From positions 1,860,001 to 1,924,000 of the forward strand of contig NZ_CP063202.1 of assembly GCF_019904235.1 (NCBI RefSeq): a stretch of 64,000 bases of DNA. The letters run 5' to 3'. Shown here in pieces: positions 1 through 64,000 of this stretch; the first letter of the stretch is position 1; every line of letters starts with the position of its first letter. This stretch comes from Erythrobacter sp. SCSIO 43205. GTDB lineage: Bacteria; Pseudomonadota; Alphaproteobacteria; Sphingomonadales; Sphingomonadaceae. Below the pieces are notes generated by a model. The model was not told the DNA's origin. It worked only from the letters and a program-made list of their open reading frames with translations, and made no database searches. The position numbers and the translations under genes were made by a program.

Positions 1-674
1 CTGCTGATGAGCTGCCCGCTTACGAGGCGGCGATTGACGCATTGGTGGCGCTCCACCAGCATCCAGCCGGTCCGTTTTCGCCATATGATATGGGCACTTA
101 TCTGCGTGAAGCTGCGCTTCTGACTGAGTGGTATGCCCCCGCGCAATCGCTTCAGGTTGATGATGCCGGTTACCTCGCTGCGTGGGAAGCGGCACTTGCG
201 CCTTTGCTTGAGCGGCAGGCGTCTCGTGTGACGGTGCTGCGTGATTATCATGCTGAAAACATCATGCTTTTGGATGGCAAAGCGACGGCCCCCCAAGGGC
301 TGATCGACTTTCAGGATGCGCTCGCCGGGCACCGGGCTTATGACCTTGTGTCGCTGCTTCAGGACGCACGGCGCGATGTCTCGCCTGAGCTGGAGGAAGC
401 GATGCTATCCCGGTACATCGAGAAGGCGGGGGCAGATGAGCATTTCCGTGCCGATTACGCCCGTCTTGGCGCGCAGCGAAACGCGAAGATTGTCGGCATT
501 TTTGTGCGCCTCTATAAACGCGATGGAAAACCCAAATACCTTTCGATGATCCCACGAGTATGGGCGGCGATGGAGCGGGATTTGCAGCACTCTGCGCTTG
601 AGCCTGTTGCAAAGTGGTTCGATGCCAACATCCCTGATGAGCTTCGCGCTGCAAATGGGGGGACGATCGCGTGA
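1..674 (+). CDS. amgK: N-acetylmuramate/N-acetylglucosamine kinase AmgK (5' end missing)
   Basis: C-terminal ~223 residues of an aminoglycoside-phosphotransferase-fold sugar kinase; the frame is open to the left edge. The catalytic loop reads LRDYHAENIM and the metal-binding segment GLIDFQDALAGHRAYD, as in the AmgK branch of the family. AmgK phosphorylates MurNAc and GlcNAc at the anomeric carbon in cytoplasmic peptidoglycan recycling. Its stop overlaps the GTG start of the murU-like gene (GTGA), and that pairing supports AmgK over a drug-resistance kinase. The start lies outside the window. Confidence 0.85.
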   Translation, partial: ADELPAYEAAIDALVALHQHPAGPFSPYDMGTYLREAALLTEWYAPAQSLQVDDAGYLAAWEAALAPLLERQASRVTVLRDYHAENIMLLDGKATAPQGLIDFQDALAGHRAYDLVSLLQDARRDVSPELEEAMLSRYIEKAGADEHFRADYARLGAQRNAKIVGIFVRLYKRDGKPKYLSMIPRVWAAMERDLQHSALEPVAKWFDANIPDELRAANGGTIA

Positions 675-1387
675 CTGTACTTGCGAGCGACACCGCCATG
701 GTGATGGCCGCAGGCATGGGCAAAAGAATGCGCCCGCTCACCGCAACCATGCCAAAGCCGATGGTGCGTGTGGCGGGAAAACCATTGATCGATCATGCGC
801 TCGACCGGCTCGCAGAAAGCGGCGTGACCAAGGCTGTTGTTAACGTCCATTATCTGGCCGATGCCCTCGAAGCGCACGTGCTTGAGCGCGAAGTGCCACA
901 GATCACCATTTCAGATGAGCGCGGCGAATTGCTGGAAACAGGCGGAGGGTTGATCAAGGCGCAAGGCTTGCTCCCGGATACCTTCTTTTGTCTTAACGCT
1001 GACAACATCTGGCTCGATGGGCCAAAAAGCGCATTTCATGATCTTTCCGCGCGTTGGGATCCGGATAAGATGGACGCGCTGCTCTTGCTGGTTGGACACG
1101 CGCGGGCGGAGAATTTCAAAGGCAAAGGCGACTTTCACATGGACGCACAAGGGCGGCTGAAACGTCGCCAATCTGGCCGCATTGCGCCCTTTATTTATAC
1201 CGGTATTCAACTGCTGTCGAAACGCCTCCTTCGCGATGCGCCTGAGGGTAAGTTCTCCACCAACATCTTGTGGAACCGCGCGATGGAGGAAGGGCGGCTT
1301 TACGGCGTGTCATTCACCGGATTGTGGTTTGAGGTGGGCACGCCCGACGCGATTGCCCCCACGGAAGACGCGTTAAAGCGTGGCTGA
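671..1387 (+). CDS. murU: N-acetylmuramate alpha-1-phosphate uridylyltransferase MurU
   Basis: 238-residue sugar nucleotidyltransferase. The N-terminal nucleotide-binding signature is VMAAGMGKRMRPLTATMPKP, followed by LNADN and near the end LWFEVGTPD. MurU makes UDP-MurNAc from MurNAc-1-phosphate, so with AmgK it feeds recycled MurNAc back into wall synthesis and bypasses MurA/MurB, the fosfomycin-sensitive step. The GTG start is chosen because it overlaps the amgK stop by four bases; the 3' end overlaps addB by eight bases, so the operon is translationally coupled. A related mannose-1-phosphate guanylyltransferase is possible from sequence alone, but the amgK neighbour argues for MurU. Confidence 0.85.
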   Translation: MTVLASDTAMVMAAGMGKRMRPLTATMPKPMVRVAGKPLIDHALDRLAESGVTKAVVNVHYLADALEAHVLEREVPQITISDERGELLETGGGLIKAQGLLPDTFFCLNADNIWLDGPKSAFHDLSARWDPDKMDALLLLVGHARAENFKGKGDFHMDAQGRLKRRQSGRIAPFIYTGIQLLSKRLLRDAPEGKFSTNILWNRAMEEGRLYGVSFTGLWFEVGTPDAIAPTEDALKRG

Positions 1388-4300
1388 AACGGGCCACCCA
1401 AACATCTATTCCATAGCCGCACACCGCGGTTTTGCCGACGCGCTCGTTGCCGGAATAGTGCCCCGCTATTCGCAAGGCGAACAGGGCTTGGCGCGGCTTA
1501 CCCTGCTTGTTCCCAGCTCACGGGCGGCGCGCACCATTTCCGAAGCTTTCATCCGCCATACGGGCGCGGAAGGGAAAGCGGGAATGTTGATGCCGCGCAT
1601 GGTCACAATCGGCGATCTTGATCTGGATGAGGCTTTGGGCGCGCTGCTTGATCCCTTGGGGGCGTCAGATATTCCCCCTGCGGTCGAACCAACGAAGCGC
1701 GTTCTGGAACTGGCAAAGCTGATTGAGGAAGAGCGCGCTGAGCTCAAAGAGGCTCCCATGCCCGGCGCGGCTCGTCTCCGCATGGCGCGCGATATTGCAC
1801 GCACGATGGATCGCTTGCTGGTGGAGGAAAAGACACCGGGCGATCTGCTGGGCGAACCCGTTCTCGATATGCTTGGTGATCTGTCCTGGCATTGGCAGCG
1901 CGCGCTGCACCTCTTTGCGAAGGTACAAAGACGATGGCTTACGCGTTTGGATGAGCTCGGGGCAGTCGATGCGGCAACCCGGCGCAATAGGTTGTTCGAA
2001 AGGGCTGCGACCAAGTGGCGCAGCGAGCCGCCCGGAGCGCCCATTGTCGCCGCGGGTGTCACCAGCGCCTCTCCTGCGCTTGCGCGGATGCTGCGGGTGG
2101 TGGCCAATTTGCCCAATGGCGCGGTTATCCTGCCCGATCTCGACCTGTCGCTTTCCGATGAAGCGTGGGACGAGCTTGGCCGAGCCGGCGCAGCGCCAGA
2201 GCCGGGCGGAGAGATATTCGCCAAGAAGGATGCGCTAACCCATCCGCAATATCACCTGAAACTGCTGTTGGAGCGTATGGGCATTGCTCGCGAAGAGGTC
2301 CGGCCTTGGCACCGCTCTGGCATGAGCGCCGCCGAACCATCGCGCTCTCGTGCGATCAGCTCGCTGTTCCTCCCGCCAAAGGCAAGCCAGACTTGGGTCG
2401 GTCTGGAACCAGAACAGCGTCGTTTGAAGGGCGTGCGCCTGATGACGAGCGCCTCAGTGGAAGATGAAGCGCAGGCCATTGCAATGCTTGTGCGTGAGGC
2501 ATTGGAAGTACCGGAGAAGCGCGTCGCGGTAATCAGCGCGGATCGCAGCCTTGCGCGGCGCGTGGCGCAAAATCTCCAGCGCTGGAATATCCAAGCCGAT
2601 GATACAGCGGGCCGCGCTTTGTCGCTAACTGCGGCGGGGCGGATGTTCGGTCTTTTGGCTGATCTCGCTACCCATGGTCCGACGCCTGCTCAATTGATCG
2701 GCGCGCTGGCGCATCCTCTGGTGCTGCGCGATGCGCCAGAGGAGCGTAAAATCTGGCTTGGAGCGCTGCGGAAATTTGACCGGGAGCTGCGTGGGCCGAC
2801 GCCAGCTCCGGGACTGGGGCCTCTTCGTGAAATAGCCCACAAAGCGGGCGTGGCCCAATGGTGGGAGAAGGTCGAGACGATCATTTCGCCTTTGGTCGGA
2901 CTGCCCGAAAACCTTAGTCTGGCTAATGCGCTCGATCTGATGAACGAGGCCGCTGAAACGCTTGCGGGCGATGCCATTTGGGCACGCGAAGATGGCCGCG
3001 CGCTCGCTCAAATGGTTGAGGATTTGCGGCTCCATGCCCGCGAGGTTGGCACCTGCGCTGCGCCAAGCGATCTTGCCGGGATCGTGCGTGACTGCATGGA
3101 AGAAATTGCAGTTCGCCCGCCTTATGGGGGCCATCCGCGTGTCGCCATCTACGGTCTTCTGGAATCGCGCCTGGCGAGAGCTGATCTGGTGATTTGCGCA
3201 GGGCTTAACGAAGGTAGCTGGCCGCAAGCACCGGGGGCCGAGGCACTGCTCGCGCCAGCGGTTTTGCGCGCGCTTGGCGTACCGGGCGCAGAGTTTCGCA
3301 TTGGCCTTGCCGCGCACGATCTCGCAGGCGCGATGGGAGCGCCTGAGGTCGTGCTCAGCCGCTCCCAACGCGATAGCGAAGGGCCGACCTTGCCTTCGCG
3401 TTTCCTGTTGCGAGTTGAGGCATTGCTAGGGGAACTGGCCAAGGATACGCGCGAGACAAGGATGGAGGCGCTTGCCGCCCAGCTCGACCGCGCGCCAGAG
3501 CCAGCGCCACCCTATCCAAGACCGATGCCGCGCCCTTCGGCTGAGCAGCGTAAGGTGGATATAAAGGTCACCGCTTTGGACCGGCTTTTGGGTGATCCTT
3601 ATCAGTTTTACGCCGCTGAGATTCTCGGCCTGAGAAAACTCGAACCACTTGCCGCCGATCCATTCGGTGACCCTGCCTTACGGGGAACCCTGGTGCATGA
3701 CATCCTCGATGGTTGGCACAAGGCGAGGGTGAGCGATCCGACGGTTAGACTTGTGCCTTTTGCCATTCAGAAGTTTGAGGATGCCCAAGTCCACCCCCTG
3801 TTCAAGGGGCTGTGGCAACCCCGCCTTCTCGCTGCGATGGAGCGTTTTGAGCAATGGATTGATAAGGCCGCCAGAGAAGGCCGCCAAGTTTTAGCGACCG
3901 AAGCAAATGGCGCGATGATGGTGGAGGGCGTGAAGGTGCGCGGGCGTGCCGACCGGATTGACCGGCTGCCCGATGGCACCCTTGCTATCGTCGATTATAA
4001 AACAGGCGGTCCGCCGTCGGCTGTACAGGCCGAGGCAGGATATGCGCTTCAGATGGGTCTGCTTGGCCTGATTGCGCGCGATGGCAGCTTTGATGGTGAT
4101 CAGATGATCACCGGTGATGCGAGCGCGTTTGAGTATTGGTCGCTTGCCCGTGACAAAAAAGACGGCGAATTTGGCTACACCGATCAGCCACTTAAAATAG
4201 GAAGAAAAACTAAAGGCCTCACCCCAGATGAATTTCTACCCAAGCATGAGAAATTCCTCTCGGAGGCTATCTCCCGCTTCATCCTCGGCAGTGATCCTTT

Positions 4301-4412
4301 CACTGCGAAAGAGAACCCGGACTATCCCGGCTATGCCGACTACGATCAGTTGATGCGGCTTGAGGAATGGATCGTGCAGCTTAGTGAAGCTGGCGGGGAG
4401 GGCACGTTATGA
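1380..4412 (+). CDS. addB: Double-strand break repair protein AddB
   Basis: 1010 residues, the size of alphaproteobacterial AddB. The C-terminal RecB-type nuclease domain (about residues 735-870) shows RGTLVHDILDGWH and later RGRADRID with AIVDYKTGG. I see no complete Walker A motif in the N-terminal helicase-like part (LVPSSRAARTI), which is usual for AddB. AddB partners AddA to resect double-strand ends for RecA loading. GTG start inside the murU end; the stop overlaps addA as ATGA. Confidence 0.93.
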   Translation: MAETGHPNIYSIAAHRGFADALVAGIVPRYSQGEQGLARLTLLVPSSRAARTISEAFIRHTGAEGKAGMLMPRMVTIGDLDLDEALGALLDPLGASDIPPAVEPTKRVLELAKLIEEERAELKEAPMPGAARLRMARDIARTMDRLLVEEKTPGDLLGEPVLDMLGDLSWHWQRALHLFAKVQRRWLTRLDELGAVDAATRRNRLFERAATKWRSEPPGAPIVAAGVTSASPALARMLRVVANLPNGAVILPDLDLSLSDEAWDELGRAGAAPEPGGEIFAKKDALTHPQYHLKLLLERMGIAREEVRPWHRSGMSAAEPSRSRAISSLFLPPKASQTWVGLEPEQRRLKGVRLMTSASVEDEAQAIAMLVREALEVPEKRVAVISADRSLARRVAQNLQRWNIQADDTAGRALSLTAAGRMFGLLADLATHGPTPAQLIGALAHPLVLRDAPEERKIWLGALRKFDRELRGPTPAPGLGPLREIAHKAGVAQWWEKVETIISPLVGLPENLSLANALDLMNEAAETLAGDAIWAREDGRALAQMVEDLRLHAREVGTCAAPSDLAGIVRDCMEEIAVRPPYGGHPRVAIYGLLESRLARADLVICAGLNEGSWPQAPGAEALLAPAVLRALGVPGAEFRIGLAAHDLAGAMGAPEVVLSRSQRDSEGPTLPSRFLLRVEALLGELAKDTRETRMEALAAQLDRAPEPAPPYPRPMPRPSAEQRKVDIKVTALDRLLGDPYQFYAAEILGLRKLEPLAADPFGDPALRGTLVHDILDGWHKARVSDPTVRLVPFAIQKFEDAQVHPLFKGLWQPRLLAAMERFEQWIDKAAREGRQVLATEANGAMMVEGVKVRGRADRIDRLPDGTLAIVDYKTGGPPSAVQAEAGYALQMGLLGLIARDGSFDGDQMITGDASAFEYWSLARDKKDGEFGYTDQPLKIGRKTKGLTPDEFLPKHEKFLSEAISRFILGSDPFTAKENPDYPGYADYDQLMRLEEWIVQLSEAGGEGTL

Positions 4413-7400
4413 GCGGCAAGGTTTTCCCGCTTCAAGACAACCAACTCGGTGCAGCGAACCCGCGTGACAATGTGTGGCTTTCTGCATCCGCCGGGACGGG
4501 CAAGACACAGGTTCTCTCCGCCCGCGTACTGCGCTTGCTGCTCACTCCCGGCGTCGATCCGTCGCAAATCCTTTGCCTCACTTTTACCAAAGCGGGCGCA
4601 GCTGAAATGGCAACCCGCATCAACTCTGTGCTCGCGCGCTGGGTTCGGCTCGATGCAGGGGCGCTCGGCAAAGAACTGGGCTATCTTGGCGCGAAGGTCG
4701 ATCCTGCGACACAGGCTCATGCGCGTACTTTGTTTGCAAGCGTTCTTGATTGCCCCGGAGGGGGCTTGCGGATTGATACGATCCACGCGTTTTCTCAATG
4801 GCTCCTTGCTAACTTTCCCGAAGAAGCAGAGCTTCCCCCCGGAGCCCGCCCGATGGAAGACCGCGAGCGCGAGCTCTTGGCGCGCGAGGTGCTGGCAGAG
4901 TTGCTGAGCGAGGGCGATCCGACTTTTACCGCCAATGTCGAAAACTTCGCGCGGGCGAAGGAGCCGGACGCGCTGCGCAGCTGGCTCATGCGCTGCGCCA
5001 GTGCTGCCGAGATGTGGTTGGGGAATGATGGCTGGCAATCACCCATGGGTGCGCGGGTCAAGCGGCTACTCGACATTCCAAGTGATGCGGATGAGACCTG
5101 GGCGTTTGAAGGCCTTGGACCTGACCGTTTTCCCGACGGTCACGTGCTCTCAATGATTGGGCCGCTTGAGGAATGGGGCACCAAGACCGCCGAAAAGTGC
5201 ATTCCGTTCATGCGTGAATGGTTGGGCCTCGACCTTGAGGCACGGATCGAAGCGTTTTCAAATTTTCGCAAGACACTGTTGCGAGCCGATGGTGAACCAG
5301 CACTGACATTCAAAAAGCCTCGTGAAAAATACCCATACTTTGTTGAAGGACAGAATTTGATTTCTGGGGCGGTCAAAATGGTTGAGGAACGCCGCGCGCT
5401 TCTGGCCATGGCTGAATTTTTCACCAGTTCGCTCGAAATGGGGCGCAAGTTTTGGGAGCGCTGGGAGGCTGCCAAATTACGCGAAGGCTATCTCGACTTT
5501 GACGACCTTATCCGGCGCGCAGCTGAGCTTTTGGGCCAAAAAGATGCCTCCGCCTGGATCCGCTACAAGCTTGACCGAAGCTTTGACCACATCCTGATCG
5601 ATGAGGCCCAGGACACTAATAAAAGCCAATGGGATATTATCGATGCGCTGATCGATGATTTCTTTTCGGGCGATGGTGCGAGCGGTGATAAAATCCGTAC
5701 GATCTTTACGGTAGGCGATTATAAACAAGCGATTTTCGGCTTTCAGGGGACGAGCCCGGAAAACTTTGAGCGTGCCAAACTACGGGTAAAAAAGCGCATT
5801 GATGATGCGAGGGCGTCGGCCCATGAAATACGCGCTAATCGCCGTTTGCCGACATGGAATGAACTTGATCTTGGCCGTTCATTTCGCACCGCCATGCCCG
5901 TGCTCGACTTTGTCAACCGCGCGATGGATGTCATCGGTCACTACGCCTTTGGCCTTACCAAACCATCAGAGCCGCACGTCGGCGATGATCGTCCCGGACT
6001 GGTCACACTATGGAACCCGGTGAAGGCTGCCGAAAATGGCGAAACCGCGGATCACAATGAGGAAGATGAGCGCGAACAGGATTGGCTCCCTGCACACGAC
6101 ACGCAAATGGCGGAGAAGATCGCGCAGCAAGTGAGCCGCTGGGTCAATCCGCGTAATCCCAATTACGAACCCTTCGTGCTCGAAAAAGGCGTGCGCCGTC
6201 ATGCAACGGCGGGTGATGTCATGGTGCTGGTGCGAAAACGCCGAGACATAGCTCGTCAGATTGTTGCCAAGCTTCACGCTAAAGGCGTGGCGGTTGCAGG
6301 TGTCGACAGGCTGAGGCTCGGCGATCCGCTAGCGGTCAAAGATCTTATGGCGGCGCTCCGGTTTGCGTCGCAGCCATTGGATGACTTATCGTTGGCCAAT
6401 CTGCTTGCATCACCGCTGATCGGGTGGAGCCAGGACGACCTTCTGCAATATGTTCCACGCAAGGCGGGCAAGCGTTTGTGGGAACATCTTCGCAAACATG
6501 ATGCGCCATTCGTAGAGGCGACCGCAGACAAGCTAAGAGAACTGCTCGCACGGGCGGATTATGATACGCCGCAGGACTTGCTTGCATGGCTCCTCACCGG
6601 ACCGTGGGCCGCGCGCCGCAAATTGGTTGCTCGGCTAGGGCGCGAGGCGAACGATCCGATTGATGAGCTTCTCAACTCGGCCTTCGCTTATCAAAGCGCG
6701 CATACGCCAAGTTTGGCCGGTTTCATCGAATGGTTTGACGCAGGCACCGCCGACCTCAAACGCGATTCTGACGAAGCCGAGGGGCAGGTCCGGGTTATGA
6801 CCGTACACGGGTCAAAGGGTCTGCAAGCGCCAATCGTGATTCTTGCCGATGCCACGGATGATGTGGGCAGGCCGGGTGATTTGACGCTGCCAGATAACCC
6901 TCTCAAAACCGATGATGAGAACGTACGCCAAGTTCCTGTTCCCTCTTTCAAGAAGGAAGAGCTGGTTGGTCTTGCTCAAGATGCGCAGGAAAAGGCCAAG
7001 ACTGCGACCATGCAGGAGCACTGGCGGCTTCTTTACGTTGCAATGACACGCGCGGAGGAGGCGCTGTTCATTGGCGGTTCGCTTGGGCCAAAACAAGCGG
7101 ACAAAGGGCCGCCGGAGGATTCATGGTATGCGCGTCTTGAGCCCGTATTCGAGACAGATGCGCTTGAAGACGAGATTTGGGGGGCGCGGCGCGAGTTTGG
7201 GGTTCGGGCTGATCCGATTGTAACTGTGGAGAAATCCGAAGGCGAAGAGGCGGGAGCAAAACCGCCTGCATGGCTTACGTCACCAATTGGTCCTGAGCCA
7301 AAGCCTCCACGTCCTCTTGCACCAAGTTCCGCAGGCGAAGAGCAGGGCAGCAATCCTCCTCTCGAGCCCGAATTTGCGAAAGTCGCCGCACGGCGGGGAA

Positions 7401-7921
7401 CCTTGATCCACGCATTGCTGGAACGGTTACCCGATGTGAAGGCGCAAGAACGCCGCCAAGCTGCGAGCGCGTGGCTAGAACGCAGAGCGGGAGATTTGAG
7501 CGAAGAAACTCGCGCCGAAATGCTCGAAAGCGCGCTGAACGTTCTTGATAACCCTCAGTTTGCGAAGGTTTTTTCTGATAAAGCCCTTGCCGAAGTGCCG
7601 CTTGCCGCGACCGTTGATGGCGTTGTTATCGCAGGTACAGCAGACCGATTGCTTGTCGAAGACGAAGCCATCACTGTCGTGGATTTCAAGACAGCGAGAC
7701 GCCCGCCTGAAAGTCTGGATGCGATCCCCAAGGCGACTATCAAGCAAATGGCGGCCTATGTGTCTGCGCTAGAAGTGATCTATCCCGGACGAACGATACA
7801 CGCAGCGGTCCTTTACACGCAGACGCCGCAATTGTTTGAACTGTCGTCAACCCTGCTTGACGCGCACAAGCGCGAGTTTGGCGAGGCACAGGATAAGTTT
7901 GCGCCGCTTGATATTGAGTGA
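4409..7921 (+). CDS. addA: Double-strand break repair helicase AddA
   Basis: 1170-residue UvrD/Rep-type helicase-nuclease. Walker A is SASAGTGKTQ (about residues 26-35), motif Ia LTFTKAGAAEM, Walker B ILIDEAQDT, then VGDYKQAIFGFQG, VMTVHGSKGLQ and LYVAMTRAEE. A C-terminal nuclease domain has RGTLIHALLERL, AGTADRL and VVDFKTARRP. It unwinds and cuts DNA ends together with AddB. The ATG overlaps the addB stop by four bases. All key helicase and nuclease residues appear intact. Confidence 0.95.
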   Translation: MSGKVFPLQDNQLGAANPRDNVWLSASAGTGKTQVLSARVLRLLLTPGVDPSQILCLTFTKAGAAEMATRINSVLARWVRLDAGALGKELGYLGAKVDPATQAHARTLFASVLDCPGGGLRIDTIHAFSQWLLANFPEEAELPPGARPMEDRERELLAREVLAELLSEGDPTFTANVENFARAKEPDALRSWLMRCASAAEMWLGNDGWQSPMGARVKRLLDIPSDADETWAFEGLGPDRFPDGHVLSMIGPLEEWGTKTAEKCIPFMREWLGLDLEARIEAFSNFRKTLLRADGEPALTFKKPREKYPYFVEGQNLISGAVKMVEERRALLAMAEFFTSSLEMGRKFWERWEAAKLREGYLDFDDLIRRAAELLGQKDASAWIRYKLDRSFDHILIDEAQDTNKSQWDIIDALIDDFFSGDGASGDKIRTIFTVGDYKQAIFGFQGTSPENFERAKLRVKKRIDDARASAHEIRANRRLPTWNELDLGRSFRTAMPVLDFVNRAMDVIGHYAFGLTKPSEPHVGDDRPGLVTLWNPVKAAENGETADHNEEDEREQDWLPAHDTQMAEKIAQQVSRWVNPRNPNYEPFVLEKGVRRHATAGDVMVLVRKRRDIARQIVAKLHAKGVAVAGVDRLRLGDPLAVKDLMAALRFASQPLDDLSLANLLASPLIGWSQDDLLQYVPRKAGKRLWEHLRKHDAPFVEATADKLRELLARADYDTPQDLLAWLLTGPWAARRKLVARLGREANDPIDELLNSAFAYQSAHTPSLAGFIEWFDAGTADLKRDSDEAEGQVRVMTVHGSKGLQAPIVILADATDDVGRPGDLTLPDNPLKTDDENVRQVPVPSFKKEELVGLAQDAQEKAKTATMQEHWRLLYVAMTRAEEALFIGGSLGPKQADKGPPEDSWYARLEPVFETDALEDEIWGARREFGVRADPIVTVEKSEGEEAGAKPPAWLTSPIGPEPKPPRPLAPSSAGEEQGSNPPLEPEFAKVAARRGTLIHALLERLPDVKAQERRQAASAWLERRAGDLSEETRAEMLESALNVLDNPQFAKVFSDKALAEVPLAATVDGVVIAGTADRLLVEDEAITVVDFKTARRPPESLDAIPKATIKQMAAYVSALEVIYPGRTIHAAVLYTQTPQLFELSSTLLDAHKREFGEAQDKFAPLDIE

Positions 7922-7974
7922 AGCGCGATAGCGACTAAATTGAACTCAACACGAAATTATGAGGAGTTGCCACC

Positions 7975-8295
7975 ATGGCCACCGTCAATGTCACCGATGA
8001 AAGTTTTCAAGCCGATGTTCTGAGCAGCGACAAGCCCGTGCTGGTCGATTTTTGGGCCGATTGGTGCGGTCCGTGCAAAATGATCGCACCAGCGCTTGAA
8101 GAAATCAGCGAAGAGCTGGGCGAAAGCGTCACAATCGCCAAAATGGACATCATGGAAAACACCGGTGTGCCAGCGGAAATGGGTGTGCAATCGATCCCGC
8201 TTATGGTGCTGTTCAAGAACGGCGAGCCGGTTGCACGTAAAGTTGGCGCAGCTCCGAAAAGCCAGCTTAAAGAATGGCTTGAAAGCGAGATTTAA
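7975..8295 (+). CDS. trxA: Thioredoxin
   Basis: 106 residues, the normal length of a type 1 thioredoxin. The redox site WCGPCK has cysteines at 31 and 34, and the cis-proline loop reads SIPLMVLF. It reduces cytoplasmic protein disulfides using thioredoxin reductase. The ATG at 7975 has a good ribosome binding site (GAGGAG) upstream. It lies 53 bases after addA and is followed by a large hairpin repeat, so it is the last gene of this operon. Confidence 0.96.
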   Translation: MATVNVTDESFQADVLSSDKPVLVDFWADWCGPCKMIAPALEEISEELGESVTIAKMDIMENTGVPAEMGVQSIPLMVLFKNGEPVARKVGAAPKSQLKEWLESEI

Positions 8296-8305
8296 AAATT
8301 GCTTT

Positions 8306-8389
8306 AGCCCACCCCTAACCCCTCCCGCAGGCGGGAGGGGAACGAGACTTAACGAACCGCAGGTGAGTTTAGTCGCAGTGGGGTGGGCT
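8306..8389. repeat. Foldable intergenic repeat element with nested inverted repeats
   Basis: The 84-bp interval is bounded by a perfect 10-bp inverted repeat (AGCCCACCCC at 8306-8315, GGGGTGGGCT at 8380-8389). It contains a second perfect hairpin, CCCCTCCCGC (8319-8328) with GCGGGAGGGG (8331-8340). It sits between the convergent trxA and IMPase genes. The first hairpin could act as a transcription terminator although no T-run follows. The layout is like REP/BIME-type dispersed elements; copy number elsewhere cannot be seen here. Confidence 0.7.
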
Positions 8390-8390
8390 G

Positions 8391-9203
8391 CTAGTCCAAG
8401 CGCCCTTCGAGACGCTTGGCAAACGCTTCCCATAAATCAGGGCTCGCCGCACCGATCATTCCGGTGCGGTCATGTTCGTCGACGCGGTATTCGCTGCCGT
8501 CGATGCGCGCGGCTTTCCCGCCCGCCTCGTTGAGCCATAACACTCCCGCTGCATGGTCCCACGCCAGCGTGCGCTTGAACACGGAAATATCGTTCTCACC
8601 CAGGGCAAGTCGCGGATATTGTTCAGCCGCGCAGCGCGGGATGTCGACAAGCGAATAGTGCGGGGTGATTTTCTCATCCATCTCCGCGCGCTGTTCATCA
8701 TTGAGGAAGAGCGTGCTGATCCCTGCAACCGGCGGTGTCTGACCGGTGGTTTTAGCGGTAATCCGCTCCCCGTTGATGTAGGCGCCATCGCCTTTGCGGA
8801 CATGGCAAAGGCGGTCCTTGATCGGATCGTAAAGCCAGCCTGCGACCGCTATCCCTGCGTCGGCCAAAGCGATAATAATCCCGAACGGCTCCTTGCCCTT
8901 GGTGAAGTTCGCTGTCCCATCCAGTGGGTCAATGATCCAGCAAGCATCTGAGAGCTTATCGAGCACATTTGGATCTGCTGCGACCGCTTCTTCTCCCACC
9001 ACCGCCACGTCAGGCGCGAGCTTGGTAAGTGCTTCGGTGAGAAATTCTTCGATCTCGCGGTCAACCACTGTGACAGGATCGTCCTTCCCTTTCATCTCGA
9101 TCTCGTCCTCTGCCAGCATCCGGAAACGCGGCATCATGGAGCGTTCAGCGGCAAAGCGAAGAAGATCGCGGATTTCAGCGTCGAGAGGGGAGAATTCGGT
9201 CAT
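8391..9203 (-). CDS. Inositol monophosphatase family protein (possibly histidinol-phosphatase)
   Basis: 270 residues with the IMPase metal-site motifs: GEEAV, WIIDPLDGTANFTKG (the DPLDGT loop) and the C-terminal WDHAAGVLWLNEAGG. Family members are Mg-dependent phosphatases acting on inositol phosphate, histidinol phosphate (HisN) or 3'-phosphoadenosine phosphates. The substrate cannot be told from motifs; downstream position in a unit with argJ makes HisN plausible. The start at 9203 overlaps the argJ stop as ATGA. A longer in-frame extension to 9257 lies within argJ and is less likely. Confidence 0.85.
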   Translation of the reverse strand: MTEFSPLDAEIRDLLRFAAERSMMPRFRMLAEDEIEMKGKDDPVTVVDREIEEFLTEALTKLAPDVAVVGEEAVAADPNVLDKLSDACWIIDPLDGTANFTKGKEPFGIIIALADAGIAVAGWLYDPIKDRLCHVRKGDGAYINGERITAKTTGQTPPVAGISTLFLNDEQRAEMDEKITPHYSLVDIPRCAAEQYPRLALGENDISVFKRTLAWDHAAGVLWLNEAGGKAARIDGSEYRVDEHDRTGMIGAASPDLWEAFAKRLEGRLD

Positions 9204-10426
9204 GATCGGTAGTCCGCATTGATCGAGATATAGCCATGGGTGAGATCGCAGGTCCAAACCGTGGCAGCACCGTCGCCCATGCCAAGTTCCACTGCGAGGT
9301 CGATCTCCTGACCTTTAAGGTGCTGTGCGACGGGCGTCTCGTCATAGTCTTCGACCGGTAAGCCATCGCGCGCCGTCCATATCCCGCCGAACGCAATGGA
9401 GAGCTTATCGCGATCTGCTGGCTCGCCCGCTTTGCCGACAGCCATGACCACACGGCCCCAATTGGCATCTTCGCCAGCAATCGCGGTTTTGACGAGCGGT
9501 GAGTTGGCAATTGCAAGGCCCACTTGGCGCGCGCTTTCATCGCTCACCGCGCCCGAAACGCGAACGGTGATAAATTTCGACGCTCCCTCGCCGTCACGCA
9601 CCACAGCCTGCGCCAGCTTCCTGCATACATCGCCAAGCGCTGCTGCGAAGGCATCGGCGCCTGGACTGTCCCAACCGGTGATCGGCGCATTGCCTGCTTT
9701 GCCGGTCGCAAAGACCAGAACGGTGTCGCTTGTGGACGTGTCACCATCGACGGTGATGCAGGAAAATGTCTCAAGATTGGCGGCGCGCAAAAGTTCCTGA
9801 AGGAAGGCCGCTTCGACCTTTGCATCAGTAAAGATATACCCCAACATCGTCGCCATATCGGGCGCAATCATGCCCGAGCCTTTGATAATCCCGCATAATT
9901 CAACCCGCGTATCGCCAACCATGGCCGAGGCATGAGCGCCTTTGTTGAAGGTGTCGGTGGTGTTGATCGCGGCGGCGGCATCCTCCCAACCACAGGGCTG
10001 AGCGGCAAGCGCCTTCGCAATGCCTTCGCGCGCCCGGTCCTGAGGCAACGGTACGCCGATCACTCCGGTGGAAGACACGAGCACTTCGCTCGCGGCGCAG
10101 CCAAGACTGTTCGCGACCTGTGATTGAATAGCCTCCACCGCTTCGCGCCCTCGATAGCCAGTGAAGGCGTTCGAATTGCCCGCGTTGACGATCAAAGCGC
10201 GCGCGGTTCCCGATTTTACCTGTGCCCGGCCCAGTTCCACCTCAGATGATGCGCAGGCGCTCTGGGTGAAAACACCTGCAACGCTGGTCCCTTCGTCAAG
10301 TTCTACGAAAGTCAGGTCGCATCGGTCCCACTCCTTGTAACCCGCTCGCGCAACACGCAGGCGCGCGCCGTCTATCGAGGGCATTTCAGGAAAGGGCAGG
10401 GCAAGCGGTGATGTTTCAAGGTCCAT
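9200..10426 (-). CDS. argJ: Bifunctional glutamate N-acetyltransferase / ornithine acetyltransferase ArgJ
   Basis: 408 residues, normal for ArgJ. The self-cleavage site is in KGSGMIAPDMATMLGY, with Thr193 as the predicted nucleophile that becomes the N-terminus of the beta chain. It transfers acetyl between N-acetylornithine and glutamate in the cyclic arginine pathway. It is transcribed leftward as the first gene of a unit with the IMPase gene, divergent from the small ORF and secA. Confidence 0.95.
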   Translation of the reverse strand: MDLETSPLALPFPEMPSIDGARLRVARAGYKEWDRCDLTFVELDEGTSVAGVFTQSACASSEVELGRAQVKSGTARALIVNAGNSNAFTGYRGREAVEAIQSQVANSLGCAASEVLVSSTGVIGVPLPQDRAREGIAKALAAQPCGWEDAAAAINTTDTFNKGAHASAMVGDTRVELCGIIKGSGMIAPDMATMLGYIFTDAKVEAAFLQELLRAANLETFSCITVDGDTSTSDTVLVFATGKAGNAPITGWDSPGADAFAAALGDVCRKLAQAVVRDGEGASKFITVRVSGAVSDESARQVGLAIANSPLVKTAIAGEDANWGRVVMAVGKAGEPADRDKLSIAFGGIWTARDGLPVEDYDETPVAQHLKGQEIDLAVELGMGDGAATVWTCDLTHGYISINADYRS

Positions 10427-10579
10427 GGGAAAAGCGCCCTAATCGTGTTTCGCACGGGCCGCAATCAAGCAGCGCAAGGCGAAAGTCACTAAATATTCAC
10501 CATAAGCCGTGCAAAGCATCGTTTCACAATCTTATGGCGGTGGACGAACCGTCGCAAAGTGCCTATTTGAGCGATCACG

Positions 10580-10864
10580 ATGATTAAACGCCACCTTTTG
10601 ACGCTGTTCGTACTGTTAAGCGGTCTTGCCGCTCTACAGGCGCCCGTGCACGCGTCATGTGGGGAGACGGCGGCAACTCATGCTGGTGCTTTGCTCAGTG
10701 GTTGCGATGCGTCTGAGGCGGGCCATGGCGCCTGCGCCTTTGTGGCAGAAGCCAGAGCAAAAGCGCAAGAGACGGCGGTAGAGGGCGAGGGTGCCCTTGA
10801 GACTGCGCCCGCAGAAATAACGCTCGTTCCTTATATTTTTGGTGTTGATCGCGCGCTTGAATAG
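10580..10864 (+). CDS. Small exported protein of unknown function upstream of secA
   Basis: 94 residues with an N-terminal signal peptide: basic start (MIKRHLL), hydrophobic core, and a likely cut after APVHA. The mature part is small with four cysteines and an acidic, Ala-rich middle, ending ITLVPYIFGVDRALE. No family recognised. It stands 143 bases before secA in the same direction, with a hairpin between them, a layout like secM-secA. No known arrest motif (such as the SecM FxxxxWIxxxxGIRAGP pattern) is present, so a regulatory role is only a guess. Confidence 0.7.
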   Translation: MIKRHLLTLFVLLSGLAALQAPVHASCGETAATHAGALLSGCDASEAGHGACAFVAEARAKAQETAVEGEGALETAPAEITLVPYIFGVDRALE

Positions 10865-10895
10865 CGCCTTTTAAGCGATCCTGACCCACAAAAGT

Positions 10896-10916
10896 CCGCA
10901 GCGTATATTGCTGCGG
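10896..10916 (+). promoter_or_regulatory. Hairpin between the small exported ORF and secA
   Basis: Perfect 7-bp inverted repeat CCGCAGC / GCTGCGG with a 7-nt AT-rich loop, 30 bases after the upstream stop codon and about 90 bases before the secA start. No T-run follows, so it does not look like an intrinsic terminator. It may be a processing site or a translational control structure. Confidence 0.45.
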
Positions 10917-11007
10917 CATTACACCCATGATTCCAGTTGTTTGCTTGAGGTTAGCCCGTGCGGCGGCCTTGCATAAAGGCAATATCTAACAAGGCTTTAG
11001 ACGTCCA

Positions 11008-13776
11008 ATGTTCAACACAATCGTAAAATCTGTCTTCGGTTCATCCAACGACCGCTACGTCAAGAAAATCCGCAAGGTGGTCGACCAGATCAACGCACTT
11101 GAACCCATGATCGAAGGGCTATCCGATGAAGCCCTGAAAGCGCAAACGAACAAGTTCCGCGAGCAGTTGGAATCAGGTTCGACCCTGAATGACATCCTGC
11201 CCGAAGCCTTTGCCACAGTGCGCGAAGCATCAAAGCGCGTGTTTGGTATGCGTCACTTCGATGTGCAGATGATCGGCGGTATTGTCCTGCAACGCGGCGA
11301 AATCGCCGAGATGCGCACGGGTGAGGGCAAGACGCTGATGGCGACGCTCGCGTGTTACCTCAATGCGCTTGACGGCAAGGGCGTGCACGTTGTGACCGTT
11401 AACGACTATCTGGCGCGCCGCGACGCGGAGTGGATGGGACAGCTTTACAACTGGCTGGGTCTGAGCGTTGGCGTGATTGTCCCCAATATGATGGAGGCGG
11501 ACAAGCGCGAGGCGTACAACGCCGACATCACTTACGGTACGAACAACGAATTCGGCTTTGATTACCTGCGCGACAATATGAAGCACGAAAAGTCGCAAAT
11601 GGTGCAGCGGCCTTTCAACTACGCGATTGTTGATGAGGTTGACTCGATCCTGATCGACGAGGCGCGTACGCCGCTCATCATTTCTGGCCCGACCGAGGAC
11701 AAATCCGATCTTTACGTCAAGCTCGACGAGGTCGCCAAAGAGATACCCGAAGAGTGGTATGAGAAGGATGAGAAGACCAAGAATATCCAGCTGAACGAAG
11801 AGGGTTTGGATAAGGTTGAAGCGATTTTGATCGAAAAGGGGTTGCTCGAAACTGACAACCTTTATGACGTTGAGAACACGCAGATTGTCCACCATCTCGA
11901 TCAGGCTTTGAAAGCCGTTCATATGTTCAAGCGCGATGATCACTACATCGTAAAGGACGACAAGGTTGTCATCATCGACGAGTTTACCGGACGGATGATG
12001 GAAGGGCGACGCTGGTCCAACGGCCTGCATCAGGCGGTTGAGGCCAAGGAAGGCGTGAAGATCGAGCCTGAGAACCAGACGCTCGCATCAATCACGTTCC
12101 AGAACTACTTCCGGATGTATCCAAAACTTGCAGGCATGACCGGTACGGCGGCCACGGAAGCTGCTGAATTCTGGGACATTTACAAAGTCAATGTGGTTGA
12201 AATCCCGACCAACCTTCCCGTCGCGCGGATTGATGAGGAAGACGAGTTCTATAAGAACACGATGGATAAATTCGCCGCGATTGCCAAAGCGATCAAGGAG
12301 AAGAACGAGATTGGACAGCCCATCCTTGTGGGTACGGTGTCGATTGAGAAATCCGAGTTGCTCAGCCAGTTCCTCGACAAAGAGGGGGTCGCTCACGAAG
12401 TCCTCAACGCACGCCAGCACGAGCGCGAGGCGCATATTGTGGCGCAGGCGGGCCGCATCGGCGCGGTGACTATCGCGACCAATATGGCAGGACGCGGCAC
12501 CGATATTCAACTTGGCGGTAACGTCGACTTCCGCATCGAAGATGAGCTTGGCCATATGGAAGAGGGCCCTGAAAAGGACGCAGCCATCGCCAAAATCCGC
12601 GAGGAAGTGGCTGCGGAAAAAGCCCGCGTTTTGGAAGCTGGCGGGCTGTTCGTTCTCGGCACAGAACGCCACGAAAGTAGGCGGATCGACAATCAGCTTC
12701 GCGGGCGTTCAGGGCGTCAGGGTGATCCGGGCCTTTCGCGCTTCTACCTGTGTCTTGAAGACGACCTTTTGCGCATCTTTGGACCCGATACTCTGTTTGC
12801 CAAGATGATGAACTCCAACCTTGAAGATGGCGAGGCGATTGGTTCCAAGTGGCTCTCCAAAGCCATTGAAACCGCTCAGAAAAAGGTTGAGGGCCGCAAT
12901 TACGATCAGCGTAAGAACGTCGTCCAATACGACGATGTCATGAACGACCAGCGTAAGGTCATCTATGAACAGCGCGGGGAAATTCAGGAATCCGAAACGG
13001 TCGATGATGTCGTTCTCGATATGCGTTACGACACGCTTTCTTCGATCATCTATTCAAACTGCCCTCGCGGCACTTACCCAGAGCAATGGAATGTCGAGGG
13101 GCTTAAAGAGAAGATCGAAGAAGTCTTCGGGCTTACTCCGCCAATCGACGAGTGGCTTGAGGAAGATGAGGTTGAGCAGGAAATCATCGAAGAGCGCATT
13201 AAGCTGCAAGCCGATGCTCTTATGGAAGAGAAGATCGCCAAGAACGATCCTGCCATTTGGCGTATGGTTGAAAAGCAAGTTCTGCTTGAGCGCCTGGACT
13301 ACCACTGGAAAGAACACCTCGCGACTCTCGATGCCCTGCGTCAGGTGATCTGGATGCGCTCGGTCGCGCAGAAAAACCCGATCAACGAGTACAAGCAGGA
13401 GGCATTTGGCCTGTTTGAATCGATGCTCGATAACTTGCGCGAAGATGTGACCAAGCTGTTGATCAAGTCTGAAATCCGTATGGCTCCGCCGCCAGAGGCG
13501 CTGCCGGAACTGCCTGACTTCCTCACCAGCCACATCGACCCGCTGACGGGTGAGGATAACTCGAACGATGGTGATGGTTCTGAATTGCGCGGCGATATGA
13601 TCGGCTCGCTCGCGCCGTCAACCACTGCGCACGCAGGGACCGGGGGAGCGATTAAAGAAAACCCCTATGCGCACCTGAACCTGTCGCGCAATGCGCTGTG
13701 CCCGTGTGGGTCGGGCAAGAAGTACAAGCACTGTCACGGTGCGGCAGGAATTCCGGCGGCGGCTGCAACCGTCTAA
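11008..13776 (+). CDS. secA: Preprotein translocase ATPase subunit SecA
   Basis: 922 residues. Walker [13 protein letters not shown] (about residues 102-113) and the DEAD-like [15 protein letters not shown]. The later helicase motif region contains [15 protein letters not shown] and [12 protein letters not shown]. The C-terminal zinc-binding tail is [14 protein letters not shown]. SecA drives secretory proteins through SecYEG at the inner membrane and binds SecB through the zinc tail. The ORF upstream and the hairpin may regulate it. All motifs are complete. Confidence 0.97.
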
Positions 13777-13794
13777 GGCGGAGCTGGCGCACCA

Positions 13795-14544
13795 GTGCCA
13801 ATAATCGCTCTGCTGATTCTGGGATTTTTCCTCACCGCGCTGCTTTACGCGAGCGTGGGGTTTGGCGGGGGTTCGACCTATTCGGCGCTGCTGGCGTTAG
13901 CGGGGACAGACCACCGCATCCTTCCGCTGATCAGCCTCGCGTGCAATATCGTGGTGGTGGCGGGTTCTTCATGGAGGTTTGCGCGCGCCGGTGTGACCCC
14001 GTGGAAGGGCGCACTGGTCCTCACTGCTCTGGCGGCTCCTGCGGCGTTTGTTGGCGGGCTTATCCCGATAGACCGCGCAAGCTTCCTGCTGCTACTGGGC
14101 GCAAGCCTGGTGCTCACTGCGCTGACCATGCTGATCCCGGTGTCTGAGGTCAAAGGCGAGGGCGCACCCACTGGGTTTGCCAAAGCGATGCCCTTTGCCG
14201 CTGCCCCCATCGGTTTCCTCGCAGGGCTGGTGGGCATCGGCGGAGGGATATTCCTTGCACCCTTGCTGCACCTCACCCGCTGGCGCGGAGCCCGAGAAAT
14301 CGCTGCAACTGCAAGCCTGTTTATCCTCGTAAACTCGGCCTTCGGTCTAGCGGGTCAGCTTGCAAAGAACGGTCCAGCGATGTTCGCAGGCGCGATGGCC
14401 GAGGCCTTGCCATTGCTCTTGGCTGTGGTGATAGGCGGTCAGATCGGCAGCCTGATGGCATTGCGCGTGTTGCCAGTGCGCTGGATCAGATGGCTGACGG
14501 CGGCGCTGGTGTTCATTGTGGGCGTGCGTTTGTTGGCTGGTTGA
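13795..14544 (+). CDS. TauE/SafE family membrane permease
   Basis: 249 residues, about eight hydrophobic segments arranged as two similar halves, with GFGGGSTYSALLAL early and GLVGIGGGIFLAPLL in the second half, the glycine-rich repeats of the TauE/SafE (sulfite or organosulfonate exporter) family. GTG start with a GGAG-type ribosome site, 18 bases after secA. Substrate unknown. Confidence 0.85.
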   Translation: MPIIALLILGFFLTALLYASVGFGGGSTYSALLALAGTDHRILPLISLACNIVVVAGSSWRFARAGVTPWKGALVLTALAAPAAFVGGLIPIDRASFLLLLGASLVLTALTMLIPVSEVKGEGAPTGFAKAMPFAAAPIGFLAGLVGIGGGIFLAPLLHLTRWRGAREIAATASLFILVNSAFGLAGQLAKNGPAMFAGAMAEALPLLLAVVIGGQIGSLMALRVLPVRWIRWLTAALVFIVGVRLLAG

Positions 14545-14573
14545 AACAGATCAAAAATTGAAAGTCATTCGAC

Positions 14574-15299
14574 TCAAGACGGTTCTTTTGTTTTCGTGTG
14601 AAGAGCCTTGATCAAGGACTCTCCAACTTTCGTCAGGTGCAATATTCGTTTGGTTTCCATAGCTCTGTTGAGATCGGGGAAGGGTGGGGCGGTTCTCCGA
14701 ATTGACCGACTCATCGAGTTGCTGATTCTTTGAGCAGAAAATCTGACCACTTGTTCCTCGCGGAGGATCCCTATTGCTATGACACTATCCACGGTCTCTG
14801 CTTCTGCTGTTTCTTCAGGAGGAGCTCTCCCGCTGACGAGCCTGTCATAATCTATCCTTATATCAGGGAAATGACGCGGGAACCTTGCCTGATTTTGAAT
14901 ATATGCCTTCGCAATCAGGTCCAATAGCAACGCATCCTTTGGCGACATTCTCGAGAGTAAATCAATGTTCCGCCTATTCAGAGCTTCGCCATTCCCAGCA
15001 GCTGCATTTGCGAGAAGTTTTGCAAATAACTCCTGAAGTTCGGGCTGATCTTCTTCAGTTGCTTTTTGGAACCAAGAATAAGCGAACCTCTCGGGGATGG
15101 CATCCGGATTAATTTCAAGTCCTAGATCGTCAAGATGCTTACTTACCTTCGGGCTTAGAGACGCGGCGTTCTTGAGGCGCCAATTTGCAACGCGATCCCC
15201 AACGATGCCATGCCACAAATCGCTCAGTACCCCGCCTTTCGAACTGTCCAGTTCCGGCGCACTTTTTATTATCGGGGTGAGGCCAGTAACATCGATCAT
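14574..15299 (-). CDS. Abi-alpha/DUF4393-like protein, putative phage defence
   Basis: 241 residues, soluble. The segment EEDQPELQELFAKLLANAA (about residues 99-117), preceded by a WRLKNAASL helix, matches my memory of the Abi-alpha (DUF4393) family, some members of which are linked to abortive infection. Base composition is visibly more AT-rich than the neighbours, and it lies next to tRNA-Asn, so it may have been acquired. It stands alone; no toxin partner or modification gene adjoins. Function is inferred from family resemblance only. Confidence 0.6.
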   Translation of the reverse strand: MIDVTGLTPIIKSAPELDSSKGGVLSDLWHGIVGDRVANWRLKNAASLSPKVSKHLDDLGLEINPDAIPERFAYSWFQKATEEDQPELQELFAKLLANAAAGNGEALNRRNIDLLSRMSPKDALLLDLIAKAYIQNQARFPRHFPDIRIDYDRLVSGRAPPEETAEAETVDSVIAIGILREEQVVRFSAQRISNSMSRSIRRTAPPFPDLNRAMETKRILHLTKVGESLIKALHTKTKEPS

Positions 15300-15372
15300 C
15301 GCTGATCCAATGTAAGAAAAACCGTTCCACTCACAAGTGTAGTAGTGAACTAAAGCTGTCGAAAAGGAAAAA

Positions 15373-15447
15373 TGGCTCCCCGAGTTGGATTCGAACCAAC
15401 GACCAAGTGATTAACAGTCACCTACTCTACCGCTGAGCTATCGGGGA
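15373..15447 (-). tRNA. tRNA-Asn (GTT)
   Basis: 75-nt cloverleaf read on the minus strand: acceptor TCCCCGA pairs with TCGGGGA, the anticodon loop is CTGTTAA (anticodon GTT), the T loop is TTCGAAT, and the CCA end is encoded. No disruption seen. Confidence 0.95.
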
Positions 15448-15589
15448 GCAGCTTCCCAAGCGGTATAAAGGGAAGCGAGGACGCGCCTATATGGGGAGCC
15501 GCGAAGCTTGGCAAGAGGGCGTTTTCGCTTTTTTGCGCATTCTGGCAAATTCTCTTGGAAATTGGAGCAAAACGCACTCGCGTCCGCCT

Positions 15590-16420
15590 TTAATCGACCG
15601 CAAATTGCTCTGACACTATCCTCTCGGCTAAGGACTGGCCGGGGTCGAACAAAAGCTCAAGTTCGTTCGCGTGATCGATTTCGACGATCACCTCTGCGAT
15701 GTCGCGCAATTCCTTTTGGTCAGCGACCGCTGCAACGGGGCGCTTTTTAGGTTCAAGCACGCGCAAGGTGATGCGCATTTCATCGGGCAGGATCGCACCA
15801 CGCCAACGCCGGGGGCGAAATGGGCTTATCGGGGTAAGGGCGAGCATCTGGCTATCCAAGGGCAGGATCGGACCATTGGCGGACAGGTTGTAAGCGGTGG
15901 AGCCTGCCGGGGTCGACACAAGGATGCCGTCGCCCACCAATTCTTCAATCCGGACGCGGCTTCCGACCGTGACTTCGATTTTTGCGGTTTGGCGCGTTTC
16001 ACGAAGCAGCGAGAGCTCGTTAATGGCGCACAGCTTATGCATCTCTCCATCCTGAGTGACAGCGGTCACACGCAAGGGGGAGATGGTCTTGCCGCGCGCT
16101 TTATCGAGGCGGCGCATGACGTTTGCGCGGGCATCGTATCGGTTCATCAAGAAGCCAACCGTACCTCTGTTCATGCCGTAAGCAGGCACAATCCGGCGCA
16201 TATCAATCATTCGATGAAGGGTGTGAAGCATATAGCCATCGCCGCCCAGAACAACGACGGCATCGGCTTGCTCCAATGGCACCCAGTCGCGTTGCTCTAA
16301 AAGGCGGGCAAGCGCCTCTTGCGCGCGCTCGGCCTCAGAGGCGACGAGAGCGATTTTCTCAAACCTGCCTGCCAATTCCTCGCCGTGCGACGCCTTCGCT
16401 GTGCCGTTAGTTTCATCCAT
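15590..16420 (-). CDS. nadK: NAD kinase
   Basis: About 276 residues. The ATP-NAD kinase signatures are VVVLGGDGYMLHTLH (GGDG loop), NRGTVGFLMN and GDGILVSTPAGSTAYNLSA. It makes NADP from NAD. The frame extends upstream to 16591 (333 residues), but that extension lacks a ribosome site and does not look like the family N-terminus; the ATG at 16420 gives the usual length and has GAGG about 12 bases upstream. The true start remains uncertain. Confidence 0.9.
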   Translation of the reverse strand: MDETNGTAKASHGEELAGRFEKIALVASEAERAQEALARLLEQRDWVPLEQADAVVVLGGDGYMLHTLHRMIDMRRIVPAYGMNRGTVGFLMNRYDARANVMRRLDKARGKTISPLRVTAVTQDGEMHKLCAINELSLLRETRQTAKIEVTVGSRVRIEELVGDGILVSTPAGSTAYNLSANGPILPLDSQMLALTPISPFRPRRWRGAILPDEMRITLRVLEPKKRPVAAVADQKELRDIAEVIVEIDHANELELLFDPGQSLAERIVSEQFAVD

Positions 16421-16621
16421 CGAAAGTACCGCCTCGCTTTGCATTTGTGCACGAATTTCGTTTGCCGACTTGCCATCATGTGCGCCGCATAACAGACTAT
16501 ACAACAGCTTGTCGGCGCGCCCCCCAATTTGCGGCGCTAGGAACTTATCCTGATGTTCCATAATTGGTCGGATTGCAATTGGGGAGCGCAATCAAAGGTC
16601 TAAGGTATTAAGGAGCCTTTC

Positions 16622-17494
16622 ATGGCAGATGCAAAGACCTCCAAAAATGCACACGGCAAAGGCGGACCTGCTGTGCCGTTCTCGCTGAGGGGGCCGGTAG
16701 CGGGCGAATTTCCAGGGGTGAAGCCCGGCGCGCTCGATGCTGATTTGCTGCGCGCGCTTGATCGGCGTGAGATTGAGGTCCTTTTCCAGCCTCAGTTTTC
16801 ATGTGCGAGCGGTGCACTGGTCGGGGCAGAGGCTCTGGCGCGTTGGCAGCATCCAACCCTAGGCGAGATTGGCGCGCGGGATTTGTTTGCGATCGCCGAA
16901 CGCGCGGCATTGGTCGCGCCTTTGTCGCGTCATGTCGTCGCGCGCGCTTTGGAGGATGCTGGGCGTTGGCCGAAAGAGTTGACCGTCTCGCTTAACATCA
17001 CGCCTGAAGAATTGGGCGACCCGCGCTTTGCCGCCGATTTTGCAAGCGTGATCGCGAAAAGCACGATTGAGCCTGAGCGACTGATGCTTGAGATCACGGA
17101 GGACGTGCTGCTGCGCAATCTGGAGCAGGCGGCCTCGGCTTTGCGGGCTTTGAGGAAGCTCGGCTTCCGCACTGCACTTGATGATTTCGGCGCCGGGTTC
17201 TGCAATTTCCGGTATTTGCGCGAGCTTCCGCTGGACGCGCTTAAGCTCGATAAGAATATGGTCGATGATGTGCCGGGCGATGCGAAGGCGCTCGCCGTAC
17301 TGCGCGCGATCATCCAGCTTGGTAAGGCTCTCGATCTTTCGATCTATGCGGAGGGGATTGAGGACGACGTCCAGCGTGCCGCAATCACTTCGGAGGGGTG
17401 TGATTATTGGCAGGGCTTCCTACGAGCACAGCCGATGAAGAGTGCCGAAGTGCTCACGCTCGCTGCGACTGCGCGGGGCCGGGGACACGGTTAA
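16622..17494 (+). CDS. EAL-domain cyclic-di-GMP phosphodiesterase
   Basis: 290 residues. A ~35-residue N-terminal tail leads into one EAL domain. Catalytic residues are present: EALARW, the Asn of LNIT, Glu of EITED, DDFGAG, Lys of KLDKNMV, Glu of YAEGIED and Gln of QGF. It should hydrolyse c-di-GMP. No GGDEF, sensor or membrane segment. ATG with AAGGAG upstream; divergent from nadK, convergent with mfd three bases away. Confidence 0.9.
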   Translation: MADAKTSKNAHGKGGPAVPFSLRGPVAGEFPGVKPGALDADLLRALDRREIEVLFQPQFSCASGALVGAEALARWQHPTLGEIGARDLFAIAERAALVAPLSRHVVARALEDAGRWPKELTVSLNITPEELGDPRFAADFASVIAKSTIEPERLMLEITEDVLLRNLEQAASALRALRKLGFRTALDDFGAGFCNFRYLRELPLDALKLDKNMVDDVPGDAKALAVLRAIIQLGKALDLSIYAEGIEDDVQRAAITSEGCDYWQGFLRAQPMKSAEVLTLAATARGRGHG

Positions 17495-17497
17495 GAA

Positions 17498-20400
17498 TTA
17501 GGCCGCTTTTTTCCGCTTGTGCTTGCGTACAATCCCGCTCAGCCCCTTCGTGAGTTGGAATAGGCCGTTGAGACGACTTTCAGGGCTGCCCCATGCCCGA
17601 TTGATGACAAGCTTCATATCCGGGCGCAGCTTCGCGGTTTCAGCGTTGCCTTGATTGAGGCGGTCGACATAAGCGACAAGCCCAGGTCCATCGGGGAAAT
17701 CGTCCTTGTGGAAGGTGACGAGTGTCCCGCGCACGCCAACATCAATCTTGGCGATATTCGCCTCAATCGCTTGGTGCTTGATCTCGATCAGCTTGACGAG
17801 GTTTTGCGTGGGCGCAGGCAGATCGCCAAAGCGGTCGATCATTTCAGCGGCAAGGCTTTCAATCTCGGCCTTATCCTGCGCCTGGTTGAGACGGCGGTAG
17901 AGCGCCATGCGGACCGCCAAGTCTGGCACGTAATCCTCCGGGATCATGATCGGCGCATCCACTGTGATCTGCGGTGAGAAGGCATCTTGAGCTTTCTCAA
18001 GGCCCATCTCGCCAGCTTTGGCCGCGAGAATCGCGTCTTCGAGCATCGATTGATAGAGTTCAAAGCCGACCTCGCGGATGTGGCCGGATTGCTCGTCTCC
18101 GAGGAGGTTGCCTGCCCCGCGAATGTCGAGGTCGTGAGAAGCAAGCTGGAAGCCTGCGCCAAGAGAATCGAGGTCGGAAAGAACCTTGAGCCGTTTCTCT
18201 GCAATCTCGGAAAGCTGCACATCCTTCTCATAGGTGAGATAGGCATAGGCGCGCAGCTTTGATCGGCCTACGCGGCCCCTCAATTGGTACAGCTGTGCGA
18301 GGCCAAATCTGTCCGCGCGGTGGATGATGATGGTGTTGGCCGATGGCAGGTCGAGTCCGCTTTCAACGATGGTCGTAGAGAGCAGCACCTCATATTTGCC
18401 TTCGTAAAACGCGCTCATCCGCTCTTCAATTTCGCCAGCGCCCATTTGGCCGTGGGCGGAAATTGATTTAACCTCTGGCACATTCTCACGAAGCCATTCT
18501 TCAACATCAGCCATGTCGGAAATGCGAGGCACCACGATAAAGCTTTGCCCGCCGCGATGGTGTTCACGAAGCAGTGCCTCGCGCATCACCATATCGTCCC
18601 ACTCCATCACATAGGTCCGCACCGCAAGACGGTCGACCGGCGGGGTTTGAATGGTCGAAAGCTCGCGCAGTCCCGTCATCGCCATTTGGAGTGTGCGCGG
18701 GATAGGCGTCGCGGTCAGCGTCAGCATATGCACATCGGCGCGCAGTTGCTTCAGCTTCTCTTTGTGCGTTACGCCAAATCTCTGTTCCTCATCGACGATA
18801 ACGAGGCCCAAATTCTTGAACTCGGTCGATTTGGAGAGGATCGCGTGCGTGCCAACGATAATATCAATGTCACCGCTCGCCAAACGCTCGCGCGTTTCGG
18901 TCATTTCCTTTGTCGAAACTAGGCGAGAAAGCCGTCCGACATTCAAAGGGAAGCCCGCAAAGCGTTCTTTGAAGTTCTGATAGTGCTGGCGCGCAAGAAG
19001 GGTGGTGGGCGCGACGACCGCAACTTGTTGCCCGTTCATCGCGGCAACGAAAGCTGCGCGCAAAGCGACTTCGGTTTTGCCAAAGCCAACGTCGCCGCAC
19101 ACGAGACGGTCCATCGGTTTGCCGCTTTCAAGGTCGCGCAACACATCCGCGATGGCTGCGTCCTGATCTTCGGTTTCTTCCCATGGGAAACGGTCGAGGA
19201 ACTGGTTGTATGAAGCTTCTTCGACTTCGAAGACGGGCGCTTTTTTAAGCGCGCGTTCGGCGGCGACTTTCATCAATTCGCCGGCAATGGCGGTAATGCG
19301 TTCTTTGAGTTTTGCGCGGCGTTTCTGCCATGCTTCGCCACCAAGGCGATCGAGCATGACTGCGTCTTCGGAAGAGCCATAACGGCTGAGAACGTCGATG
19401 TTCTCAACCGGGATGAAGAGCTTGTCTCCACCCTTATATTCGAGCTGAACGCAGTCGTGCTGGCTTTTCCCAACCGGCACAGGCTCAAGGCCCATATATT
19501 TGCCGATGCCGTGTTCAACGTGAACGACAAGGTCGCCCTTTGTTAGCGCCTGAAGCTCAGCCAGAAACGCGTCAGAATCCTTGCGCTTCTTCTTGCGGCG
19601 GACAAGCCGGTCGCCGAGCACATCCTGCTCGGTCAAGAGTTCAAGATCGTCGCTCGAAAAGCCGGTGTCGAGCGGCAAAACCATTGCCGCGATCTTGCCT
19701 TTGGCGGCGAGGCCCTGCGCTTCCTGCCAGCTTTCTGCGACAACCGATGGAGCGCCCGCTTCTTCAAGGATGGAAGCAATCCGCGCACGGCTGCCGGTGG
19801 AATAGGCGGCGAAAAGAGCTTTCTTTCCTGCCTTCGTTACCGAAGTGAAATGCTTGGCCGCGGCTTCATAAATGTTGTCACCGCGTGCGCGTTCAGGGGT
19901 GAAATCGCGGGCTGCTTTAAAGCCGAAGTCGAGTGTGGATGACCCTTCTTCCTGCGTAAATACCGTGGCTCTATGCGCGTTGACAGAGGCGAGGGCGTCC
20001 TTGAATTCGTTCTCAGCCAGATAGAGCGCATCTTTACCCAGCGGGCGGTAACTGCCTGATGTCTCGCTTGCGATGCGTTGGCGTTGATCATGATAGTCGG
20101 CGATATCTTTGAGGCGCTCATCCGCTGCGCCCAATGCGCCTTGGTCGATCACCACCACGTCATCTTTGCCAAGATGGTCGAAGAGCGTGGCAAGCTTCTC
20201 TTCGAACAGCGGCAGCCAATGCTCCATCCCGGCCAGCCGCCGGCCGTCGCTTACCGCTTCATAAAGCGGGTCCTGCGTGGCGTTGGCCCCAAACAATTCG
20301 CGATAGCGCGACCGGAAGCGTTTGATGCTTTCATCATCAATCAGCGCCTCAGATGCGGGGAGCAGCAGGTGATCCTGCAAGCGCCCGGTCGAGCGCTGGG

Positions 20401-20995
20401 TCGACGGATCGAACAGGCGCAAGCTTTCCAACTCATCACCGAAGAAATCGAGCCGCAGACCTTCATCAAGAGAAGAGGGGAAAATATCGACAATCGAGCC
20501 GCGAACCGCAAATTCACCGTGGTCAATTACCGTGTCGGTGCGCGAATATCCCTGCCGTGTCAGGAGCGCGGCCAGACTGTCGTGGCCAATGGTTGTGCCG
20601 ACTTTGAATTCGCGCACGCTTTCACGAATTCGGAATGGCGTGAGCACGCGTTGCAAAACCGCGTTAGCTGTCGTGACGACCAATTGCGATGAACTTGACG
20701 GACGCTGTATCCGGAACAATGCCGACAAACGTGCAGCGCTTACCGACAATGCTGGCGATGCTCTGTCGTATGGGAGGCAATCCCATGCAGGAAATTCTAG
20801 TACCTCGATCTCTGGCGCGAAAAAGCGCGCAGCCTCCGCCACCGAACGCATTGCTGCATCGTCGGGTGCAATGAAAACGGCGCGCTGCTTGGCGGCTCTG
20901 GCGAGGTCGGCCATCACCAAGGGCTGCGCGCCTCTGGGAAGCGAGGACAGGGTCAGCGAGCAATTGGCAGATAGGATGCGGGAGAGGTCAGGCAT
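17498..20995 (-). CDS. mfd: Transcription-repair coupling factor Mfd
   Basis: 1165 residues, full length. An N-terminal UvrB-like module, the RNA polymerase interaction domain (KGDLVVHVEHGIGKYMGL, about residues 470-490), then the RecG-like translocase: VCGDVGFGKTEVALRAAF Walker A, VIVDEEQRFG, TATPIPRTLQMA, LRGRVGRSK and a TRG segment. It removes stalled RNA polymerase at lesions and recruits UvrA. Ends in a basic KHKRKKAA tail. Confidence 0.96.
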   Translation of the reverse strand: MPDLSRILSANCSLTLSSLPRGAQPLVMADLARAAKQRAVFIAPDDAAMRSVAEAARFFAPEIEVLEFPAWDCLPYDRASPALSVSAARLSALFRIQRPSSSSQLVVTTANAVLQRVLTPFRIRESVREFKVGTTIGHDSLAALLTRQGYSRTDTVIDHGEFAVRGSIVDIFPSSLDEGLRLDFFGDELESLRLFDPSTQRSTGRLQDHLLLPASEALIDDESIKRFRSRYRELFGANATQDPLYEAVSDGRRLAGMEHWLPLFEEKLATLFDHLGKDDVVVIDQGALGAADERLKDIADYHDQRQRIASETSGSYRPLGKDALYLAENEFKDALASVNAHRATVFTQEEGSSTLDFGFKAARDFTPERARGDNIYEAAAKHFTSVTKAGKKALFAAYSTGSRARIASILEEAGAPSVVAESWQEAQGLAAKGKIAAMVLPLDTGFSSDDLELLTEQDVLGDRLVRRKKKRKDSDAFLAELQALTKGDLVVHVEHGIGKYMGLEPVPVGKSQHDCVQLEYKGGDKLFIPVENIDVLSRYGSSEDAVMLDRLGGEAWQKRRAKLKERITAIAGELMKVAAERALKKAPVFEVEEASYNQFLDRFPWEETEDQDAAIADVLRDLESGKPMDRLVCGDVGFGKTEVALRAAFVAAMNGQQVAVVAPTTLLARQHYQNFKERFAGFPLNVGRLSRLVSTKEMTETRERLASGDIDIIVGTHAILSKSTEFKNLGLVIVDEEQRFGVTHKEKLKQLRADVHMLTLTATPIPRTLQMAMTGLRELSTIQTPPVDRLAVRTYVMEWDDMVMREALLREHHRGGQSFIVVPRISDMADVEEWLRENVPEVKSISAHGQMGAGEIEERMSAFYEGKYEVLLSTTIVESGLDLPSANTIIIHRADRFGLAQLYQLRGRVGRSKLRAYAYLTYEKDVQLSEIAEKRLKVLSDLDSLGAGFQLASHDLDIRGAGNLLGDEQSGHIREVGFELYQSMLEDAILAAKAGEMGLEKAQDAFSPQITVDAPIMIPEDYVPDLAVRMALYRRLNQAQDKAEIESLAAEMIDRFGDLPAPTQNLVKLIEIKHQAIEANIAKIDVGVRGTLVTFHKDDFPDGPGLVAYVDRLNQGNAETAKLRPDMKLVINRAWGSPESRLNGLFQLTKGLSGIVRKHKRKKAA

Positions 20996-21070
20996 AAAGG
21001 TTCAGCTCAATAGCAATTGGGCCCCGCGAAAGTTCCGAGGGGCCTTACCAGATTTTTGATTGCGAGCCGC

Positions 21071-21349
21071 TTAGCTTGGAATGTCGACGTAGTCGAGGCG
21101 CTGCATCTTCTCGATCATCTCGCCTTGAAACCGTTCTGGCACGGCTTGCGTTTTGAGGCCCCACGCCATGACATCGACATCGTCTTCGGCAAGCAGATCC
21201 TCAAACCAGTCCATCTCTTCTTCGCCCCATTCTTCGTGGTAGCGATCAAAATAGCCGCCGATCATATAGTCAGCTTCGCGCGTGCCTCTGTGCCAGGCAC
21301 GGAATTTGGCGCGAGCTTTGCGGGTTTTTAATGTGGGCATATCGGACAT
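21071..21349 (-). CDS. sdhE: Succinate dehydrogenase assembly factor SdhE (FAD assembly factor)
   Basis: About 92 residues. The conserved RGTREADYMIGGYF (RGxxE motif region) and DWFEDLLAEDD match SdhE/SDHAF2, which promotes covalent flavinylation of SdhA. ATG at 21349 (MSDMPT) is preferred over the upstream candidate at 21367. Divergent from recG, the usual sphingomonad arrangement. Confidence 0.9.
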   Translation of the reverse strand: MSDMPTLKTRKARAKFRAWHRGTREADYMIGGYFDRYHEEWGEEEMDWFEDLLAEDDVDVMAWGLKTQAVPERFQGEMIEKMQRLDYVDIPS

Positions 21350-21403
21350 GGGATTCAGGTAAGGCACTCGAAAGCTCTAAGCAAGGTGCCTATAGTCAGA
21401 ACG

Positions 21404-23479
21404 ATGCGGCCCGATATTCTCAACCCTCTTTTCGCCGAAAGCCAGACGCTCGATGGCGTCGGGCCAAAGCTTACCAAGCCGTTGGAAAAGCTTGGTCTGA
21501 CGCGGGTGAGGGACTTGCTCTATCACCTGCCAGAACGGTTTGTGACCAGGCGCGCCATCACCAATCTCGATGAAGCGAGCGAAGGTGAGCAGGTGATTGT
21601 AGCCCTGACGCCGACCGAACACCGTGCATCGCGCAATCCGGGGCGCGGGCCTTTCCGGGTGCTGGCGCAGGATGAGATCGGCAATATCTGCGCGATTACA
21701 TATTTTGGACGCGCGTCTTACACGGGCAAGAAACAGCTCCCCTTAGGTGAGAAACGCTGGGTGGCGGGGCGGCTCGATCGCTATGGCGATATGCTCCAGA
21801 TCGTGCATCCTGACCATGTCGAAGAAACGTCCGATGCCAATATGGGCCGGATGACAGAGCCGGTTTATCGCCTGTCGGAAGGTCTGACACAGCCGCGTAT
21901 CATGTCGCTTGTTGAACAATCCTTGGCGAAAGCACCGCCGCTGCCAGAATGGATTGAGCCGGGACAGTTTTCAAAAGAAAGCTGGCCACATTGGCAAGAG
22001 GCCGTGCGTGAGGCGCATAAAGGCCCCAATGAAGCGGCGCGCAATCGTCTCGCCTATGATGAGCTTCTGGCGAATAGCCTCGCGCTTTTGTTAGTGAAAG
22101 CGGACAGTCGCCGCCGCAAAGGACAAGCGCTTTTGGGTGACGGCAGTCTTCGCGCAAAGCTTGATCTGCCGTTCGAGATGACAGGTGCGCAAAAGCGCTC
22201 GGTGGCAGAGATCGAAGGCGATTTGCAGCAAGAAGCGCCTATGCTGCGGCTGCTCCAAGGTGACGTGGGCGCAGGCAAAACCGTGGTGGCGCTTCAAGCC
22301 ATGCTGATCGCGAATGAGGCAGGGAAGCAGGCAGCGCTGCTCGCACCGACCGAAATCCTCGCGCGCCAGCATTATGAAACCCTGCGCAAAATGGCGGCGC
22401 CCACGGGTGTCGAAGTTGCTCTTCTCACCGGCCGCGCCAAGGGGCGCGAGCGCGAGAGCCTTTTGATGAGCTTGATGCAAGGCGACATCGACATACTCGT
22501 TGGCACTCATGCGATTTTTCAGGACAGCGTTGCTTACAAAGACCTGGGGCTGGTGGTGATTGACGAGCAGCACCGTTTTGGCGTGGCACAACGCCTCGCT
22601 TTGGCGGGCAAGGGCAAGCGCAGTCCGCACACGCTGGCCATGACCGCAACGCCCATTCCGCGCAGCCTGACGCTTGCGCAATATGGCGAAATGGATGTGA
22701 GCCGGCTTGATGAATTGCCACCGGGCCGACAGGCGATTGAGACGCTGGTGTTCCCGCAAGGTCGCCTCGATGAAATGATCGCCGCAGTCGGGCGTCATCT
22801 TGCAACAGGGAGCCAAGCGTATTGGGTGTGCCCAATGGTGCGCGAGGCAAGCGGATCGTTTGAAACCGCCGATATCGCCGCAGCCGAGGCACGTTATGCG
22901 CAATTGGCCGAACATTTTGGCGATCAGGTGGTGATGGTCCACGGCCAACTTCACCCCGATGTCAAAGATGCAAATATGGAAAGCTTCGCGAGTGGGAAGG
23001 CAAAGCTGCTTATCGCAACAACCGTGATTGAGGTTGGTGTTGATGTGCCAAGTGCGACACTGATTGTGATTGAGCAGGCTGAACGCTTCGGCCTTGCGCA
23101 GCTGCACCAATTGCGCGGGCGAGTTGGGCGGGGTTCGGAAAAGAGCCGCTGCGTTCTTCTTCGCGGGGAGGAATTGTCGGAGACCGGTAAGAAGCGCCTC
23201 GCATTCGTGAAGGAATCGCAGGACGGCTTTTACCTCGCTGAAAAAGACCTCGAACTGCGGGGCGGGGGCGAACTGCTTGGCACGCGCCAATCGGGTGAAG
23301 CGGCGTTTCGTATTGCTGACCTTGACCAAGTGCAGAAACTTCTGCCCGCAGCTCACGCCGATGCCCGACTTTTGATGGAGCGCGACGGCGGATTAACGTC
23401 GGAGCGCGGCGAGGCAGCGCGCATCTTGCTATATCTGTTTGAACGCGACTGGGGCGTCCAACTGCTTAGAGGCGGTTGA
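21404..23479 (+). CDS. recG: ATP-dependent DNA helicase RecG
   Basis: About 691 residues. Wedge domain with OB fold near the N-terminus, Walker A LQGDVGAGKTVVALQAM, VVIDEQHRFGVAQR, AMTATPIPRSLTLA, ATTVIEVGVDVPSAT and LRGRVGRGSEKS. RecG remodels branched DNA such as stalled forks and Holliday junctions. The ATG at 21404 gives the standard MRPDILNPLFA start; a GTG at 21386 would add six residues. Confidence 0.95.
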   Translation: MRPDILNPLFAESQTLDGVGPKLTKPLEKLGLTRVRDLLYHLPERFVTRRAITNLDEASEGEQVIVALTPTEHRASRNPGRGPFRVLAQDEIGNICAITYFGRASYTGKKQLPLGEKRWVAGRLDRYGDMLQIVHPDHVEETSDANMGRMTEPVYRLSEGLTQPRIMSLVEQSLAKAPPLPEWIEPGQFSKESWPHWQEAVREAHKGPNEAARNRLAYDELLANSLALLLVKADSRRRKGQALLGDGSLRAKLDLPFEMTGAQKRSVAEIEGDLQQEAPMLRLLQGDVGAGKTVVALQAMLIANEAGKQAALLAPTEILARQHYETLRKMAAPTGVEVALLTGRAKGRERESLLMSLMQGDIDILVGTHAIFQDSVAYKDLGLVVIDEQHRFGVAQRLALAGKGKRSPHTLAMTATPIPRSLTLAQYGEMDVSRLDELPPGRQAIETLVFPQGRLDEMIAAVGRHLATGSQAYWVCPMVREASGSFETADIAAAEARYAQLAEHFGDQVVMVHGQLHPDVKDANMESFASGKAKLLIATTVIEVGVDVPSATLIVIEQAERFGLAQLHQLRGRVGRGSEKSRCVLLRGEELSETGKKRLAFVKESQDGFYLAEKDLELRGGGELLGTRQSGEAAFRIADLDQVQKLLPAAHADARLLMERDGGLTSERGEAARILLYLFERDWGVQLLRGG

Positions 23480-23487
23480 AGCAGATC

Positions 23488-23976
23488 TCAGGCCATTTGA
23501 CGTTTGAATCTTTCGACAAGGTGCTCGGTAGCCCGTGAAATCTGGCTCCAGCACTCCTCAAAATCGCTTTCATCCCCGTAATACGGGTCAGCAACAGATT
23601 GTCCGGCGCAGCCGTCGATTGCGTCGAGAAGCAGTGCAACTTTGGCTTGGCTATACCTTGGCGCACGCGCCTCGATCCCGGCCAGATTGGCGGTGTCCAG
23701 CGCGAAAATGTGAGTGAATTGCTCGAAGTCTTGCTCACACAATTGACGCCCGCGCCCTTGCGCGATGTCGACGCCATGCCTTCGCGCCACTTTAATCGCG
23801 CGTGGGTCTGGCGGTGTGCCAATGTGATAAGATGCGGTGCCAGCAGAATCGACCGCGACTTTAAGGCCTGCGTCCGTTGCCGCTTGCCGAAATGCCCCTT
23901 CCGCCATGGGTGAGCGGCAAATATTGCCAAGGCACACGAATAGAACCGCAGGTTCGGCGTTAGTTTCCCATTGCAT
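23488..23976 (-). CDS. Low-molecular-weight protein-tyrosine-phosphatase
   Basis: 162 residues. The P-loop FVCLGNICRSPMAEG carries the catalytic Cys15 and Arg21, and the acid loop VADPYYG supplies the general-acid aspartate. Possible substrates are phosphotyrosine proteins, often linked to polysaccharide export, but arsenate reductase-like relatives exist. Convergent with recG, eight bases apart. Confidence 0.92.
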   Translation of the reverse strand: MQWETNAEPAVLFVCLGNICRSPMAEGAFRQAATDAGLKVAVDSAGTASYHIGTPPDPRAIKVARRHGVDIAQGRGRQLCEQDFEQFTHIFALDTANLAGIEARAPRYSQAKVALLLDAIDGCAGQSVADPYYGDESDFEECWSQISRATEHLVERFKRQMA

Positions 23977-24057
23977 AACAGGTGACTAGCAGAGCCTTCG
24001 CCAGTTGCAATAAATCTCTGCTTTCAAGGCCAATTTATTCCGGGCAGGGCCCGCCTT

Positions 24058-25431
24058 TTAAACTGTGTTCGAAACAAACGGCTTGGTTGCTCCGAGAATT
24101 TCTTCAGTCATGCGCCTGATGTTCACCTTGGCTTTTAGCCGCGCGCCCAAAAGAGCGGTTCCGGAGACTTTGCGCTGGACAAACAGGGTTTCGATCGGAG
24201 GGAAGGCCCATGTCGCCTTGTCCTGAGCAATCTGCCAGCCTTCTTCGCGAAGGAGGGGGACAAACCCTCGGTCGCCAAAATCAAACGGGGCATCCTCGCG
24301 CATTTCGTTGATCACAATATCGATCATGCGATTGACCCTTTCGGGATGACGCTCAGCCACGATTGGCATCATGAAGCCTGCTTCGATTGTGGCACGAAGG
24401 ACCTCTTCGCGGTCCCCTTTGAGCCCAGCTTCCAGCATTCGGCGATAACCATTGGCGACATTTGGATCGACCGCGCGGCAAGCCCCAAAGTCGAGAAGGA
24501 TGATCTCGTCAGTCTGAGCACGATAGCGGAAATTGGCAAAGTTCGGGTCGGTTTGCATCACGCCGAATTCGAACAGCTCGCGCGCGACCAGACGCATCAA
24601 TCGCTCGGTCACTGCATTGATGCGCTCTTGGGATTGCTCTTCCAGCGCCTCAATCGGCGAACCATCTTCAAAGCTCATCGCAAGAATGGACCCGCGCGTC
24701 AGCTCTTTATGAAGGCGCGGGACGACAAGGCCTTTTTCGCCCTCCAATTGCTTGCGATAGAGCTCCATCTGCTCACCTTCGCGGGTGTAGTCTGCTTCTT
24801 CGTGCAATTGTTTCTTGGCAGCGGCGAGGAGTTTCTCGACCTCAATTTCAGGCGGAGCAAAGCCGGCGACCTTGAGCAGCGTCATCACATTGTCGACATC
24901 GCTATCAATGCTTTTGGCAACGCCGGGGTACTGCACCTTGATCGCAAGCTCTTGGCCCTCGCGGGTCATGGCCTTGTGGACCTGACCGATAGAGGCCGCC
25001 GCAATGGGACGCGGATTGAACCATTTGAACTGGCGCCGCCAATCATTGCCCCATTCTTTCTTAAGGACAGTATCAAGCTGCTTTGCCGGCATGAAATTCG
25101 CCTGATCGCGCAGCCGCGCCAGAATGTCGGAAAGCTCTTTAGGCAGGAAATCGCCCGCATCGAGGCTGATCATCTGGCCCATCTTCATCGCCGCGCCGCG
25201 CATATGTGAAAGGCGGTCGGTCATCCGGGTGACATTGCCAGGGGTCAGGATGAGGTCGCGCGGCGTAATCCCTTCGCCATTGGCCAAACGGCGCATACCT
25301 TCTGCTGCCATCCCGCCAGCGACACCGCCCACCAGTCGACCAAAAGAGCCGAAACGAGCAATGCGACTTGCAGGGACCGCGCGTTCGCGAGTTTTGTCTG
25401 CGGCGCTTGTGTCGGGGTCTTGATCGGCCAC
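24058..25431 (-). CDS. ABC1/UbiB family atypical kinase
   Basis: About 457 residues of ABC1 kinase-like fold. The hallmark Lys-x-Gly-Gln is in AAMKMGQMISLD, with PIAAASIGQVHKA, LAIKVQYPG, and the metal site LLDFGACRA. Members assist ubiquinone synthesis or lipid handling as ATPases. The frame runs up to 25500, but GTG at 25431 has AAGGA six bases upstream and leaves room for the divergent promoter, so I prefer it. Confidence 0.85.
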   Translation of the reverse strand: MADQDPDTSAADKTRERAVPASRIARFGSFGRLVGGVAGGMAAEGMRRLANGEGITPRDLILTPGNVTRMTDRLSHMRGAAMKMGQMISLDAGDFLPKELSDILARLRDQANFMPAKQLDTVLKKEWGNDWRRQFKWFNPRPIAAASIGQVHKAMTREGQELAIKVQYPGVAKSIDSDVDNVMTLLKVAGFAPPEIEVEKLLAAAKKQLHEEADYTREGEQMELYRKQLEGEKGLVVPRLHKELTRGSILAMSFEDGSPIEALEEQSQERINAVTERLMRLVARELFEFGVMQTDPNFANFRYRAQTDEIILLDFGACRAVDPNVANGYRRMLEAGLKGDREEVLRATIEAGFMMPIVAERHPERVNRMIDIVINEMREDAPFDFGDRGFVPLLREEGWQIAQDKATWAFPPIETLFVQRKVSGTALLGARLKAKVNIRRMTEEILGATKPFVSNTV

Positions 25432-25549
25432 GCAGGGTCCTTTTGTTTGTTCGGTTGAGGCTATAACGCGTGATGTGGGAACAAGGTTTCCGCTTTCCAA
25501 GTTTGGTGTGTCATAGCCAAGCGGTAAACTGACGGAGAAGACCCACTCA

Positions 25550-26023
25550 ATGACATCTCAAACTTCGCTTACACCTGCTTCCAGATGGCTTGGGCTTGCC
25601 GGGCTTCTGCCGCAGATAATTTGCCTTGCCCTGACTGTTTCAGGTCATGAATATGCCTACACCGCGATGGCGGGCGGATTTGCCTATGCTGCTGCAATTT
25701 TCAGCTTTCTTGGCGGAGTGTGGTGGGGGCAGGCCATCGAAAGCGGGAAGGCGGGGGCAGGGGCCTATGTGGTCGCAGTGATGCCTAGCCTTATTTCGGT
25801 CGCGTTGTTCTTACCGTGGAGCTTTGGTTGGGAATGGCCGGGGCCTGCGCTGCTCTTTATCGGGGTTTTGATAATCGGATCGCCGCTAGTCGATCGCGCT
25901 TTGGGCTTTGCGAAAGCCGATTTCATGCGCCTTCGCTGGCTATTGTCGTTGGGTCTTGGCGGTTTGACGGTGGCTTTGGCGTTCGCCTCGATGCAACTTA
26001 TGCAGACAAGTCTCGCTGTTTGA
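25550..26023 (+). CDS. DUF3429 family membrane protein
   Basis: 157 residues with about five hydrophobic segments; SFLGGVWWGQAIE is characteristic of DUF3429. Function unknown. Divergent from the ABC1 kinase gene with a 118-base shared upstream region. Confidence 0.8.
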   Translation: MTSQTSLTPASRWLGLAGLLPQIICLALTVSGHEYAYTAMAGGFAYAAAIFSFLGGVWWGQAIESGKAGAGAYVVAVMPSLISVALFLPWSFGWEWPGPALLFIGVLIIGSPLVDRALGFAKADFMRLRWLLSLGLGGLTVALAFASMQLMQTSLAV

Positions 26024-26089
26024 GTTTGCGTGAGGGAGCACCTTGCGCTTTAAGACCAGCCCACCTGTTTCGATTAATTAGGAGCCTTC

Positions 26090-28648
26090 ATGCTCGCTCG
26101 CTTGCTTGCCGCACTATCTGTCTTGCTATGTTCAACCGCTGCGCTCGCTGAACCGGTTGGCTATTTTCAGGTTGAAGGCGTGCAATATGACGAAAGCGTG
26201 CCAGCCTATGAAGATCACGCAGGATACGAAATTGGCGAGCGACCCGTGCGCATGGCTGAGATGGTTTCTTATCTTCGCCGTCTTGCAGCAAATTCTGACC
26301 GGATAGTGGTGGAGACGATCGGCTATTCGCATGAACGCCGCCCGATCCTCTCCCTCATCGTTACCAGTCCGGAAAATCACGCCAATTTGGAAAACATCCG
26401 GCAAACCCATCTGGCGCGTCTTGAAGGTCGCGCTGCGCCTGATGCAGCGCCAATGGTTTTGTGGCTGAACTTTGGTGTGCACGGGGCAGAAACCTCCGGC
26501 ATGGAGGCGGCGGTTCCGGTGGTTTATCACTTTGCTGCGGCGCAGGGGGCAGCGGTTGAAAATCAGCTAAGCAACGCCGTTCTGATTTTGACCGTGCCAT
26601 TCAACCCCGATGGCCACACACGCCGGATTGATCACGTGGATACTTTCTGGTCCTATGCTGATAATTCTGATCCTAATGATGCAGCGCACGATCTTTGGGT
26701 GGAGGCGCGGACCAATCATTATTGGTTCGACCTGAACCGCCAATGGCTCCTTTTGACGCAGCCTGAATCGCGAGCCTGGGTCAAGCAATGGCATAAGTGG
26801 AAGCCGATGCTCTCGGTCGACTATCACGAGATGGGGTCGCACTCGCCCTTCTATTTCCACCCCGGCGAAGAGAAGCGAAAGAACCCGCTGATTCCAGATC
26901 GCGCGCGCGATCTGACCTATGGTATTGCCGAGCGGCACGCAGCCTATCTGGATGGTGCGAAACATCTCTACACCTCCGAAGAGCGTTTCGACAATTACTA
27001 CATCGGCAAGGGTTCAACCTATCCGCAAATCAATGGAGCGCTAGGCATCCTGTTCGAGATTGGCGCAGCGCGCGGCGGCGCTGTCCAGACAGAGCGCGGT
27101 CTTGTGAAGACGGCTGAGAATGTGCGCACACAGTTCCGCACGGCTTTGACAAGCATCCAGGGCGCGCTTGATCTGAGGCAGGAGATTACCGCTTATCAGC
27201 GCGATTTCTTTGCCGAGAATGCCCGGTCTGCGACCAGCGGCGGATGGGTATTCACCGCCGATGGCGACCCGGAAAGAGCGGCGCGTTTCGTGCGACTTTT
27301 GAATATGCACGACATCGAAGTCAGAACTCTCGCTTCGAATGTCACCGCGGGAGATCGCAACTTTGCAGCGGGCACGAGTTATTTCGTGCCTATGGCGCAA
27401 ACCAACAACCGGATGATCAGAGGCATTTTCGACCGGGTGACGACATTTGAGGAAAGCATCTTTTACGATGTTTCCGGTTGGACCCTGCCGCTCGCCTATG
27501 ATCTGGATTATGCCAAGATTAATCGCACGCCTGCCTCAGCCGGGCGCGCTCAAGGTGCGTTTCAATCCGCCTCTGCACCCGATGTGGCCCCGTATGGCTA
27601 TGTGTTCGACTGGTCGCACACTTATGCGCCGCGGGCGCTGGGCCGCATTTTGTCGAAAGGCATTATGGCAAGATCAGCGATGGAAGGCGCCACCGTACGC
27701 ACGACGGGGGGTGAGGTTAAGCTGGGACGCGGTTCGATTTTTGTACCGTTTGACCGGCAGGAGGTTTCCGCAGACGAAATCCATTCGGTGATGGAAACCA
27801 TTGCGGCCGAGGATGGCGTTCCGGTCTTCGCCGCCACATCAGGGCTCACCCCTGAGGCGGGCAGGGACCTTGGGGCTGCGAATATTTTTCGGATAGTTGA
27901 AGCGCCTAAGGTGGTTCTCGCCTATGGCGACGGGCTTGCGTATTATGATGCGGGCGAGATGTGGTGGACCCTCGATTATGCCCACAGAATGCCGGTCACG
28001 CTGGTGCGCAAAGCTGATTTAGGACGGCTGAATTGGAGCGAATACACGCACCTCATTCTGGTGGGTGGCAATTCCAAGCTGCCAGAAGAACTCACCAAGG
28101 CGCTGCAAAGCTGGATCAAACAGGGTGGCACATTGGTCGCAACCCGCGATGCGGCGCTCTGGGCTGAAAAGGCGGTTCTGGGACGCGAGGCCGAGAAAAA
28201 AGACGCAGAGGGGGAGGAAGCGCGGCAAGAGCGTCTCGATTTCGCGGATATGGATGTTCGCGATGCGCAGGATGTCATTGGCGGGGCGATCTTTGCAACC
28301 GACCTGGACACCTCGCACCCGCTTGGCTTTGGCTATTCCGACCGCGATTTGCCGGTGCACCGTAACGTCGAATTCACGCTGCAACGCCCGAAAAAGAACC
28401 CATACGCCGTGCCGGTTGAGTATACGTCTGACCCGCTTCTTTCAGGCTATGCCTCTGAACGCCGCCAGCAGGAGATTGCGGGCACGCCTTCGGTCGTGGC
28501 AGAGCGCATGGGTCAAGGGACAGTCGTGCTGATGGCCGACAATCCGGTGTTTCGCGGCACCTTTGCGGGCACGGAAAAACTTCTGATGAATGCGCTCTAC
28601 TTCTCAGGATTGATTGACGCCCCGCGTGGTGACTATTCAGAGGAATAA
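26090..28648 (+). CDS. Exported M14-family zinc metallopeptidase
   Basis: 852 residues with a signal peptide (MLARLLAALSVLLCSTAALA). The zinc motif HGAETSGME (HxxE) is in LNFGVHGAETSGMEA, followed by NPDGHTRR and DYHEMGSHS, typical of carboxypeptidase A-like proteins. The C-terminal ~400 residues look like a GATase-like or accessory domain (THLILVGGNSKLP). Likely periplasmic or secreted peptide degradation. AGGAG precedes the ATG. Last host gene before the prophage. Confidence 0.87.
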   Translation: MLARLLAALSVLLCSTAALAEPVGYFQVEGVQYDESVPAYEDHAGYEIGERPVRMAEMVSYLRRLAANSDRIVVETIGYSHERRPILSLIVTSPENHANLENIRQTHLARLEGRAAPDAAPMVLWLNFGVHGAETSGMEAAVPVVYHFAAAQGAAVENQLSNAVLILTVPFNPDGHTRRIDHVDTFWSYADNSDPNDAAHDLWVEARTNHYWFDLNRQWLLLTQPESRAWVKQWHKWKPMLSVDYHEMGSHSPFYFHPGEEKRKNPLIPDRARDLTYGIAERHAAYLDGAKHLYTSEERFDNYYIGKGSTYPQINGALGILFEIGAARGGAVQTERGLVKTAENVRTQFRTALTSIQGALDLRQEITAYQRDFFAENARSATSGGWVFTADGDPERAARFVRLLNMHDIEVRTLASNVTAGDRNFAAGTSYFVPMAQTNNRMIRGIFDRVTTFEESIFYDVSGWTLPLAYDLDYAKINRTPASAGRAQGAFQSASAPDVAPYGYVFDWSHTYAPRALGRILSKGIMARSAMEGATVRTTGGEVKLGRGSIFVPFDRQEVSADEIHSVMETIAAEDGVPVFAATSGLTPEAGRDLGAANIFRIVEAPKVVLAYGDGLAYYDAGEMWWTLDYAHRMPVTLVRKADLGRLNWSEYTHLILVGGNSKLPEELTKALQSWIKQGGTLVATRDAALWAEKAVLGREAEKKDAEGEEARQERLDFADMDVRDAQDVIGGAIFATDLDTSHPLGFGYSDRDLPVHRNVEFTLQRPKKNPYAVPVEYTSDPLLSGYASERRQQEIAGTPSVVAERMGQGTVVLMADNPVFRGTFAGTEKLLMNALYFSGLIDAPRGDYSEE

Positions 28649-28692
28649 CGGCATCCTCGCTGCGCAACGCCAATCGATACTGACAGTAAGTG

Positions 28693-28738
28693 TGGTCGGG
28701 GAGAGAGGATTCGAACCTCCGGCCCCTGCCTCCCGAAG
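28693..28738 (-). other. Attachment site: 3' half of tRNA-Pro(CGG)
   Basis: On the minus strand the sequence runs from the anticodon loop TTCGGGA (anticodon CGG) through GGCAG, the T arm GGTTCGAAT and acceptor CTCCCCGA to an encoded CCA. The 5' half of the tRNA is absent and the 5' strand of the anticodon stem does not pair, so this is a fragment. It lies exactly between host and phage genes. The expected geometry leaves the full tRNA at the far end of the element. Confidence 0.85.
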
Positions 28739-28872
28739 ACACTTCCCCTGCCCACAAATGGTGCAAAACCGTGCTTTCTGCTTGGGGGAGAGTGGGCTAT
28801 ATTGCCAAGCAATCGCACCGAATTGAGGTTCAAGGGTTCATTGGGAACCTAGGGGCACTGTCTTAATGGAGA

Positions 28873-29460
28873 ATGGGAATGAGTGAAGAAGCGTATCCTC
28901 TGCAATGGCCTCAAGGTGAGCCTCGCACGCAGCGCCCAGAGCGTGCGCGGTTTGATGTTTCATTTGCAACCGCTCGCGACCACCTAATGGAACAACTGCG
29001 CATCATGGGTGCGCGCTATCCCGTCCTTTCAAGCAATCTCACGTTGAGGCGCGATGGTTTACCATATGCAAATCAGCCAGAGCCGGACGATAAGGGTGTC
29101 GCGGTTTACTTCCAATGGAAAGGCAAGCAGATGACGTTTGCTTGTGACCGATGGGATCGAACGCGAGATAATGTGCGCTCAATTGGCAAAACGATTGAGG
29201 CGATCCGTGGAATTGAGCGGTGGGGTGCGTCCAACATGATGGAACGGGCCTTTTCGGCGTTTGAAGCATTGCCAGTGCCGGAGCAATCTGTGACGCTCTC
29301 GTGTTGGGATGTGCTTGGGATCGAACCGACAACCGATCAGGCCGCGATCAAATCGGCATGGCGCAATCGAATGAAAACAGCCCATCCAGACCAAGGCGGG
29401 ACAACTGAGGAATTTGCGGCTGTGCAGAAAGCCTATGACGAAGCAAGCATTGCAGCTTGA
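28873..29460 (+). CDS. Phage J-domain protein
   Basis: 195 residues. The C-terminal ~55 residues form a J domain: CWDVLGIEPTTDQAAIKSAW, then the HPD motif in AHPDQGGTTEEF. J domains stimulate DnaK ATPase. The N-terminal ~125 residues are unrecognised. First phage gene inside attL; start preceded by GGAGAA. Probably redirects host chaperones or is simply a conserved accessory gene. Confidence 0.8.
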   Translation: MGMSEEAYPLQWPQGEPRTQRPERARFDVSFATARDHLMEQLRIMGARYPVLSSNLTLRRDGLPYANQPEPDDKGVAVYFQWKGKQMTFACDRWDRTRDNVRSIGKTIEAIRGIERWGASNMMERAFSAFEALPVPEQSVTLSCWDVLGIEPTTDQAAIKSAWRNRMKTAHPDQGGTTEEFAAVQKAYDEASIAA

Positions 29461-29472
29461 AGGAGCCCACTA

Positions 29473-29772
29473 ATGAAAAAGACTAACTGTGATGGATGGT
29501 TGCCGATTGAGAGCGCGCCGAGGGATGGGACGCGCATATGGGCCTGCTTCCACCCTGAGCTTTATCCAGTAGTCAATTCTGAGCGCAAAGACCTTGAGCG
29601 CTGGAATGGCGTGCAGATTGCACTGCGTCACCCTGGCATAGCTGACGACGGCTTTGATATGGGCTGGAATGTTGCAGCGCCCGTTGGATGGGGGGGCTTT
29701 CCTGACGAATGGATTGCAGGCTGGATGCCCTTACCACAACCCCCAAGCATAAAGGAGAATGAGGATGGATGA
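29473..29772 (+). CDS. Small phage protein, DUF551-like
   Basis: 99 residues starting MKKTNCDGWLPIESAPRDGT. The tryptophan-rich WLPIESAPRDGT and IAGWMPLPQPP ends are typical of DUF551-like phage proteins of unknown function. It follows the J-domain gene by 12 bases with AAGGAG and overlaps the next gene. Confidence 0.7.
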   Translation: MKKTNCDGWLPIESAPRDGTRIWACFHPELYPVVNSERKDLERWNGVQIALRHPGIADDGFDMGWNVAAPVGWGGFPDEWIAGWMPLPQPPSIKENEDG

Positions 29773-30073
29773 GGCTAGGCAATTCCCTGCGCAATCTGAG
29801 CGTGTCGAAACTGGCGCTATTCAATTTGGCGGCGATTGGCCGGGTGTGTTTCTGCGGGGCGACAATGCTATCGCAGCGGCATACTATCTTGGCGAAGTCT
29901 TTGATGCAATCGAGCGCGGAGAAGACCCCCGAAGAATACCAGTTAGTTACGAGCAGGCCAAGGCGGTAAAGGACTTGCTGTCCTGCTGTGATACTGATCA
30001 CCTTGACCCACCTCCAAATGAGGCTAATCAGAGGTTAGCTGCGGTGTACATCCGGCCAAGGTTCGCAACCTAG
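29765..30073 (+). CDS. Hypothetical phage protein
   Basis: 102 residues, acidic, no recognised domain. ATG at 29765 is chosen because AGGAG is 7 bases upstream; the ATG at 29759 is too close to it. It overlaps the preceding gene by 8 bases, so the three plus-strand genes form one transcript that continues into the structured region. Confidence 0.6.
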   Translation: MDEARQFPAQSERVETGAIQFGGDWPGVFLRGDNAIAAAYYLGEVFDAIERGEDPRRIPVSYEQAKAVKDLLSCCDTDHLDPPPNEANQRLAAVYIRPRFAT

Positions 30074-30080
30074 GCGCAGA

Positions 30081-30395
30081 CCGGACCTGTGATGTCCCGG
30101 CCCGCAGCAACAGTTTAGTTCCCGCAAGGGGAGCCGCGCCAGCTAGTCAGTTGGCAGAAGCGAGGCGGGGGTGTGTACCGATCCTAGTCCGCTAGGGTTA
30201 GAAGCGTAACGTAACAGGCGCTCCAGCCCCGCTTCGTTTTAACAGTTTAGGAGTGAACGGCCCGAACTTCAGGGTAGGTAGCAAGAAGGCTTCATGGGCC
30301 TCTTGGGTGAGAGCAAGCCTCACCACTCCAACCAAACCCAAGGCCAATTCGAACGGGCCGTAGGTGAGGGTCAGTCTTAACGGGCTGGCCCTTTT
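30081..30395 (+). ncRNA. Candidate structured RNA / 3' untranslated region with terminator-like end
   Basis: No convincing gene lies in these 315 bases, but many helices can form on the plus strand: CCGGAC/GTCCCGG (30081-30100, one bulge), a GCAA-capped hairpin (30119-30132), a 14-bp pairing with G-U pairs between GAAGCGAGGCGGGG (30157-30170) and CCCCGCTTCGTTTT (30227-30240) that encloses the perfect hairpin 30183-30196, and ACGGCCC (30257-30263) with GGGCCGT (30355-30361) around a hairpin at 30297-30345. GGGCC at 30355 can instead pair with GGCCC at 30387 followed by TTTT. I do not recognise a known RNA family. Confidence 0.5.
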
Positions 30396-30702
30396 ACCTA
30401 GGCGCATCTAAAGAGCAACGCGACGCAATGACAACGCCTTGAGTGCTTTGCGTGTCGATCCGGTCAATCTCTCGGATTGCGCAATTGATGATGGGCTTGC
30501 GGCTGTCTAATACCCTCTGAAAAGCCTTGTCTTGCGCTTCAAGCTTCAAGACATCCTTCTCAAGCGCCTTAATATCACTTTCAAGGTCACTCTTGGCAAT
30601 TGCAACCCCCCACGAGAGACTAGCGACTGTCGTTAGTATCGCTGTCATGATCTGCCACCCGTGGCTTGCTATCCAGCTTGTCGCGGTCTGAGCGCTCGTC
30701 AC
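30394..30702 (-). CDS. Small phage membrane protein with coiled coil
   Basis: 102 residues from GTG at 30702, which overlaps the upstream stop (GTGA); an ATG at 30648 would give 84. One transmembrane segment (MTAILTTVASLSWGVAIA) followed by a charged helix predicted as coiled coil (LESDIKALEKDVLKLEAQDK). Lies at the end of the lysis region. Unknown function; topology would suit a small inner-membrane lysis accessory. Confidence 0.55.
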   Translation of the reverse strand: MTSAQTATSWIASHGWQIMTAILTTVASLSWGVAIAKSDLESDIKALEKDVLKLEAQDKAFQRVLDSRKPIINCAIREIDRIDTQSTQGVVIASRCSLDAPR

Positions 30703-30781
30703 GAGCTATCACCCGATTGGCGATGTAAACCAAACACAGGAAAGCGGCTGCGCAAAATATCAGTGATCCAATCTCCAACAT
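30620..30781 (-). CDS. Possible small membrane protein in an overlapping frame
   Basis: 53 residues in a different frame, bridging the two flanking genes. One hydrophobic segment (SLIFCAAAFLCLVYIA) followed by a very charged tail ending HDSDTNDSR. The ribosome site is weak. It could be a real overlapping small lysis gene or chance; the charged-tail topology is the only support. Confidence 0.3.
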   Translation of the reverse strand: MLEIGSLIFCAAAFLCLVYIANRVIARDERSDRDKLDSKPRVADHDSDTNDSR

Positions 30782-31217
30782 ATTGCCAACCGCCCCAAGT
30801 GATATAAACAAGGGCTTGCACCAAACCCATAGTAGACAAGAACGCATATAGCGTAACTTGCTGTGGGCTGGCACTTATGTTTTCCTGTAGGTCAAGGCCC
30901 ATTCCGACCATGAAGCCTAGGCAAACCATCCCCATTACGCCCGAAATTGACCCGATTACTGTCTGCCAGCCCGTCTTAGGTGAAAGCAGGATGATAACCG
31001 CCGCTGCCAGATCAAGCGCAATGAAAGACGAAATGGTATAAACACCAAAGAAGTGAAATAGTGCTTGTGAGCTAAGGGAAGCCCCCATGAGTGCAAGCCA
31101 AGTGCGAAGCTGCGGACTACCTAAAGCGCGCAACATATCACGGCTGAACAATTGCTCGCGCATCTGCCAGACGAATAGCGCCAAGCCTATCAGCATGAGG
31201 GACTTCCAGAGGGTCAT
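30699..31217 (-). CDS. Phage membrane protein, unknown
   Basis: 172 residues with about four hydrophobic segments and no recognised family. Second-last gene of the minus-strand late transcript. Starts three bases before the end of the proline-rich ORF. May belong to the lysis set or superinfection exclusion; no direct evidence. Confidence 0.6.
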   Translation of the reverse strand: MTLWKSLMLIGLALFVWQMREQLFSRDMLRALGSPQLRTWLALMGASLSSQALFHFFGVYTISSFIALDLAAAVIILLSPKTGWQTVIGSISGVMGMVCLGFMVGMGLDLQENISASPQQVTLYAFLSTMGLVQALVYITWGGWQYVGDWITDILRSRFPVFGLHRQSGDSS

Positions 31218-31220
31218 GGA

Positions 31221-31358
31221 TTAGCCCCAAGGTCCATGTTTGGGGGGAGGCGGTGGAGGAGGCGGCTCAGGTGGCATAAAGCTTGGGCGCGTTGCTAAAG
31301 CAGGTGCAACCCGTTCGACATTTAGGCCAGTGGCCTCGCGTAGTTTTTCCAAATTCAT
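31221..31358 (-). CDS. Small proline-rich phage protein
   Basis: 45 residues beginning MNLEKLREATGL and ending in a run of eight prolines (PEPPPPPPPPKHGPWG). ATG at 31358 has GGAG eight bases upstream; an ATG at 31373 overlapping the o-spanin stop (TAATG) is the alternative. The N-terminal helix and polyproline tail suggest a protein-binding peptide. Too short for family assignment. Confidence 0.5.
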   Translation of the reverse strand: MNLEKLREATGLNVERVAPALATRPSFMPPEPPPPPPPPKHGPWG

Positions 31359-31372
31359 GCAGGATGCTCCCA

Positions 31373-31693
31373 TTATTCGATCAGATCTGGCTTTTCGCCG
31401 CAATCCGTTGGTTCGCTGGCAAAATTGTTCCAAAGCTGGCACCAACGATAGGCTAATGCTACGCCCGTGTCACCATAGTCAAAGCGGTCGCTGACATAGC
31501 TTTCGTATGCAGCCTCGCTTGTGGCAATATCATCGGGCAGCGTCGGAGCTTTCAGGTTCGCCTGTTGCTCGCTCAAGCTTGGCGGCGCAGGAGGCAGGAA
31601 GTTCACGTCCGCGTCCCTCGATGCGCAGGAGTTGGCGCACACGAGCGCACTGGCGAGCGCTAAGCTCTTGGTCAGGAATGTTTGCCGTGTCAT
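31373..31693 (-). CDS. Outer-membrane spanin subunit (Rz1-like)
   Basis: 106 residues with a lipoprotein-like signal (SLALASALVCANSC) and a proline-rich stretch LPPAPPSLSEQ. Its first half lies in another frame inside the i-spanin gene, the classic Rz/Rz1 overlapping arrangement. The two subunits join the membranes and fuse them at lysis. The lipobox is imperfect, so the processing cysteine is uncertain. Confidence 0.6.
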   Translation of the reverse strand: MTRQTFLTKSLALASALVCANSCASRDADVNFLPPAPPSLSEQQANLKAPTLPDDIATSEAAYESYVSDRFDYGDTGVALAYRWCQLWNNFASEPTDCGEKPDLIE

Positions 31694-31973
31694 TGTCTAA
31701 CTCCTCGCGTCTTGCGGTGATTGTTGCGGCGATCTGCTTGGCAAGTGCCTCATCGGCTTCCTCAGCCCGCTTAGCTTGCTCGTCACGCTCTTTGCGTATC
31801 TCTGCGACTTTATTTTCCCACTTGATGCGCTCCTCAGTGCGTCCGTGGCTTTCACCCGCGCAATAGGAGATGCCTAGTAAGAGAATGGCACCAATCCCGG
31901 CGTAAACCTGCCAAGGAAGCGATTTGAGCCAGTTTAGGCCACCTGTGAGCAGCCCTAGTAGCGTCGTGCCCAT
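31530..31973 (-). CDS. Inner-membrane spanin subunit (Rz-like)
   Basis: 147 residues. N-terminal transmembrane segment (VYAGIGAILLLGISYCAG), then a long charged coiled coil (KWENKVAEIRKERDEQAKRA) and C-terminal QCARVRQLLR. This is Rz-type topology. GGAGG precedes the ATG. It overlaps the o-spanin gene by 164 bases. Confidence 0.7.
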   Translation of the reverse strand: MGTTLLGLLTGGLNWLKSLPWQVYAGIGAILLLGISYCAGESHGRTEERIKWENKVAEIRKERDEQAKRAEEADEALAKQIAATITARREELDNDTANIPDQELSARQCARVRQLLRIEGRGRELPASCAAKLERATGEPESSDAAR

Positions 31974-32031
31974 AGCGAGCCTCCAATCTCTTTAATCATG
32001 CGCCATATGGTGCGAGGGGTGAGCGTGTGCA

Positions 32032-32304
32032 TTATTCTTCCCCTCGTGGCCTGTCGTCAAAGCTTGCCCCGTCGCGGGTGACGCTTGAAGTCATGCGCCG
32101 CCCCATAACCCAACCAAGCGCGCCTGTGCCGATAAAGACTTGAATATGCGCAGCCAGCGCCAACCAGAACATAAAGGCCGGGTGATTGCGCAGCGTCCAA
32201 AGCGAGGCCATGATAATAAGCGTGAATGCGATGCAGCCGCCCACCGTAGCGATAAACGCCCACGAGCGCCGCCCTTCGAGCGTGTGGATAGAGGGGAGCT
32301 TCAT
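32032..32304 (-). CDS. Small phage membrane protein, possible holin or antiholin
   Basis: 90 residues with two transmembrane segments (FIATVGGCIAFTLIIMASLW and FMFWLALAAHIQVFIGTGAL) and a polar C-terminus. The ATG overlaps the muramidase stop (TGATG). Size and position next to the endolysin suit a class II holin or antiholin, though the upstream gene is also a holin candidate. Confidence 0.6.
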   Translation of the reverse strand: MKLPSIHTLEGRRSWAFIATVGGCIAFTLIIMASLWTLRNHPAFMFWLALAAHIQVFIGTGALGWVMGRRMTSSVTRDGASFDDRPRGEE

Positions 32305-32987
32305 CACGAGTGCCTCGCAATCAGTTTCGCCAATTTCACATGATAAGCGTTCTTGCGATAACCGCCGCCATTGTACCGCTTCGCAAAGGCTTCACAGCTT
32401 CCCGGATTATTCGGCTTGCAAGCGCGCAATTCATCAGCGAGGCCATTTGCCTCGATAAAGCGCACAAGCGCCTGCAAATGATCTGCCTCGCTACGCACCA
32501 TCGCCATGGCAAAGTCCCACGGGCTCTCATAGCCTAGGCGCTCCCAATGGAAGCCCATGATCTGAAACTTACCCCATGAGGCGCTTGAGATAGCTGCGTC
32601 CACATTCAGCTTTGCAGCGCGAGCAAGGCGCTTGTATCGTCCCGGCATATGGCGGGCGTAAAGCTTGCGGTTCCAACGCCGCGATGAAATAGACGGGTGA
32701 CTTCGATCATAAACCCGCTTCGTGAGCCGCGAAAACCAATGTGCCTCAAATAGAATAACGGGTCTGCCATCGCGGGAGAATGACGAACGCCCACTTTCCT
32801 TTTCAGCAACGGCATATAGGTTTGCTATCGGCACACCCAAGCGCGAGGCCGCTGCTACCATATCGCTATGCTTGATTGCGGGTGCGTCAAGGTTTACAAA
32901 CGCCTCAAGAAAAGCCGCCTGAGTCTTTGGACCAAATACACCATCACTTGCAACGCCAAGCCGCTTTTGAAGCTCGCGTGTCGTCAT
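32304..32987 (-). CDS. Endolysin: N-acetylmuramidase with peptidoglycan-binding domain
   Basis: 227 residues. An N-terminal peptidoglycan-binding repeat (TTRELQKRLGVASDGVFGPK) precedes an N-acetylmuramidase (DUF3380-like) domain with VAEKESGRSSF, ILFEAHWFSRL, SASWGKFQIMGFHW and KRYNGGGYRKNAYH. Cuts the glycan backbone at lysis; no signal peptide, so it needs a holin. Start at 32987 has AGAGGA seven bases upstream; the ATG at 32993 is too close to it. Confidence 0.85.
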   Translation of the reverse strand: MTTRELQKRLGVASDGVFGPKTQAAFLEAFVNLDAPAIKHSDMVAAASRLGVPIANLYAVAEKESGRSSFSRDGRPVILFEAHWFSRLTKRVYDRSHPSISSRRWNRKLYARHMPGRYKRLARAAKLNVDAAISSASWGKFQIMGFHWERLGYESPWDFAMAMVRSEADHLQALVRFIEANGLADELRACKPNNPGSCEAFAKRYNGGGYRKNAYHVKLAKLIARHS

Positions 32988-32989
32988 AC

Positions 32990-33379
32990 TCATTTCCTCT
33001 CGCGCTCTTCGACGGCTGCGTCTGGCATAAATCGCAGCCAACCATTGCGCTTAAGCCACTGGATCACTTCATTCGCAGAAATGGCGAGAATGGCAGTCAC
33101 AAGCGCGCGCATATCATTATCTGTAATGCCGATTTGCTTGGTTGATACCGACGCTACCAAGCCGATAAGGCCAAGTTGCATCGTGAAGCCAATGACCTGC
33201 CGCCAACCAATTGTGTCTTCGTCCGCAATGCGCTTACCAAAGTGCGCCACCGCTCCGATTGCCAGACCAAAAATGATAGCAAAATAACCGCGAAACCACG
33301 CAGCGAACTCTTCGATCAAAGCGCCCTCCCGGTGCCATAAAGGGCTGAAAGTGTCATAATAAGTAAACAGGCGAACCAA
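32990..33379 (-). CDS. Holin-like membrane protein (LydA/holin superfamily III type)
   Basis: 129 residues, or about 109 from a TTG at 33319 that overlaps the upstream stop (TTGA) and has GGGAGGG before it. Three hydrophobic segments with VIGFTMQLGLIGLVASVST and NEVIQWLKRNGWLR near the charged C-terminus. Placement immediately before the muramidase supports a holin. The short start seems more likely because the long one overlaps the upstream gene by 64 bases. Confidence 0.6.
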   Translation of the reverse strand: MVRLFTYYDTFSPLWHREGALIEEFAAWFRGYFAIIFGLAIGAVAHFGKRIADEDTIGWRQVIGFTMQLGLIGLVASVSTKQIGITDNDMRALVTAILAISANEVIQWLKRNGWLRFMPDAAVEERERK

Positions 33380-33708
33380 TGCACCGGACGCTTGCCTGTC
33401 GCTATATCAAGGCCGTGATGTTTCAGTATGGCATAGATACAAGCGCCGATAGTTACGCCGCTCATCATTGCGAAATTCACATCTAGGCTAATCAAACCGT
33501 TCGCGAGCATGATATTGGCAGGGCTCGCAAGGCAACACATCACGAAGCACATCACGAGAATTGAAACGCGATGATACCGCCATGCACTATCCCGAACGTG
33601 TTTTGGCGCTTTTGTGAAGTCGAAGCTTTCAAACAATATGCGCCAAGCGAGCCAAGCAAAGATGGCAATGCCGCCAATCCGCAATCCGGTTAGAAGCCCT
33701 TCGATCAT
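33316..33708 (-). CDS. Phage membrane protein, unknown
   Basis: 130 residues with about four transmembrane segments (for example GIAIFAWLAWRILF and VSILVMCFVMCC). ATG at 33708 preceded by GGAG. First gene of the lysis group; may assist the holin. No family recognised. Confidence 0.6.
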   Translation of the reverse strand: MIEGLLTGLRIGGIAIFAWLAWRILFESFDFTKAPKHVRDSAWRYHRVSILVMCFVMCCLASPANIMLANGLISLDVNFAMMSGVTIGACIYAILKHHGLDIATGKRPVHWFACLLIMTLSALYGTGRAL

Positions 33709-33805
33709 CAAAGCCGCTCCATAAACCGGATGCGATAGGCCAAGAATTGAAGCACACGAGCCGCATCAAGGCAAGACGGGTTTCATGGGCGGCGAGGGAG
33801 GGCGG

Positions 33806-35515
33806 TCATACAGTTAACGGCAGAATGCTAGGCGCGATGTGATACCCGCGCGCAATCAGCGCGTCAGCAACGATGCCGCCCAAAGCTGTGCAACCGGCTG
33901 CGTTCGGGTGAAAATCGCCCGCGCTGGTGCGCAGAGAAAGCGGCCACAGGTCGAGATTGTTGACGTAATTCTCGTCATCGGTGCCACCGTTTGACAGCGC
34001 CTGAATGGGTGCCAGCGTCTCGACCCAATGCGGGCCGCAGATGTTGCGCACATGCGCCTCGGTCGCGTTCCATTCGGTGCGCGCGGTCGTGCCGTCATTC
34101 GTGTTCGGAGCGGCCTCGGTGAGCACCCAGCGGTCATGCGGGAGCGTGTTCAGAACCGAATGAAGCCCCGCGTCGATATACGCATTGCGTCCTGCGACTG
34201 AACCGGGATCGACCTGATAATCGCGACCGCCATTCAGGAACACGAGCGTATGTTCGTGCCATTTGTCAAAATCGGTTGCGAAGCGGATTGCCTGCTGTTG
34301 CTCGTCGGTGCCACCAACACCGTCCTGTGAGATGGCGTAATACTGGTCAATCTCCGCTTCAAGGCCGAGCCGCACGGCGTCGAATACCTTGTAGAGATTG
34401 AGGAAGCTGTCTCCGAGTAGGTGAATGCGCGGCACATGCAGAGGCGCGTTGACCTCGTACATCTCGTCATCGGTGAGCGTTTCACTCCAGACCGTGCCGT
34501 TGAAAAACTCGCTGTTGGTCAGCGCAAAGCCCTGATCGAACGCCCGCGCGCCAAAGCCAAACCGGGTGGGCGCAGAAACGGCAAGACCGGCACCATCACC
34601 AAACAGCTTGGACTGCAATTCACCCGGCCCATTGCGCGTCTCAATCGCGCTGCCTTGGCTGAACCGCGCAGAGAAGCGTTGCCGTCCGCGACCGTCATAC
34701 GTGCCGCCTTCGTTAGTTTTACTGAGCATATTCGGTTGTATGAAGTCGGCACCGCTGGTGTCTTTTGGCCCGTAAAAGTTCCAGTATTTACGGTCGGCAC
34801 TGATGTTCAAGGCGCTGAATTCCCAGCGGACGCCGCCTGTCGACTTCCACCACGAAAGGATCGAGCCGGAAACGGTCTGCGAATGATCGTGGCGATATTC
34901 AAACCGCACCGTGATCTCATCGGTCACATTCAGACCGTCATTCAGGATGAAGCCGTTGCCGACTGCCGTGAGTTCCGAAACATCGCGAACCTGCCCGCCC
35001 CAATAATATCGGGCATTTTCGCGGTCGATGTGAGCCTCGCACCGAGCTGGTGCCCACCACGCCTCGATCTCGGTCCACGGCGAGACGGTCGTGTTCCACC
35101 ATTTCGAGCCATCCGAATACACGCGCACAGCGGGCGATTGTTTCCAGATCATGTACCGCCCAGTCGCCAATTCAGGTGGCGGCAGAACCATCACTGTAGG
35201 CTCACCAAAGTCGCGCCGACGCTGATTGTCGCGGCGTTGAGGAAAGTCAGTGGCTACTCCTGCGTCATTGCGATATTCGCGATATTCGGCAGGGCCGGAA
35301 TGTTTGACCGTGAAAAACCGGTCACTTGCACCGCTACCCGAAGTGATCGCCAGTCCGCTCGCAATGTCAGGTGCGGTGTTCTGGTTAGCTGCCGCTTGCG
35401 CCAAAGCCGCACTTTCCGCCGCAGACGTTGCACTCGCAGCCGCAGCCGCCGTGTTCTCGCCCACCTTAATTACAACGGGGCCATCCTGACGGATTACCGC
35501 AACCAGATCGCTCAT
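33806..35515 (-). CDS. Tail-associated protein with C-terminal SGNH/GDSL hydrolase domain
   Basis: 569 residues. Begins with an alanine-rich coiled coil (ENTAAAAASATSAAESAAL), then a lectin/laminin-G-like middle (GSILSWWKSTGGVRWEFSA). The C-terminal ~190 residues have the SGNH blocks HLLGDSFLN (nucleophile Ser) and DFHPNAAGC (Asp and His). Likely a tail spike or fibre that deacetylates or cleaves a surface glycan. ATG overlaps the next gene's stop (ATGA). Confidence 0.75.
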   Translation of the reverse strand: MSDLVAVIRQDGPVVIKVGENTAAAAASATSAAESAALAQAAANQNTAPDIASGLAITSGSGASDRFFTVKHSGPAEYREYRNDAGVATDFPQRRDNQRRRDFGEPTVMVLPPPELATGRYMIWKQSPAVRVYSDGSKWWNTTVSPWTEIEAWWAPARCEAHIDRENARYYWGGQVRDVSELTAVGNGFILNDGLNVTDEITVRFEYRHDHSQTVSGSILSWWKSTGGVRWEFSALNISADRKYWNFYGPKDTSGADFIQPNMLSKTNEGGTYDGRGRQRFSARFSQGSAIETRNGPGELQSKLFGDGAGLAVSAPTRFGFGARAFDQGFALTNSEFFNGTVWSETLTDDEMYEVNAPLHVPRIHLLGDSFLNLYKVFDAVRLGLEAEIDQYYAISQDGVGGTDEQQQAIRFATDFDKWHEHTLVFLNGGRDYQVDPGSVAGRNAYIDAGLHSVLNTLPHDRWVLTEAAPNTNDGTTARTEWNATEAHVRNICGPHWVETLAPIQALSNGGTDDENYVNNLDLWPLSLRTSAGDFHPNAAGCTALGGIVADALIARGYHIAPSILPLTV

Positions 35516-35919
35516 ACCGTAACCCCCGGATTGATGGTGAATTTGCCAGAGCAAAAAACGAATTTCGTCCCGCCGCTCGGTGTCAAGTGAATGTCGTAAT
35601 AAAGGACAAGGGCGTTCGATGTGGGGGAGGCTGTATCCAACGCTTCAAGCGTGGCCTCGCTAACAATCATGCGAACTTTGGATGCGCCATCTACAAGCAC
35701 ACCTTCGGGATCGGGGTATGATGCGTCATAAGTGACGCTCAAGCCTTCGCTAGGTGGTGCGGCATTGCTCAAAGTGACCAGCGGCGTGCCCGTGTCCCCC
35801 GGCTCATTACGGATATGACACAGCATTGTCGCGCCAGAATAATCGACGCCCATTTTTGCAATCGTTTTGTCGAAAGGTACGCGCTTGTCTGCACTCAGAT
35901 TGATTGTAGGTGTGGCCAT
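35512..35919 (-). CDS. Phage tail/baseplate protein, unknown
   Basis: 135 residues, beta-rich, starting MATPTINLSADKRVPFDKTI. It resembles small Ig-like baseplate or BppU-type proteins in length and position between the tail hub and the SGNH fibre. No catalytic motif. Confidence 0.55.
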   Translation of the reverse strand: MATPTINLSADKRVPFDKTIAKMGVDYSGATMLCHIRNEPGDTGTPLVTLSNAAPPSEGLSVTYDASYPDPEGVLVDGASKVRMIVSEATLEALDTASPTSNALVLYYDIHLTPSGGTKFVFCSGKFTINPGVTV

Positions 35920-35961
35920 GATTTCGGCATAACCGCCGCCTAAAGCGACTTTCCCGCCGCA

Positions 35962-37863
35962 TCACCGATAGTCGCCAGAATCCCAACCTGGCGGAACGCT
36001 TCCACCTCCGCTCGTTCCGGTGCCTCCAATCACGTCAGTCACAATAGAGCCGACATAGTGACGGTTTGGATTGGTCGAACTGTTTTGTGCAACAGTGGAT
36101 GTCTGCGTCGCTTTGAAAGTGACAGCACCGCCTGAACGCGATGAATCGTCATAATAGATGTGGTAGCGCGTTTCGTCCGCAATTGAGGTTGTTCCATCGT
36201 CCTCAGTTGTCAGAGTATCGCCTGTCACAGCCACCGACCTGTCGGCATATGTTCTAACGTGATCCTCGATTGTGATACTTGTATCGGTCGCTTGAATAAG
36301 CCCATCAAGAGGGTCCGCGTCGGTTGGATTGCTGATTGCAATCAGCGTTTGCTCACTGGTTTGCAGCGATTGCACCAGAGGATTGAGCGCTGGATTGTAA
36401 GGCGTTGTCGCGATTGGCTCTGGCGGTTCCACCAATGTCGGATCAGCATAAATCGCAGCGTTCTCTTCGCGCAAGGTCAAAGGCACGCGCCCATCCTGCC
36501 GGAACTCAATATCGGCAACACGGAATAGCTTTTGCGTGAAGCCCGTTTGCGCAAAGGTCAGTCGAATTACGCTGTTCTTTGTGATCTTCCACGCGGTTGC
36601 CTGGAACTCGGCAGAGAACACGCCAGCATAGGATTGGCGATTGAGACGCAGGGCGGCGAGACGTTGCGCTTGGTCTGCACTTTGCACCATCGGCAAGTTG
36701 AGATTGAAAATGCGATCAATGCCGTCCGGGCTAGCCTCGCGCAATTCGGGATATTCGGCTTGCTGATAGAGGCTCGTGTTGCTCGGATCGGTGTAGAGCC
36801 CGCGCACCACGTTGAAGCTCTGGTCAAGCGATGGGATGGGTTGCCAAGTGAACGCGTCGATAATGTCGTCGTCATCAAAATCGGCATCGGGCGTGGCAAG
36901 GTCGTTGTGGAAGATCGTGAGGCGTAGCTTACCGCCCACATCGTCAAGGTCTGCGTTCATGCACGCCTTGAGCATTTCGATCACGGTGGTCGGGCTATCC
37001 CCTTCGCTCCAAACACCGTCGCAGCGATAACGCGGCTCAGTGCCCCCGCCAAAGGTAGTGACGGATTCATCGCAGATATTGGCAGCGGTGATAAAGCTGT
37101 CGAGGTCGATACGCTCAGGCGGGATGCCTTTGCCAAGGGCCAGCTTGCCGTTGATCTTGTAGCCCAAGAGATAGAACAGGAGAGCCAGCGCAGGGTTTCG
37201 GCAAGCGTCGTCGTCCCACACCCAAGTGGACTGATCCGCCATATCCTGCGACACATCGCGCGGATCAGGCAAAGCAGCACCCTTGCCGCGAATGGTGATC
37301 CGCGTTGTGATGGACTGCGCATACGGGCTATCGGTTTTCTTATCGTTGCCCGTCAGCTTGTATTTTAGGTGGACGTAGGCAAGCCCGGTGTAACGGCGCG
37401 TTGATCCCATGCGGCTTGAAATGTTGATCGCATTGGCGGCCGAGCCTTCAAGCCGTGTAGCGACTTCGAGATAACCAACCCCATCGCCTTCAACGCCGCC
37501 GCCCGACGACCACACGCGCTGATCGTCGAAGAATATCTCGTCAATGCTTTCGACCTTGTGAGAGGCGCAAACAATGAAACGGTGAAAATATTCTTGGTTG
37601 TCGGTGAACTCTTCGTCGCGAATATCGGTGGCAAATGCGGTGTTGCCGATCACGGTTTTGCGCGGTGTCAGCGGGTCAACATTGGCGCGCAGGCGGTCGA
37701 TGTTTTCGCGGCTCAACCCGGGCGTTTTTGGTTTGGGCGCGAGAAGAGAACTTGCAACCGAAAGGCCAGCCACCGCGAGGCCCGCCAAAAGCGTTCCGCC
37801 TGACAAGACCGTTCCGGCAACAAGCGCGCCAACCTTCAAGACTTTGCCGACAACCTTACCCAT
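35962..37863 (-). CDS. Tail tip/hub protein (gpJ-like central tail protein)
   Basis: 633 residues. A glycine-rich hydrophobic N-terminus (about 45 residues) precedes a phage tail hub module (NTAFATDIRDEEF, WVWDDDACRNPALALLFYLL), the typical region of lambda gpJ-like proteins, and a threonine-rich C-terminus. Starts at the ATG that overlaps the upstream stop as TAATG. Probably contacts the receptor or anchors the fibre encoded next. Confidence 0.75.
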   Translation of the reverse strand: MGKVVGKVLKVGALVAGTVLSGGTLLAGLAVAGLSVASSLLAPKPKTPGLSRENIDRLRANVDPLTPRKTVIGNTAFATDIRDEEFTDNQEYFHRFIVCASHKVESIDEIFFDDQRVWSSGGGVEGDGVGYLEVATRLEGSAANAINISSRMGSTRRYTGLAYVHLKYKLTGNDKKTDSPYAQSITTRITIRGKGAALPDPRDVSQDMADQSTWVWDDDACRNPALALLFYLLGYKINGKLALGKGIPPERIDLDSFITAANICDESVTTFGGGTEPRYRCDGVWSEGDSPTTVIEMLKACMNADLDDVGGKLRLTIFHNDLATPDADFDDDDIIDAFTWQPIPSLDQSFNVVRGLYTDPSNTSLYQQAEYPELREASPDGIDRIFNLNLPMVQSADQAQRLAALRLNRQSYAGVFSAEFQATAWKITKNSVIRLTFAQTGFTQKLFRVADIEFRQDGRVPLTLREENAAIYADPTLVEPPEPIATTPYNPALNPLVQSLQTSEQTLIAISNPTDADPLDGLIQATDTSITIEDHVRTYADRSVAVTGDTLTTEDDGTTSIADETRYHIYYDDSSRSGGAVTFKATQTSTVAQNSSTNPNRHYVGSIVTDVIGGTGTSGGGSVPPGWDSGDYR

Positions 37864-38309
37864 TAGACGGCCCACGCTTTCTGCCAGAAACGGCGTGGCA
37901 AGAGCAGAAAGTTGCCAAGGCGCGGCGCGCCGGCAATCTCAAGCAACTTATCGTCAGTCAAAAAAGCAGCGGTTGAGCCTAGGCAAATGCCTACGCAGCC
38001 GTCTCGCCAGACCAAATCACCGCGCTGTGCATTGCCGACCGGCTTGCGCACGAAATTTGCATCCACGGTGCGCAGAAGCGTTCCTTTGCCAATATCGCGC
38101 AAGGCTTGCCGCGCGCCCTTTTGGTCTGAATACCGCCCGCGATAATCCGCGCCGCGATCCTCGCCGGTGATAACCTTGGCCGCAGCGGTGGCGAACAAGA
38201 TGCAATCCCATTCACCCCATTTGAACGTGCGCCATTGGTTTTCCTGCATGAAAGCAGAAAGCGCCATTTCCCAATTGGGCAAGCGCACAGCCTCACCAAC
38301 CGCGCTCAT
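37863..38309 (-). CDS. Tail assembly protein, NlpC/P60-like (DUF6950)
   Basis: 148 residues. WGEWDCILFATAAAKVITG holds the cysteine expected in this papain-like family and GDLVWRDGCVGIC the second conserved block. Sits just before the hub gene, as the lambda K-type peptidase does. May open peptidoglycan at injection. Overlaps the next gene by four bases. Confidence 0.65.
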   Translation of the reverse strand: MSAVGEAVRLPNWEMALSAFMQENQWRTFKWGEWDCILFATAAAKVITGEDRGADYRGRYSDQKGARQALRDIGKGTLLRTVDANFVRKPVGNAQRGDLVWRDGCVGICLGSTAAFLTDDKLLEIAGAPRLGNFLLLPRRFWQKAWAV

Positions 38310-38968
38310 TTCAGCACCTGATCGCCAAAGCCGAACACGCCGCGCTCACCACTTCCGCCAACACCACCGCTGGCACTGCCGGATGTTCGCGCGCCGCCAT
38401 AATTGCCGTTTGCAATGGCTATGGATGCCCGCGCGCTTTCGTCGCCGGGGTCGTATTTAGATTGATCGAGATATGTTCGGTTGGATGCTTCCGAGAACAC
38501 CGAAAGATAGCTTTCAATGGCAACGCGAATGGTCTGCCCCTCGCTATCCCCGCCATGCGTGAGGGCCACCATCTTCCCGGTGTAGTAAGAGTGGAACCCG
38601 CCTTGCTGTGTGTCGTTCTCGTCGCGGATAATACGCCACAAACGCGCATCACGCCCGCGCCAGTTCGCAGGGTTGGACAGGAGCGCAAGATCGTCGTCGT
38701 CAAGCCCTTGGATGCCGGACAGGCGCGCTGTGACCGTCTCTGAGCCGCCTTCTTTCACCTTGACCGGAGACACATCGACAAAGCGCGCGGAAATACCAAG
38801 GAATTCCAAGCCGTCGAGATCATCATCACCCGTTCCGGTAGGCGTGACGTTAACCCCGCTCGTGTTTGCGCGCACCGGATCGCCCACAATGTCGAGCCAT
38901 GCGAACCAAACAGGATTGATAACCTCGGCATCAAGCGCCGCGCTGTGGGTTGCGTCGGGCAGAGACAC
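38306..38968 (-). CDS. Tail protein (DUF2163-like)
   Basis: 220 residues, beta-rich, ending in a glycine-serine-rich linker (TSGSASGGVGGSGERG). Position between the DUF6950-like protein and the distal tail protein suits tail-tip assembly. The family assignment is from memory of layout. Confidence 0.6.
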   Translation of the reverse strand: MSLPDATHSAALDAEVINPVWFAWLDIVGDPVRANTSGVNVTPTGTGDDDLDGLEFLGISARFVDVSPVKVKEGGSETVTARLSGIQGLDDDDLALLSNPANWRGRDARLWRIIRDENDTQQGGFHSYYTGKMVALTHGGDSEGQTIRVAIESYLSVFSEASNRTYLDQSKYDPGDESARASIAIANGNYGGARTSGSASGGVGGSGERGVFGFGDQVLK

Positions 38969-39570
38969 TAAAGCGCCTCCTCAACTTCAAAGCCGGTCGC
39001 AGATACCCCTTGCGATGTCGCCAAGCCGACAACGGAATCGGTTGGTGCCATCGGGATATATGGAGCAACCGTCTCGACCTCGGCATTGTCAGCCGGGGTT
39101 TCGGTTAGGCCGGGCTTGAATTGAGCCGTTGCTTGACCTGTGCCGTTGGTGACAAGATCAGCGGTGAGACATACCGCGCGTGCGTGCCCACTTGGCAAGG
39201 GGATCGTGATAAACTGCCCCGCTTGCAGAATGCGTGTGTTCGCCGTCATGCCGTCAAGCGCAAGGCTTTTGCCTGTGCCCGATGCCGTGGCAACACGAGG
39301 CTTTGGCCCGATATGCGTATTGCGCGGAAGCGGCCAGCGGAACCAATTGGCCGGGCCTTCAAGGGCAAACAGAAACGCGCGCCATTGGCGTTCATCAACT
39401 TCGGTTGCGATGCCCGAAATGGAGACGTTGCCTTGCCAAATCGCCACACCGGGACCGCCGAGAACCTTGCGCCGTCCGGTCCATGTTGAGCGGTTGACCT
39501 GCGTGGGGCTGGACAAGTTGAGGTTATCAAGCAAAAGCTCGTCGGGGAGGGGAACGGTGATCTCGCTCAT
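38968..39570 (-). CDS. Distal tail protein
   Basis: 200 residues, starting MSEITVPLPDELLL, with RKVLGGPGVAIWQGNVSISG and a long beta-rich C-terminus. Follows the tape measure gene with overlap, the position of distal-tail-like adaptors. No strong motif. Confidence 0.6.
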   Translation of the reverse strand: MSEITVPLPDELLLDNLNLSSPTQVNRSTWTGRRKVLGGPGVAIWQGNVSISGIATEVDERQWRAFLFALEGPANWFRWPLPRNTHIGPKPRVATASGTGKSLALDGMTANTRILQAGQFITIPLPSGHARAVCLTADLVTNGTGQATAQFKPGLTETPADNAEVETVAPYIPMAPTDSVVGLATSQGVSATGFEVEEAL

Positions 39571-42353
39571 ATTGACGGCCTTTGCGCGCGCCTAAGTGTC
39601 TCGTTTGCCGCCGCATCAATAATCGTCGGCGCGGTTTGGCGCTGCACTTCAACCGCAACACCTGTGGCCTCGGTGCGCACACGGGCAGCAAAGCCTGGAG
39701 CCTCTTCGATCATCACACGCACAACCCCGCCCGGCTGCACTCCACCGGATTGCAGGGCGTTCATGCGGCCAAGCGGTATAATCTGCCCGCTGCCCTGCGG
39801 AACAAAAGCCTCGACGCGCCCCGGTGCCGCGCCTTCATTGACGCGATACGGACGACCGCTTTGCACAAAGCCACCAGACGAGCGACCGAACAGCCCACCG
39901 ATAGCGGACAGAACCCCGCCGAACCCGCCAGAACCAAAGCCCCCCTCTTGCCCTGCCAGCGCCTCGGCAAGCGGCCCAAACACGTTCTTATCGAGGAATA
40001 TGCCGATCAGATCGCGCAGGAATGGATCTTCAATGCCAAGCGCGTTTGTCATTGCGTCGGTGATTGTCTCGTTCAGGCGTTCAATTCGGCGTACTGCCGC
40101 TTCTTCGACGCGCGTCTCGGTGTCTTTTGCATCAATTCCATAGCGCTCAAGTGGCGAGGCAAATTGGCGGTTGATCTGCTCCCGCCTATCTTCCGCCGTC
40201 GCATCCAGCGCGTCTCGCGCAACCCGCGCGCGCTCTTTGTCTGCTTCCAGTGCCGTGTTACTGGCAATGATGCTTTCAAGCCGCGAGCGCAGCAAATCAT
40301 CCTCGGCGGAGAGCAGTCGTTGAGCAATATCCCGGCGTTCTCGTTCCGTATCCGCCAGATCAAACTCAAGTCGCAACGCATCCAATTGAGCGCGCCCACG
40401 TTCTTCAGCAAGATCGCGGTTGCGTTGCTCGATCTCGGCTTGCTCGCGAAAAGCAATCGCTTGACCAAGCAGTCCGCGATTGCCGGATGCAATGATATTG
40501 CCCTGCTCGTCAATCTGGGCTTCCACGCCATAAAGCGCGTCGATCTGGTCAAGCAGGGCCTTGCGCTGCTCTTCCGTCAAATCCTTGTTCGAATTGACCT
40601 CATCGCGCCGCGCGTTCGCTTGGCTTTCGAGAATGTCCCGTTCAAGGTCTGCACGCTCCTCAGCCGAAGTGGCAAGCGCCAACTTGGCCTGTAAGATTTC
40701 CTCATCCGCGCGACGCTGGTCCTCGTAGAAACGACGCAGGACTTCCGCCGGATCGGTGATGGTAGTGCGCGAACCGCCGCCGCTTGATGTGGTTGGAGAT
40801 GTGCCAGTGGGGGAAGTTGGTGGCCCGCCTGCGTTAAAATCAACACCATTGATAACACCCGCAATGATAGCATTGCGCTTGCGTGTCAGTTGGCGAAATT
40901 CATTGTCTATAGCTTCGGCTTCGCGGTCCAATGATCCGCGCCGCGTGTCCCCATTGCGCTGCCTAGCCAAGCCCGACGCAGTTTGATTTAACTCCGGCGA
41001 ATTGCGCGCGCGATTGTTCGCAACCCGACGGCGATTGTTTTCTGTAATGTCGAGATCGACCAATGCAACGGCGGTTCGGATAGCCTGTTGCTGCAAGGCG
41101 TAAAGTTCGCCCTTCGCCGTCTTGGCAGCGCCGGTAACACCGTCGATGCCATCTTTAGCAGTATCAGAGGCAATGCCGACCGAATCCATAGCCACACCAG
41201 CTTCGCGTAGCTTGGCCTCCATTTCATCAGCTTCTTTTGCAGCCGTGTCAGCGCTTCGATTAAGCTGGTCAATGCGCTGCTGCGCGCTGTTGGCCTCAGT
41301 CGCGACATAAGCCAACCCAACCGCAACCGCACTAATTGCCAACCCAACCGGCCCGCCAAATGCAGTGAGCAATGCGCGACCGGTCGCGGTCGCAGCTGCG
41401 CCAAGAGCAACGGTCGCGAGCCGAGCCCGAACAAGGTTCGAAACATAGCCCACGCCAAGGCCGGTCGCGACAATTGCGATCAGCGGAATCAGCACGTCCA
41501 AGTTATCGGCCAGGGCATTGATACCCGCAGCCAAAGCTTCCGAAGTTCCGGTCGCAGCGTCAGCTTCGCCAACATAAACGGTGAGAGCGCTTGTCAGGCC
41601 CTCGACTGCACCAGAAAGGGTGATCGTTGCCTTCGAAGCACGCTCGTCAAGCTGACTGGAGCCTGATAGGATCGAGTTGAAAAACTCCTCGCTTGTCACA
41701 GTGCCATCAAGCATTGCGGCGCGAAGCTTATTCACATCACCCCCGAAACGCTCAGAGGCAGCGGCGGCTTGCAGAAGCGGGCGAAGGCCACCTTCGTTAA
41801 TCTGGCTGTATTCCTCGGCTCGCACAGTGCCGCTTGCAAGCGCTTGCGAGAGGCCAAGAATAGCGCCTTGCGCTTGTGTCGCGCTTGTGCCCGTAATGAG
41901 CAATGCTTGGGAAGTCGCCTCGGTAAGCCGCAACACTTGCTCTTCGCTGGCGTTGAAGCTGCGTCCCGCGTCAGTCGCTTTGCCGTAAAGCTCGGCAAGG
42001 CCATTGATCGAAACGCCGTATTTTTGCGCCAGTTCAAGCAAGCGACCCTGGACAACGGTTAGGCGCTCACCCTCAAGCCCTGCCACGCGCAATTGGTTTT
42101 GCAACCGCGTGAAATTGTCCGCTAAAGCAGCCAACTCGCGCCCCGTAAACGCCGTCGCCAGTGTTGCAGCAAGGCTCTTTACACCAATAGCAATCGAACT
42201 GCTCGACCGGCGAAACTCGCTTTCAAGCTTGCGCACACGGCTTTCTTGCCGCCCAAGTTGCTGATCGACCGTGCGTGTGGCGCTGCGAAGTTCCGCTTGG
42301 TAGCGGTCCACTTTCGCGCGCAATTCCAACGTGACTGGATCAATTTCAGGGAT
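39567..42353 (-). CDS. Tail length tape measure protein
   Basis: About 928 residues; long alpha-helical protein. The N-terminal tape-measure region has EIDPVTLELRAKVDRYQAEL, and KSLAATLATAFTGRELAALA. A membrane-active central segment and a Gln/Arg-rich coiled coil follow. Sets tail length. The start is odd: an in-frame ATC at 42353 has AGGAG seven bases upstream and begins at the expected N-terminus, whereas the only standard codon (TTG at 42383) has no ribosome site. Confidence 0.85.
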   Translation of the reverse strand: MPEIDPVTLELRAKVDRYQAELRSATRTVDQQLGRQESRVRKLESEFRRSSSSIAIGVKSLAATLATAFTGRELAALADNFTRLQNQLRVAGLEGERLTVVQGRLLELAQKYGVSINGLAELYGKATDAGRSFNASEEQVLRLTEATSQALLITGTSATQAQGAILGLSQALASGTVRAEEYSQINEGGLRPLLQAAAASERFGGDVNKLRAAMLDGTVTSEEFFNSILSGSSQLDERASKATITLSGAVEGLTSALTVYVGEADAATGTSEALAAGINALADNLDVLIPLIAIVATGLGVGYVSNLVRARLATVALGAAATATGRALLTAFGGPVGLAISAVAVGLAYVATEANSAQQRIDQLNRSADTAAKEADEMEAKLREAGVAMDSVGIASDTAKDGIDGVTGAAKTAKGELYALQQQAIRTAVALVDLDITENNRRRVANNRARNSPELNQTASGLARQRNGDTRRGSLDREAEAIDNEFRQLTRKRNAIIAGVINGVDFNAGGPPTSPTGTSPTTSSGGGSRTTITDPAEVLRRFYEDQRRADEEILQAKLALATSAEERADLERDILESQANARRDEVNSNKDLTEEQRKALLDQIDALYGVEAQIDEQGNIIASGNRGLLGQAIAFREQAEIEQRNRDLAEERGRAQLDALRLEFDLADTERERRDIAQRLLSAEDDLLRSRLESIIASNTALEADKERARVARDALDATAEDRREQINRQFASPLERYGIDAKDTETRVEEAAVRRIERLNETITDAMTNALGIEDPFLRDLIGIFLDKNVFGPLAEALAGQEGGFGSGGFGGVLSAIGGLFGRSSGGFVQSGRPYRVNEGAAPGRVEAFVPQGSGQIIPLGRMNALQSGGVQPGGVVRVMIEEAPGFAARVRTEATGVAVEVQRQTAPTIIDAAANETLRRAQRPSI

Positions 42354-42428
42354 TGTCTTGCTCCTGCGCGTATGCGCGGGCAAGATAGGGCGGGAAATTG
42401 GAGCGGCTTACCGCCGTAAGGAGACAAG

Positions 42429-42734
42429 ATGCTTCAAATTATAGGTTGGCTCGGTTGCGTAATGTTGGCGGTAAAGCTGCTAGAGATAAGTGCAAATCCG
42501 GCCTACATTGGAAAGAACGGAAAGCCCCTGCCTGCGATTTTCGCACCATTGATAATTGGGTGGGCCGCTGTTTTTGGTTTCGCGCTCTGGCTTTTTGTCC
42601 AAGGCTCTCAGTTTGAAGGAATGGCGGCGCGCTCGCCTGAAAGCTTAACCTCTTACACTCCACTCTCACCTCGCGAAGTGGAGTGTATCAACAATGCGAA
42701 GACGGATACGGAAATTCTTGCGTGCGGCAATTAG
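42429..42734 (+). CDS. Small two-transmembrane phage protein on the opposite strand
   Basis: 101 residues with two hydrophobic segments (IGWLGCVMLAVKLLEI; PLIIGWAAVFGFALWLFVQG) and a soluble cysteine-containing tail. AAGGAG precedes the ATG. It runs against the late genes, starting 76 bases upstream of the tape measure start, and ends overlapping the RHH gene tail to tail. Unknown; a membrane moron such as a superinfection-exclusion protein is possible. Confidence 0.6.
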   Translation: MLQIIGWLGCVMLAVKLLEISANPAYIGKNGKPLPAIFAPLIIGWAAVFGFALWLFVQGSQFEGMAARSPESLTSYTPLSPREVECINNAKTDTEILACGN

Positions 42735-42910
42735 CCTAGCCGTTTGCTCAAAATGCGACGAATTGCCTCAGGGCGCGACGGCTTGTCGGACTGACATTCT
42801 CGCCATTCATCCAACGCGTTTAACATTGATCGCTCAATACGGACTGTGATCGCTTCGCTATCGACGCGAGGCCTACCCATCCTCTTTTTAATGTTATTTA
42901 GTGTTGACAT
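42731..42910 (-). CDS. Ribbon-helix-helix DNA-binding protein
   Basis: 59 residues. ITVRIERSMLNALDEW is the beta strand and first helix, and SRPEAIRRILSKRLG the second helix of an Arc/CopG-type RHH fold. A lysine/arginine-rich lead (NNIKKRMGRPRVD) precedes it. It is divergent from the 43001-44455 operon across a 90-base gap holding a GGGAA-N8-TTCCC dyad, so it probably represses that promoter and its own. Confidence 0.75.
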   Translation of the reverse strand: MSTLNNIKKRMGRPRVDSEAITVRIERSMLNALDEWRECQSDKPSRPEAIRRILSKRLG

Positions 42911-43000
42911 GACGACTTTGTAACGCCATAAAGTTCGGACGGCAAGGGAAATCCTACCTTCCCCGCCGCCCTAACCGAAACCGAACCCAAGGAGTTCGAT
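42911..43000. promoter_or_regulatory. Divergent promoter/operator region of the inner cassette
   Basis: Ninety bases between the divergent RHH gene and the operon. It contains the dyad GGGAA (42946-42950) and TTCCC (42959-42963), flanked by GGC/GCC, and AAGGAG for the first ORF at 42989-42994. The dyad is a plausible RHH operator. Confidence 0.45.
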
Positions 43001-43135
43001 ATGGCTACTAATGTGATACAGTTTCCGCGCCGCGCTGCCAATGACAATGAATTGGCACCATTCCCCGCAACGGACCAAGGTCTTGATCGGCCTGCGCGCC
43101 TTTACCGCGTTCTTGACGCACGGAGGGCCGCATGA
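43001..43135 (+). CDS. Small phage protein, first gene of the inner operon
   Basis: 44 residues (starts MATNVIQFPRRAANDNEL, ends RRAA), with AAGGAG seven bases upstream. The stop overlaps the next ATG (ATGA). A short, basic and polar peptide without a recognised fold. Confidence 0.6.
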   Translation: MATNVIQFPRRAANDNELAPFPATDQGLDRPARLYRVLDARRAA

Positions 43136-43410
43136 ACAGCATTAGCCAAGCTTCACCCGCTTTCATCTATCCTGAGCCAGACACCGGCAGTGCCAGTGTT
43201 GATCTTTCGCACGTCGCGACCCTGCTCGATGTCATTATCGACATCAATGACGAAATGACGGCAATGCAGGCTCCTGAGGCCATGCAGCGCCTGTCTGACC
43301 GCTCGATGAATCTGGGCCTGATCGCTCACGAGCTTGTGCAGCGCGCACAGGCTGACTTGAACCCCGCGCCAACCGCTATCATTGCCACATTCAACAGAAA
43401 GGCCGCTTGA
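43132..43410 (+). CDS. Phage protein of unknown function, inner operon
   Basis: 92 residues, mainly helical (LSHVATLLDVIIDINDEMTA; NLGLIAHELVQRAQADL). Overlaps its neighbours on both sides by one to four bases. No recognised domain. Confidence 0.6.
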   Translation: MNSISQASPAFIYPEPDTGSASVDLSHVATLLDVIIDINDEMTAMQAPEAMQRLSDRSMNLGLIAHELVQRAQADLNPAPTAIIATFNRKAA

Positions 43411-43988
43411 TGCCTACCGCAACCAAAATCGAACTCCCCGCGCTCCAGATCGAGCGCCTTTCCCTCAACCTCGTCGGTGACAGCCCGCTTATCGTTCACG
43501 CTTGGAGCGAGAAGGCGAAGAAGCAAATGCTCGACAAGCAAATGAAGAAGGCCAGTAAAGGCAAAGAGGCCAAAGACCCCGAAGCCGACTACGAGGCCTG
43601 CTTCTACCGCACCGAAAAGGGCGCATATGGCTTTCCCGCCATTGGCGTAAAATCCGCGATGGTTTCGGCTTGTCGGTTCGTTGATATGAAAATGACCGAA
43701 GCACGCGGCGCGTTCCACATCGACTGCGAAATGCTCGAAATCCACGGCGAGCCGCGACCACGCGAGGACATGGTGCGCGTCGGCATGGGAACGGCTGATA
43801 TTCGCTATCGGCCGGAATTCCCCGAATGGACTATGCCTGTCGAAGTGAAGTTTAACGCCAACGCGGTCAGCGCAGAGCAGATTGCAAACCTGCTCAACAC
43901 CGCTGGCTTTGCTATCGGGATTGGCGAGTGGCGCCCTGAAAAGAACGGCCAATATGGCCGGTTCCACGTCGAAGGAAGTCAGCCATGA
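43410..43988 (+). CDS. Conserved phage protein with faint Cas7/RAMP-like features
   Basis: 192 residues. LSLNLVGDSPLIVHAW at the N-terminus, GFPAIGVKSAMVSACR in the middle, and IGEWRPEKNGQYGRFHV at the C-terminus. The middle block has the spacing of the RAMP glycine-rich helix (GSSLKGALRS-type) and the end a Gly-rich turn. From memory, such proteins occur in many phages with the next gene as a pair. RAMP homology is only a pattern suggestion. ATG overlaps the upstream stop (TGATG). Confidence 0.65.
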   Translation: MPTATKIELPALQIERLSLNLVGDSPLIVHAWSEKAKKQMLDKQMKKASKGKEAKDPEADYEACFYRTEKGAYGFPAIGVKSAMVSACRFVDMKMTEARGAFHIDCEMLEIHGEPRPREDMVRVGMGTADIRYRPEFPEWTMPVEVKFNANAVSAEQIANLLNTAGFAIGIGEWRPEKNGQYGRFHVEGSQP

Positions 43989-44455
43989 TCTACAAATGGA
44001 AAACAGGCTCCAAGGCGCTCGTCGATGCGCAAGTAGCAGGCGAGGAAATCGAGCGCCTCCGCGTCCACCAGAATGGGCGGCTTGAGGCCCGCGATTTGGT
44101 CGAAGCTTCGCGCGATGCCAATGCACCACTTCACCCCGCCTTCGAGTGGGACAACAACATAGCTGCTGAGAAATTCCGCGTCGAACAGGCCAAATACATG
44201 ATCCGCTCGGTCGAGGTTGTTGTACAGAAGGGTGACGAGAAACAAGCGCCTATTCGCGCGTTTGTCTCGGTTGTCCGCGACAACGACCGCAGTTATACCT
44301 CAACCTTCCACGCCCTTAGTGACTCCGAGCTTCGCCAGCAGGTAGTCGCGCAGGCATGGAAAGAACTGGAAGCGTGGCAAAAACGCCATGCAGAGCTCGT
44401 CGAATTCGCCGGCATATTTGCCAAAATCGAAGAGGCTCGGATCGCCAGTGAATAG
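43985..44455 (+). CDS. Conserved phage protein, partner of the preceding gene
   Basis: 156 residues. It begins MIYKWKTGSKALVDAQVAGE, with the block APLHPAFEWDNNIAAEKFRV, and a charged helical C-terminus. ATGA overlap implies coupled translation with the preceding gene. Function unknown. Last gene before the pentamer tract and terminator. Confidence 0.65.
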   Translation: MIYKWKTGSKALVDAQVAGEEIERLRVHQNGRLEARDLVEASRDANAPLHPAFEWDNNIAAEKFRVEQAKYMIRSVEVVVQKGDEKQAPIRAFVSVVRDNDRSYTSTFHALSDSELRQQVVAQAWKELEAWQKRHAELVEFAGIFAKIEEARIASE

Positions 44456-44470
44456 GATCCGAAACATGGC

Positions 44471-44587
44471 AGGCATGGCGGGGTTGGGCGAGGCGCGTCG
44501 AGGCCGGTTTAGGCTAGGCATGGCTTGTCGAGGCAGGCGAGGCAAGGCCTGGTGAGGCACGGTATGGTATGGCCCGGTATGGCAGGC
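44471..44587. repeat. Degenerate tandem GGCAN-type pentamer tract
   Basis: About 23 contiguous five-base units, mostly nGGCn (for example AGGCA, TGGCG, AGGCG, AGGCC, AGGCT), with one register shift near 44535. The plus strand is G-rich and C-poor; later units are GGTAT. It is intergenic, between the last operon gene and the terminator, so it would be in the 3' end of the operon RNA. Confidence 0.8.
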
Positions 44588-44595
44588 TACCCACG

Positions 44596-44622
44596 AAGGG
44601 GGCGGTTTATCCGCCCCCTTTT
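44596..44622. terminator. Bidirectional intrinsic terminator
   Basis: Stem GGGGGCGG (44598-44605), loop TTTAT, stem CCGCCCCC (44611-44618) and TTTT, with AA/TT extending it. It ends the plus-strand operon and can act on the minus strand; the stop codon of the minus-strand chaperone extension is inside its loop. Confidence 0.8.
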
Positions 44623-44789
44623 ACCATTGCACCATGTGCCGACATGAACCGCTTGAGCTCGTCGGATGCCTCTTTGGGCTTTGCGGAGTCGGGGTTTTGC
44701 GCCTCGTTGTGTGCTTCAAGGGCTTCGAGATAATCGGATAGGTCGGCGCTGCGCCAATCCAGCCCAAGCGCGCCGCAATTAGCGATCAC
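44607..44789 (-). CDS. Tail assembly chaperone C-terminal extension (frameshift product or stand-alone)
   Basis: 60 residues from GTG (IANCGALGLDWRSADLSDYL). The frame is open upstream through the nine-A run and matches a -1 slip from the preceding gene, which would make a ~211-residue fusion, as for lambda G/GT. A GTG start overlapping the upstream stop also exists, so separate translation is possible (GTA-like proteins of ~60 residues are known). Confidence 0.65.
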   Translation of the reverse strand: MIANCGALGLDWRSADLSDYLEALEAHNEAQNPDSAKPKEASDELKRFMSAHGAMVKGGG

Positions 44790-45241
44790 TTGCCCTTTTC
44801 GGAATCGTTCATTTCGCCCGGCTCGCTTTCCGCTTTTTTTTTATCGGAAAGCTGCACGCCATGAATGGCCGCGTGAAGGATGCGCCATGCAAGGACAACG
44901 CCCTCAGCCATCGGGCGCGCAGGATATACGTAATTGTCAACCAAGGAGCGCGCGAGGTTTGGCCCCACTTCGATCTCCTGGCCTTCGACCACGGCATTGT
45001 CGCCACCGATGATACCAAGGCGGATTGTCTCGCGCACATCGGCAATTGTGGCAGAACCGCCGCCGATAAAAAGGAATGTGGGGTCGTCCTTGGAGCCTTC
45101 CGCGCCGATACTGCCGCGCAGACGTTCCTCAATCGTCAAAATGGACGCATCGGTCTTCCGTTCCAGTTCCATGATTTGTGGAAGCGGAAGCCAGAACCGA
45201 TAGCGCCCATCAGCGAAGTCGAGGTCAATTGCGGTGTCCAC
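44786..45241 (-). CDS. Tail assembly chaperone (GTA gp10-like)
   Basis: 151 residues, with DLDFADGRYRFWLPLPQIME and ETIRLGIIGG, resembling the gene transfer agent gp10-type tail protein. Ends in a lysine-rich tail coded by GAT plus nine A. It overlaps the 60-residue ORF by four bases. Helps load the tape measure during tail assembly. Confidence 0.7.
   Translation of the reverse strand: MDTAIDLDFADGRYRFWLPLPQIMELERKTDASILTIEERLRGSIGAEGSKDDPTFLFIGGGSATIADVRETIRLGIIGGDNAVVEGQEIEVGPNLARSLVDNYVYPARPMAEGVVLAWRILHAAIHGVQLSDKKKAESEPGEMNDSEKGK
44834..44842 (-). promoter_or_regulatory. Candidate -1 programmed frameshift site (nine A)
   Basis: Minus strand GAT AAA AAA AAA GCG: nine A read as Lys-Lys-Lys. 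A one-base back slip enters the frame of the downstream ORF (44834 and 44789 are in one frame), open for ~75 codons until 44607. This is the classical tail chaperone arrangement. Confidence 0.6.
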
Positions 45242-45251
45242 CGCTTATCCT

Positions 45252-45698
45252 TTATGGTGCGGCGGTGTAGGTGACAGCGCCGTCGCTGGCGAGGGTGATT
45301 TCCGCACTGCCCGGATTGTCGAGCGAGAGGTTGAGGTTCGAAGAGGTCATCATGAACGGGCCAGTGAAGGTGCCGAGCAACACGCCCGCGTCGGTGCCGT
45401 CGCGCTGGTATGCTTCGATGGTGTAGTTCTTCGACACGCCAAGAGCCGCACGCACGTTTTCGATTTCGTCAGCGTTGGTGAGGCCGGTTGCAGTGATGTC
45501 GGTTTGCTTGCCAGTTGGCTGCACGCGGCGCTGTGGAACCTCACCCGGCTTCGCACAATCGCGGACAAAGCGATCTTGCGTGTTTACCGTCTCGTTGACC
45601 GTCGCGTCCTGCAAACCGCAAATCGCGGTGAAAGTTTCGGGATCTCCGTCATCGCCAATCTTGACGAGAGCAAAATCAATTTCCGTGGGGACCGACAT
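45252..45698 (-). CDS. Major tail tube protein
   Basis: 148 residues, beta-rich, with ATVNETVNTQDRFVRDC and TDAGVLLGTFTGPFMMTSS, similar to GTA gp9-type tail tube proteins. Position just before the chaperone pair is the usual one. AAGGAG before ATG. Confidence 0.7.
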   Translation of the reverse strand: MSVPTEIDFALVKIGDDGDPETFTAICGLQDATVNETVNTQDRFVRDCAKPGEVPQRRVQPTGKQTDITATGLTNADEIENVRAALGVSKNYTIEAYQRDGTDAGVLLGTFTGPFMMTSSNLNLSLDNPGSAEITLASDGAVTYTAAP

Positions 45699-45738
45699 TA
45701 AAGGCTCCTTCGCGTGTCATACGCGATGGAGTTAGGCG

Positions 45739-45975
45739 CTAATCCGCGTCCTCATTCCCGCCGTGTATCACATGAAGGCCCGCGCGCATCTCGACCGGAT
45801 CGGTTAAGGCGTTCGATACGGGAAGCGCCCGCACGCGCTCGGCCAGATCGTCCTCGCCCGACAATTCAAGCCGCCGGGCAATGGTGGCAAGATTGCCTTC
45901 ATCGAAAAGGCCGATCTTGTGAAGCTCGGCAACGAGAACCATTGCCAGCGCGTTTGGGTCTGAGGGATCGCTCAC
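45739..45975 (-). CDS. Hypothetical phage protein
   Basis: 78 residues from GTG at 45975; mostly helical, acidic. No family recognised. Lies between the tail tube and tail completion genes; starts with TTG or GTG possible and no strong ribosome site. Confidence 0.45.
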   Translation of the reverse strand: MSDPSDPNALAMVLVAELHKIGLFDEGNLATIARRLELSGEDDLAERVRALPVSNALTDPVEMRAGLHVIHGGNEDAD

Positions 45976-45995
45976 CAAACCAGCCTAGCACAAAT

Positions 45996-46436
45996 TCAGG
46001 CGGCGAGAACCCGCGCGTTCAATTGAGCGAACCAATGAAATGCGTCGGGTTCTTGGTCTTGCATCAACCGAATATCACTCAACTCAATGCGTGCATCTTC
46101 CCCGCCGTCCAAGGTGAGGTGATTGTCAGCCAAGGCCGTCTCGATTGCCGCGCCAATGCGAGAGGCGTGATCCTCGGCGGTTTCAACCGTTTGGCCATCC
46201 ACCTGCCGGTCGCGCGCAAAGGCGTGCACATCTAGCGAAACCGTGCCGCCGTTGACCTTGGCCGCGCGCAGACGCAGCGTGCCGGTTGGGCCAAGCTTGA
46301 TAAAGGGCCACGTCGGTTCGTTCGGCACGGCTTGCGGATAAATGGATGCAGCCGAAACAAGATCCGTTACGCCCGCATCATTTTTTAGCTTTGCGAGTGC
46401 GGCGCGTCTTACGAGGCGTTCGATCCCCACTGCCAT
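45996..46436 (-). CDS. Tail completion protein (DUF3168-like)
   Basis: 146 residues starting MAVGIERLVRRAALAKLKND with IYPQAVPNEPTWPFIKLG, resembling DUF3168 (GTA gp8-like) tail terminators. Position between head-tail joining and tail tube fits. Confidence 0.7.
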   Translation of the reverse strand: MAVGIERLVRRAALAKLKNDAGVTDLVSAASIYPQAVPNEPTWPFIKLGPTGTLRLRAAKVNGGTVSLDVHAFARDRQVDGQTVETAEDHASRIGAAIETALADNHLTLDGGEDARIELSDIRLMQDQEPDAFHWFAQLNARVLAA

Positions 46437-46593
46437 CGGCTGTCTCCTGTTCCATGATTGCGGCCTTTGCCGCCGGATCTGTCATTGCGGTTTGCGCTAT
46501 GCTCGCGCTCACATCGTGCGTGCCCGCCGGGAACCGCTGCGTTTTGAGCGGCGTGCGATACGTCCAAGGCTCTGATAGTTCGATTGTGGGCAT
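46378..46593 (-). CDS. Small phage protein with basic tail
   Basis: 71 residues, starting MPTIELSEPWTYRTPLK and ending in a basic tail (RTPRKTRRTRKAKK). Overlaps the DUF3168-like gene by 59 bases. Its role is unknown. Confidence 0.55.
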   Translation of the reverse strand: MPTIELSEPWTYRTPLKTQRFPAGTHDVSASIAQTAMTDPAAKAAIMEQETADGSGDRTPRKTRRTRKAKK

Positions 46594-46604
46594 TACTCGT
46601 CTCC

Positions 46605-47018
46605 TTATCCGCTGCGCTTCACAAGCTTGTCCAATTGATCGGCAAGGCGCTTTTGTGCATCGGGCAGCTTCTTATCGCGCGCAGGGCGCATAAACGGGCG
46701 CGCTGCCATTTTGCTTGTGCTGAATTCCAAGGGCGCACTATGGGGAGCGTTGGCCCGAACCTCGGCGCTCAACGGGCCTGTTTGCAGATTCTCAAGGCCC
46801 GCTTGTAAATCGCCTGTATCGCGATTTGGTGGCTCGCCTGGACGCGATGCAACGTGCCCTGCCCCACTCACCGCGCCCGCGCTGATCGACCGGAACGCCT
46901 CAACCCGTATATCATCGCTGGCCTCAAACACCGCCGCGCCCGCAATCTTGCGTACCTCATTCCCGCTCAACTGATTGAGCCGCCGCAAGTGCTTGTCCAG
47001 TCCCTTGGGCCGCGTCAT
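46605..47018 (-). CDS. HK97 gp10-like head-tail protein
   Basis: 137 residues (MTRPKGLDKHLRRLN start, overlapping the upstream stop). Contains HSAPLEFSTSKMAARPFMRPA, the typical gp10-like block. Likely a neck component. The GGMTRP extension upstream is probably not used. Confidence 0.65.
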   Translation of the reverse strand: MTRPKGLDKHLRRLNQLSGNEVRKIAGAAVFEASDDIRVEAFRSISAGAVSGAGHVASRPGEPPNRDTGDLQAGLENLQTGPLSAEVRANAPHSAPLEFSTSKMAARPFMRPARDKKLPDAQKRLADQLDKLVKRSG

Positions 47019-47380
47019 ACCACCTTGCGCCCCCGGCACTCATACCCAATACCCGCTGCATCGCGCTGGCAGGTGAGCAGCGCATATGTTTCACCATCTG
47101 CGGTGATCTGAGCCGCCGTGTCCAATTCAACCGCAAGCGAAGAAGACAACACAAGGACGCGCACATCAGTTTCAAGAAAACCCTCTGCCGCGCGCATTTG
47201 CTGTGTGGGCGCGTCAAGTTGCGCTTTGCAGGGATATTCAGAGGCAGTCCCCGGCGAAGTGATCGAGCCACCGTCGTCATATGTTGGTGAGCCCTGCCAA
47301 ACCGCCACAGCATCGACAAAAGGTGCGCCATTCGTATCGCTAAAGGCGGTGGCAATGTTGGCGAAGGCTTGTGCAAACAT
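47015..47380 (-). CDS. Head-tail joining (head closure) protein
   Basis: 121 residues, beta-rich, with VAVWQGSPTYDDGGSITSPG; position and length suit a head closure protein. No catalytic residues. Confidence 0.55.
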   Translation of the reverse strand: MFAQAFANIATAFSDTNGAPFVDAVAVWQGSPTYDDGGSITSPGTASEYPCKAQLDAPTQQMRAAEGFLETDVRVLVLSSSLAVELDTAAQITADGETYALLTCQRDAAGIGYECRGRKVV

Positions 47381-47754
47381 CAGCCGACCGAGACATTGGG
47401 CTCATAGGCCAAGCGAGGCCCGCCAAAGTTGCGGCGAGCAAGATCGAGGAATTCGCGTCCATAGACCGTCGAATTAAAACCCGTCCGCCCCGCTTGCGCG
47501 TCCGAAACTGTCGCAGAGAAAGTGCCTGATTTGAAGCTGGTCACGCCCGCTGGCATTGCACCAGTGCCCAAGCCTTGTTCAGCCATCTTGTGCGCTGCAT
47601 AGGCCATCACGCCGCGCGGGCGCGTCTCATCGGACCAGTTGCCCGTGTCGCCGTCCGCTTCGTCGAGCCAATATTGGACCGTCTCGCTCGCCACATCGGC
47701 AAATGCAGCATAGCGTGTGCGAAACTGTGCGACGGTGGGAGCGGTGTAAGCCAT
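47380..47754 (-). CDS. Head-tail connector (DUF4054-like)
   Basis: 124 residues: FRTRYAAFADVASETVQYWL, AYAAHKMAEQG and a YEPNVSVG end, matching DUF4054-type connectors. First gene downstream of the terminators behind the capsid cassette. Confidence 0.7.
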   Translation of the reverse strand: MAYTAPTVAQFRTRYAAFADVASETVQYWLDEADGDTGNWSDETRPRGVMAYAAHKMAEQGLGTGAMPAGVTSFKSGTFSATVSDAQAGRTGFNSTVYGREFLDLARRNFGGPRLAYEPNVSVG

Positions 47755-47769
47755 GATTTATCCTTGACG

Positions 47770-47831
47770 AAAGAAAACGGGCGGATTTCCCGCCCGCAAG
47801 AGAAAGGGCCGCTCAGTTTCCCAAGCGGCCC
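47770..47831 (-). terminator. Tandem intrinsic terminators after the capsid genes
   Basis: On the minus strand, GGGCCGCT (47806-47813) with AGCGGCCC (47824-47831) precedes TTTCTCTT, then CGGGCGG/CCGCCCG (47778-47796) precedes TTTTCTTT. The pair should reduce transcription between capsid and neck genes. Confidence 0.75.
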
Positions 47832-47842
47832 GCCCCTGACGA

Positions 47843-48034
47843 TTATTCGCCCTTGTCCGCGTCCTTGGCCGGAGGTTTGGCCTTGGTGGCGGGTTTCTTT
47901 TCGGCCTTCTCGGCCTCGAACCAATCTTCGCAGAAATCGTCTGCTTCGATGGTTTGACCAGCTTCCGCCATGACAAGCTTACCTTTGAGGTAAGCGCCGC
48001 GCGGGCCGGTCGATGTGTTCTTGACGTTGGGCAA
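47843..48034 (-). CDS. Small phage protein next to the capsid gene
   Basis: 63 residues, with a Lys/Ala/Pro-rich tail (EKAEKKPATKAKPPAKDA) and NTSTGPRGAYLKGKLV. Unknown; might be a head protein or decoration. Confidence 0.55.
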   Translation of the reverse strand: MPNVKNTSTGPRGAYLKGKLVMAEAGQTIEADDFCEDWFEAEKAEKKPATKAKPPAKDADKGE

Positions 48035-48086
48035 TTATGCCTCCTGTGATTGTCCGAGGCGACCCGAAAGCCGCCTCGGCGCAGGA

Positions 48087-49181
48087 TTAGAAGCTGTCGC
48101 GGTAGACCATCGCCTTCGGAAGGCGAACATCCAGACCGCCAACGTTCATGAGGCCAGCAACCTCGTAAACGAGGCTCGACTTCTGGAATGCTGGCATGAA
48201 CTGGTGTGGGCCGGGAAGCAGGAAACGCAGGACTTGCGGGTTGCGCTCGTAAGCGACCAAGCGCGTGGTCGAGCCAGTGCCTGCCGTTTCAAGAGCGCGG
48301 CTCTTGAGAATGGTCAGGTTCGGGCCGAACACGTTGTTCGCGCGCAGATAGGAAAGGATAGTCATATCCGAACCGTCAGCACGCGGCGTGGTCGCGATAT
48401 AGTTGTAAGCCGAAGTCGGCAGCACCAGCGTATCAGCGATGTGCGTTTCGCTCGTGCCGGTTTCGACCGCAGTCAGCGCAGCGTTGATGTCCCGCAGGAT
48501 TTGCGCGGGGGTCTTGGCTGTCCACAGACGCGAGGACGAAGAGCCATCATTCGCAACCTGTGCACTCGGAACCGAGCCATTGTTGGTGAAGCCGGTCCAG
48601 CCCTTTTCCGAAGTGCCCTTCGGGTTCTGGCCCGTCATGGCGATGCCATAGATGAACCGATCCGAAGCCTGCACTGCGGCCTGCGCCTTGTCAGCAGAAA
48701 GCGAGCGGCCCGCCTTGGCGGCGCGCTGCAATTCCTGCGTGTTCCACTCGTAACCGATACCGGCAAGGTGGAAGTTGCGGGTCGCCTGCGACATCTTCGT
48801 GCTGGCATACGGCACATCGAACGCACCGCCCGCGAGGAACTCGGCGTGGCCCACATTGTCCATCGAGTAAACAAGCGTGCCGACATCCCACATATCACCT
48901 TCGGTAACGACTGGCATATACTGGGTGATGTCGAAGCTTGGATACTTCGTCATATAGACTTCGGCTTCGATGCGGTGGAGCTGAGGCGTAAGGAAGGCGT
49001 AGCCGACCTGTGCGTCGCTCATGAAGGCATCCACCTTGTCGGCGAAGGTCGCAGCGTGGCGAGCGTTGTCAGCCGACCATGCCGAGATCACGGCGCGCTT
49101 CACATCGGCATCAGCCGCCATGAAAAGCGTCGCATCCTTGATACCGGAAGCGCTGTCGTAAAGATTTGTAATCGCGTTCAT
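48087..49181 (-). CDS. Major capsid protein (DUF2184)
   Basis: 364 residues, HK97-fold type by family resemblance. Typical segments: YPSFDITQYMPVVTEGDMW, WNTQELQRAAKAGRSL and YERNPQVLRFLLPGPHQFMP. ATG at 49181 preceded by GGAGG. Followed by the small ORF and terminators, as for a highly expressed gene. Confidence 0.85.
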   Translation of the reverse strand: MNAITNLYDSASGIKDATLFMAADADVKRAVISAWSADNARHAATFADKVDAFMSDAQVGYAFLTPQLHRIEAEVYMTKYPSFDITQYMPVVTEGDMWDVGTLVYSMDNVGHAEFLAGGAFDVPYASTKMSQATRNFHLAGIGYEWNTQELQRAAKAGRSLSADKAQAAVQASDRFIYGIAMTGQNPKGTSEKGWTGFTNNGSVPSAQVANDGSSSSRLWTAKTPAQILRDINAALTAVETGTSETHIADTLVLPTSAYNYIATTPRADGSDMTILSYLRANNVFGPNLTILKSRALETAGTGSTTRLVAYERNPQVLRFLLPGPHQFMPAFQKSSLVYEVAGLMNVGGLDVRLPKAMVYRDSF

Positions 49182-49195
49182 TGTCTCACGCCTCC

Positions 49196-49663
49196 TTAGC
49201 GCTTCACGATACGGCAAAGGCCGTCAGTTACGGTTTGATCCGCAACCCAACCGGTTGCGATGTGAGTGGCATCAGCAGCGGTCGAGCCAAGGCCGTCAGC
49301 CGCGTCTGCGCCAGTGCCCACGGTGATGGCAGCGCCGTCGGCAACCGAGCCGGTGACTTCAACGAACATCGCGCCGCCGGTGAGAATGGCCGCGTTGTCG
49401 TATTGCTGATATTCATCGGCATCTTGACCGGCCACCGGGGCTTGCGCCGAGGTTGCGATGGTGAATCCGAGGAAGGTTGCCAGCGTACCCACGGTGCCAG
49501 TGCAGCCGTGATCGCCCGATCCGCGATAAACGGGGAGGCCAAATGCAATACCCGCAGAGTCTTCAACGGTGCGAGAAATGCGGTTCGAGGTTTCACCGTT
49601 CGCGACCATACCGGCATAAGCAACGGCAATGTCATCGGTGTAAGTAGTTTGGAGTTCAGGCAT
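49196..49663 (-). CDS. Capsid cement/decoration protein (Gp24-like)
   Basis: 155 residues, Ala/Thr/Gly-rich, with ISRTVEDSAGIAFGLPVYRG. Location between the protease/scaffold and capsid genes is usual for head cement proteins. Likely bound on the shell surface. Confidence 0.65.
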   Translation of the reverse strand: MPELQTTYTDDIAVAYAGMVANGETSNRISRTVEDSAGIAFGLPVYRGSGDHGCTGTVGTLATFLGFTIATSAQAPVAGQDADEYQQYDNAAILTGGAMFVEVTGSVADGAAITVGTGADAADGLGSTAADATHIATGWVADQTVTDGLCRIVKR

Positions 49664-49675
49664 TGTCCCGTTTCC

Positions 49676-50161
49676 TTATGCGTAGCGATTGAGGCGCAGA
49701 GATTGCACCGCGTTGGCGCTATCATTGACGGCGGCTTTAGGCGCGAAGCCTTCAACCTGCGGCTTTGCGTCGGCGGTGAGTGCATCAAAACGCGCTTCGA
49801 CGTAATCGTCAGACTTGTCGGTGCAGTCGATCTTGGCAGCATCGAGAGCCATGCGGCGAACCTCTGTCACGGTCTTGCCAGCGGTGTCGCCAAGCTTGTC
49901 ACCGCATACAGCCTTGGCCTTGGCGACCACATCGGCCTTTGCATCAGCGAGCGCGTCAATTGCGGCCTGATCGACAACTTTGGACTTGAGATCGTCGATC
50001 TCGGCATCCTTGGCAGCGAGCGCCTTGTCATGGGCGGCGTTTGCATCGGTAAGCGCTTTTTCTGCGCCTTCCACTTTTGCGGTGAGCTTATCGAAGGCCG
50101 CGCTGACGGCATCAGCGTCGGACAGATCGACTTGCAGACCATCAAGCGTGATCTTCTTCAT
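49676..50161 (-). CDS. Candidate nested scaffold protein (internal start)
   Basis: In the same frame, ATG at 50161 (MKKITLDGLQVDLS) has AAAGGA six bases upstream and begins exactly where the protease domain ends. A 161-residue free scaffold would result, as Nu3 inside lambda C. Supported by the strong ribosome site only. Confidence 0.5.
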   Translation of the reverse strand: MKKITLDGLQVDLSDADAVSAAFDKLTAKVEGAEKALTDANAAHDKALAAKDAEIDDLKSKVVDQAAIDALADAKADVVAKAKAVCGDKLGDTAGKTVTEVRRMALDAAKIDCTDKSDDYVEARFDALTADAKPQVEGFAPKAAVNDSANAVQSLRLNRYA

Positions 50162-50764
50162 TGCTTTTCCTTTATCGTTGGAAAGTTCCGCCACGCTGGC
50201 GGGGTTGGCATCACAGACCGCAAAACGATCCGAGATTCGGCAATCGGAACCAGCACGGCCTCGGTCAACGAGCGCGATATGGTTTCCGGTGATTGAAGTT
50301 TGCACAGCGTCATAAGCTGTGCCGTCCGGCGCAAGGCCGGGTTCAAACTTGAGATCAGTCGCGTACCCGTTCGAGAGTTCGCGCTTACCTGCTTCCACTG
50401 CGTCGATAGTTGCACCATCGGTAAGCATGAGGTCAAACGCCACGTATTCACCATCGCGAACCGCGCCCATAATAGTGCCGCGCGCGTGATCGCGCCAGTT
50501 GTCGCGGTTTACGGGGCTTTCGGGGTGATTGTCGGTAATGGGCTTGCCGACGAAGCTGGCAAGGCTGGCGCGGTCAAAAACCTCATCGCCTGGACGATAC
50601 ACCTTGACCGTCGCCTTATCACGCAGACCGTGCTTGTTTTCAGGGTCAACCTCGTGGCCCGCGTAATCGTAAATTCCGGTGCGAGCGGCACGGGCACGCA
50701 CTTTGAGAAAACCGTCACGGGTACGCTTGGGAGCGTCGAGAGTAAGATGGTCCGCGCAGAACAT
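49676..50764 (-). CDS. Prohead protease with scaffold (DUF2213)
   Basis: 362 residues. The N-terminal ~200 form the DUF2213 protease: PITDNHPESPVN and SITGNHIALVDRGRAG, in which His and Ser are candidate catalytic residues. The rest is a charged coiled coil (DKALAAKDAEIDDLKSK), the scaffold. It can be cleaved during head maturation. Confidence 0.75.
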   Translation of the reverse strand: MFCADHLTLDAPKRTRDGFLKVRARAARTGIYDYAGHEVDPENKHGLRDKATVKVYRPGDEVFDRASLASFVGKPITDNHPESPVNRDNWRDHARGTIMGAVRDGEYVAFDLMLTDGATIDAVEAGKRELSNGYATDLKFEPGLAPDGTAYDAVQTSITGNHIALVDRGRAGSDCRISDRFAVCDANPASVAELSNDKGKAMKKITLDGLQVDLSDADAVSAAFDKLTAKVEGAEKALTDANAAHDKALAAKDAEIDDLKSKVVDQAAIDALADAKADVVAKAKAVCGDKLGDTAGKTVTEVRRMALDAAKIDCTDKSDDYVEARFDALTADAKPQVEGFAPKAAVNDSANAVQSLRLNRYA

Positions 50765-50795
50765 GGCCCATGCATAGGCATAGCGCGGTGTTGGA

Positions 50796-50897
50796 TTACC
50801 GCCGTTGGGTTATTAGGCAGTCAAGGCGTTCGACGTTTTTATCAGTCAATATGAACGGCGCAGCAATTGCAGCAACCAAAAGGGTGAGAAACACCAT
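50796..50897 (-). CDS. Very small membrane peptide
   Basis: 33 residues, starting MVFLTLLVAAIAAPFILT and ending DCLITQRR. The ATG overlaps the stop of the upstream ORF as TGATG. Hydrophobic helix plus charged tail. Too short to assign. Confidence 0.4.
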   Translation of the reverse strand: MVFLTLLVAAIAAPFILTDKNVERLDCLITQRR

Positions 50898-51148
50898 CAC
50901 TCGTCCCCCAAAGCCGCGTCGATCATAGCTTGCCAAGTTTCGGAAGCGTGTGGCCAATCGCCGCCACACGAACCCGCCTTAATCATTTCCTCGCTCGGCT
51001 CGCGGATCGCTCGCAGGACGGCCTCGGCTTGCTTGGTGTAGTGCTGCCATTGAGGCTTGCCGAGGCCGAGCGGATGGATTGCATCAGGATCGCGGTTGTC
51101 AGCGGCAACTATTGCCCGCGCCGCGCGTTCGATGATGGGGTTAGTCAT
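50897..51148 (-). CDS. Small phage protein, unknown
   Basis: 83 residues with IIERAARAIVAADNRD and HYTKQAEAVLRAI and a Trp-rich end; commonly seen in phages near head genes. Unknown function. Overlaps upstream gene by four bases. Confidence 0.6.
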   Translation of the reverse strand: MTNPIIERAARAIVAADNRDPDAIHPLGLGKPQWQHYTKQAEAVLRAIREPSEEMIKAGSCGGDWPHASETWQAMIDAALGDE

Positions 51149-51804
51149 GTGCCGTAATTCCCATAGCGCACGTCACCATAAGAAACGTGACGAATGCCGT
51201 CATAGCGCTTAGCAAACATCGCTCCGCGTGACCTTATACCTTTGCGATCAAGCCAGCGGCCCAAGTATTTTTCGCTAATATCGACGCCATCGGGCGCGTG
51301 CTGATTTGCAAAACTTTTAAGCGTGCTGCCCGTGACATCATCATAGAGTTCACTCAGCGTAACGGATGCACCGTCATATTGCGCGACTTTACGCTCAAAC
51401 CACGCCTGTATTACGTCGTCCTTCGTTTTGAGTGAGGCCAAGGCGTTACGCTCAACCTCAGCCGCTTTCTTTCGTCTCTCTTGTTGCTCGCGCTGAGGTG
51501 CAAGGTCAATGATTAGAGCTTCGACACCCCGCCAAGGTTCGAGTTTGGCACCTTCTGGTCCAAGAATATCCACGCTCATAATATCACGATCAGAGATAAT
51601 ACGCCCCTCACCACACCGTCCAAATTCAGGCATATTGATGTATTCGACGGGACGGGTATCAGGTTTCAGCCTTTGATACGCCTGCCTTGCGGTGGGCGCG
51701 TCCATGTTTTGCAGCATAGAAACTTCGCCACCATAGGTTCTCACCATCAAGTGCCAAACGGTTGCGGTTTCGTCGTATTTTACGGTAGAGACTTGGTCAG
51801 CCAT
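51145..51804 (-). CDS. Phage protein with possible DNA-binding C-terminus
   Basis: 219 residues (MADQVSTVKYDE). The C-terminal ~70 residues (VTLSELYDDVTGSTLKSFA, KYLGRWLDRKGIRSRG) look like a winged helix as found at the end of phage primases. The upstream frame extension in the gp7 gene is less likely. No catalytic motif. Confidence 0.5.
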   Translation of the reverse strand: MADQVSTVKYDETATVWHLMVRTYGGEVSMLQNMDAPTARQAYQRLKPDTRPVEYINMPEFGRCGEGRIISDRDIMSVDILGPEGAKLEPWRGVEALIIDLAPQREQQERRKKAAEVERNALASLKTKDDVIQAWFERKVAQYDGASVTLSELYDDVTGSTLKSFANQHAPDGVDISEKYLGRWLDRKGIRSRGAMFAKRYDGIRHVSYGDVRYGNYGT

Positions 51805-51881
51805 GTCGAACGCTCCATGTTCGCTGTGGTTAGGATTGTCGGTGTTAGCGCACCGGCAATCCGCCCTAGCACAGCCGCGCG

Positions 51882-52724
51882 CTATTCCAAAATCAAAACG
51901 GCCTTCGAGGTACACCCGCAAAAAGGAAGCTGGCCCGGCTTATCCTCCGGCGGCTTGCGAACCAGCTTGCCCTGATATTCCGATCCCACGCGCTCTGAGT
52001 TCTCAGAATACAGCTTGCCATCGCGCGCATCATGTTCGGGCCGGAAGTTTGGTTTATCCGAGTGAACCCATTGCCAGCTATCAATCCCAGCTTGACGGCG
52101 GCGTTCGTCGTTCAGGGCGCTGGACAGCTTCACATTCTGATCCGCAGCGATGCGAAGCGCACGGCGGCGCGTGATCGCTACGGCCTCCCTGATTTCCTTA
52201 GCCACCTCGCGAGACGGGCGGCGCTCGGTTAGACCGCGAAACACGGCATCGCCAATCCGGCGGCGCGTCTCGTCGCTTACCGAGCGCACAAGGCCCACAT
52301 TGCGGGCGATGATAGTTTCTAGCGTCTCGCGCGCGTCCTCCGGCCCGATCAGCGTCGCAAGGTCAACGCTTGTCGCATCAAGCACCGCCCTACGCCAACG
52401 CATCCGGTGCCATGCCTCTGCCTGCCTTGCCCATCGCTCGACACGTGGGCGAACGGATAGCAGAAAAGCGCCCACTGTGTTCTCCGCGCGCTGTATCTCG
52501 GTTTCAAGCGTGGCGGCGCTGTCTTGCGTCACATTGGACAATGAACGCGCATAATCCGCCTCGATAGCGGGCAAGGCTTCTGTCCATGCCTGAATGACGG
52601 GCAGGTAGGCGGCGCGGTAAAGGTCGGTTGCGCGCGTGGCCTGTGCGGATATGGCGCGCAACGGAATGAGGGTGCGGCGCGGGTTGCGTTGGCGGCGTGT
52701 GAGGGCTGCTAGGTCAAAGCGCAT
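51882..52724 (-). CDS. Minor head protein (SPP1 gp7/Mu gpF-like)
   Basis: 280 residues. The C-terminal family signature WVHSDKPNFRPEHDARDG and LPFCGCTSKAVL. Helical N-terminus. Likely located at the portal and involved in DNA injection or head morphogenesis. Follows the portal gene with a one-base overlap. Confidence 0.8.
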   Translation of the reverse strand: MRFDLAALTRRQRNPRRTLIPLRAISAQATRATDLYRAAYLPVIQAWTEALPAIEADYARSLSNVTQDSAATLETEIQRAENTVGAFLLSVRPRVERWARQAEAWHRMRWRRAVLDATSVDLATLIGPEDARETLETIIARNVGLVRSVSDETRRRIGDAVFRGLTERRPSREVAKEIREAVAITRRRALRIAADQNVKLSSALNDERRRQAGIDSWQWVHSDKPNFRPEHDARDGKLYSENSERVGSEYQGKLVRKPPEDKPGQLPFCGCTSKAVLILE

Positions 52725-54334
52725 TACACTTCCGCCCAGTCAAAACTCCATTTCAGCGATGGGCCTTCACCACGCCCGATCCAGCGTATATCAATATCGC
52801 CAAAGCGGAATTGTTGCTCTGTTCCACTGTCGAATTGAACTGTGATTGCGTTATCGGAGACGCTTGAAACAACGCCCTCCCGATCTGTCGGTGCCTCCAC
52901 CAAATCGCCCACGCGCATATCGGCGGAAGTCATCACGAAATGGTCAGCGAGGTCGGCGGGGTTCAGATCATCGTCGTCCGAACCCTCGGCTAGATTGCGA
53001 TCACCTCCTTCCGTCTGCTCCAAACCAATACCATACCGCTCGTCATCCGACATTTCCGCAAGAGCCGCTTCAAGTTCGGGCAGATAGCCACGCTCGATCA
53101 TGAGCGACTGCACACCGCGATTGAAAGCCTCGTCAGGGACCGCCTCAGACATTTGCAGTTTTTCGGCGGCTTCCATCTCGATCTTGAAAACCTCGGCGCG
53201 CTCCTTTTCGGACGGCGTGTCGAGCGGGTCGAAGTCGTAGGCCAGTTGGTCGGCAGCAATACCAGCAGCGGCCCAAAGGTGCGGGTCAAGGCGGTCTAGG
53301 CAAGGCGCGAGGTCAAGCGTCTGGCGCGCGCGAACGGCCTTGTTCCAATCCTTTTGCTGGCTGTCACCGGACGAATTCATACCTTCCGGCGCACGGCCCA
53401 AGAGGCGCGTTGCGGGAATGTCAGAGATAGCCGCTGCCCATTCGCCATAGGCGTTGAGAATGTCCTTTGCGCCCGCGAAGCTGTATTCTGCGTCCTCGAT
53501 CTTCTCACCGCCTTTACCATCCTCAGCACTGCCAGCGTCGTAGATCGTGGCGTTGTGGATGCTTTCGGCAGCGCCAAGAAGTGAGAGACGAGCCATGACG
53601 TTCTTTTCGCCATCTGTGGTCGCGCTGATTGAAATGAGATCAGGAATACCGATGCGCGTCAGGCGCGCCTTGTGAATGAGGGCTGCAAACGATTGGCGCG
53701 CGGTGTCACAGTCCTGCACCGCGTCAAGCACTTGCTGCACCGTGCTTTCACCCCAGAACTGATCTTGGCCCGTCGCTGTGGGCATAGCGAGGCTTGCGGT
53801 GGTGTCGGCGCGGAACGGAATGACGCGGGAAGGGTGGATGCGCTGTGTGCCGTTTGTGGTGGTAAGCGTCCACATTTCGGGCTCGCCAAAGCCGGGGTCG
53901 AGCGCGTCGAGGTTGAGCTGCTCGAATGAAAGCTGCCAGCGCGAGACAACGTGCACGAAAGCAAGGGCCGCGTTTGCATTGGCTGGCTGATCGGGCAGAC
54001 CGGGAAGGCCGAGAATTAGCGCGCCGCCACCCATGCCGCGCAAGAGTTCGGCTTGCTTGATCTTGCCCACAATGCCGAATTGCTTTTCGGTTTCGTACAG
54101 CTTGGCGATTTCGTCAGCGTCCGCGCCGGTCCATGTTCGCCATTCGCGCACCATATCGAGCGCGGGAATGGAGATGATTTTCCGCATCAATCCCGACGCG
54201 GAATAGGCGGCGGCGATTTCATGCTGTGTGAGGATGCGGGCGGCGTATGCGTTGTGCGCGCGCGGATCGCGATTTGTGCCGGAGCCGGTGAGGGCGTTTG
54301 TAAGCCGGTCCATGAGATTTGTGACTGTGCCCAT
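52724..54334 (-). CDS. Portal protein (DUF1073)
   Basis: 536 residues. Matches DUF1073 portal proteins: YSASGLMRKIISIPALDMVR near the start, VSRWQLSFEQLNLDALDPGF, and EGMNSSGDSQQKDWNKAVRA, a conserved block. Forms the dodecameric ring through which DNA is packed. Acidic C-terminal ~100 residues (GSDDDDLNPADLADHF). The same Pfam family has been linked to anti-CBASS Acb1 annotation, but the context here is portal. Confidence 0.85.
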   Translation of the reverse strand: MGTVTNLMDRLTNALTGSGTNRDPRAHNAYAARILTQHEIAAAYSASGLMRKIISIPALDMVREWRTWTGADADEIAKLYETEKQFGIVGKIKQAELLRGMGGGALILGLPGLPDQPANANAALAFVHVVSRWQLSFEQLNLDALDPGFGEPEMWTLTTTNGTQRIHPSRVIPFRADTTASLAMPTATGQDQFWGESTVQQVLDAVQDCDTARQSFAALIHKARLTRIGIPDLISISATTDGEKNVMARLSLLGAAESIHNATIYDAGSAEDGKGGEKIEDAEYSFAGAKDILNAYGEWAAAISDIPATRLLGRAPEGMNSSGDSQQKDWNKAVRARQTLDLAPCLDRLDPHLWAAAGIAADQLAYDFDPLDTPSEKERAEVFKIEMEAAEKLQMSEAVPDEAFNRGVQSLMIERGYLPELEAALAEMSDDERYGIGLEQTEGGDRNLAEGSDDDDLNPADLADHFVMTSADMRVGDLVEAPTDREGVVSSVSDNAITVQFDSGTEQQFRFGDIDIRWIGRGEGPSLKWSFDWAEV

Positions 54335-54391
54335 GCTTGTCGCTATGCGGGCGCGGGGGGCGTGGTGTTACCGCCGCTTAGAGGGGGTGCT

Positions 54392-54489
54392 ACGGCACGG
54401 TGGGATTCGAACCCACGGAGCCAAGAGGGTATGCGCGCCCCTCACACTTCTCGCCGTCGCTCAACTTTCAGCCACTCAGTCACGCGCCG
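54392..54489 (-). pseudogene. tRNA-like sequence, degenerate class II (Ser-like)
   Basis: Acceptor CGGCGCG / CGTGCCG pairs (one G-U); outside pairing extends it to 11 bp. A short D stem ACT/AGT, a long variable arm (GAGGG/CCCTC) and a perfect T arm GTGGG-TTCGAAT-CCCAC are present. The anticodon stem does not pair and the would-be loop GGCGAGA lacks U33 (Ser CGA reading). No CCA at the end (AGC). Between portal and terminase genes. Probably decayed or not a functional tRNA. Confidence 0.4.
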
Positions 54490-54516
54490 TAGCAAGTTCT
54501 TGTTACCGCACGCCTC

Positions 54517-55899
54517 TCACAAAGTCGAGAGGTCGTAGGTGCGTTGAGCTGCGGGTAGCGGGAAATAGGCCATGACAACGGAATCGGCGAGGTTAGGCGA
54601 TGCGCTGTCATCGGGCTGCTTGTCGACCATTGTTTTGCCGGTCCCGCTCGTTTTCTGTTGCGGTTGCCCAAGCTCGTCCAGCAATTGCTCTAAATGCGGC
54701 AAGTCGGGCGGAAAGCTTACAAGCATCTCGGCATCATAGGGCTGGCCGTTGATCGCCTTGTAGGCATTGTGGCAGCGCCGCCTGAATGCGAACCACGCTT
54801 GCGCTTTGAGGTTCTGGTACTGGTTTTTGTTAAGCGGTGATCGCTTGTTGTCCGGATCGCTGCGCCCGTCCGGATCAAGCACTGCATAACCGCCGTTCCA
54901 AGGCAGCATATCGAAGCCCTCGGGCCGTTGACCTGATCGGCCCATGCTACCCCATTCGCCGGTAACGCCTTCGCCCACGCCTGCGCTGTCATAGTGGCCG
55001 TGCCGTGCATCATGGGCAACATTGTTGGCGATAGCGCGCCGCGTCGTCAGGGCCGTGTCGTATCCGTTCCATTTGTCGAGAAAGAAAAGCTCAATCCCCT
55101 GCCGGATTGCCTGTGCATTTTCGTCGCCCCCATCCTCTGCGCCCGCAACATCGAGCGCGCTGTACGTCTTGCCGGTCGGTTCTATACCCAATTTTGCAGC
55201 AAGGTCGACACAGGCATCAATCCAAAGTCGCGGGATGACGACTTTGGACCCCATGCTTTCGTATTCGCCCAGCCAGGTGTGGGCGAAGCCGTCAGGATCG
55301 TCTCGCTTGTCGCCTTCGGCTTCACTGCGCAGCTCTGCAGGCAGAAAAGGATTGTCGGTGTAATTGGCGCGAACGATAATCGCGTCGTCCCGTTTTTTCC
55401 GGCGCAAGAGCTTTTCAACTGGATCTGATTTGCGGCGCGGGTTCCAGCTAAACCAGATTTGCGAGCCGGGCGCGCGAATGGTCGGGCGAAGCAAGTTGAG
55501 GCTGCGCTGCGAAAGCGACTGCGCCTCTTCGACCCAAGCAATTTTGAAGCCCTCAAGCGATTTGATAGAGTCGGCGGTGTGGTCCTGCATGCCTTGGAAA
55601 ATGCAAACACCTTTGCCGCCAATGCGCTTGATCTCGGTCGATTGAATTTCGAACAGGTGCGAAACGCCCATGCTCGCAATTTTTTCCTCGACCAGCTTTT
55701 TCGCCGAGAACTTGAGCGACTTTTGAATTTCGCGAATGCAGACGACCGAGCAATTCGCGTCGGCAATCATCTCTTCGACGACGCATTCTGCGAAGAAGTG
55801 CGACTTGCCCGAACCGCGCCCGCCATACGCGCCCTTGTAGCGCGCGGGCTTTAGGAGCGGGACGAATACGCGCGGTGTCTCAATCGTCAGGGTTGACAA
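54517..55899 (-). CDS. Terminase large subunit (PBSX-type)
   Basis: 460 residues. Walker A YGGRGSGKSHFFAE, Walker B-like IAWVEEAQS, motif III region IWFSWNPRRKSDPVEKLLRR, then a nuclease domain beginning YSALDVAGAEDGGDENAQAI (Asp). Translocates DNA into the head. It overlaps the small subunit gene by twenty bases. Confidence 0.88.
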   Translation of the reverse strand: MSTLTIETPRVFVPLLKPARYKGAYGGRGSGKSHFFAECVVEEMIADANCSVVCIREIQKSLKFSAKKLVEEKIASMGVSHLFEIQSTEIKRIGGKGVCIFQGMQDHTADSIKSLEGFKIAWVEEAQSLSQRSLNLLRPTIRAPGSQIWFSWNPRRKSDPVEKLLRRKKRDDAIIVRANYTDNPFLPAELRSEAEGDKRDDPDGFAHTWLGEYESMGSKVVIPRLWIDACVDLAAKLGIEPTGKTYSALDVAGAEDGGDENAQAIRQGIELFFLDKWNGYDTALTTRRAIANNVAHDARHGHYDSAGVGEGVTGEWGSMGRSGQRPEGFDMLPWNGGYAVLDPDGRSDPDNKRSPLNKNQYQNLKAQAWFAFRRRCHNAYKAINGQPYDAEMLVSFPPDLPHLEQLLDELGQPQQKTSGTGKTMVDKQPDDSASPNLADSVVMAYFPLPAAQRTYDLSTL

Positions 55900-56176
55900 T
55901 GCGGCGCTCCACTACGGAAATGGTGAACGGCATATCGTCCCCATTGCCGCCTGTGATCGCCTGCGCAGGCTTTCCGTGGGCGCGGTCAAGCAATGAGTTT
56001 GCAGCGGATACGCGCGCTGCTGCGGGCTGCTCAACGTCCGCCATAATCTCGGCAAGGGTCTTAAGCGCGCTCGGAGAATATTTGGCCGCAGCGGCTTTTA
56101 CCTCAGCCGTGGCCTTATTGGGCGTGCCCTTCTTGCGCCCACCAGTTTTCGGGGTTCCGGGTTTACGTCCAGACAT
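55880..56176 (-). CDS. Terminase small subunit-like protein
   Basis: 98 residues, with a basic GRKPGTPKTGGRKKGTPNKAT head common in DNA-packaging small subunits and a helical middle. Immediately upstream of the large subunit. DNA-recognition function inferred. Confidence 0.65.
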   Translation of the reverse strand: MSGRKPGTPKTGGRKKGTPNKATAEVKAAAAKYSPSALKTLAEIMADVEQPAAARVSAANSLLDRAHGKPAQAITGGNGDDMPFTISVVERRIVNPDD

Positions 56177-56183
56177 TTCTACA

Positions 56184-56381
56184 TCAATCCACTATAGAAA
56201 CGGCGGTGCTTCCCGCCGCCCGCAATGCTCGTCGGGTTTGCGCGCCGGTCTGGTGTATCCATTTGCGGATGCAATCGGTGCGCGCGCCGTAGAGAAGTTC
56301 GACGCGCTCCCAACCGCCTGTCTCGAATTCGGCTTTGAATTCGGGCGGTGGTGCGGGGAAGCGGCGGGGGGTGCGGGTCAT
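56184..56381 (-). CDS. Small HTH-like phage protein
   Basis: 65 residues, basic: VELLYGARTDCIRKWIHQTG looks like a helix-turn-helix. ATGA overlap with the upstream gene. Possibly a small packaging or regulatory protein. Confidence 0.5.
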   Translation of the reverse strand: MTRTPRRFPAPPPEFKAEFETGGWERVELLYGARTDCIRKWIHQTGAQTRRALRAAGSTAVSIVD

Positions 56382-56617
56382 GGGGTGCCTCCGAAGTATG
56401 GGCCGCAATCGGCAATCTGCGCCTCGCGGGCCTCTGCCGCAGTCACCATGCCATGCCCGAACACATAGCGGCTTCCGTTGGGCCGCACGTAGCCCATGCA
56501 GGCCTTGGGAGCGCCACGTTCAAAATCCCACGCAGGAGTCCAGAAACGCCCGCCGGTATCGAAATACAGCAGCCCAAATTGCTCGGCTGTGTTTGCGATC
56601 TCACCTTGCGCACTCAC
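56378..56617 (-). CDS. Hypothetical phage protein
   Basis: 79 residues from GTG at 56617, overlapping the upstream stop (GTGA). Contains FWTPAWDFERGAPK and YVFGHGMVTAAEA. An upstream extension lies within the next gene. Unknown. Confidence 0.55.
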   Translation of the reverse strand: MSAQGEIANTAEQFGLLYFDTGGRFWTPAWDFERGAPKACMGYVRPNGSRYVFGHGMVTAAEAREAQIADCGPYFGGTP

Positions 56618-57180
56618 GGCTCCACCACTCCCATGTGACAATCGGCAATCATCTCGGAAAAGTCCTCGCGAACGGAGACGGGCGCGCGGTTCCATGCGCG
56701 ACATAGGGACAAGAGCGCATCATCCTCGGGATCATCCTCGCGCGGCAGGACAAGGCCCAGATCAACCTTGCGCAACATGGCCTCGACGCGAAGCTGGCGC
56801 GCGGTGAGGCGCTCTTGCCCAGCCTTTTGTAGAAGCGGGAGAGCTTCTTGCGTGGGCAGATCGGCAAGGTGCGCGTGATGCTCAAAGGTAAGGGCGGTGT
56901 TGCGCTGGGAAGGTGGGAAGGCGCGTGCGACCTTTTCGACTTTGCGCAGGTGGCGTGCTTGCTCGACGTCGGCAGCAATGTCGCCAAGGGCCAGTTCGAT
57001 TTGTTCAGGTGCAAAGTGTTCGCGCCCGTAAGCGAGCCAGTCACCAAGCTCGAAGTCGATTGTCAGACGTGTGCGCGCGAGATCGCGGCCACGGGTGCGC
57101 CATGCGTCGAGATCGGGAACCTTGTCCGCGCCGCTTTCGAGTTCGAGCGCTTGGGGTTCGATGGCAGTCAGTGCATTCAT
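56614..57180 (-). CDS. Phage regulator-like protein (ParB/LmbU-like HTH resemblance)
   Basis: 188 residues. The block ALTFEHHAHLADLPTQEALP followed by LQKAGQERLTARQLR resembles the helix-turn-helix region of ParB/LmbU-type proteins; the N-terminal part has FELGDWLAYGREHF. First gene of the leftward operon that leads into terminase. Could be the late-gene activator or a DNA partitioning-like protein; not proved. Confidence 0.5.
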   Translation of the reverse strand: MNALTAIEPQALELESGADKVPDLDAWRTRGRDLARTRLTIDFELGDWLAYGREHFAPEQIELALGDIAADVEQARHLRKVEKVARAFPPSQRNTALTFEHHAHLADLPTQEALPLLQKAGQERLTARQLRVEAMLRKVDLGLVLPREDDPEDDALLSLCRAWNRAPVSVREDFSEMIADCHMGVVEP

Positions 57181-57347
57181 ATTGCTACCTCCCTGTCAGG
57201 GGTGACCGCCGCGTCATGTGGGTAGATACCCGCATAATTGTCGATTTGGAAGAGTTTTTCCGAGGTATCCCCTAGGCATAGGTAGATAAGGACTTTGTAG
57301 TATGTGGATAAGTAAGCTAGTGCGGACAGAACGAATCAGGAGTTCTA
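57181..57347. promoter_or_regulatory. Divergent regulatory region between the packaging and early operons
   Basis: 167 bases between divergent genes. The palindrome GGGTAGATACCC (57220-57231) and a second GGTAGATA (57281-57288) are repeated operator-like words, with GGTATC near 57264. This is the likely switch region, but no CI-like repressor gene adjoins. Confidence 0.5.
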
Positions 57348-57671
57348 ATGTCCGACGACACACCCGAAACGGAGCCGGAGGTTCTGGATCAAGAATTGAT
57401 GTCCGCCGAGCAAGTTGGGCAGGCGTTGGGTTGGGATACGAACAGAATTTGGGCCACCAATGTCCAAGTATTTCGGAACCCAAGTCACGTTCTTTTTGTT
57501 TTCCGAGAGATGGCCGAGTTGGAGGGGCGAAAAACCGATGGCACCAAAGAACGGGTCAATCTCGGCAAGAATGTGGCGAGCATCGTATTGCCGCCCGACG
57601 TGGCAGAATCGTTCGCGGATGTAATGCGGCGACTTTACCCGGTGCAAGATGCAGAACAAGACGACAACTAA
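57348..57671 (+). CDS. Hypothetical early phage protein
   Basis: 107 residues, acidic, with WATNVQVFRNPSHVLFVFRE and VNLGKNVASIVLPPDVAESF. The end resembles DUF3467-like proteins but I am not sure. First gene of the rightward early operon; AGGAG before the ATG. Confidence 0.55.
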   Translation: MSDDTPETEPEVLDQELMSAEQVGQALGWDTNRIWATNVQVFRNPSHVLFVFREMAELEGRKTDGTKERVNLGKNVASIVLPPDVAESFADVMRRLYPVQDAEQDDN

Positions 57672-58167
57672 CGTCTCTTATTCTTTCGGCGCGGCAACTG
57701 CGTTGGGGCTGGCGGCCATGAGTACCCAAGCCACATCGACTGTGCCTCAGCAAGAGGTGGTAAAGGTGAGTGAATCTCGAACGGCAGGCGCAGCCAGCAA
57801 CTACGTTGACGAACGCTTGCTCGAAGCCAAATTGGAGGCTGCTGAAGCGCGTTCTGATTCAAAATTCGCGGAACTTCTTGGCGAACTGAAGGTGATCGGC
57901 GAGCGGATTACATCGGTCAACACGCAGATTGGCGGGATGGATGCAAAGATTACCAACCTAGATACGAAAATTGAGACAGTCGACACTAATACGCGCGCTG
58001 GTAAGCGCGAGATCATTATAGCGATCGTTACAACCGGAATAGCCGTGATTGCATTAGCCTGGGCTGGTGTTCAGATATTTCAGAGCAGCCTTGGGCTGGG
58101 TGCCAGCGCGTTTGAAGCTGGCATGGCTGCCGGATCGCAGGGGGAGAGTAATGCTGACCCTCAGTGA
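57649..58167 (+). CDS. Coiled-coil membrane-anchored phage protein
   Basis: 172 residues. A long coiled coil (KVIGERITSVNTQIGGMDAK) is followed by a transmembrane segment (EIIIAIVTTGIAVIALAWAG). Overlaps the previous gene by 23 bases. Topology is like phage superinfection or spackle-type proteins; no family. Confidence 0.6.
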   Translation: MQNKTTTNVSYSFGAATALGLAAMSTQATSTVPQQEVVKVSESRTAGAASNYVDERLLEAKLEAAEARSDSKFAELLGELKVIGERITSVNTQIGGMDAKITNLDTKIETVDTNTRAGKREIIIAIVTTGIAVIALAWAGVQIFQSSLGLGASAFEAGMAAGSQGESNADPQ

Positions 58168-58318
58168 AGCAGTAAGAGAGGGCAAGCTTGCCCAATTCGT
58201 CGCCGAGCACCCTGAGATGCAAGGCGATATGGAGGCGTTCAACCGAACGGTTGAGGCTATGACTGGTAAGTCTCAATCAGATCGTCAAACATCTGATGGG
58301 GACGGTGGCGACGATTGA
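58151..58318 (+). CDS. Small early phage protein
   Basis: 55 residues with GGGGAG before the ATG (MLTLSEAVREGKLAQFVAEH); acidic C-terminus (SDGDGGDD). Its 3' end overlaps the transposase 3' end tail to tail by 62 bases. Confidence 0.5.
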   Translation: MLTLSEAVREGKLAQFVAEHPEMQGDMEAFNRTVEAMTGKSQSDRQTSDGDGGDD

Positions 58319-59135
58319 AGCGAAACTCCGCTTCCTTCGCATACTTCCAAAGGTGCTTGCCGCTCACATGAATGTGAGTGCCTGAAATCGAACGCTTCAA
58401 TTGTGCCCAAAAGCCTTCGATTGCGTTCACCCCGACGCCCTGCGCATCAACATATTCGCCCTTGCTGTGATTGATACGCTTGTGATCGTAGCCTTCAAGC
58501 GCAAGGTAGCCATAAGAGCCGAGTTCGTCGGTGTGGACTTCGGTTTCACGGTCAACGTGCTTGAGCATGGTGGGAACTAGAGCGTTCACACCGCGATTGG
58601 GCACAACCTCGGTGACAACATCGCCGCCGCGCTCAAGCATACCGAAAACGATGGTCTTGTTTTTCTTGTAGCCCGAACCCTTACCGCGCGCTTCGCCGCC
58701 GATGTAAGTTTCGTCAGCTTCGACAATCTTGCCAGCGCCGCCTATAGGGCGGTCACCGTCAACATCTGCCATATGCTTGCGGATCAGGTCCGCCATGCGC
58801 CACGCTGTCTTGTAGGTAACACCTAGTTGGCGCTCCAATTCCTTCGCAGCAACGCCGTTGCGCGTCGTGGTGAACAGAAAGATCGCATAGAACCACATTT
58901 GCAGCGAAGTGCGCGACTTCTCAAAAGGAGTGCCCACGGTCGGGTGTAGGTGATGACCGCACCACTGGCATGAAAACGCCCGCTCAGCCTTGATGCGAAA
59001 CCACTTGGATGCGCGCTCACACTTGGGGCACTCGTAGCCCTGCCCGAAGCGAACATCAAAAAGGTGCTGCAAACAGGCTTCATCATCAGGGAAGCGCTTG
59101 AAGAATTGAGCGATTGTCTGGGGCTTCGTTTTCAT
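58257..59135 (-). CDS. IS1595-family transposase (ISXO2-like), possibly domesticated
   Basis: 292 residues. N-terminal zinc-binding CPKC...CQWCG, then IVEADETYIGGEARG (first Asp), EVHTDELGSYGYL (second Asp) and GVNAIEGFWAQLKRS (third site), the DDE-type core. No terminal inverted repeats or target duplications are visible on either side, the last 62 bases are shared with the phage 55-residue gene, and the start lies inside a palindrome. Confidence 0.75.
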   Translation of the reverse strand: MKTKPQTIAQFFKRFPDDEACLQHLFDVRFGQGYECPKCERASKWFRIKAERAFSCQWCGHHLHPTVGTPFEKSRTSLQMWFYAIFLFTTTRNGVAAKELERQLGVTYKTAWRMADLIRKHMADVDGDRPIGGAGKIVEADETYIGGEARGKGSGYKKNKTIVFGMLERGGDVVTEVVPNRGVNALVPTMLKHVDRETEVHTDELGSYGYLALEGYDHKRINHSKGEYVDAQGVGVNAIEGFWAQLKRSISGTHIHVSGKHLWKYAKEAEFRFNRRHRPHQMFDDLIETYQS

Positions 59136-59166
59136 ACGTAGGATATATCCTACAATATTACGTATG
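59133..59166. promoter_or_regulatory. Palindromic element overlapping the transposase start
   Basis: A perfect 16-bp palindrome GTAGGATATATCCTAC (59138-59153) next to the start codon, flanked by inverted CATACGTA (59133-59140) and TACGTATG (59159-59166). Could be a repressor or transposase binding site. Confidence 0.55.
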
Positions 59167-59255
59167 GCAAGGGGATAATTCGGGAGTTTTTTGAGTTCAA
59201 GAATACTTCAAAATTTGAAAATCGGATAAGTGGCTGTTTTTTCGTTAGAATGTTT

Positions 59256-59358
59256 AATTCTTCAATAATTCAATACTTCAATGGTAATCTAAATCTCAAA
59301 TGCCATATCCCAGCCCCCCCCTATATATATGTTGGAAACCTTGAATTATTGAAGAATT
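59256..59358. repeat. AT-rich inverted-repeat region, possible replication origin or regulator
   Basis: An 18-bp perfect inverted repeat, AATTCTTCAATAATTCAA (59256-59273) and TTGAATTATTGAAGAATT (59341-59358), flanks 67 bases with eight C followed by TATATATAT. More TTGAAG/CTTCAA words lie on both sides (59200-59420). The 59167-59451 stretch contains no gene. An origin, operator array or attenuator is possible. Confidence 0.6.
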
Positions 59359-59361
59359 GCC

Positions 59362-59382
59362 AAAAACCGCGGAAAACTGCGG
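59362..59382 (-). terminator. Weak intrinsic terminator for the replication operon
   Basis: On the minus strand, CCGC (59379-59382 as GCGG on plus) pairs with GCGG (59367-59370) around eight bases, followed by TTTTT. Only a four-base core stem, hence low confidence. Located after the primase stop at 59452. Confidence 0.35.
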
Positions 59383-59451
59383 CTTTCGGGGCTTGAAGAA
59401 TTGATTGAAGTGGGGCTTGAGTTTGAACTGTTCCGACCGCTGCGCAACATT

Positions 59452-61821
59452 CTAACTTATGTCGTAATAAACTTTCGCAGCCGCTCCGGGGCCAGAATTG
59501 ACCTTCTGACGCTCTTCGATGCGGATCATGGCGGACTCGACGAGTTGCGCGATAATGTCTGCTCGTTTGCGCCGGTCTACGAATTGAGTGGCGCGGCTAA
59601 GGCTGGTTCCGTCGATACCTGCGGCCCCTGCGTCCACGATTGCTTTGTGCACGCGCTTAACGTGGCTCTCGTATTCTGTATCGGCCACACGCTCTTTGAC
59701 GGCTTGCATGAGCGCGCCGACGCTTTTGTGAGATACCATCATGCCCCATTGTAGGTGCTTGACGCTCAAGCACGGTGTTTGCGGGTTTTCAACGATAGCG
59801 CGCACCAATGCGACCTTGGCGGCGTTCTCAGCCAAGCGCGCAATGATCGAGGTGAGATTGGTCCCGCGATACTCGCGCAGCATACTTGTTTGCTCGTCAC
59901 GGATTGATTTGGCGTAAGCCTTAGCCTCGTCGTCGGCATAGGGGACGACATAGGGGCGTGGTGTCTGTTGTGGTCCGTCACCCATAGGGAGGGCCGTGTG
60001 ATCGCGAGCGCCCGCGTCGATGGCCTTGACCAGTTCGACTAGATTATCGGGCATTGGGCTGCGCATTATATCGTGCTGCGCATCAGGATAGTCGTTCTCG
60101 GATTGAAAAATGAGCATACGGGCAAGCGATCCGTCGAGGACGTTGCCAGATGAAAGCGAGCCCCAAAAAACGCCGGGCGTTGTGACACCGAACAGGGACA
60201 GGCACGGCTGCTCTATAACCTCGCGCGGCTTTTCCTTGTCATTGGCGTATGCGGTGCCAAGGAATGTGCTATCGGCCATCGAATAGAATTCGGTGAGGTT
60301 GTCGATGATCTCGGTAACGTGCTTGGGCGCGCGCTTGCGGTCGGCGGCGCTGGCAATGAGAAAGCCCACCTCGTCGAGCGGGAACAAAATGGAGGGCTGG
60401 CGCGTCACTGCGGTGACGAGGCCGGAACCAGATGCAATCTTGCTACCCCCGACCTTTGCTTGAAGTCCAGCGTCAACCATAAGGCGAGTGATAGCGCGCA
60501 GGGGTGTGTCCTTCCCCCCGCCGGAATCGCAAATGCCGATGGTGTAGAGGTTGGTGCGCAGATCGGTCGGCCCGGCATAACGCCGGCCCGCAACGGTGCC
60601 GAACATGGCAAGGGCCGCACCAAGAGTAAGCCACGGCTGCGGACTAGGCGCGTTGGCCGTCACATGACGCACGAAGCGCGCAAGCCCGTTCTCGCCCAGA
60701 TCGGCAAGCCATTCGGGCTCTTTATGCGCGGGCACTGTCTTGGGCGGTTCTGCGTAGTCACGGGATTTTTCCGTGACTAGATCAAGCGCCATATCCCGCT
60801 TGGCCTTGGCCCGCATATTTTCGACAAGCCGCGCGTGGTCCGCCGCGCTCATGGGCGCTTGATCCGGCTCAATGGATGGTGGCCCATCGGCGCGCACAAG
60901 AGCAATGGCCCGTGCTGCGGCCCGCTTGCTGTCCCGCTGGTCGAGAAAGTGCCCTGATACCGCATTGGCATGGTTGAGCAGCACACCCATGATCTGCGCA
61001 TCGGTGTGGCCTGCATAGGCCATGAGCCGTGCCGCTGCCACGCCATCGCCCGACCGGTCTGTGCCCGGCGGCTCTTCGATGGCAATGCGCAGTTCCTCGG
61101 ACGCGCCCAGATCAGCGGCGGTTAGCGGCGTGACGTTCGCAGGGATGGCCACATCGCCGCGACCGTGCGCGGTATTGGTGGTGGTCGCAGGGAAAGCCGC
61201 TGCCAGCTCCTGCGGGCTGTATGCCGTTCCATCGTCGGCGCTAGCCATGAGGGATTGAGTATCGCGCCGACCGGCAAGGCTCTTCTTCTTGCTTGGATAA
61301 TTGACGGTGCCAGGCACGCGCATAACGCGGTCGATGTTCCAACACGCATCTGCGCCGAAATAGGACTGAATCTGACGATTGATTACCTCAATTGAGCCGA
61401 GATTCTGGCAATAGTCGTCCAAGCGCCAGAACGCGCCGAGTCCACCCCCGCTGTCTATAATGAAGCTTGGCGGGGTATTGAGATCGGAGAGTGCCTCGAT
61501 GATTGCGGGCTTGTCGAACTTGCCGCCGTTCTTGGGCGGGTCGATGTCGACGTGCGCAAAGCGGGCGTGCGAAATATCCTCTTTTGAGGGCTTCCGGTGC
61601 CGCTGCGGGCGCACGCAGTTGACCGACCAGTAAACGCCGAGCCCATCGCCATTATGCTTTTCGATGAACTCAAGTGCGGCCTCAACGTCATAGCCGAAAT
61701 GCTTGCCGTAGATGATTGGGGACTTGGGGTGGATGGCGACGAGGTGAATGCCGCCTGCGGGCGCGAGCATTTGGACGAAGGCGCGCGCCTCAGCCTCGAT
61801 ATAGCGTGGAGTCTTTGACAT
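59452..61821 (-). CDS. Primase/helicase-like replication protein (AEP-like N-terminus, DUF3987)
   Basis: 789 residues. The N-terminal part has VDIDPPKNGGKFDKP, IIDSGGGLGAFWRLDD and DRVMRVPGTVNYPSKKK, resembling archaeo-eukaryotic-type primase of phage RepB style. A central P-loop ICDSGGGKDTPLRAI (variant Walker A) and ILFPLDEVGFLI (Walker B) match DUF3987-type proteins. Likely initiates or primes phage replication. Downstream of DUF6511 and helicase genes. Confidence 0.7.
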   Translation of the reverse strand: MSKTPRYIEAEARAFVQMLAPAGGIHLVAIHPKSPIIYGKHFGYDVEAALEFIEKHNGDGLGVYWSVNCVRPQRHRKPSKEDISHARFAHVDIDPPKNGGKFDKPAIIEALSDLNTPPSFIIDSGGGLGAFWRLDDYCQNLGSIEVINRQIQSYFGADACWNIDRVMRVPGTVNYPSKKKSLAGRRDTQSLMASADDGTAYSPQELAAAFPATTTNTAHGRGDVAIPANVTPLTAADLGASEELRIAIEEPPGTDRSGDGVAAARLMAYAGHTDAQIMGVLLNHANAVSGHFLDQRDSKRAAARAIALVRADGPPSIEPDQAPMSAADHARLVENMRAKAKRDMALDLVTEKSRDYAEPPKTVPAHKEPEWLADLGENGLARFVRHVTANAPSPQPWLTLGAALAMFGTVAGRRYAGPTDLRTNLYTIGICDSGGGKDTPLRAITRLMVDAGLQAKVGGSKIASGSGLVTAVTRQPSILFPLDEVGFLIASAADRKRAPKHVTEIIDNLTEFYSMADSTFLGTAYANDKEKPREVIEQPCLSLFGVTTPGVFWGSLSSGNVLDGSLARMLIFQSENDYPDAQHDIMRSPMPDNLVELVKAIDAGARDHTALPMGDGPQQTPRPYVVPYADDEAKAYAKSIRDEQTSMLREYRGTNLTSIIARLAENAAKVALVRAIVENPQTPCLSVKHLQWGMMVSHKSVGALMQAVKERVADTEYESHVKRVHKAIVDAGAAGIDGTSLSRATQFVDRRKRADIIAQLVESAMIRIEERQKVNSGPGAAAKVYYDIS

Positions 61822-62166
61822 TTAGAAAGGCACCTCATTTTCCGCGAACTCTCGCTGCACTTCATCGGCAACGGTGCGAACGACGCAGGCAAGGAATCCC
61901 TGCCATTGTTCCGGCGTGAGGCGCGAAAGATCGGTTGTGCCGCAGCTTTCGAGATATTCGCCCGCCGCCGGACTTGCGGCCTCGATGGCCTTGGCTTCGA
62001 GGGCATTCATGACTTCGGGCGTGGGCATGGCACCCTTCCTTTCCGATATGATGTTGAGGCACTGCATTGAGCAGGCGTGCTTGGTTGGGGGGCGGTCGAA
62101 TGCGGGGATGTCGATGCGGGTGAAGGCGAAGCCGCGCGCGGCGCGGCGGCAGACTGCGCAGGTCAT
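61822..62166 (-). CDS. DUF6511-like phage protein
   Basis: 114 residues with CAVCRRAARGF at the N-terminus and CSMQCLNII, a zinc-ribbon-like Cys pattern typical of DUF6511. Overlaps the upstream helicase stop by four bases. Unknown role in replication. Confidence 0.6.
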   Translation of the reverse strand: MTCAVCRRAARGFAFTRIDIPAFDRPPTKHACSMQCLNIISERKGAMPTPEVMNALEAKAIEAASPAAGEYLESCGTTDLSRLTPEQWQGFLACVVRTVADEVQREFAENEVPF

Positions 62167-63770
62167 GCCACTTTCCTTTCGGATGCAGGCTCGAATTGAT
62201 AAGCGGTAACGCGGTCGTACTTGCCTTCGCGCTTCACCCGGATCGCAGACGGCTCGGCAACCTCACCGGCCCGCTCAATGGCCTCGGCAACGGTCGTAGG
62301 GACCGGCGCACCGGCCCGCCGCAACCACCAGCCCTCGGCTTTCTGGCGAGCGTATCCTTCATGCTCCAGGCACACCCATTCGCGATGCACGGTGAGCCCA
62401 CAGACGTACTCGACGCGCAGCGACGTTGGCTTGCCCGGCTTGGCGTGGGCGCGATACCGGACTTGCGAAACCTCAAGCCATTCCGGCTCGACCGACAGGA
62501 TCGGCTTTGCGTCGGGCGTGACGGTCACAACCTTTTCAGGCGGCGGATATTCAAAGCCGCACGCGGGGCACACGCTGCTAGCCGTGCCGGTTGCGCATCC
62601 GCATTCGGGGCATTCCTTAACCGGCGCAGAGCCTTCGCCTTTCCCCGCCTTGCTTGCGGGCAGAAACGGATCATCGAACGGCCCGTGTCGCGCGATATTG
62701 CCGCCGAAATCGAGAACAAGGCAATCTGTCTTGCCTGTCTCTGGTGAAAGGCGGGTGCCTCGCCCAACCATTTGGATATAAAGGCCGGTCGATTGCGTCG
62801 GTCGTGCCAGTGCAATCAAATCGACATGGCGGGCGTTAAAGCCGGTGGTGAGGACTTGCATAGAAGTCAAAAAGCGAAGTTGTCGGGCTTTAAATTGTCC
62901 GATGATGCTGTCGCGCTCGCCCTTGTCCATTTCACCCGTGATCGTCGCGCCGGAATAGCCACGCTCGCGCAACGCTTCGGTCAAAGCTTCGCAATGTGCG
63001 ACCGAGCAGCCGAACGCGAGCCAACCGGCACGATCCTGTCCGGCCTCGACAATCCGGTCAGCAATGGCGTTTGTGGTTGCAGGGTCCATCGCCGCGTTTT
63101 CAAGCTGTGAAGCGATGAATTCACCGGCGCGCACACCAACGCCGCTCGTGTCGATTTGAGCTTGCTGGCGATAAGTGCGCGGCGGCGAGAGAAAACCCTC
63201 GTCGAATAATTCCCGCACATTGGTATCATGCGCAATGCCGTCGAACATGGCCTCCTGCCCTTCGTGCAGCAATCCACTATCGAGGCGAAAGGGTGTGGCA
63301 GTTAGACCGATGATTTTGACGTAAGGGTTGATCGTTTTGAGATCGGCAAGGAAGCGCCCATACATGGTATTCGACTTGCGCGGGATCAGGTGCGCCTCAT
63401 CGACCAGAACCATGTCAATCCGGCGCGGCAAATCGTATGCTTTACGATGGATGCTTTGGATTGAGGCAAACGTGATCGCCTTGCCCATTTCGCGCCGGTT
63501 GAGGCCAGCGGCATAAATTCCGACCGGCGCATCAGGCCAAAGCCCGATCATCTCAGCAGCGTTTTGTTGGATTAACTCGCGAACGTGGGCAAGGATCAAG
63601 ATGCCCGCACTTGGATCAACCTGGCATACACCCTTGCACCATTCGGCGATCACAAGGGACTTGCCCGCGCCCGTGGGGAGAACGGCAAGCGGATTGCCGG
63701 TGTGGCGCTCAAACCAGTGCCAGAGATCGGCGAGGCAGCGCTCTTGGTATGGGCGCAGAACGAGGGTCAT
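62163..63770 (-). CDS. DEAH-type phage helicase
   Basis: 535 residues. Walker A AVLPTGAGKSLVIA, DEAH box VDEAHLIPRK, GLTATPFR, and a helicase C-terminal domain with TTGFNARHVDLIALARPTQS and QMVGRGTRL. A zinc-ribbon CPECGC...CPACGF follows near residue 390. Superfamily 2 helicase of the phage replication or recombination set. Confidence 0.85.
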   Translation of the reverse strand: MTLVLRPYQERCLADLWHWFERHTGNPLAVLPTGAGKSLVIAEWCKGVCQVDPSAGILILAHVRELIQQNAAEMIGLWPDAPVGIYAAGLNRREMGKAITFASIQSIHRKAYDLPRRIDMVLVDEAHLIPRKSNTMYGRFLADLKTINPYVKIIGLTATPFRLDSGLLHEGQEAMFDGIAHDTNVRELFDEGFLSPPRTYRQQAQIDTSGVGVRAGEFIASQLENAAMDPATTNAIADRIVEAGQDRAGWLAFGCSVAHCEALTEALRERGYSGATITGEMDKGERDSIIGQFKARQLRFLTSMQVLTTGFNARHVDLIALARPTQSTGLYIQMVGRGTRLSPETGKTDCLVLDFGGNIARHGPFDDPFLPASKAGKGEGSAPVKECPECGCATGTASSVCPACGFEYPPPEKVVTVTPDAKPILSVEPEWLEVSQVRYRAHAKPGKPTSLRVEYVCGLTVHREWVCLEHEGYARQKAEGWWLRRAGAPVPTTVAEAIERAGEVAEPSAIRVKREGKYDRVTAYQFEPASERKVA

Positions 63771-64000
63771 GCCGCCCGCCTTTCAGCCGTTATTGCCTCG
63801 GCATTCTTAATCGCCTCATAAGCGGCGAGCGTTTCGGGATAGTGGCGCGAATATGGCCCAAATTGTTTGAACCAATGCAAGGCGGTGGTGTGGTTCGTGC
63901 GGCCAAGCGCGCGGGCGATCACAGTGCTGGAAAAGCCGCGCTCTCTCAGCGCTCTTGCTATCGCGATGCGCGCGCAAACGTATGGCTTGAGCCTTGATGG
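63767..64000 (-). CDS. DnaA domain IV-like phage protein (5' end beyond window)
   Basis: The C-terminal 77 residues can be read: RERGFSSTVIARALGRTNHT followed by TALHWFKQFGPYS, a signature-like match to the DnaA domain IV DNA-binding helix (the GRxHTTVxHA region). The stop overlaps the helicase start (TCATG layout). The remainder lies past 64000. Confidence 0.65.
   Translation of the reverse strand, partial: PSRLKPYVCARIAIARALRERGFSSTVIARALGRTNHTTALHWFKQFGPYSRHYPETLAAYEAIKNAEAITAERRAA

Follow-up and report, generated by a model that had tools for sequence, protein, structure and literature searches.

A prophage-borne VIPR cassette from Erythrobacter with a guide that probably targets tape measure genes of related phages

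Phage morons with their own repressor are counter-directional cassettes that sit inside late genes and carry a regulator and a terminator-like hairpin of their own. The cassette considered here, from a prophage of Erythrobacter sp. SCSIO 43205, is alike in layout (own regulator, terminator-like hairpin, location among late genes), but it encodes an RNA-guided system. All coordinates refer to the window, by which we mean the whole stretch of 64,000 nucleotides that was analysed (contig NZ_CP063202.1, positions 1,860,001 to 1,924,000); compared loci are cited by number (L001 and so on).

The closest described counterpart is VIPR (Viral Interference Programmable Repeat), which a 2026 preprint presents as possibly ancestral to class 1 CRISPR (PMC13142463; bioRxiv 2026.04.26.720920). 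According to this preprint, the system consists of the protein Vipr, a vap gene, and vrRNAs of 9–16 YNNGG repeats, and Vipr of other members binds RNAs of about 100 nt built from GGY-NN repeats. The NN dinucleotides pair with double-stranded DNA, one target base being skipped per pair, and transcription is thereby blocked; disturbing the NN base pairing abolishes silencing. The same source mentions staggered arrays (fig. S18), seven types, and vap1-6. In the literature searched from 2024 onwards, no other paper uses the term vrRNA or spells out what VIPR stands for.

It is near certain that the cassette belongs to VIPR; the kind has been known since 2026, and what we describe is a new example of it, found independently here from raw sequence. 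It combines a RAMP-fold Vipr of 192 aa (the preprint's being about 20 kD), an adjacent vap gene, a GGY-NN array with guides of 12 and 9 repeats and hypervariable NN positions, a prophage location between tape measure and tail genes, and computationally identified targets that fit best at a 1-nt skip; in addition, the guide of a relative is aimed at vipr genes, as in the preprint. Set against the main text of the preprint, the differences are that arrays of the window's lineage are punctuated by a 4-nt slip, GGCA; that a ribbon-helix-helix (RHH) regulator and a covarying leader RNA are present; that no relative of the window's vap is detectable in L007, the locus of a SUSP1-like phage; and that the candidate target of guide 2 is a structural late gene. 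Moreover, whereas type II (SUSP1) RNAs have a conserved tail (structure/pseudoknot), no separate conserved tail was seen in the window array, which is followed by a terminator-like hairpin. The preprint's main text has none of the following: GGCA grammar, leader RNA, RHH control, tape measure target. From class 1 CRISPR-Cas (Csm3/Cas7) the cassette differs in its gapped guide code and in having neither a direct-repeat/spacer array nor a Cas family above cut-off: between 42350 and 45300, a search for direct repeats of at least 20 bases gave only one pair (77% alike, 599 apart, inside genes), and among the ten ORFs of 42429-45978 no cas gene beside the RAMP passed the Pfam or NCBIfam cut-off, with Cas7fv scoring 12 bits against a cut-off of 200. 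The first-pass annotation had read the block as a cassette under its own regulation, possibly of use in defence, counter-defence or recombination, with a RAMP-like 192-residue protein, and this reading is supported overall.

Cassette layout, Vipr and vap

The prophage, in which portal, terminase and major head genes are present, lies on a 3.38-Mb contig that is the sole contig of its genome. As first described, a plus-strand block (42429-44622) interrupts the minus-strand tail region: on one side it adjoins the tape measure gene (39567-42383, minus; Pfam TMP_3, E 9e-45), and on the other lie the minus-strand tail genes Phage_TAC_11 (44786-45241) and Phage_tail_2 (45252-45698). The block opens with a hydrophobic ORF of 101 aa (42429-42734, plus), the membrane protein of the first description; it has relatives in none of the compared loci and is probably outside the VIPR system. 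The four coupled genes that had been reported at 43001-44455 were likewise recovered as overlapping plus-strand ORFs (43001-43135, 43132-43410, 43410-43988 and 43985-44455). Short similarity to the first of these, of 44 aa, occurs in 2 of 80 loci, and the second, of 92 aa, has relatives in none of the loci compared; the remaining two are vipr and vap.

The vipr product (43410-43988, plus; phrog_4652, PHROG E 1e-32) is a predicted RAMP-fold RNA-binding protein of 192 aa. Structure prediction bore out its suggested likeness to RAMP/Cas7 proteins: the AlphaFold2 model (pLDDT 88) has Csm3/Cas7 chains as its best Foldseek/VIA matches, and the structural matches listed are RAMPs, although a RecT/Erf fold, as in single-stranded DNA annealing proteins, is not disproved by being missing from such a list. 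Homologues number 7461. The connection to the described system runs through the Felixounavirus protein tootiki_14, which the window Vipr matches at 24% (E 3e-7, tblastn) and which, used as a query in its turn, finds a phiSUSP1 protein at 97.9% identity, phiSUSP1 being the phage tested in the preprint (PMC13142463). The family is present in one copy in the host genome and in none of the other 197 relatives searched.

The accessory gene vap (43985-44455, plus; 156 aa; phrog_15946, PHROG E 6e-22) overlaps vipr by 4 bases, and in 65 of the 80 viral loci a relative of it neighbours vipr. A fold search with its model (pLDDT 77) gave no PDB match at E ≤0.001, and in Padloc its best match reaches only E 0.002 ('2TM' effector), the rest being weaker.

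The GGY-NN array and its punctuation

The tandem pentamer tract noted in the first-pass annotation is real and far above chance. We parse it as a putative guide (vrRNA) array at 44468-44589 (plus) in the order GGCA, guide 1, GGCA, guide 2, GGCA, GGCTA, that is, 22 pentamers and three 4-nt GGCA units. Guide 1 (44472-44531, plus) has 12 repeats, three of them with GT for GG, and NN dinucleotides AT, GG, TG, GA, GC, GA, CG, TA, TA, AT, TT and GA; guide 2 (44536-44580, plus) has nine GGY-NN repeats, with GA, AA, CT, GA, AC, AT, AT, CC and AT. Within the tract, GGY pairs reach 14 per 100 bases at a spacing of 5 and 15 at the double spacing of 10, whereas nowhere in the 64 kb do they exceed 4 (plus strand) or 5 (minus strand) at spacings 3, 4, 6, 7, 8 and 9, or 3 on the minus strand when spaced by 5. 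The array ends in an 11-bp hairpin followed by TTTT (44595-44621, plus), a terminator or 3' cap; the fold of 44581-44625 has an energy of -22.8 kcal/mol (z -3.3). The terminator proposed at this end is present as a stable hairpin with four T, but the hairpin is absent from the list of the terminator scan.

Such tracts accompany vipr well beyond this prophage. In all eight phage loci that were read (L001-L008), a GGY tract at 5-base spacing lies near the gene on its coding strand, at phage-genome positions that differ between cassettes, and it is found both next to genes related to the window's vap (L001-L004) and next to genes that show no similarity to vap (L005-L008). Among 80 viral contigs with vipr (of 107 found), 63 carry a same-strand tract no more than 1.5 kb away and one has a tract on the opposite strand, as against 0 of 20 unrelated bacterial control loci. 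Counts at other spacings in the 80 loci are zero for 3, 6, 7, 8, 11 and 12, three for 4, 25 for 9, and 66 for the double spacing of 10. Of the 17 loci without a tract at threshold, six were inspected in their flanks: five (L075, L077, L086, L101 and L107) show relaxed pentamer tracts by eye, and the contig of the sixth, L079, ends 227 bases past the gene. A scan of genome_contigs yielded five loci, two of them in Sphingomonas/Sphingopyxis.

Parsing the arrays of 94 loci (the window, L001-L008, L030-L109 and L112-L116) gave 286 accepted guides, 253 of them unique, from 69 loci. Column entropies over the 286 guides are 0.31, 0.75 and 1.10 bits for G-G-Y and 1.93 and 1.99 bits for N-N. The parser registered 378 slips of 4 bases and eight of 6 bases, a ratio to be read with its heavier charge for 6-base slips in mind; GGCA makes up 314 of the 378 four-base slips, while just 25% of 5-base units start with GGCA. 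The pentamer-only stretches between GGCA marks are 7-17 pentamers long in 298 of 326 cases, most commonly 9 or 10. The slips are in effect an array grammar by which guides can be read by eye, and the GGCA punctuation may correspond to the staggered arrays of the preprint.

Targets of guide 2 and of related guides

Guides were matched under the published 1-nt-skip rule. In viral_contigs, guide 2 has two exact matches. One (18/18) lies in the TMP_3 tape measure gene of L110, a locus found via the guide pattern itself; the site is in frame, has its skips on wobble positions, and reads E-N-L-D-T-I-I-P-I. The other is in a Gp10-like gene of L111. Two such matches are no excess over control patterns, which gave four (reversed order), one (skip 2) and none (skip 0). 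The tape measure idea was therefore tested on loci retrieved later through homology to tape measure proteins. The highest guide 2 score anywhere in the locus is found at the homologous codons in 13 of these 19, with 14-17 of 18 positions matching (17/18 in L131 and 16/18 in L118), although these are not 13 independent events because several loci are near copies, and the searched set over-represents tape measure loci, given that VIPRs are situated close to them and that it was the L110 match that led to L127-L141 being fetched. The misses are L117, L129, L140 and L141, together with L119 and L120, two loci with short matches (best guide 2 scores 12 and 13) that are counted as misses and bring a 17-locus set to 19. 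In the 17-locus set, one of 1500 order shuffles attained 17/18, and none of 1500 letter shuffles did.

At the homologous site of the prophage's own tape measure gene (41481-41507, minus), which reads D-N-L-D-V-L-I-P-L, 13 of 18 guide positions match; the window's top chance sites score higher (14/18). Judged from these sequence matches, guide 2 probably targets the tape measure genes of related phages, and its site is a candidate natural VIPR target in another phage group; among the papers listed by a literature search, none has a title that points to an earlier tape measure link. For guide 1, nothing exceeded the threshold in the analysed loci, the best match in the tape measure set being 17/24.

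Chromosomal places were considered as targets of guide 2 and set aside. Allowing at most two mismatches, matches occur in 66 of 198 genomes (the host's own and 197 relatives) versus 5 of 198 for the reversed-pattern control, and none is in the host's own genome. All 68 listed places have two mismatches, and 43 of them are, by our reading, one conserved stretch, E-N-R-E-T-M-M; no tape measure gene is among the 19 that were opened (naming by eye gave, for example, dinB-, luxR- and gyrA-like genes). Because the listed places are mostly a single stretch, spare the host's own genome and, where opened, are not tape measure genes, we find no chromosomal target, and take these matches as chance plus a conserved host gene.

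The skip rule was also examined across guides, after dropping pattern-fetched loci, in 113 loci with 218 guides of at least nine repeats and 20 shuffled sets. At skip 1, ten of the 218 guides have a match, about three of which are expected by chance, compared with 0-9 (mean 3.2) in the shuffled sets; at skips 0, 2 and 3 the counts are two, three and three, within the controls. This lends computational support to the 1-nt-skip rule in a lineage whose vap is not detectably related to that of the SUSP1-like phage. Guide 2 of the window is one of the ten. Two guides of L035 match the TMP_2 gene of L038 at places 126 bases apart (18/20 each), and an L070 guide matches vipr genes at 17/18 in 11 loci, the window's own vipr included, as against 14/18 at the same codons of L070's own vipr. 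L070 is, at the level of base matching, a second case of rival matched and self mismatched, so that there are two self/non-self contrasts, namely 18/18 or 17/18 in rival tape measure genes versus 13/18 in the carrier's own, and 17/18 versus 14/18 in vipr. An L043 guide reaches 16/18 in the TMP_3 gene of L032 and L112 (the same region) and matches equally at an unrelated place in L128; other matches are those of an L038 guide to its own TMP_2 tape measure gene (21/26), of an L033 guide to its own locus (20/24), and of an L060 guide opposite an Erf gene (16/18), with weaker skip-1 matches for guides of L030 (23/28) and L048 (21/26). A guide of L041 with 8 repeats, which is not counted in the 218, scores 14/16 in a major tail gene. 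Skips fall in the wobble phase of the longest ORF at the site in 39 of 54 real skip-1 matches versus 19 of 40 shuffled ones, a comparison on which we do not rely because some of the 54 come from loci that the guide 2 pattern itself had picked out.

Our preferred explanation, very probable as a whole, is that the cassette is a prophage-borne VIPR system; that its guide 2 silences tape measure genes in rivals while sparing the prophage's own is probable. The parts of VIPR action that can be read from sequence here are the Vipr homologue, vap, the two-guide array, the divergent RHH gene and the structured leader. Guide 2 would direct Vipr and vap to the tape measure gene of a superinfecting or co-resident related phage and repress its late tail operon, and the rival would therefore be unable to build tails. 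Since the skips fall on wobble positions, synonymous change should not free the rival, an argument made in the preprint (PMC13142463). The prophage's own tape measure gene would escape because only 13 of 18 guide positions match, leaving five mismatches.

Against this, one may suppose that the system is VIPR and the tape measure match a coincidence, the real targets being other, unsampled elements. Only 18 bases are specified, the exact viral matches are as few as in the control patterns, and L111 is matched just as exactly in a different gene; yet the match falls, in frame and with its skips on wobble positions, in a homologue of the very gene that flanks the cassette, it recurs at 17/18 on the same codons of a homology-fetched locus, and two guides of another array match one tape measure gene side by side. 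We regard coincidence as unlikely. Repeat-bearing phage cassettes are possible recombination hot spots, and the tract could on that ground be a recombination or packaging element, with the 192-aa protein acting in single-strand annealing; the Csm3/Cas7 chains among the best structural matches, the guide-length units, the fixed strand relative to the gene and the hypervariable NN positions speak against such an element, to which we give hardly any credence.

A further possibility is that the guide acts on the tape measure gene of its own prophage, holding the late tail genes off during lysogeny. The cassette adjoins that gene, which guide 2 matches at 13/18, and the L038 guide has its 21/26 match in its own tape measure gene. 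However, 13/18 lies below the window's best chance sites, rival genes match better (18, 17 and 16 of 18), and perturbed NN pairing abolishes silencing (PMC13142463), all of which makes such self-regulation very improbable.

Returning to the silencing of rivals, we give about even chances to a more general form of it, in which this lineage deploys its VIPR cassettes to stop close relatives from building tails. The guides would derive from conserved runs of codons in tape measure genes and in rival vipr genes, and the cassette would lie beside its carrier's diverged tape measure gene, with self spared only by amino-acid-changing differences because a code that skips wobble positions is blind to synonymous change. 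Each GGCA slip would be a built-in processing or register-reset mark by which one transcript yields several guides.

Regulator, promoter region and leader RNA

Upstream of the coupled genes, and divergent from them, lies the 59-residue RHH protein of the first description (42731-42910, minus), confirmed by a Pfam RHH_1 match above cut-off (E 1e-4). A divergent RHH gene is found upstream in 14 of all 80 loci; among the 13 with a Vipr of 73% identity or more (L030-L041, L070), 11 have it. By our own reading, a candidate promoter/operator region follows at 42904-42934 (plus), with TTGACA at 42904-42909 and an imperfect palindrome, ACTTTGTAACGCCATAAAGT (42915-42934), overlapping a CATAAA box; the promoter scan lists none by its rule. 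The operator-like dyad claimed for this place stands in part: 7 of 10 arm positions pair by our count, and relatives have better palindromes there (one mismatch in L031 and L037, perfect in L040), but neither the repeat finder nor the dyad script lists one at this place of the window. The RHH protein may repress the promoter until some trigger arrives.

This locus adds a conserved leader RNA to the system. The structured leader (42938-43004, plus) has a first hairpin at 42938-42970 and a second at 42975-43004, the latter over the ribosome-binding site and start codon, so placed that it may gate translation. The cassette has no Rfam match at gathering score, with one chance match at E 3.1. In an alignment of 12 sequences (the window and L030-L040, picked after inspecting the loci and omitting L112 and L113, which repeat L032 and L033), 10 of 17 pairs are changed on both sides with pairing kept; the pattern used found no match to the element in L041 and L070. 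Across the alignment 90.5% of cells are paired, a value reached by 0 of 500 shuffles and falling to 28-45% when the structure is slid by 1-3 columns; in further pair types, 50 of 500 shuffles did as well as the alignment. Single folds of six of the leaders range from z -1.5 (L037) to z -5.8 (L038).

Guides matching genes of their own locus

The guide at L038:5057, in one of the compared loci, agrees with the TMP_2 tape measure gene of its own locus (L038:6521) at 21 of 26 positions, and this own-gene site neighbours the sites matched by guides from another locus, L035. Judged from sequence, the match to its own gene may represent either a diverged former target or self-regulation. A guide at L033:5069 agrees at 20 of 24 positions with an ORF at L033:2842 in its own locus (also L113:3842, in a repeat of that locus); the ORF spans 283 aa and belongs to no known family.

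tRNA-like stretches and tRNA-Asn genes

Short stretches carrying GGTTCGANTC separate guide tracts in Gordonia phage MakoManhole (L008:2984-3028 and L008:3101-3144, with fold z of -0.8 and -2.0, respectively) and in Mycobacterium phage LittleE (L006:6374-6418, fold z -1.7). Neither ARAGORN nor Rfam made a call on these three stretches. At the sequence level they appear tRNA-like, resembling an acceptor plus T arm, and they are perhaps processing marks for RNase P/Z. In the viral locus L075, a long guide array ends directly at a complete tRNA-Asn gene (5374-5446), which lies ahead of vap. The sole tRNA found in the window is also a tRNA-Asn gene (15373-15447, minus strand).

Cassette surroundings and array strand

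Within the window, a hydrophobic 101-aa ORF (42429-42734), with no relatives among the compared loci, is flanked by the tape measure gene on one side and the RHH regulator gene on the other. The VIPR cassettes of LittleE (L006:5010-6540), which is counter-directional like that of the window, and of phage ODay (L001:4162-6703) each adjoin a tape measure gene. At L044:139-347, a guide tract lies upstream of vipr on the opposite strand, the only such tract within 1.5 kb among 80 viral loci; L093 also has an opposite-strand guide tract, located beyond 1.5 kb.
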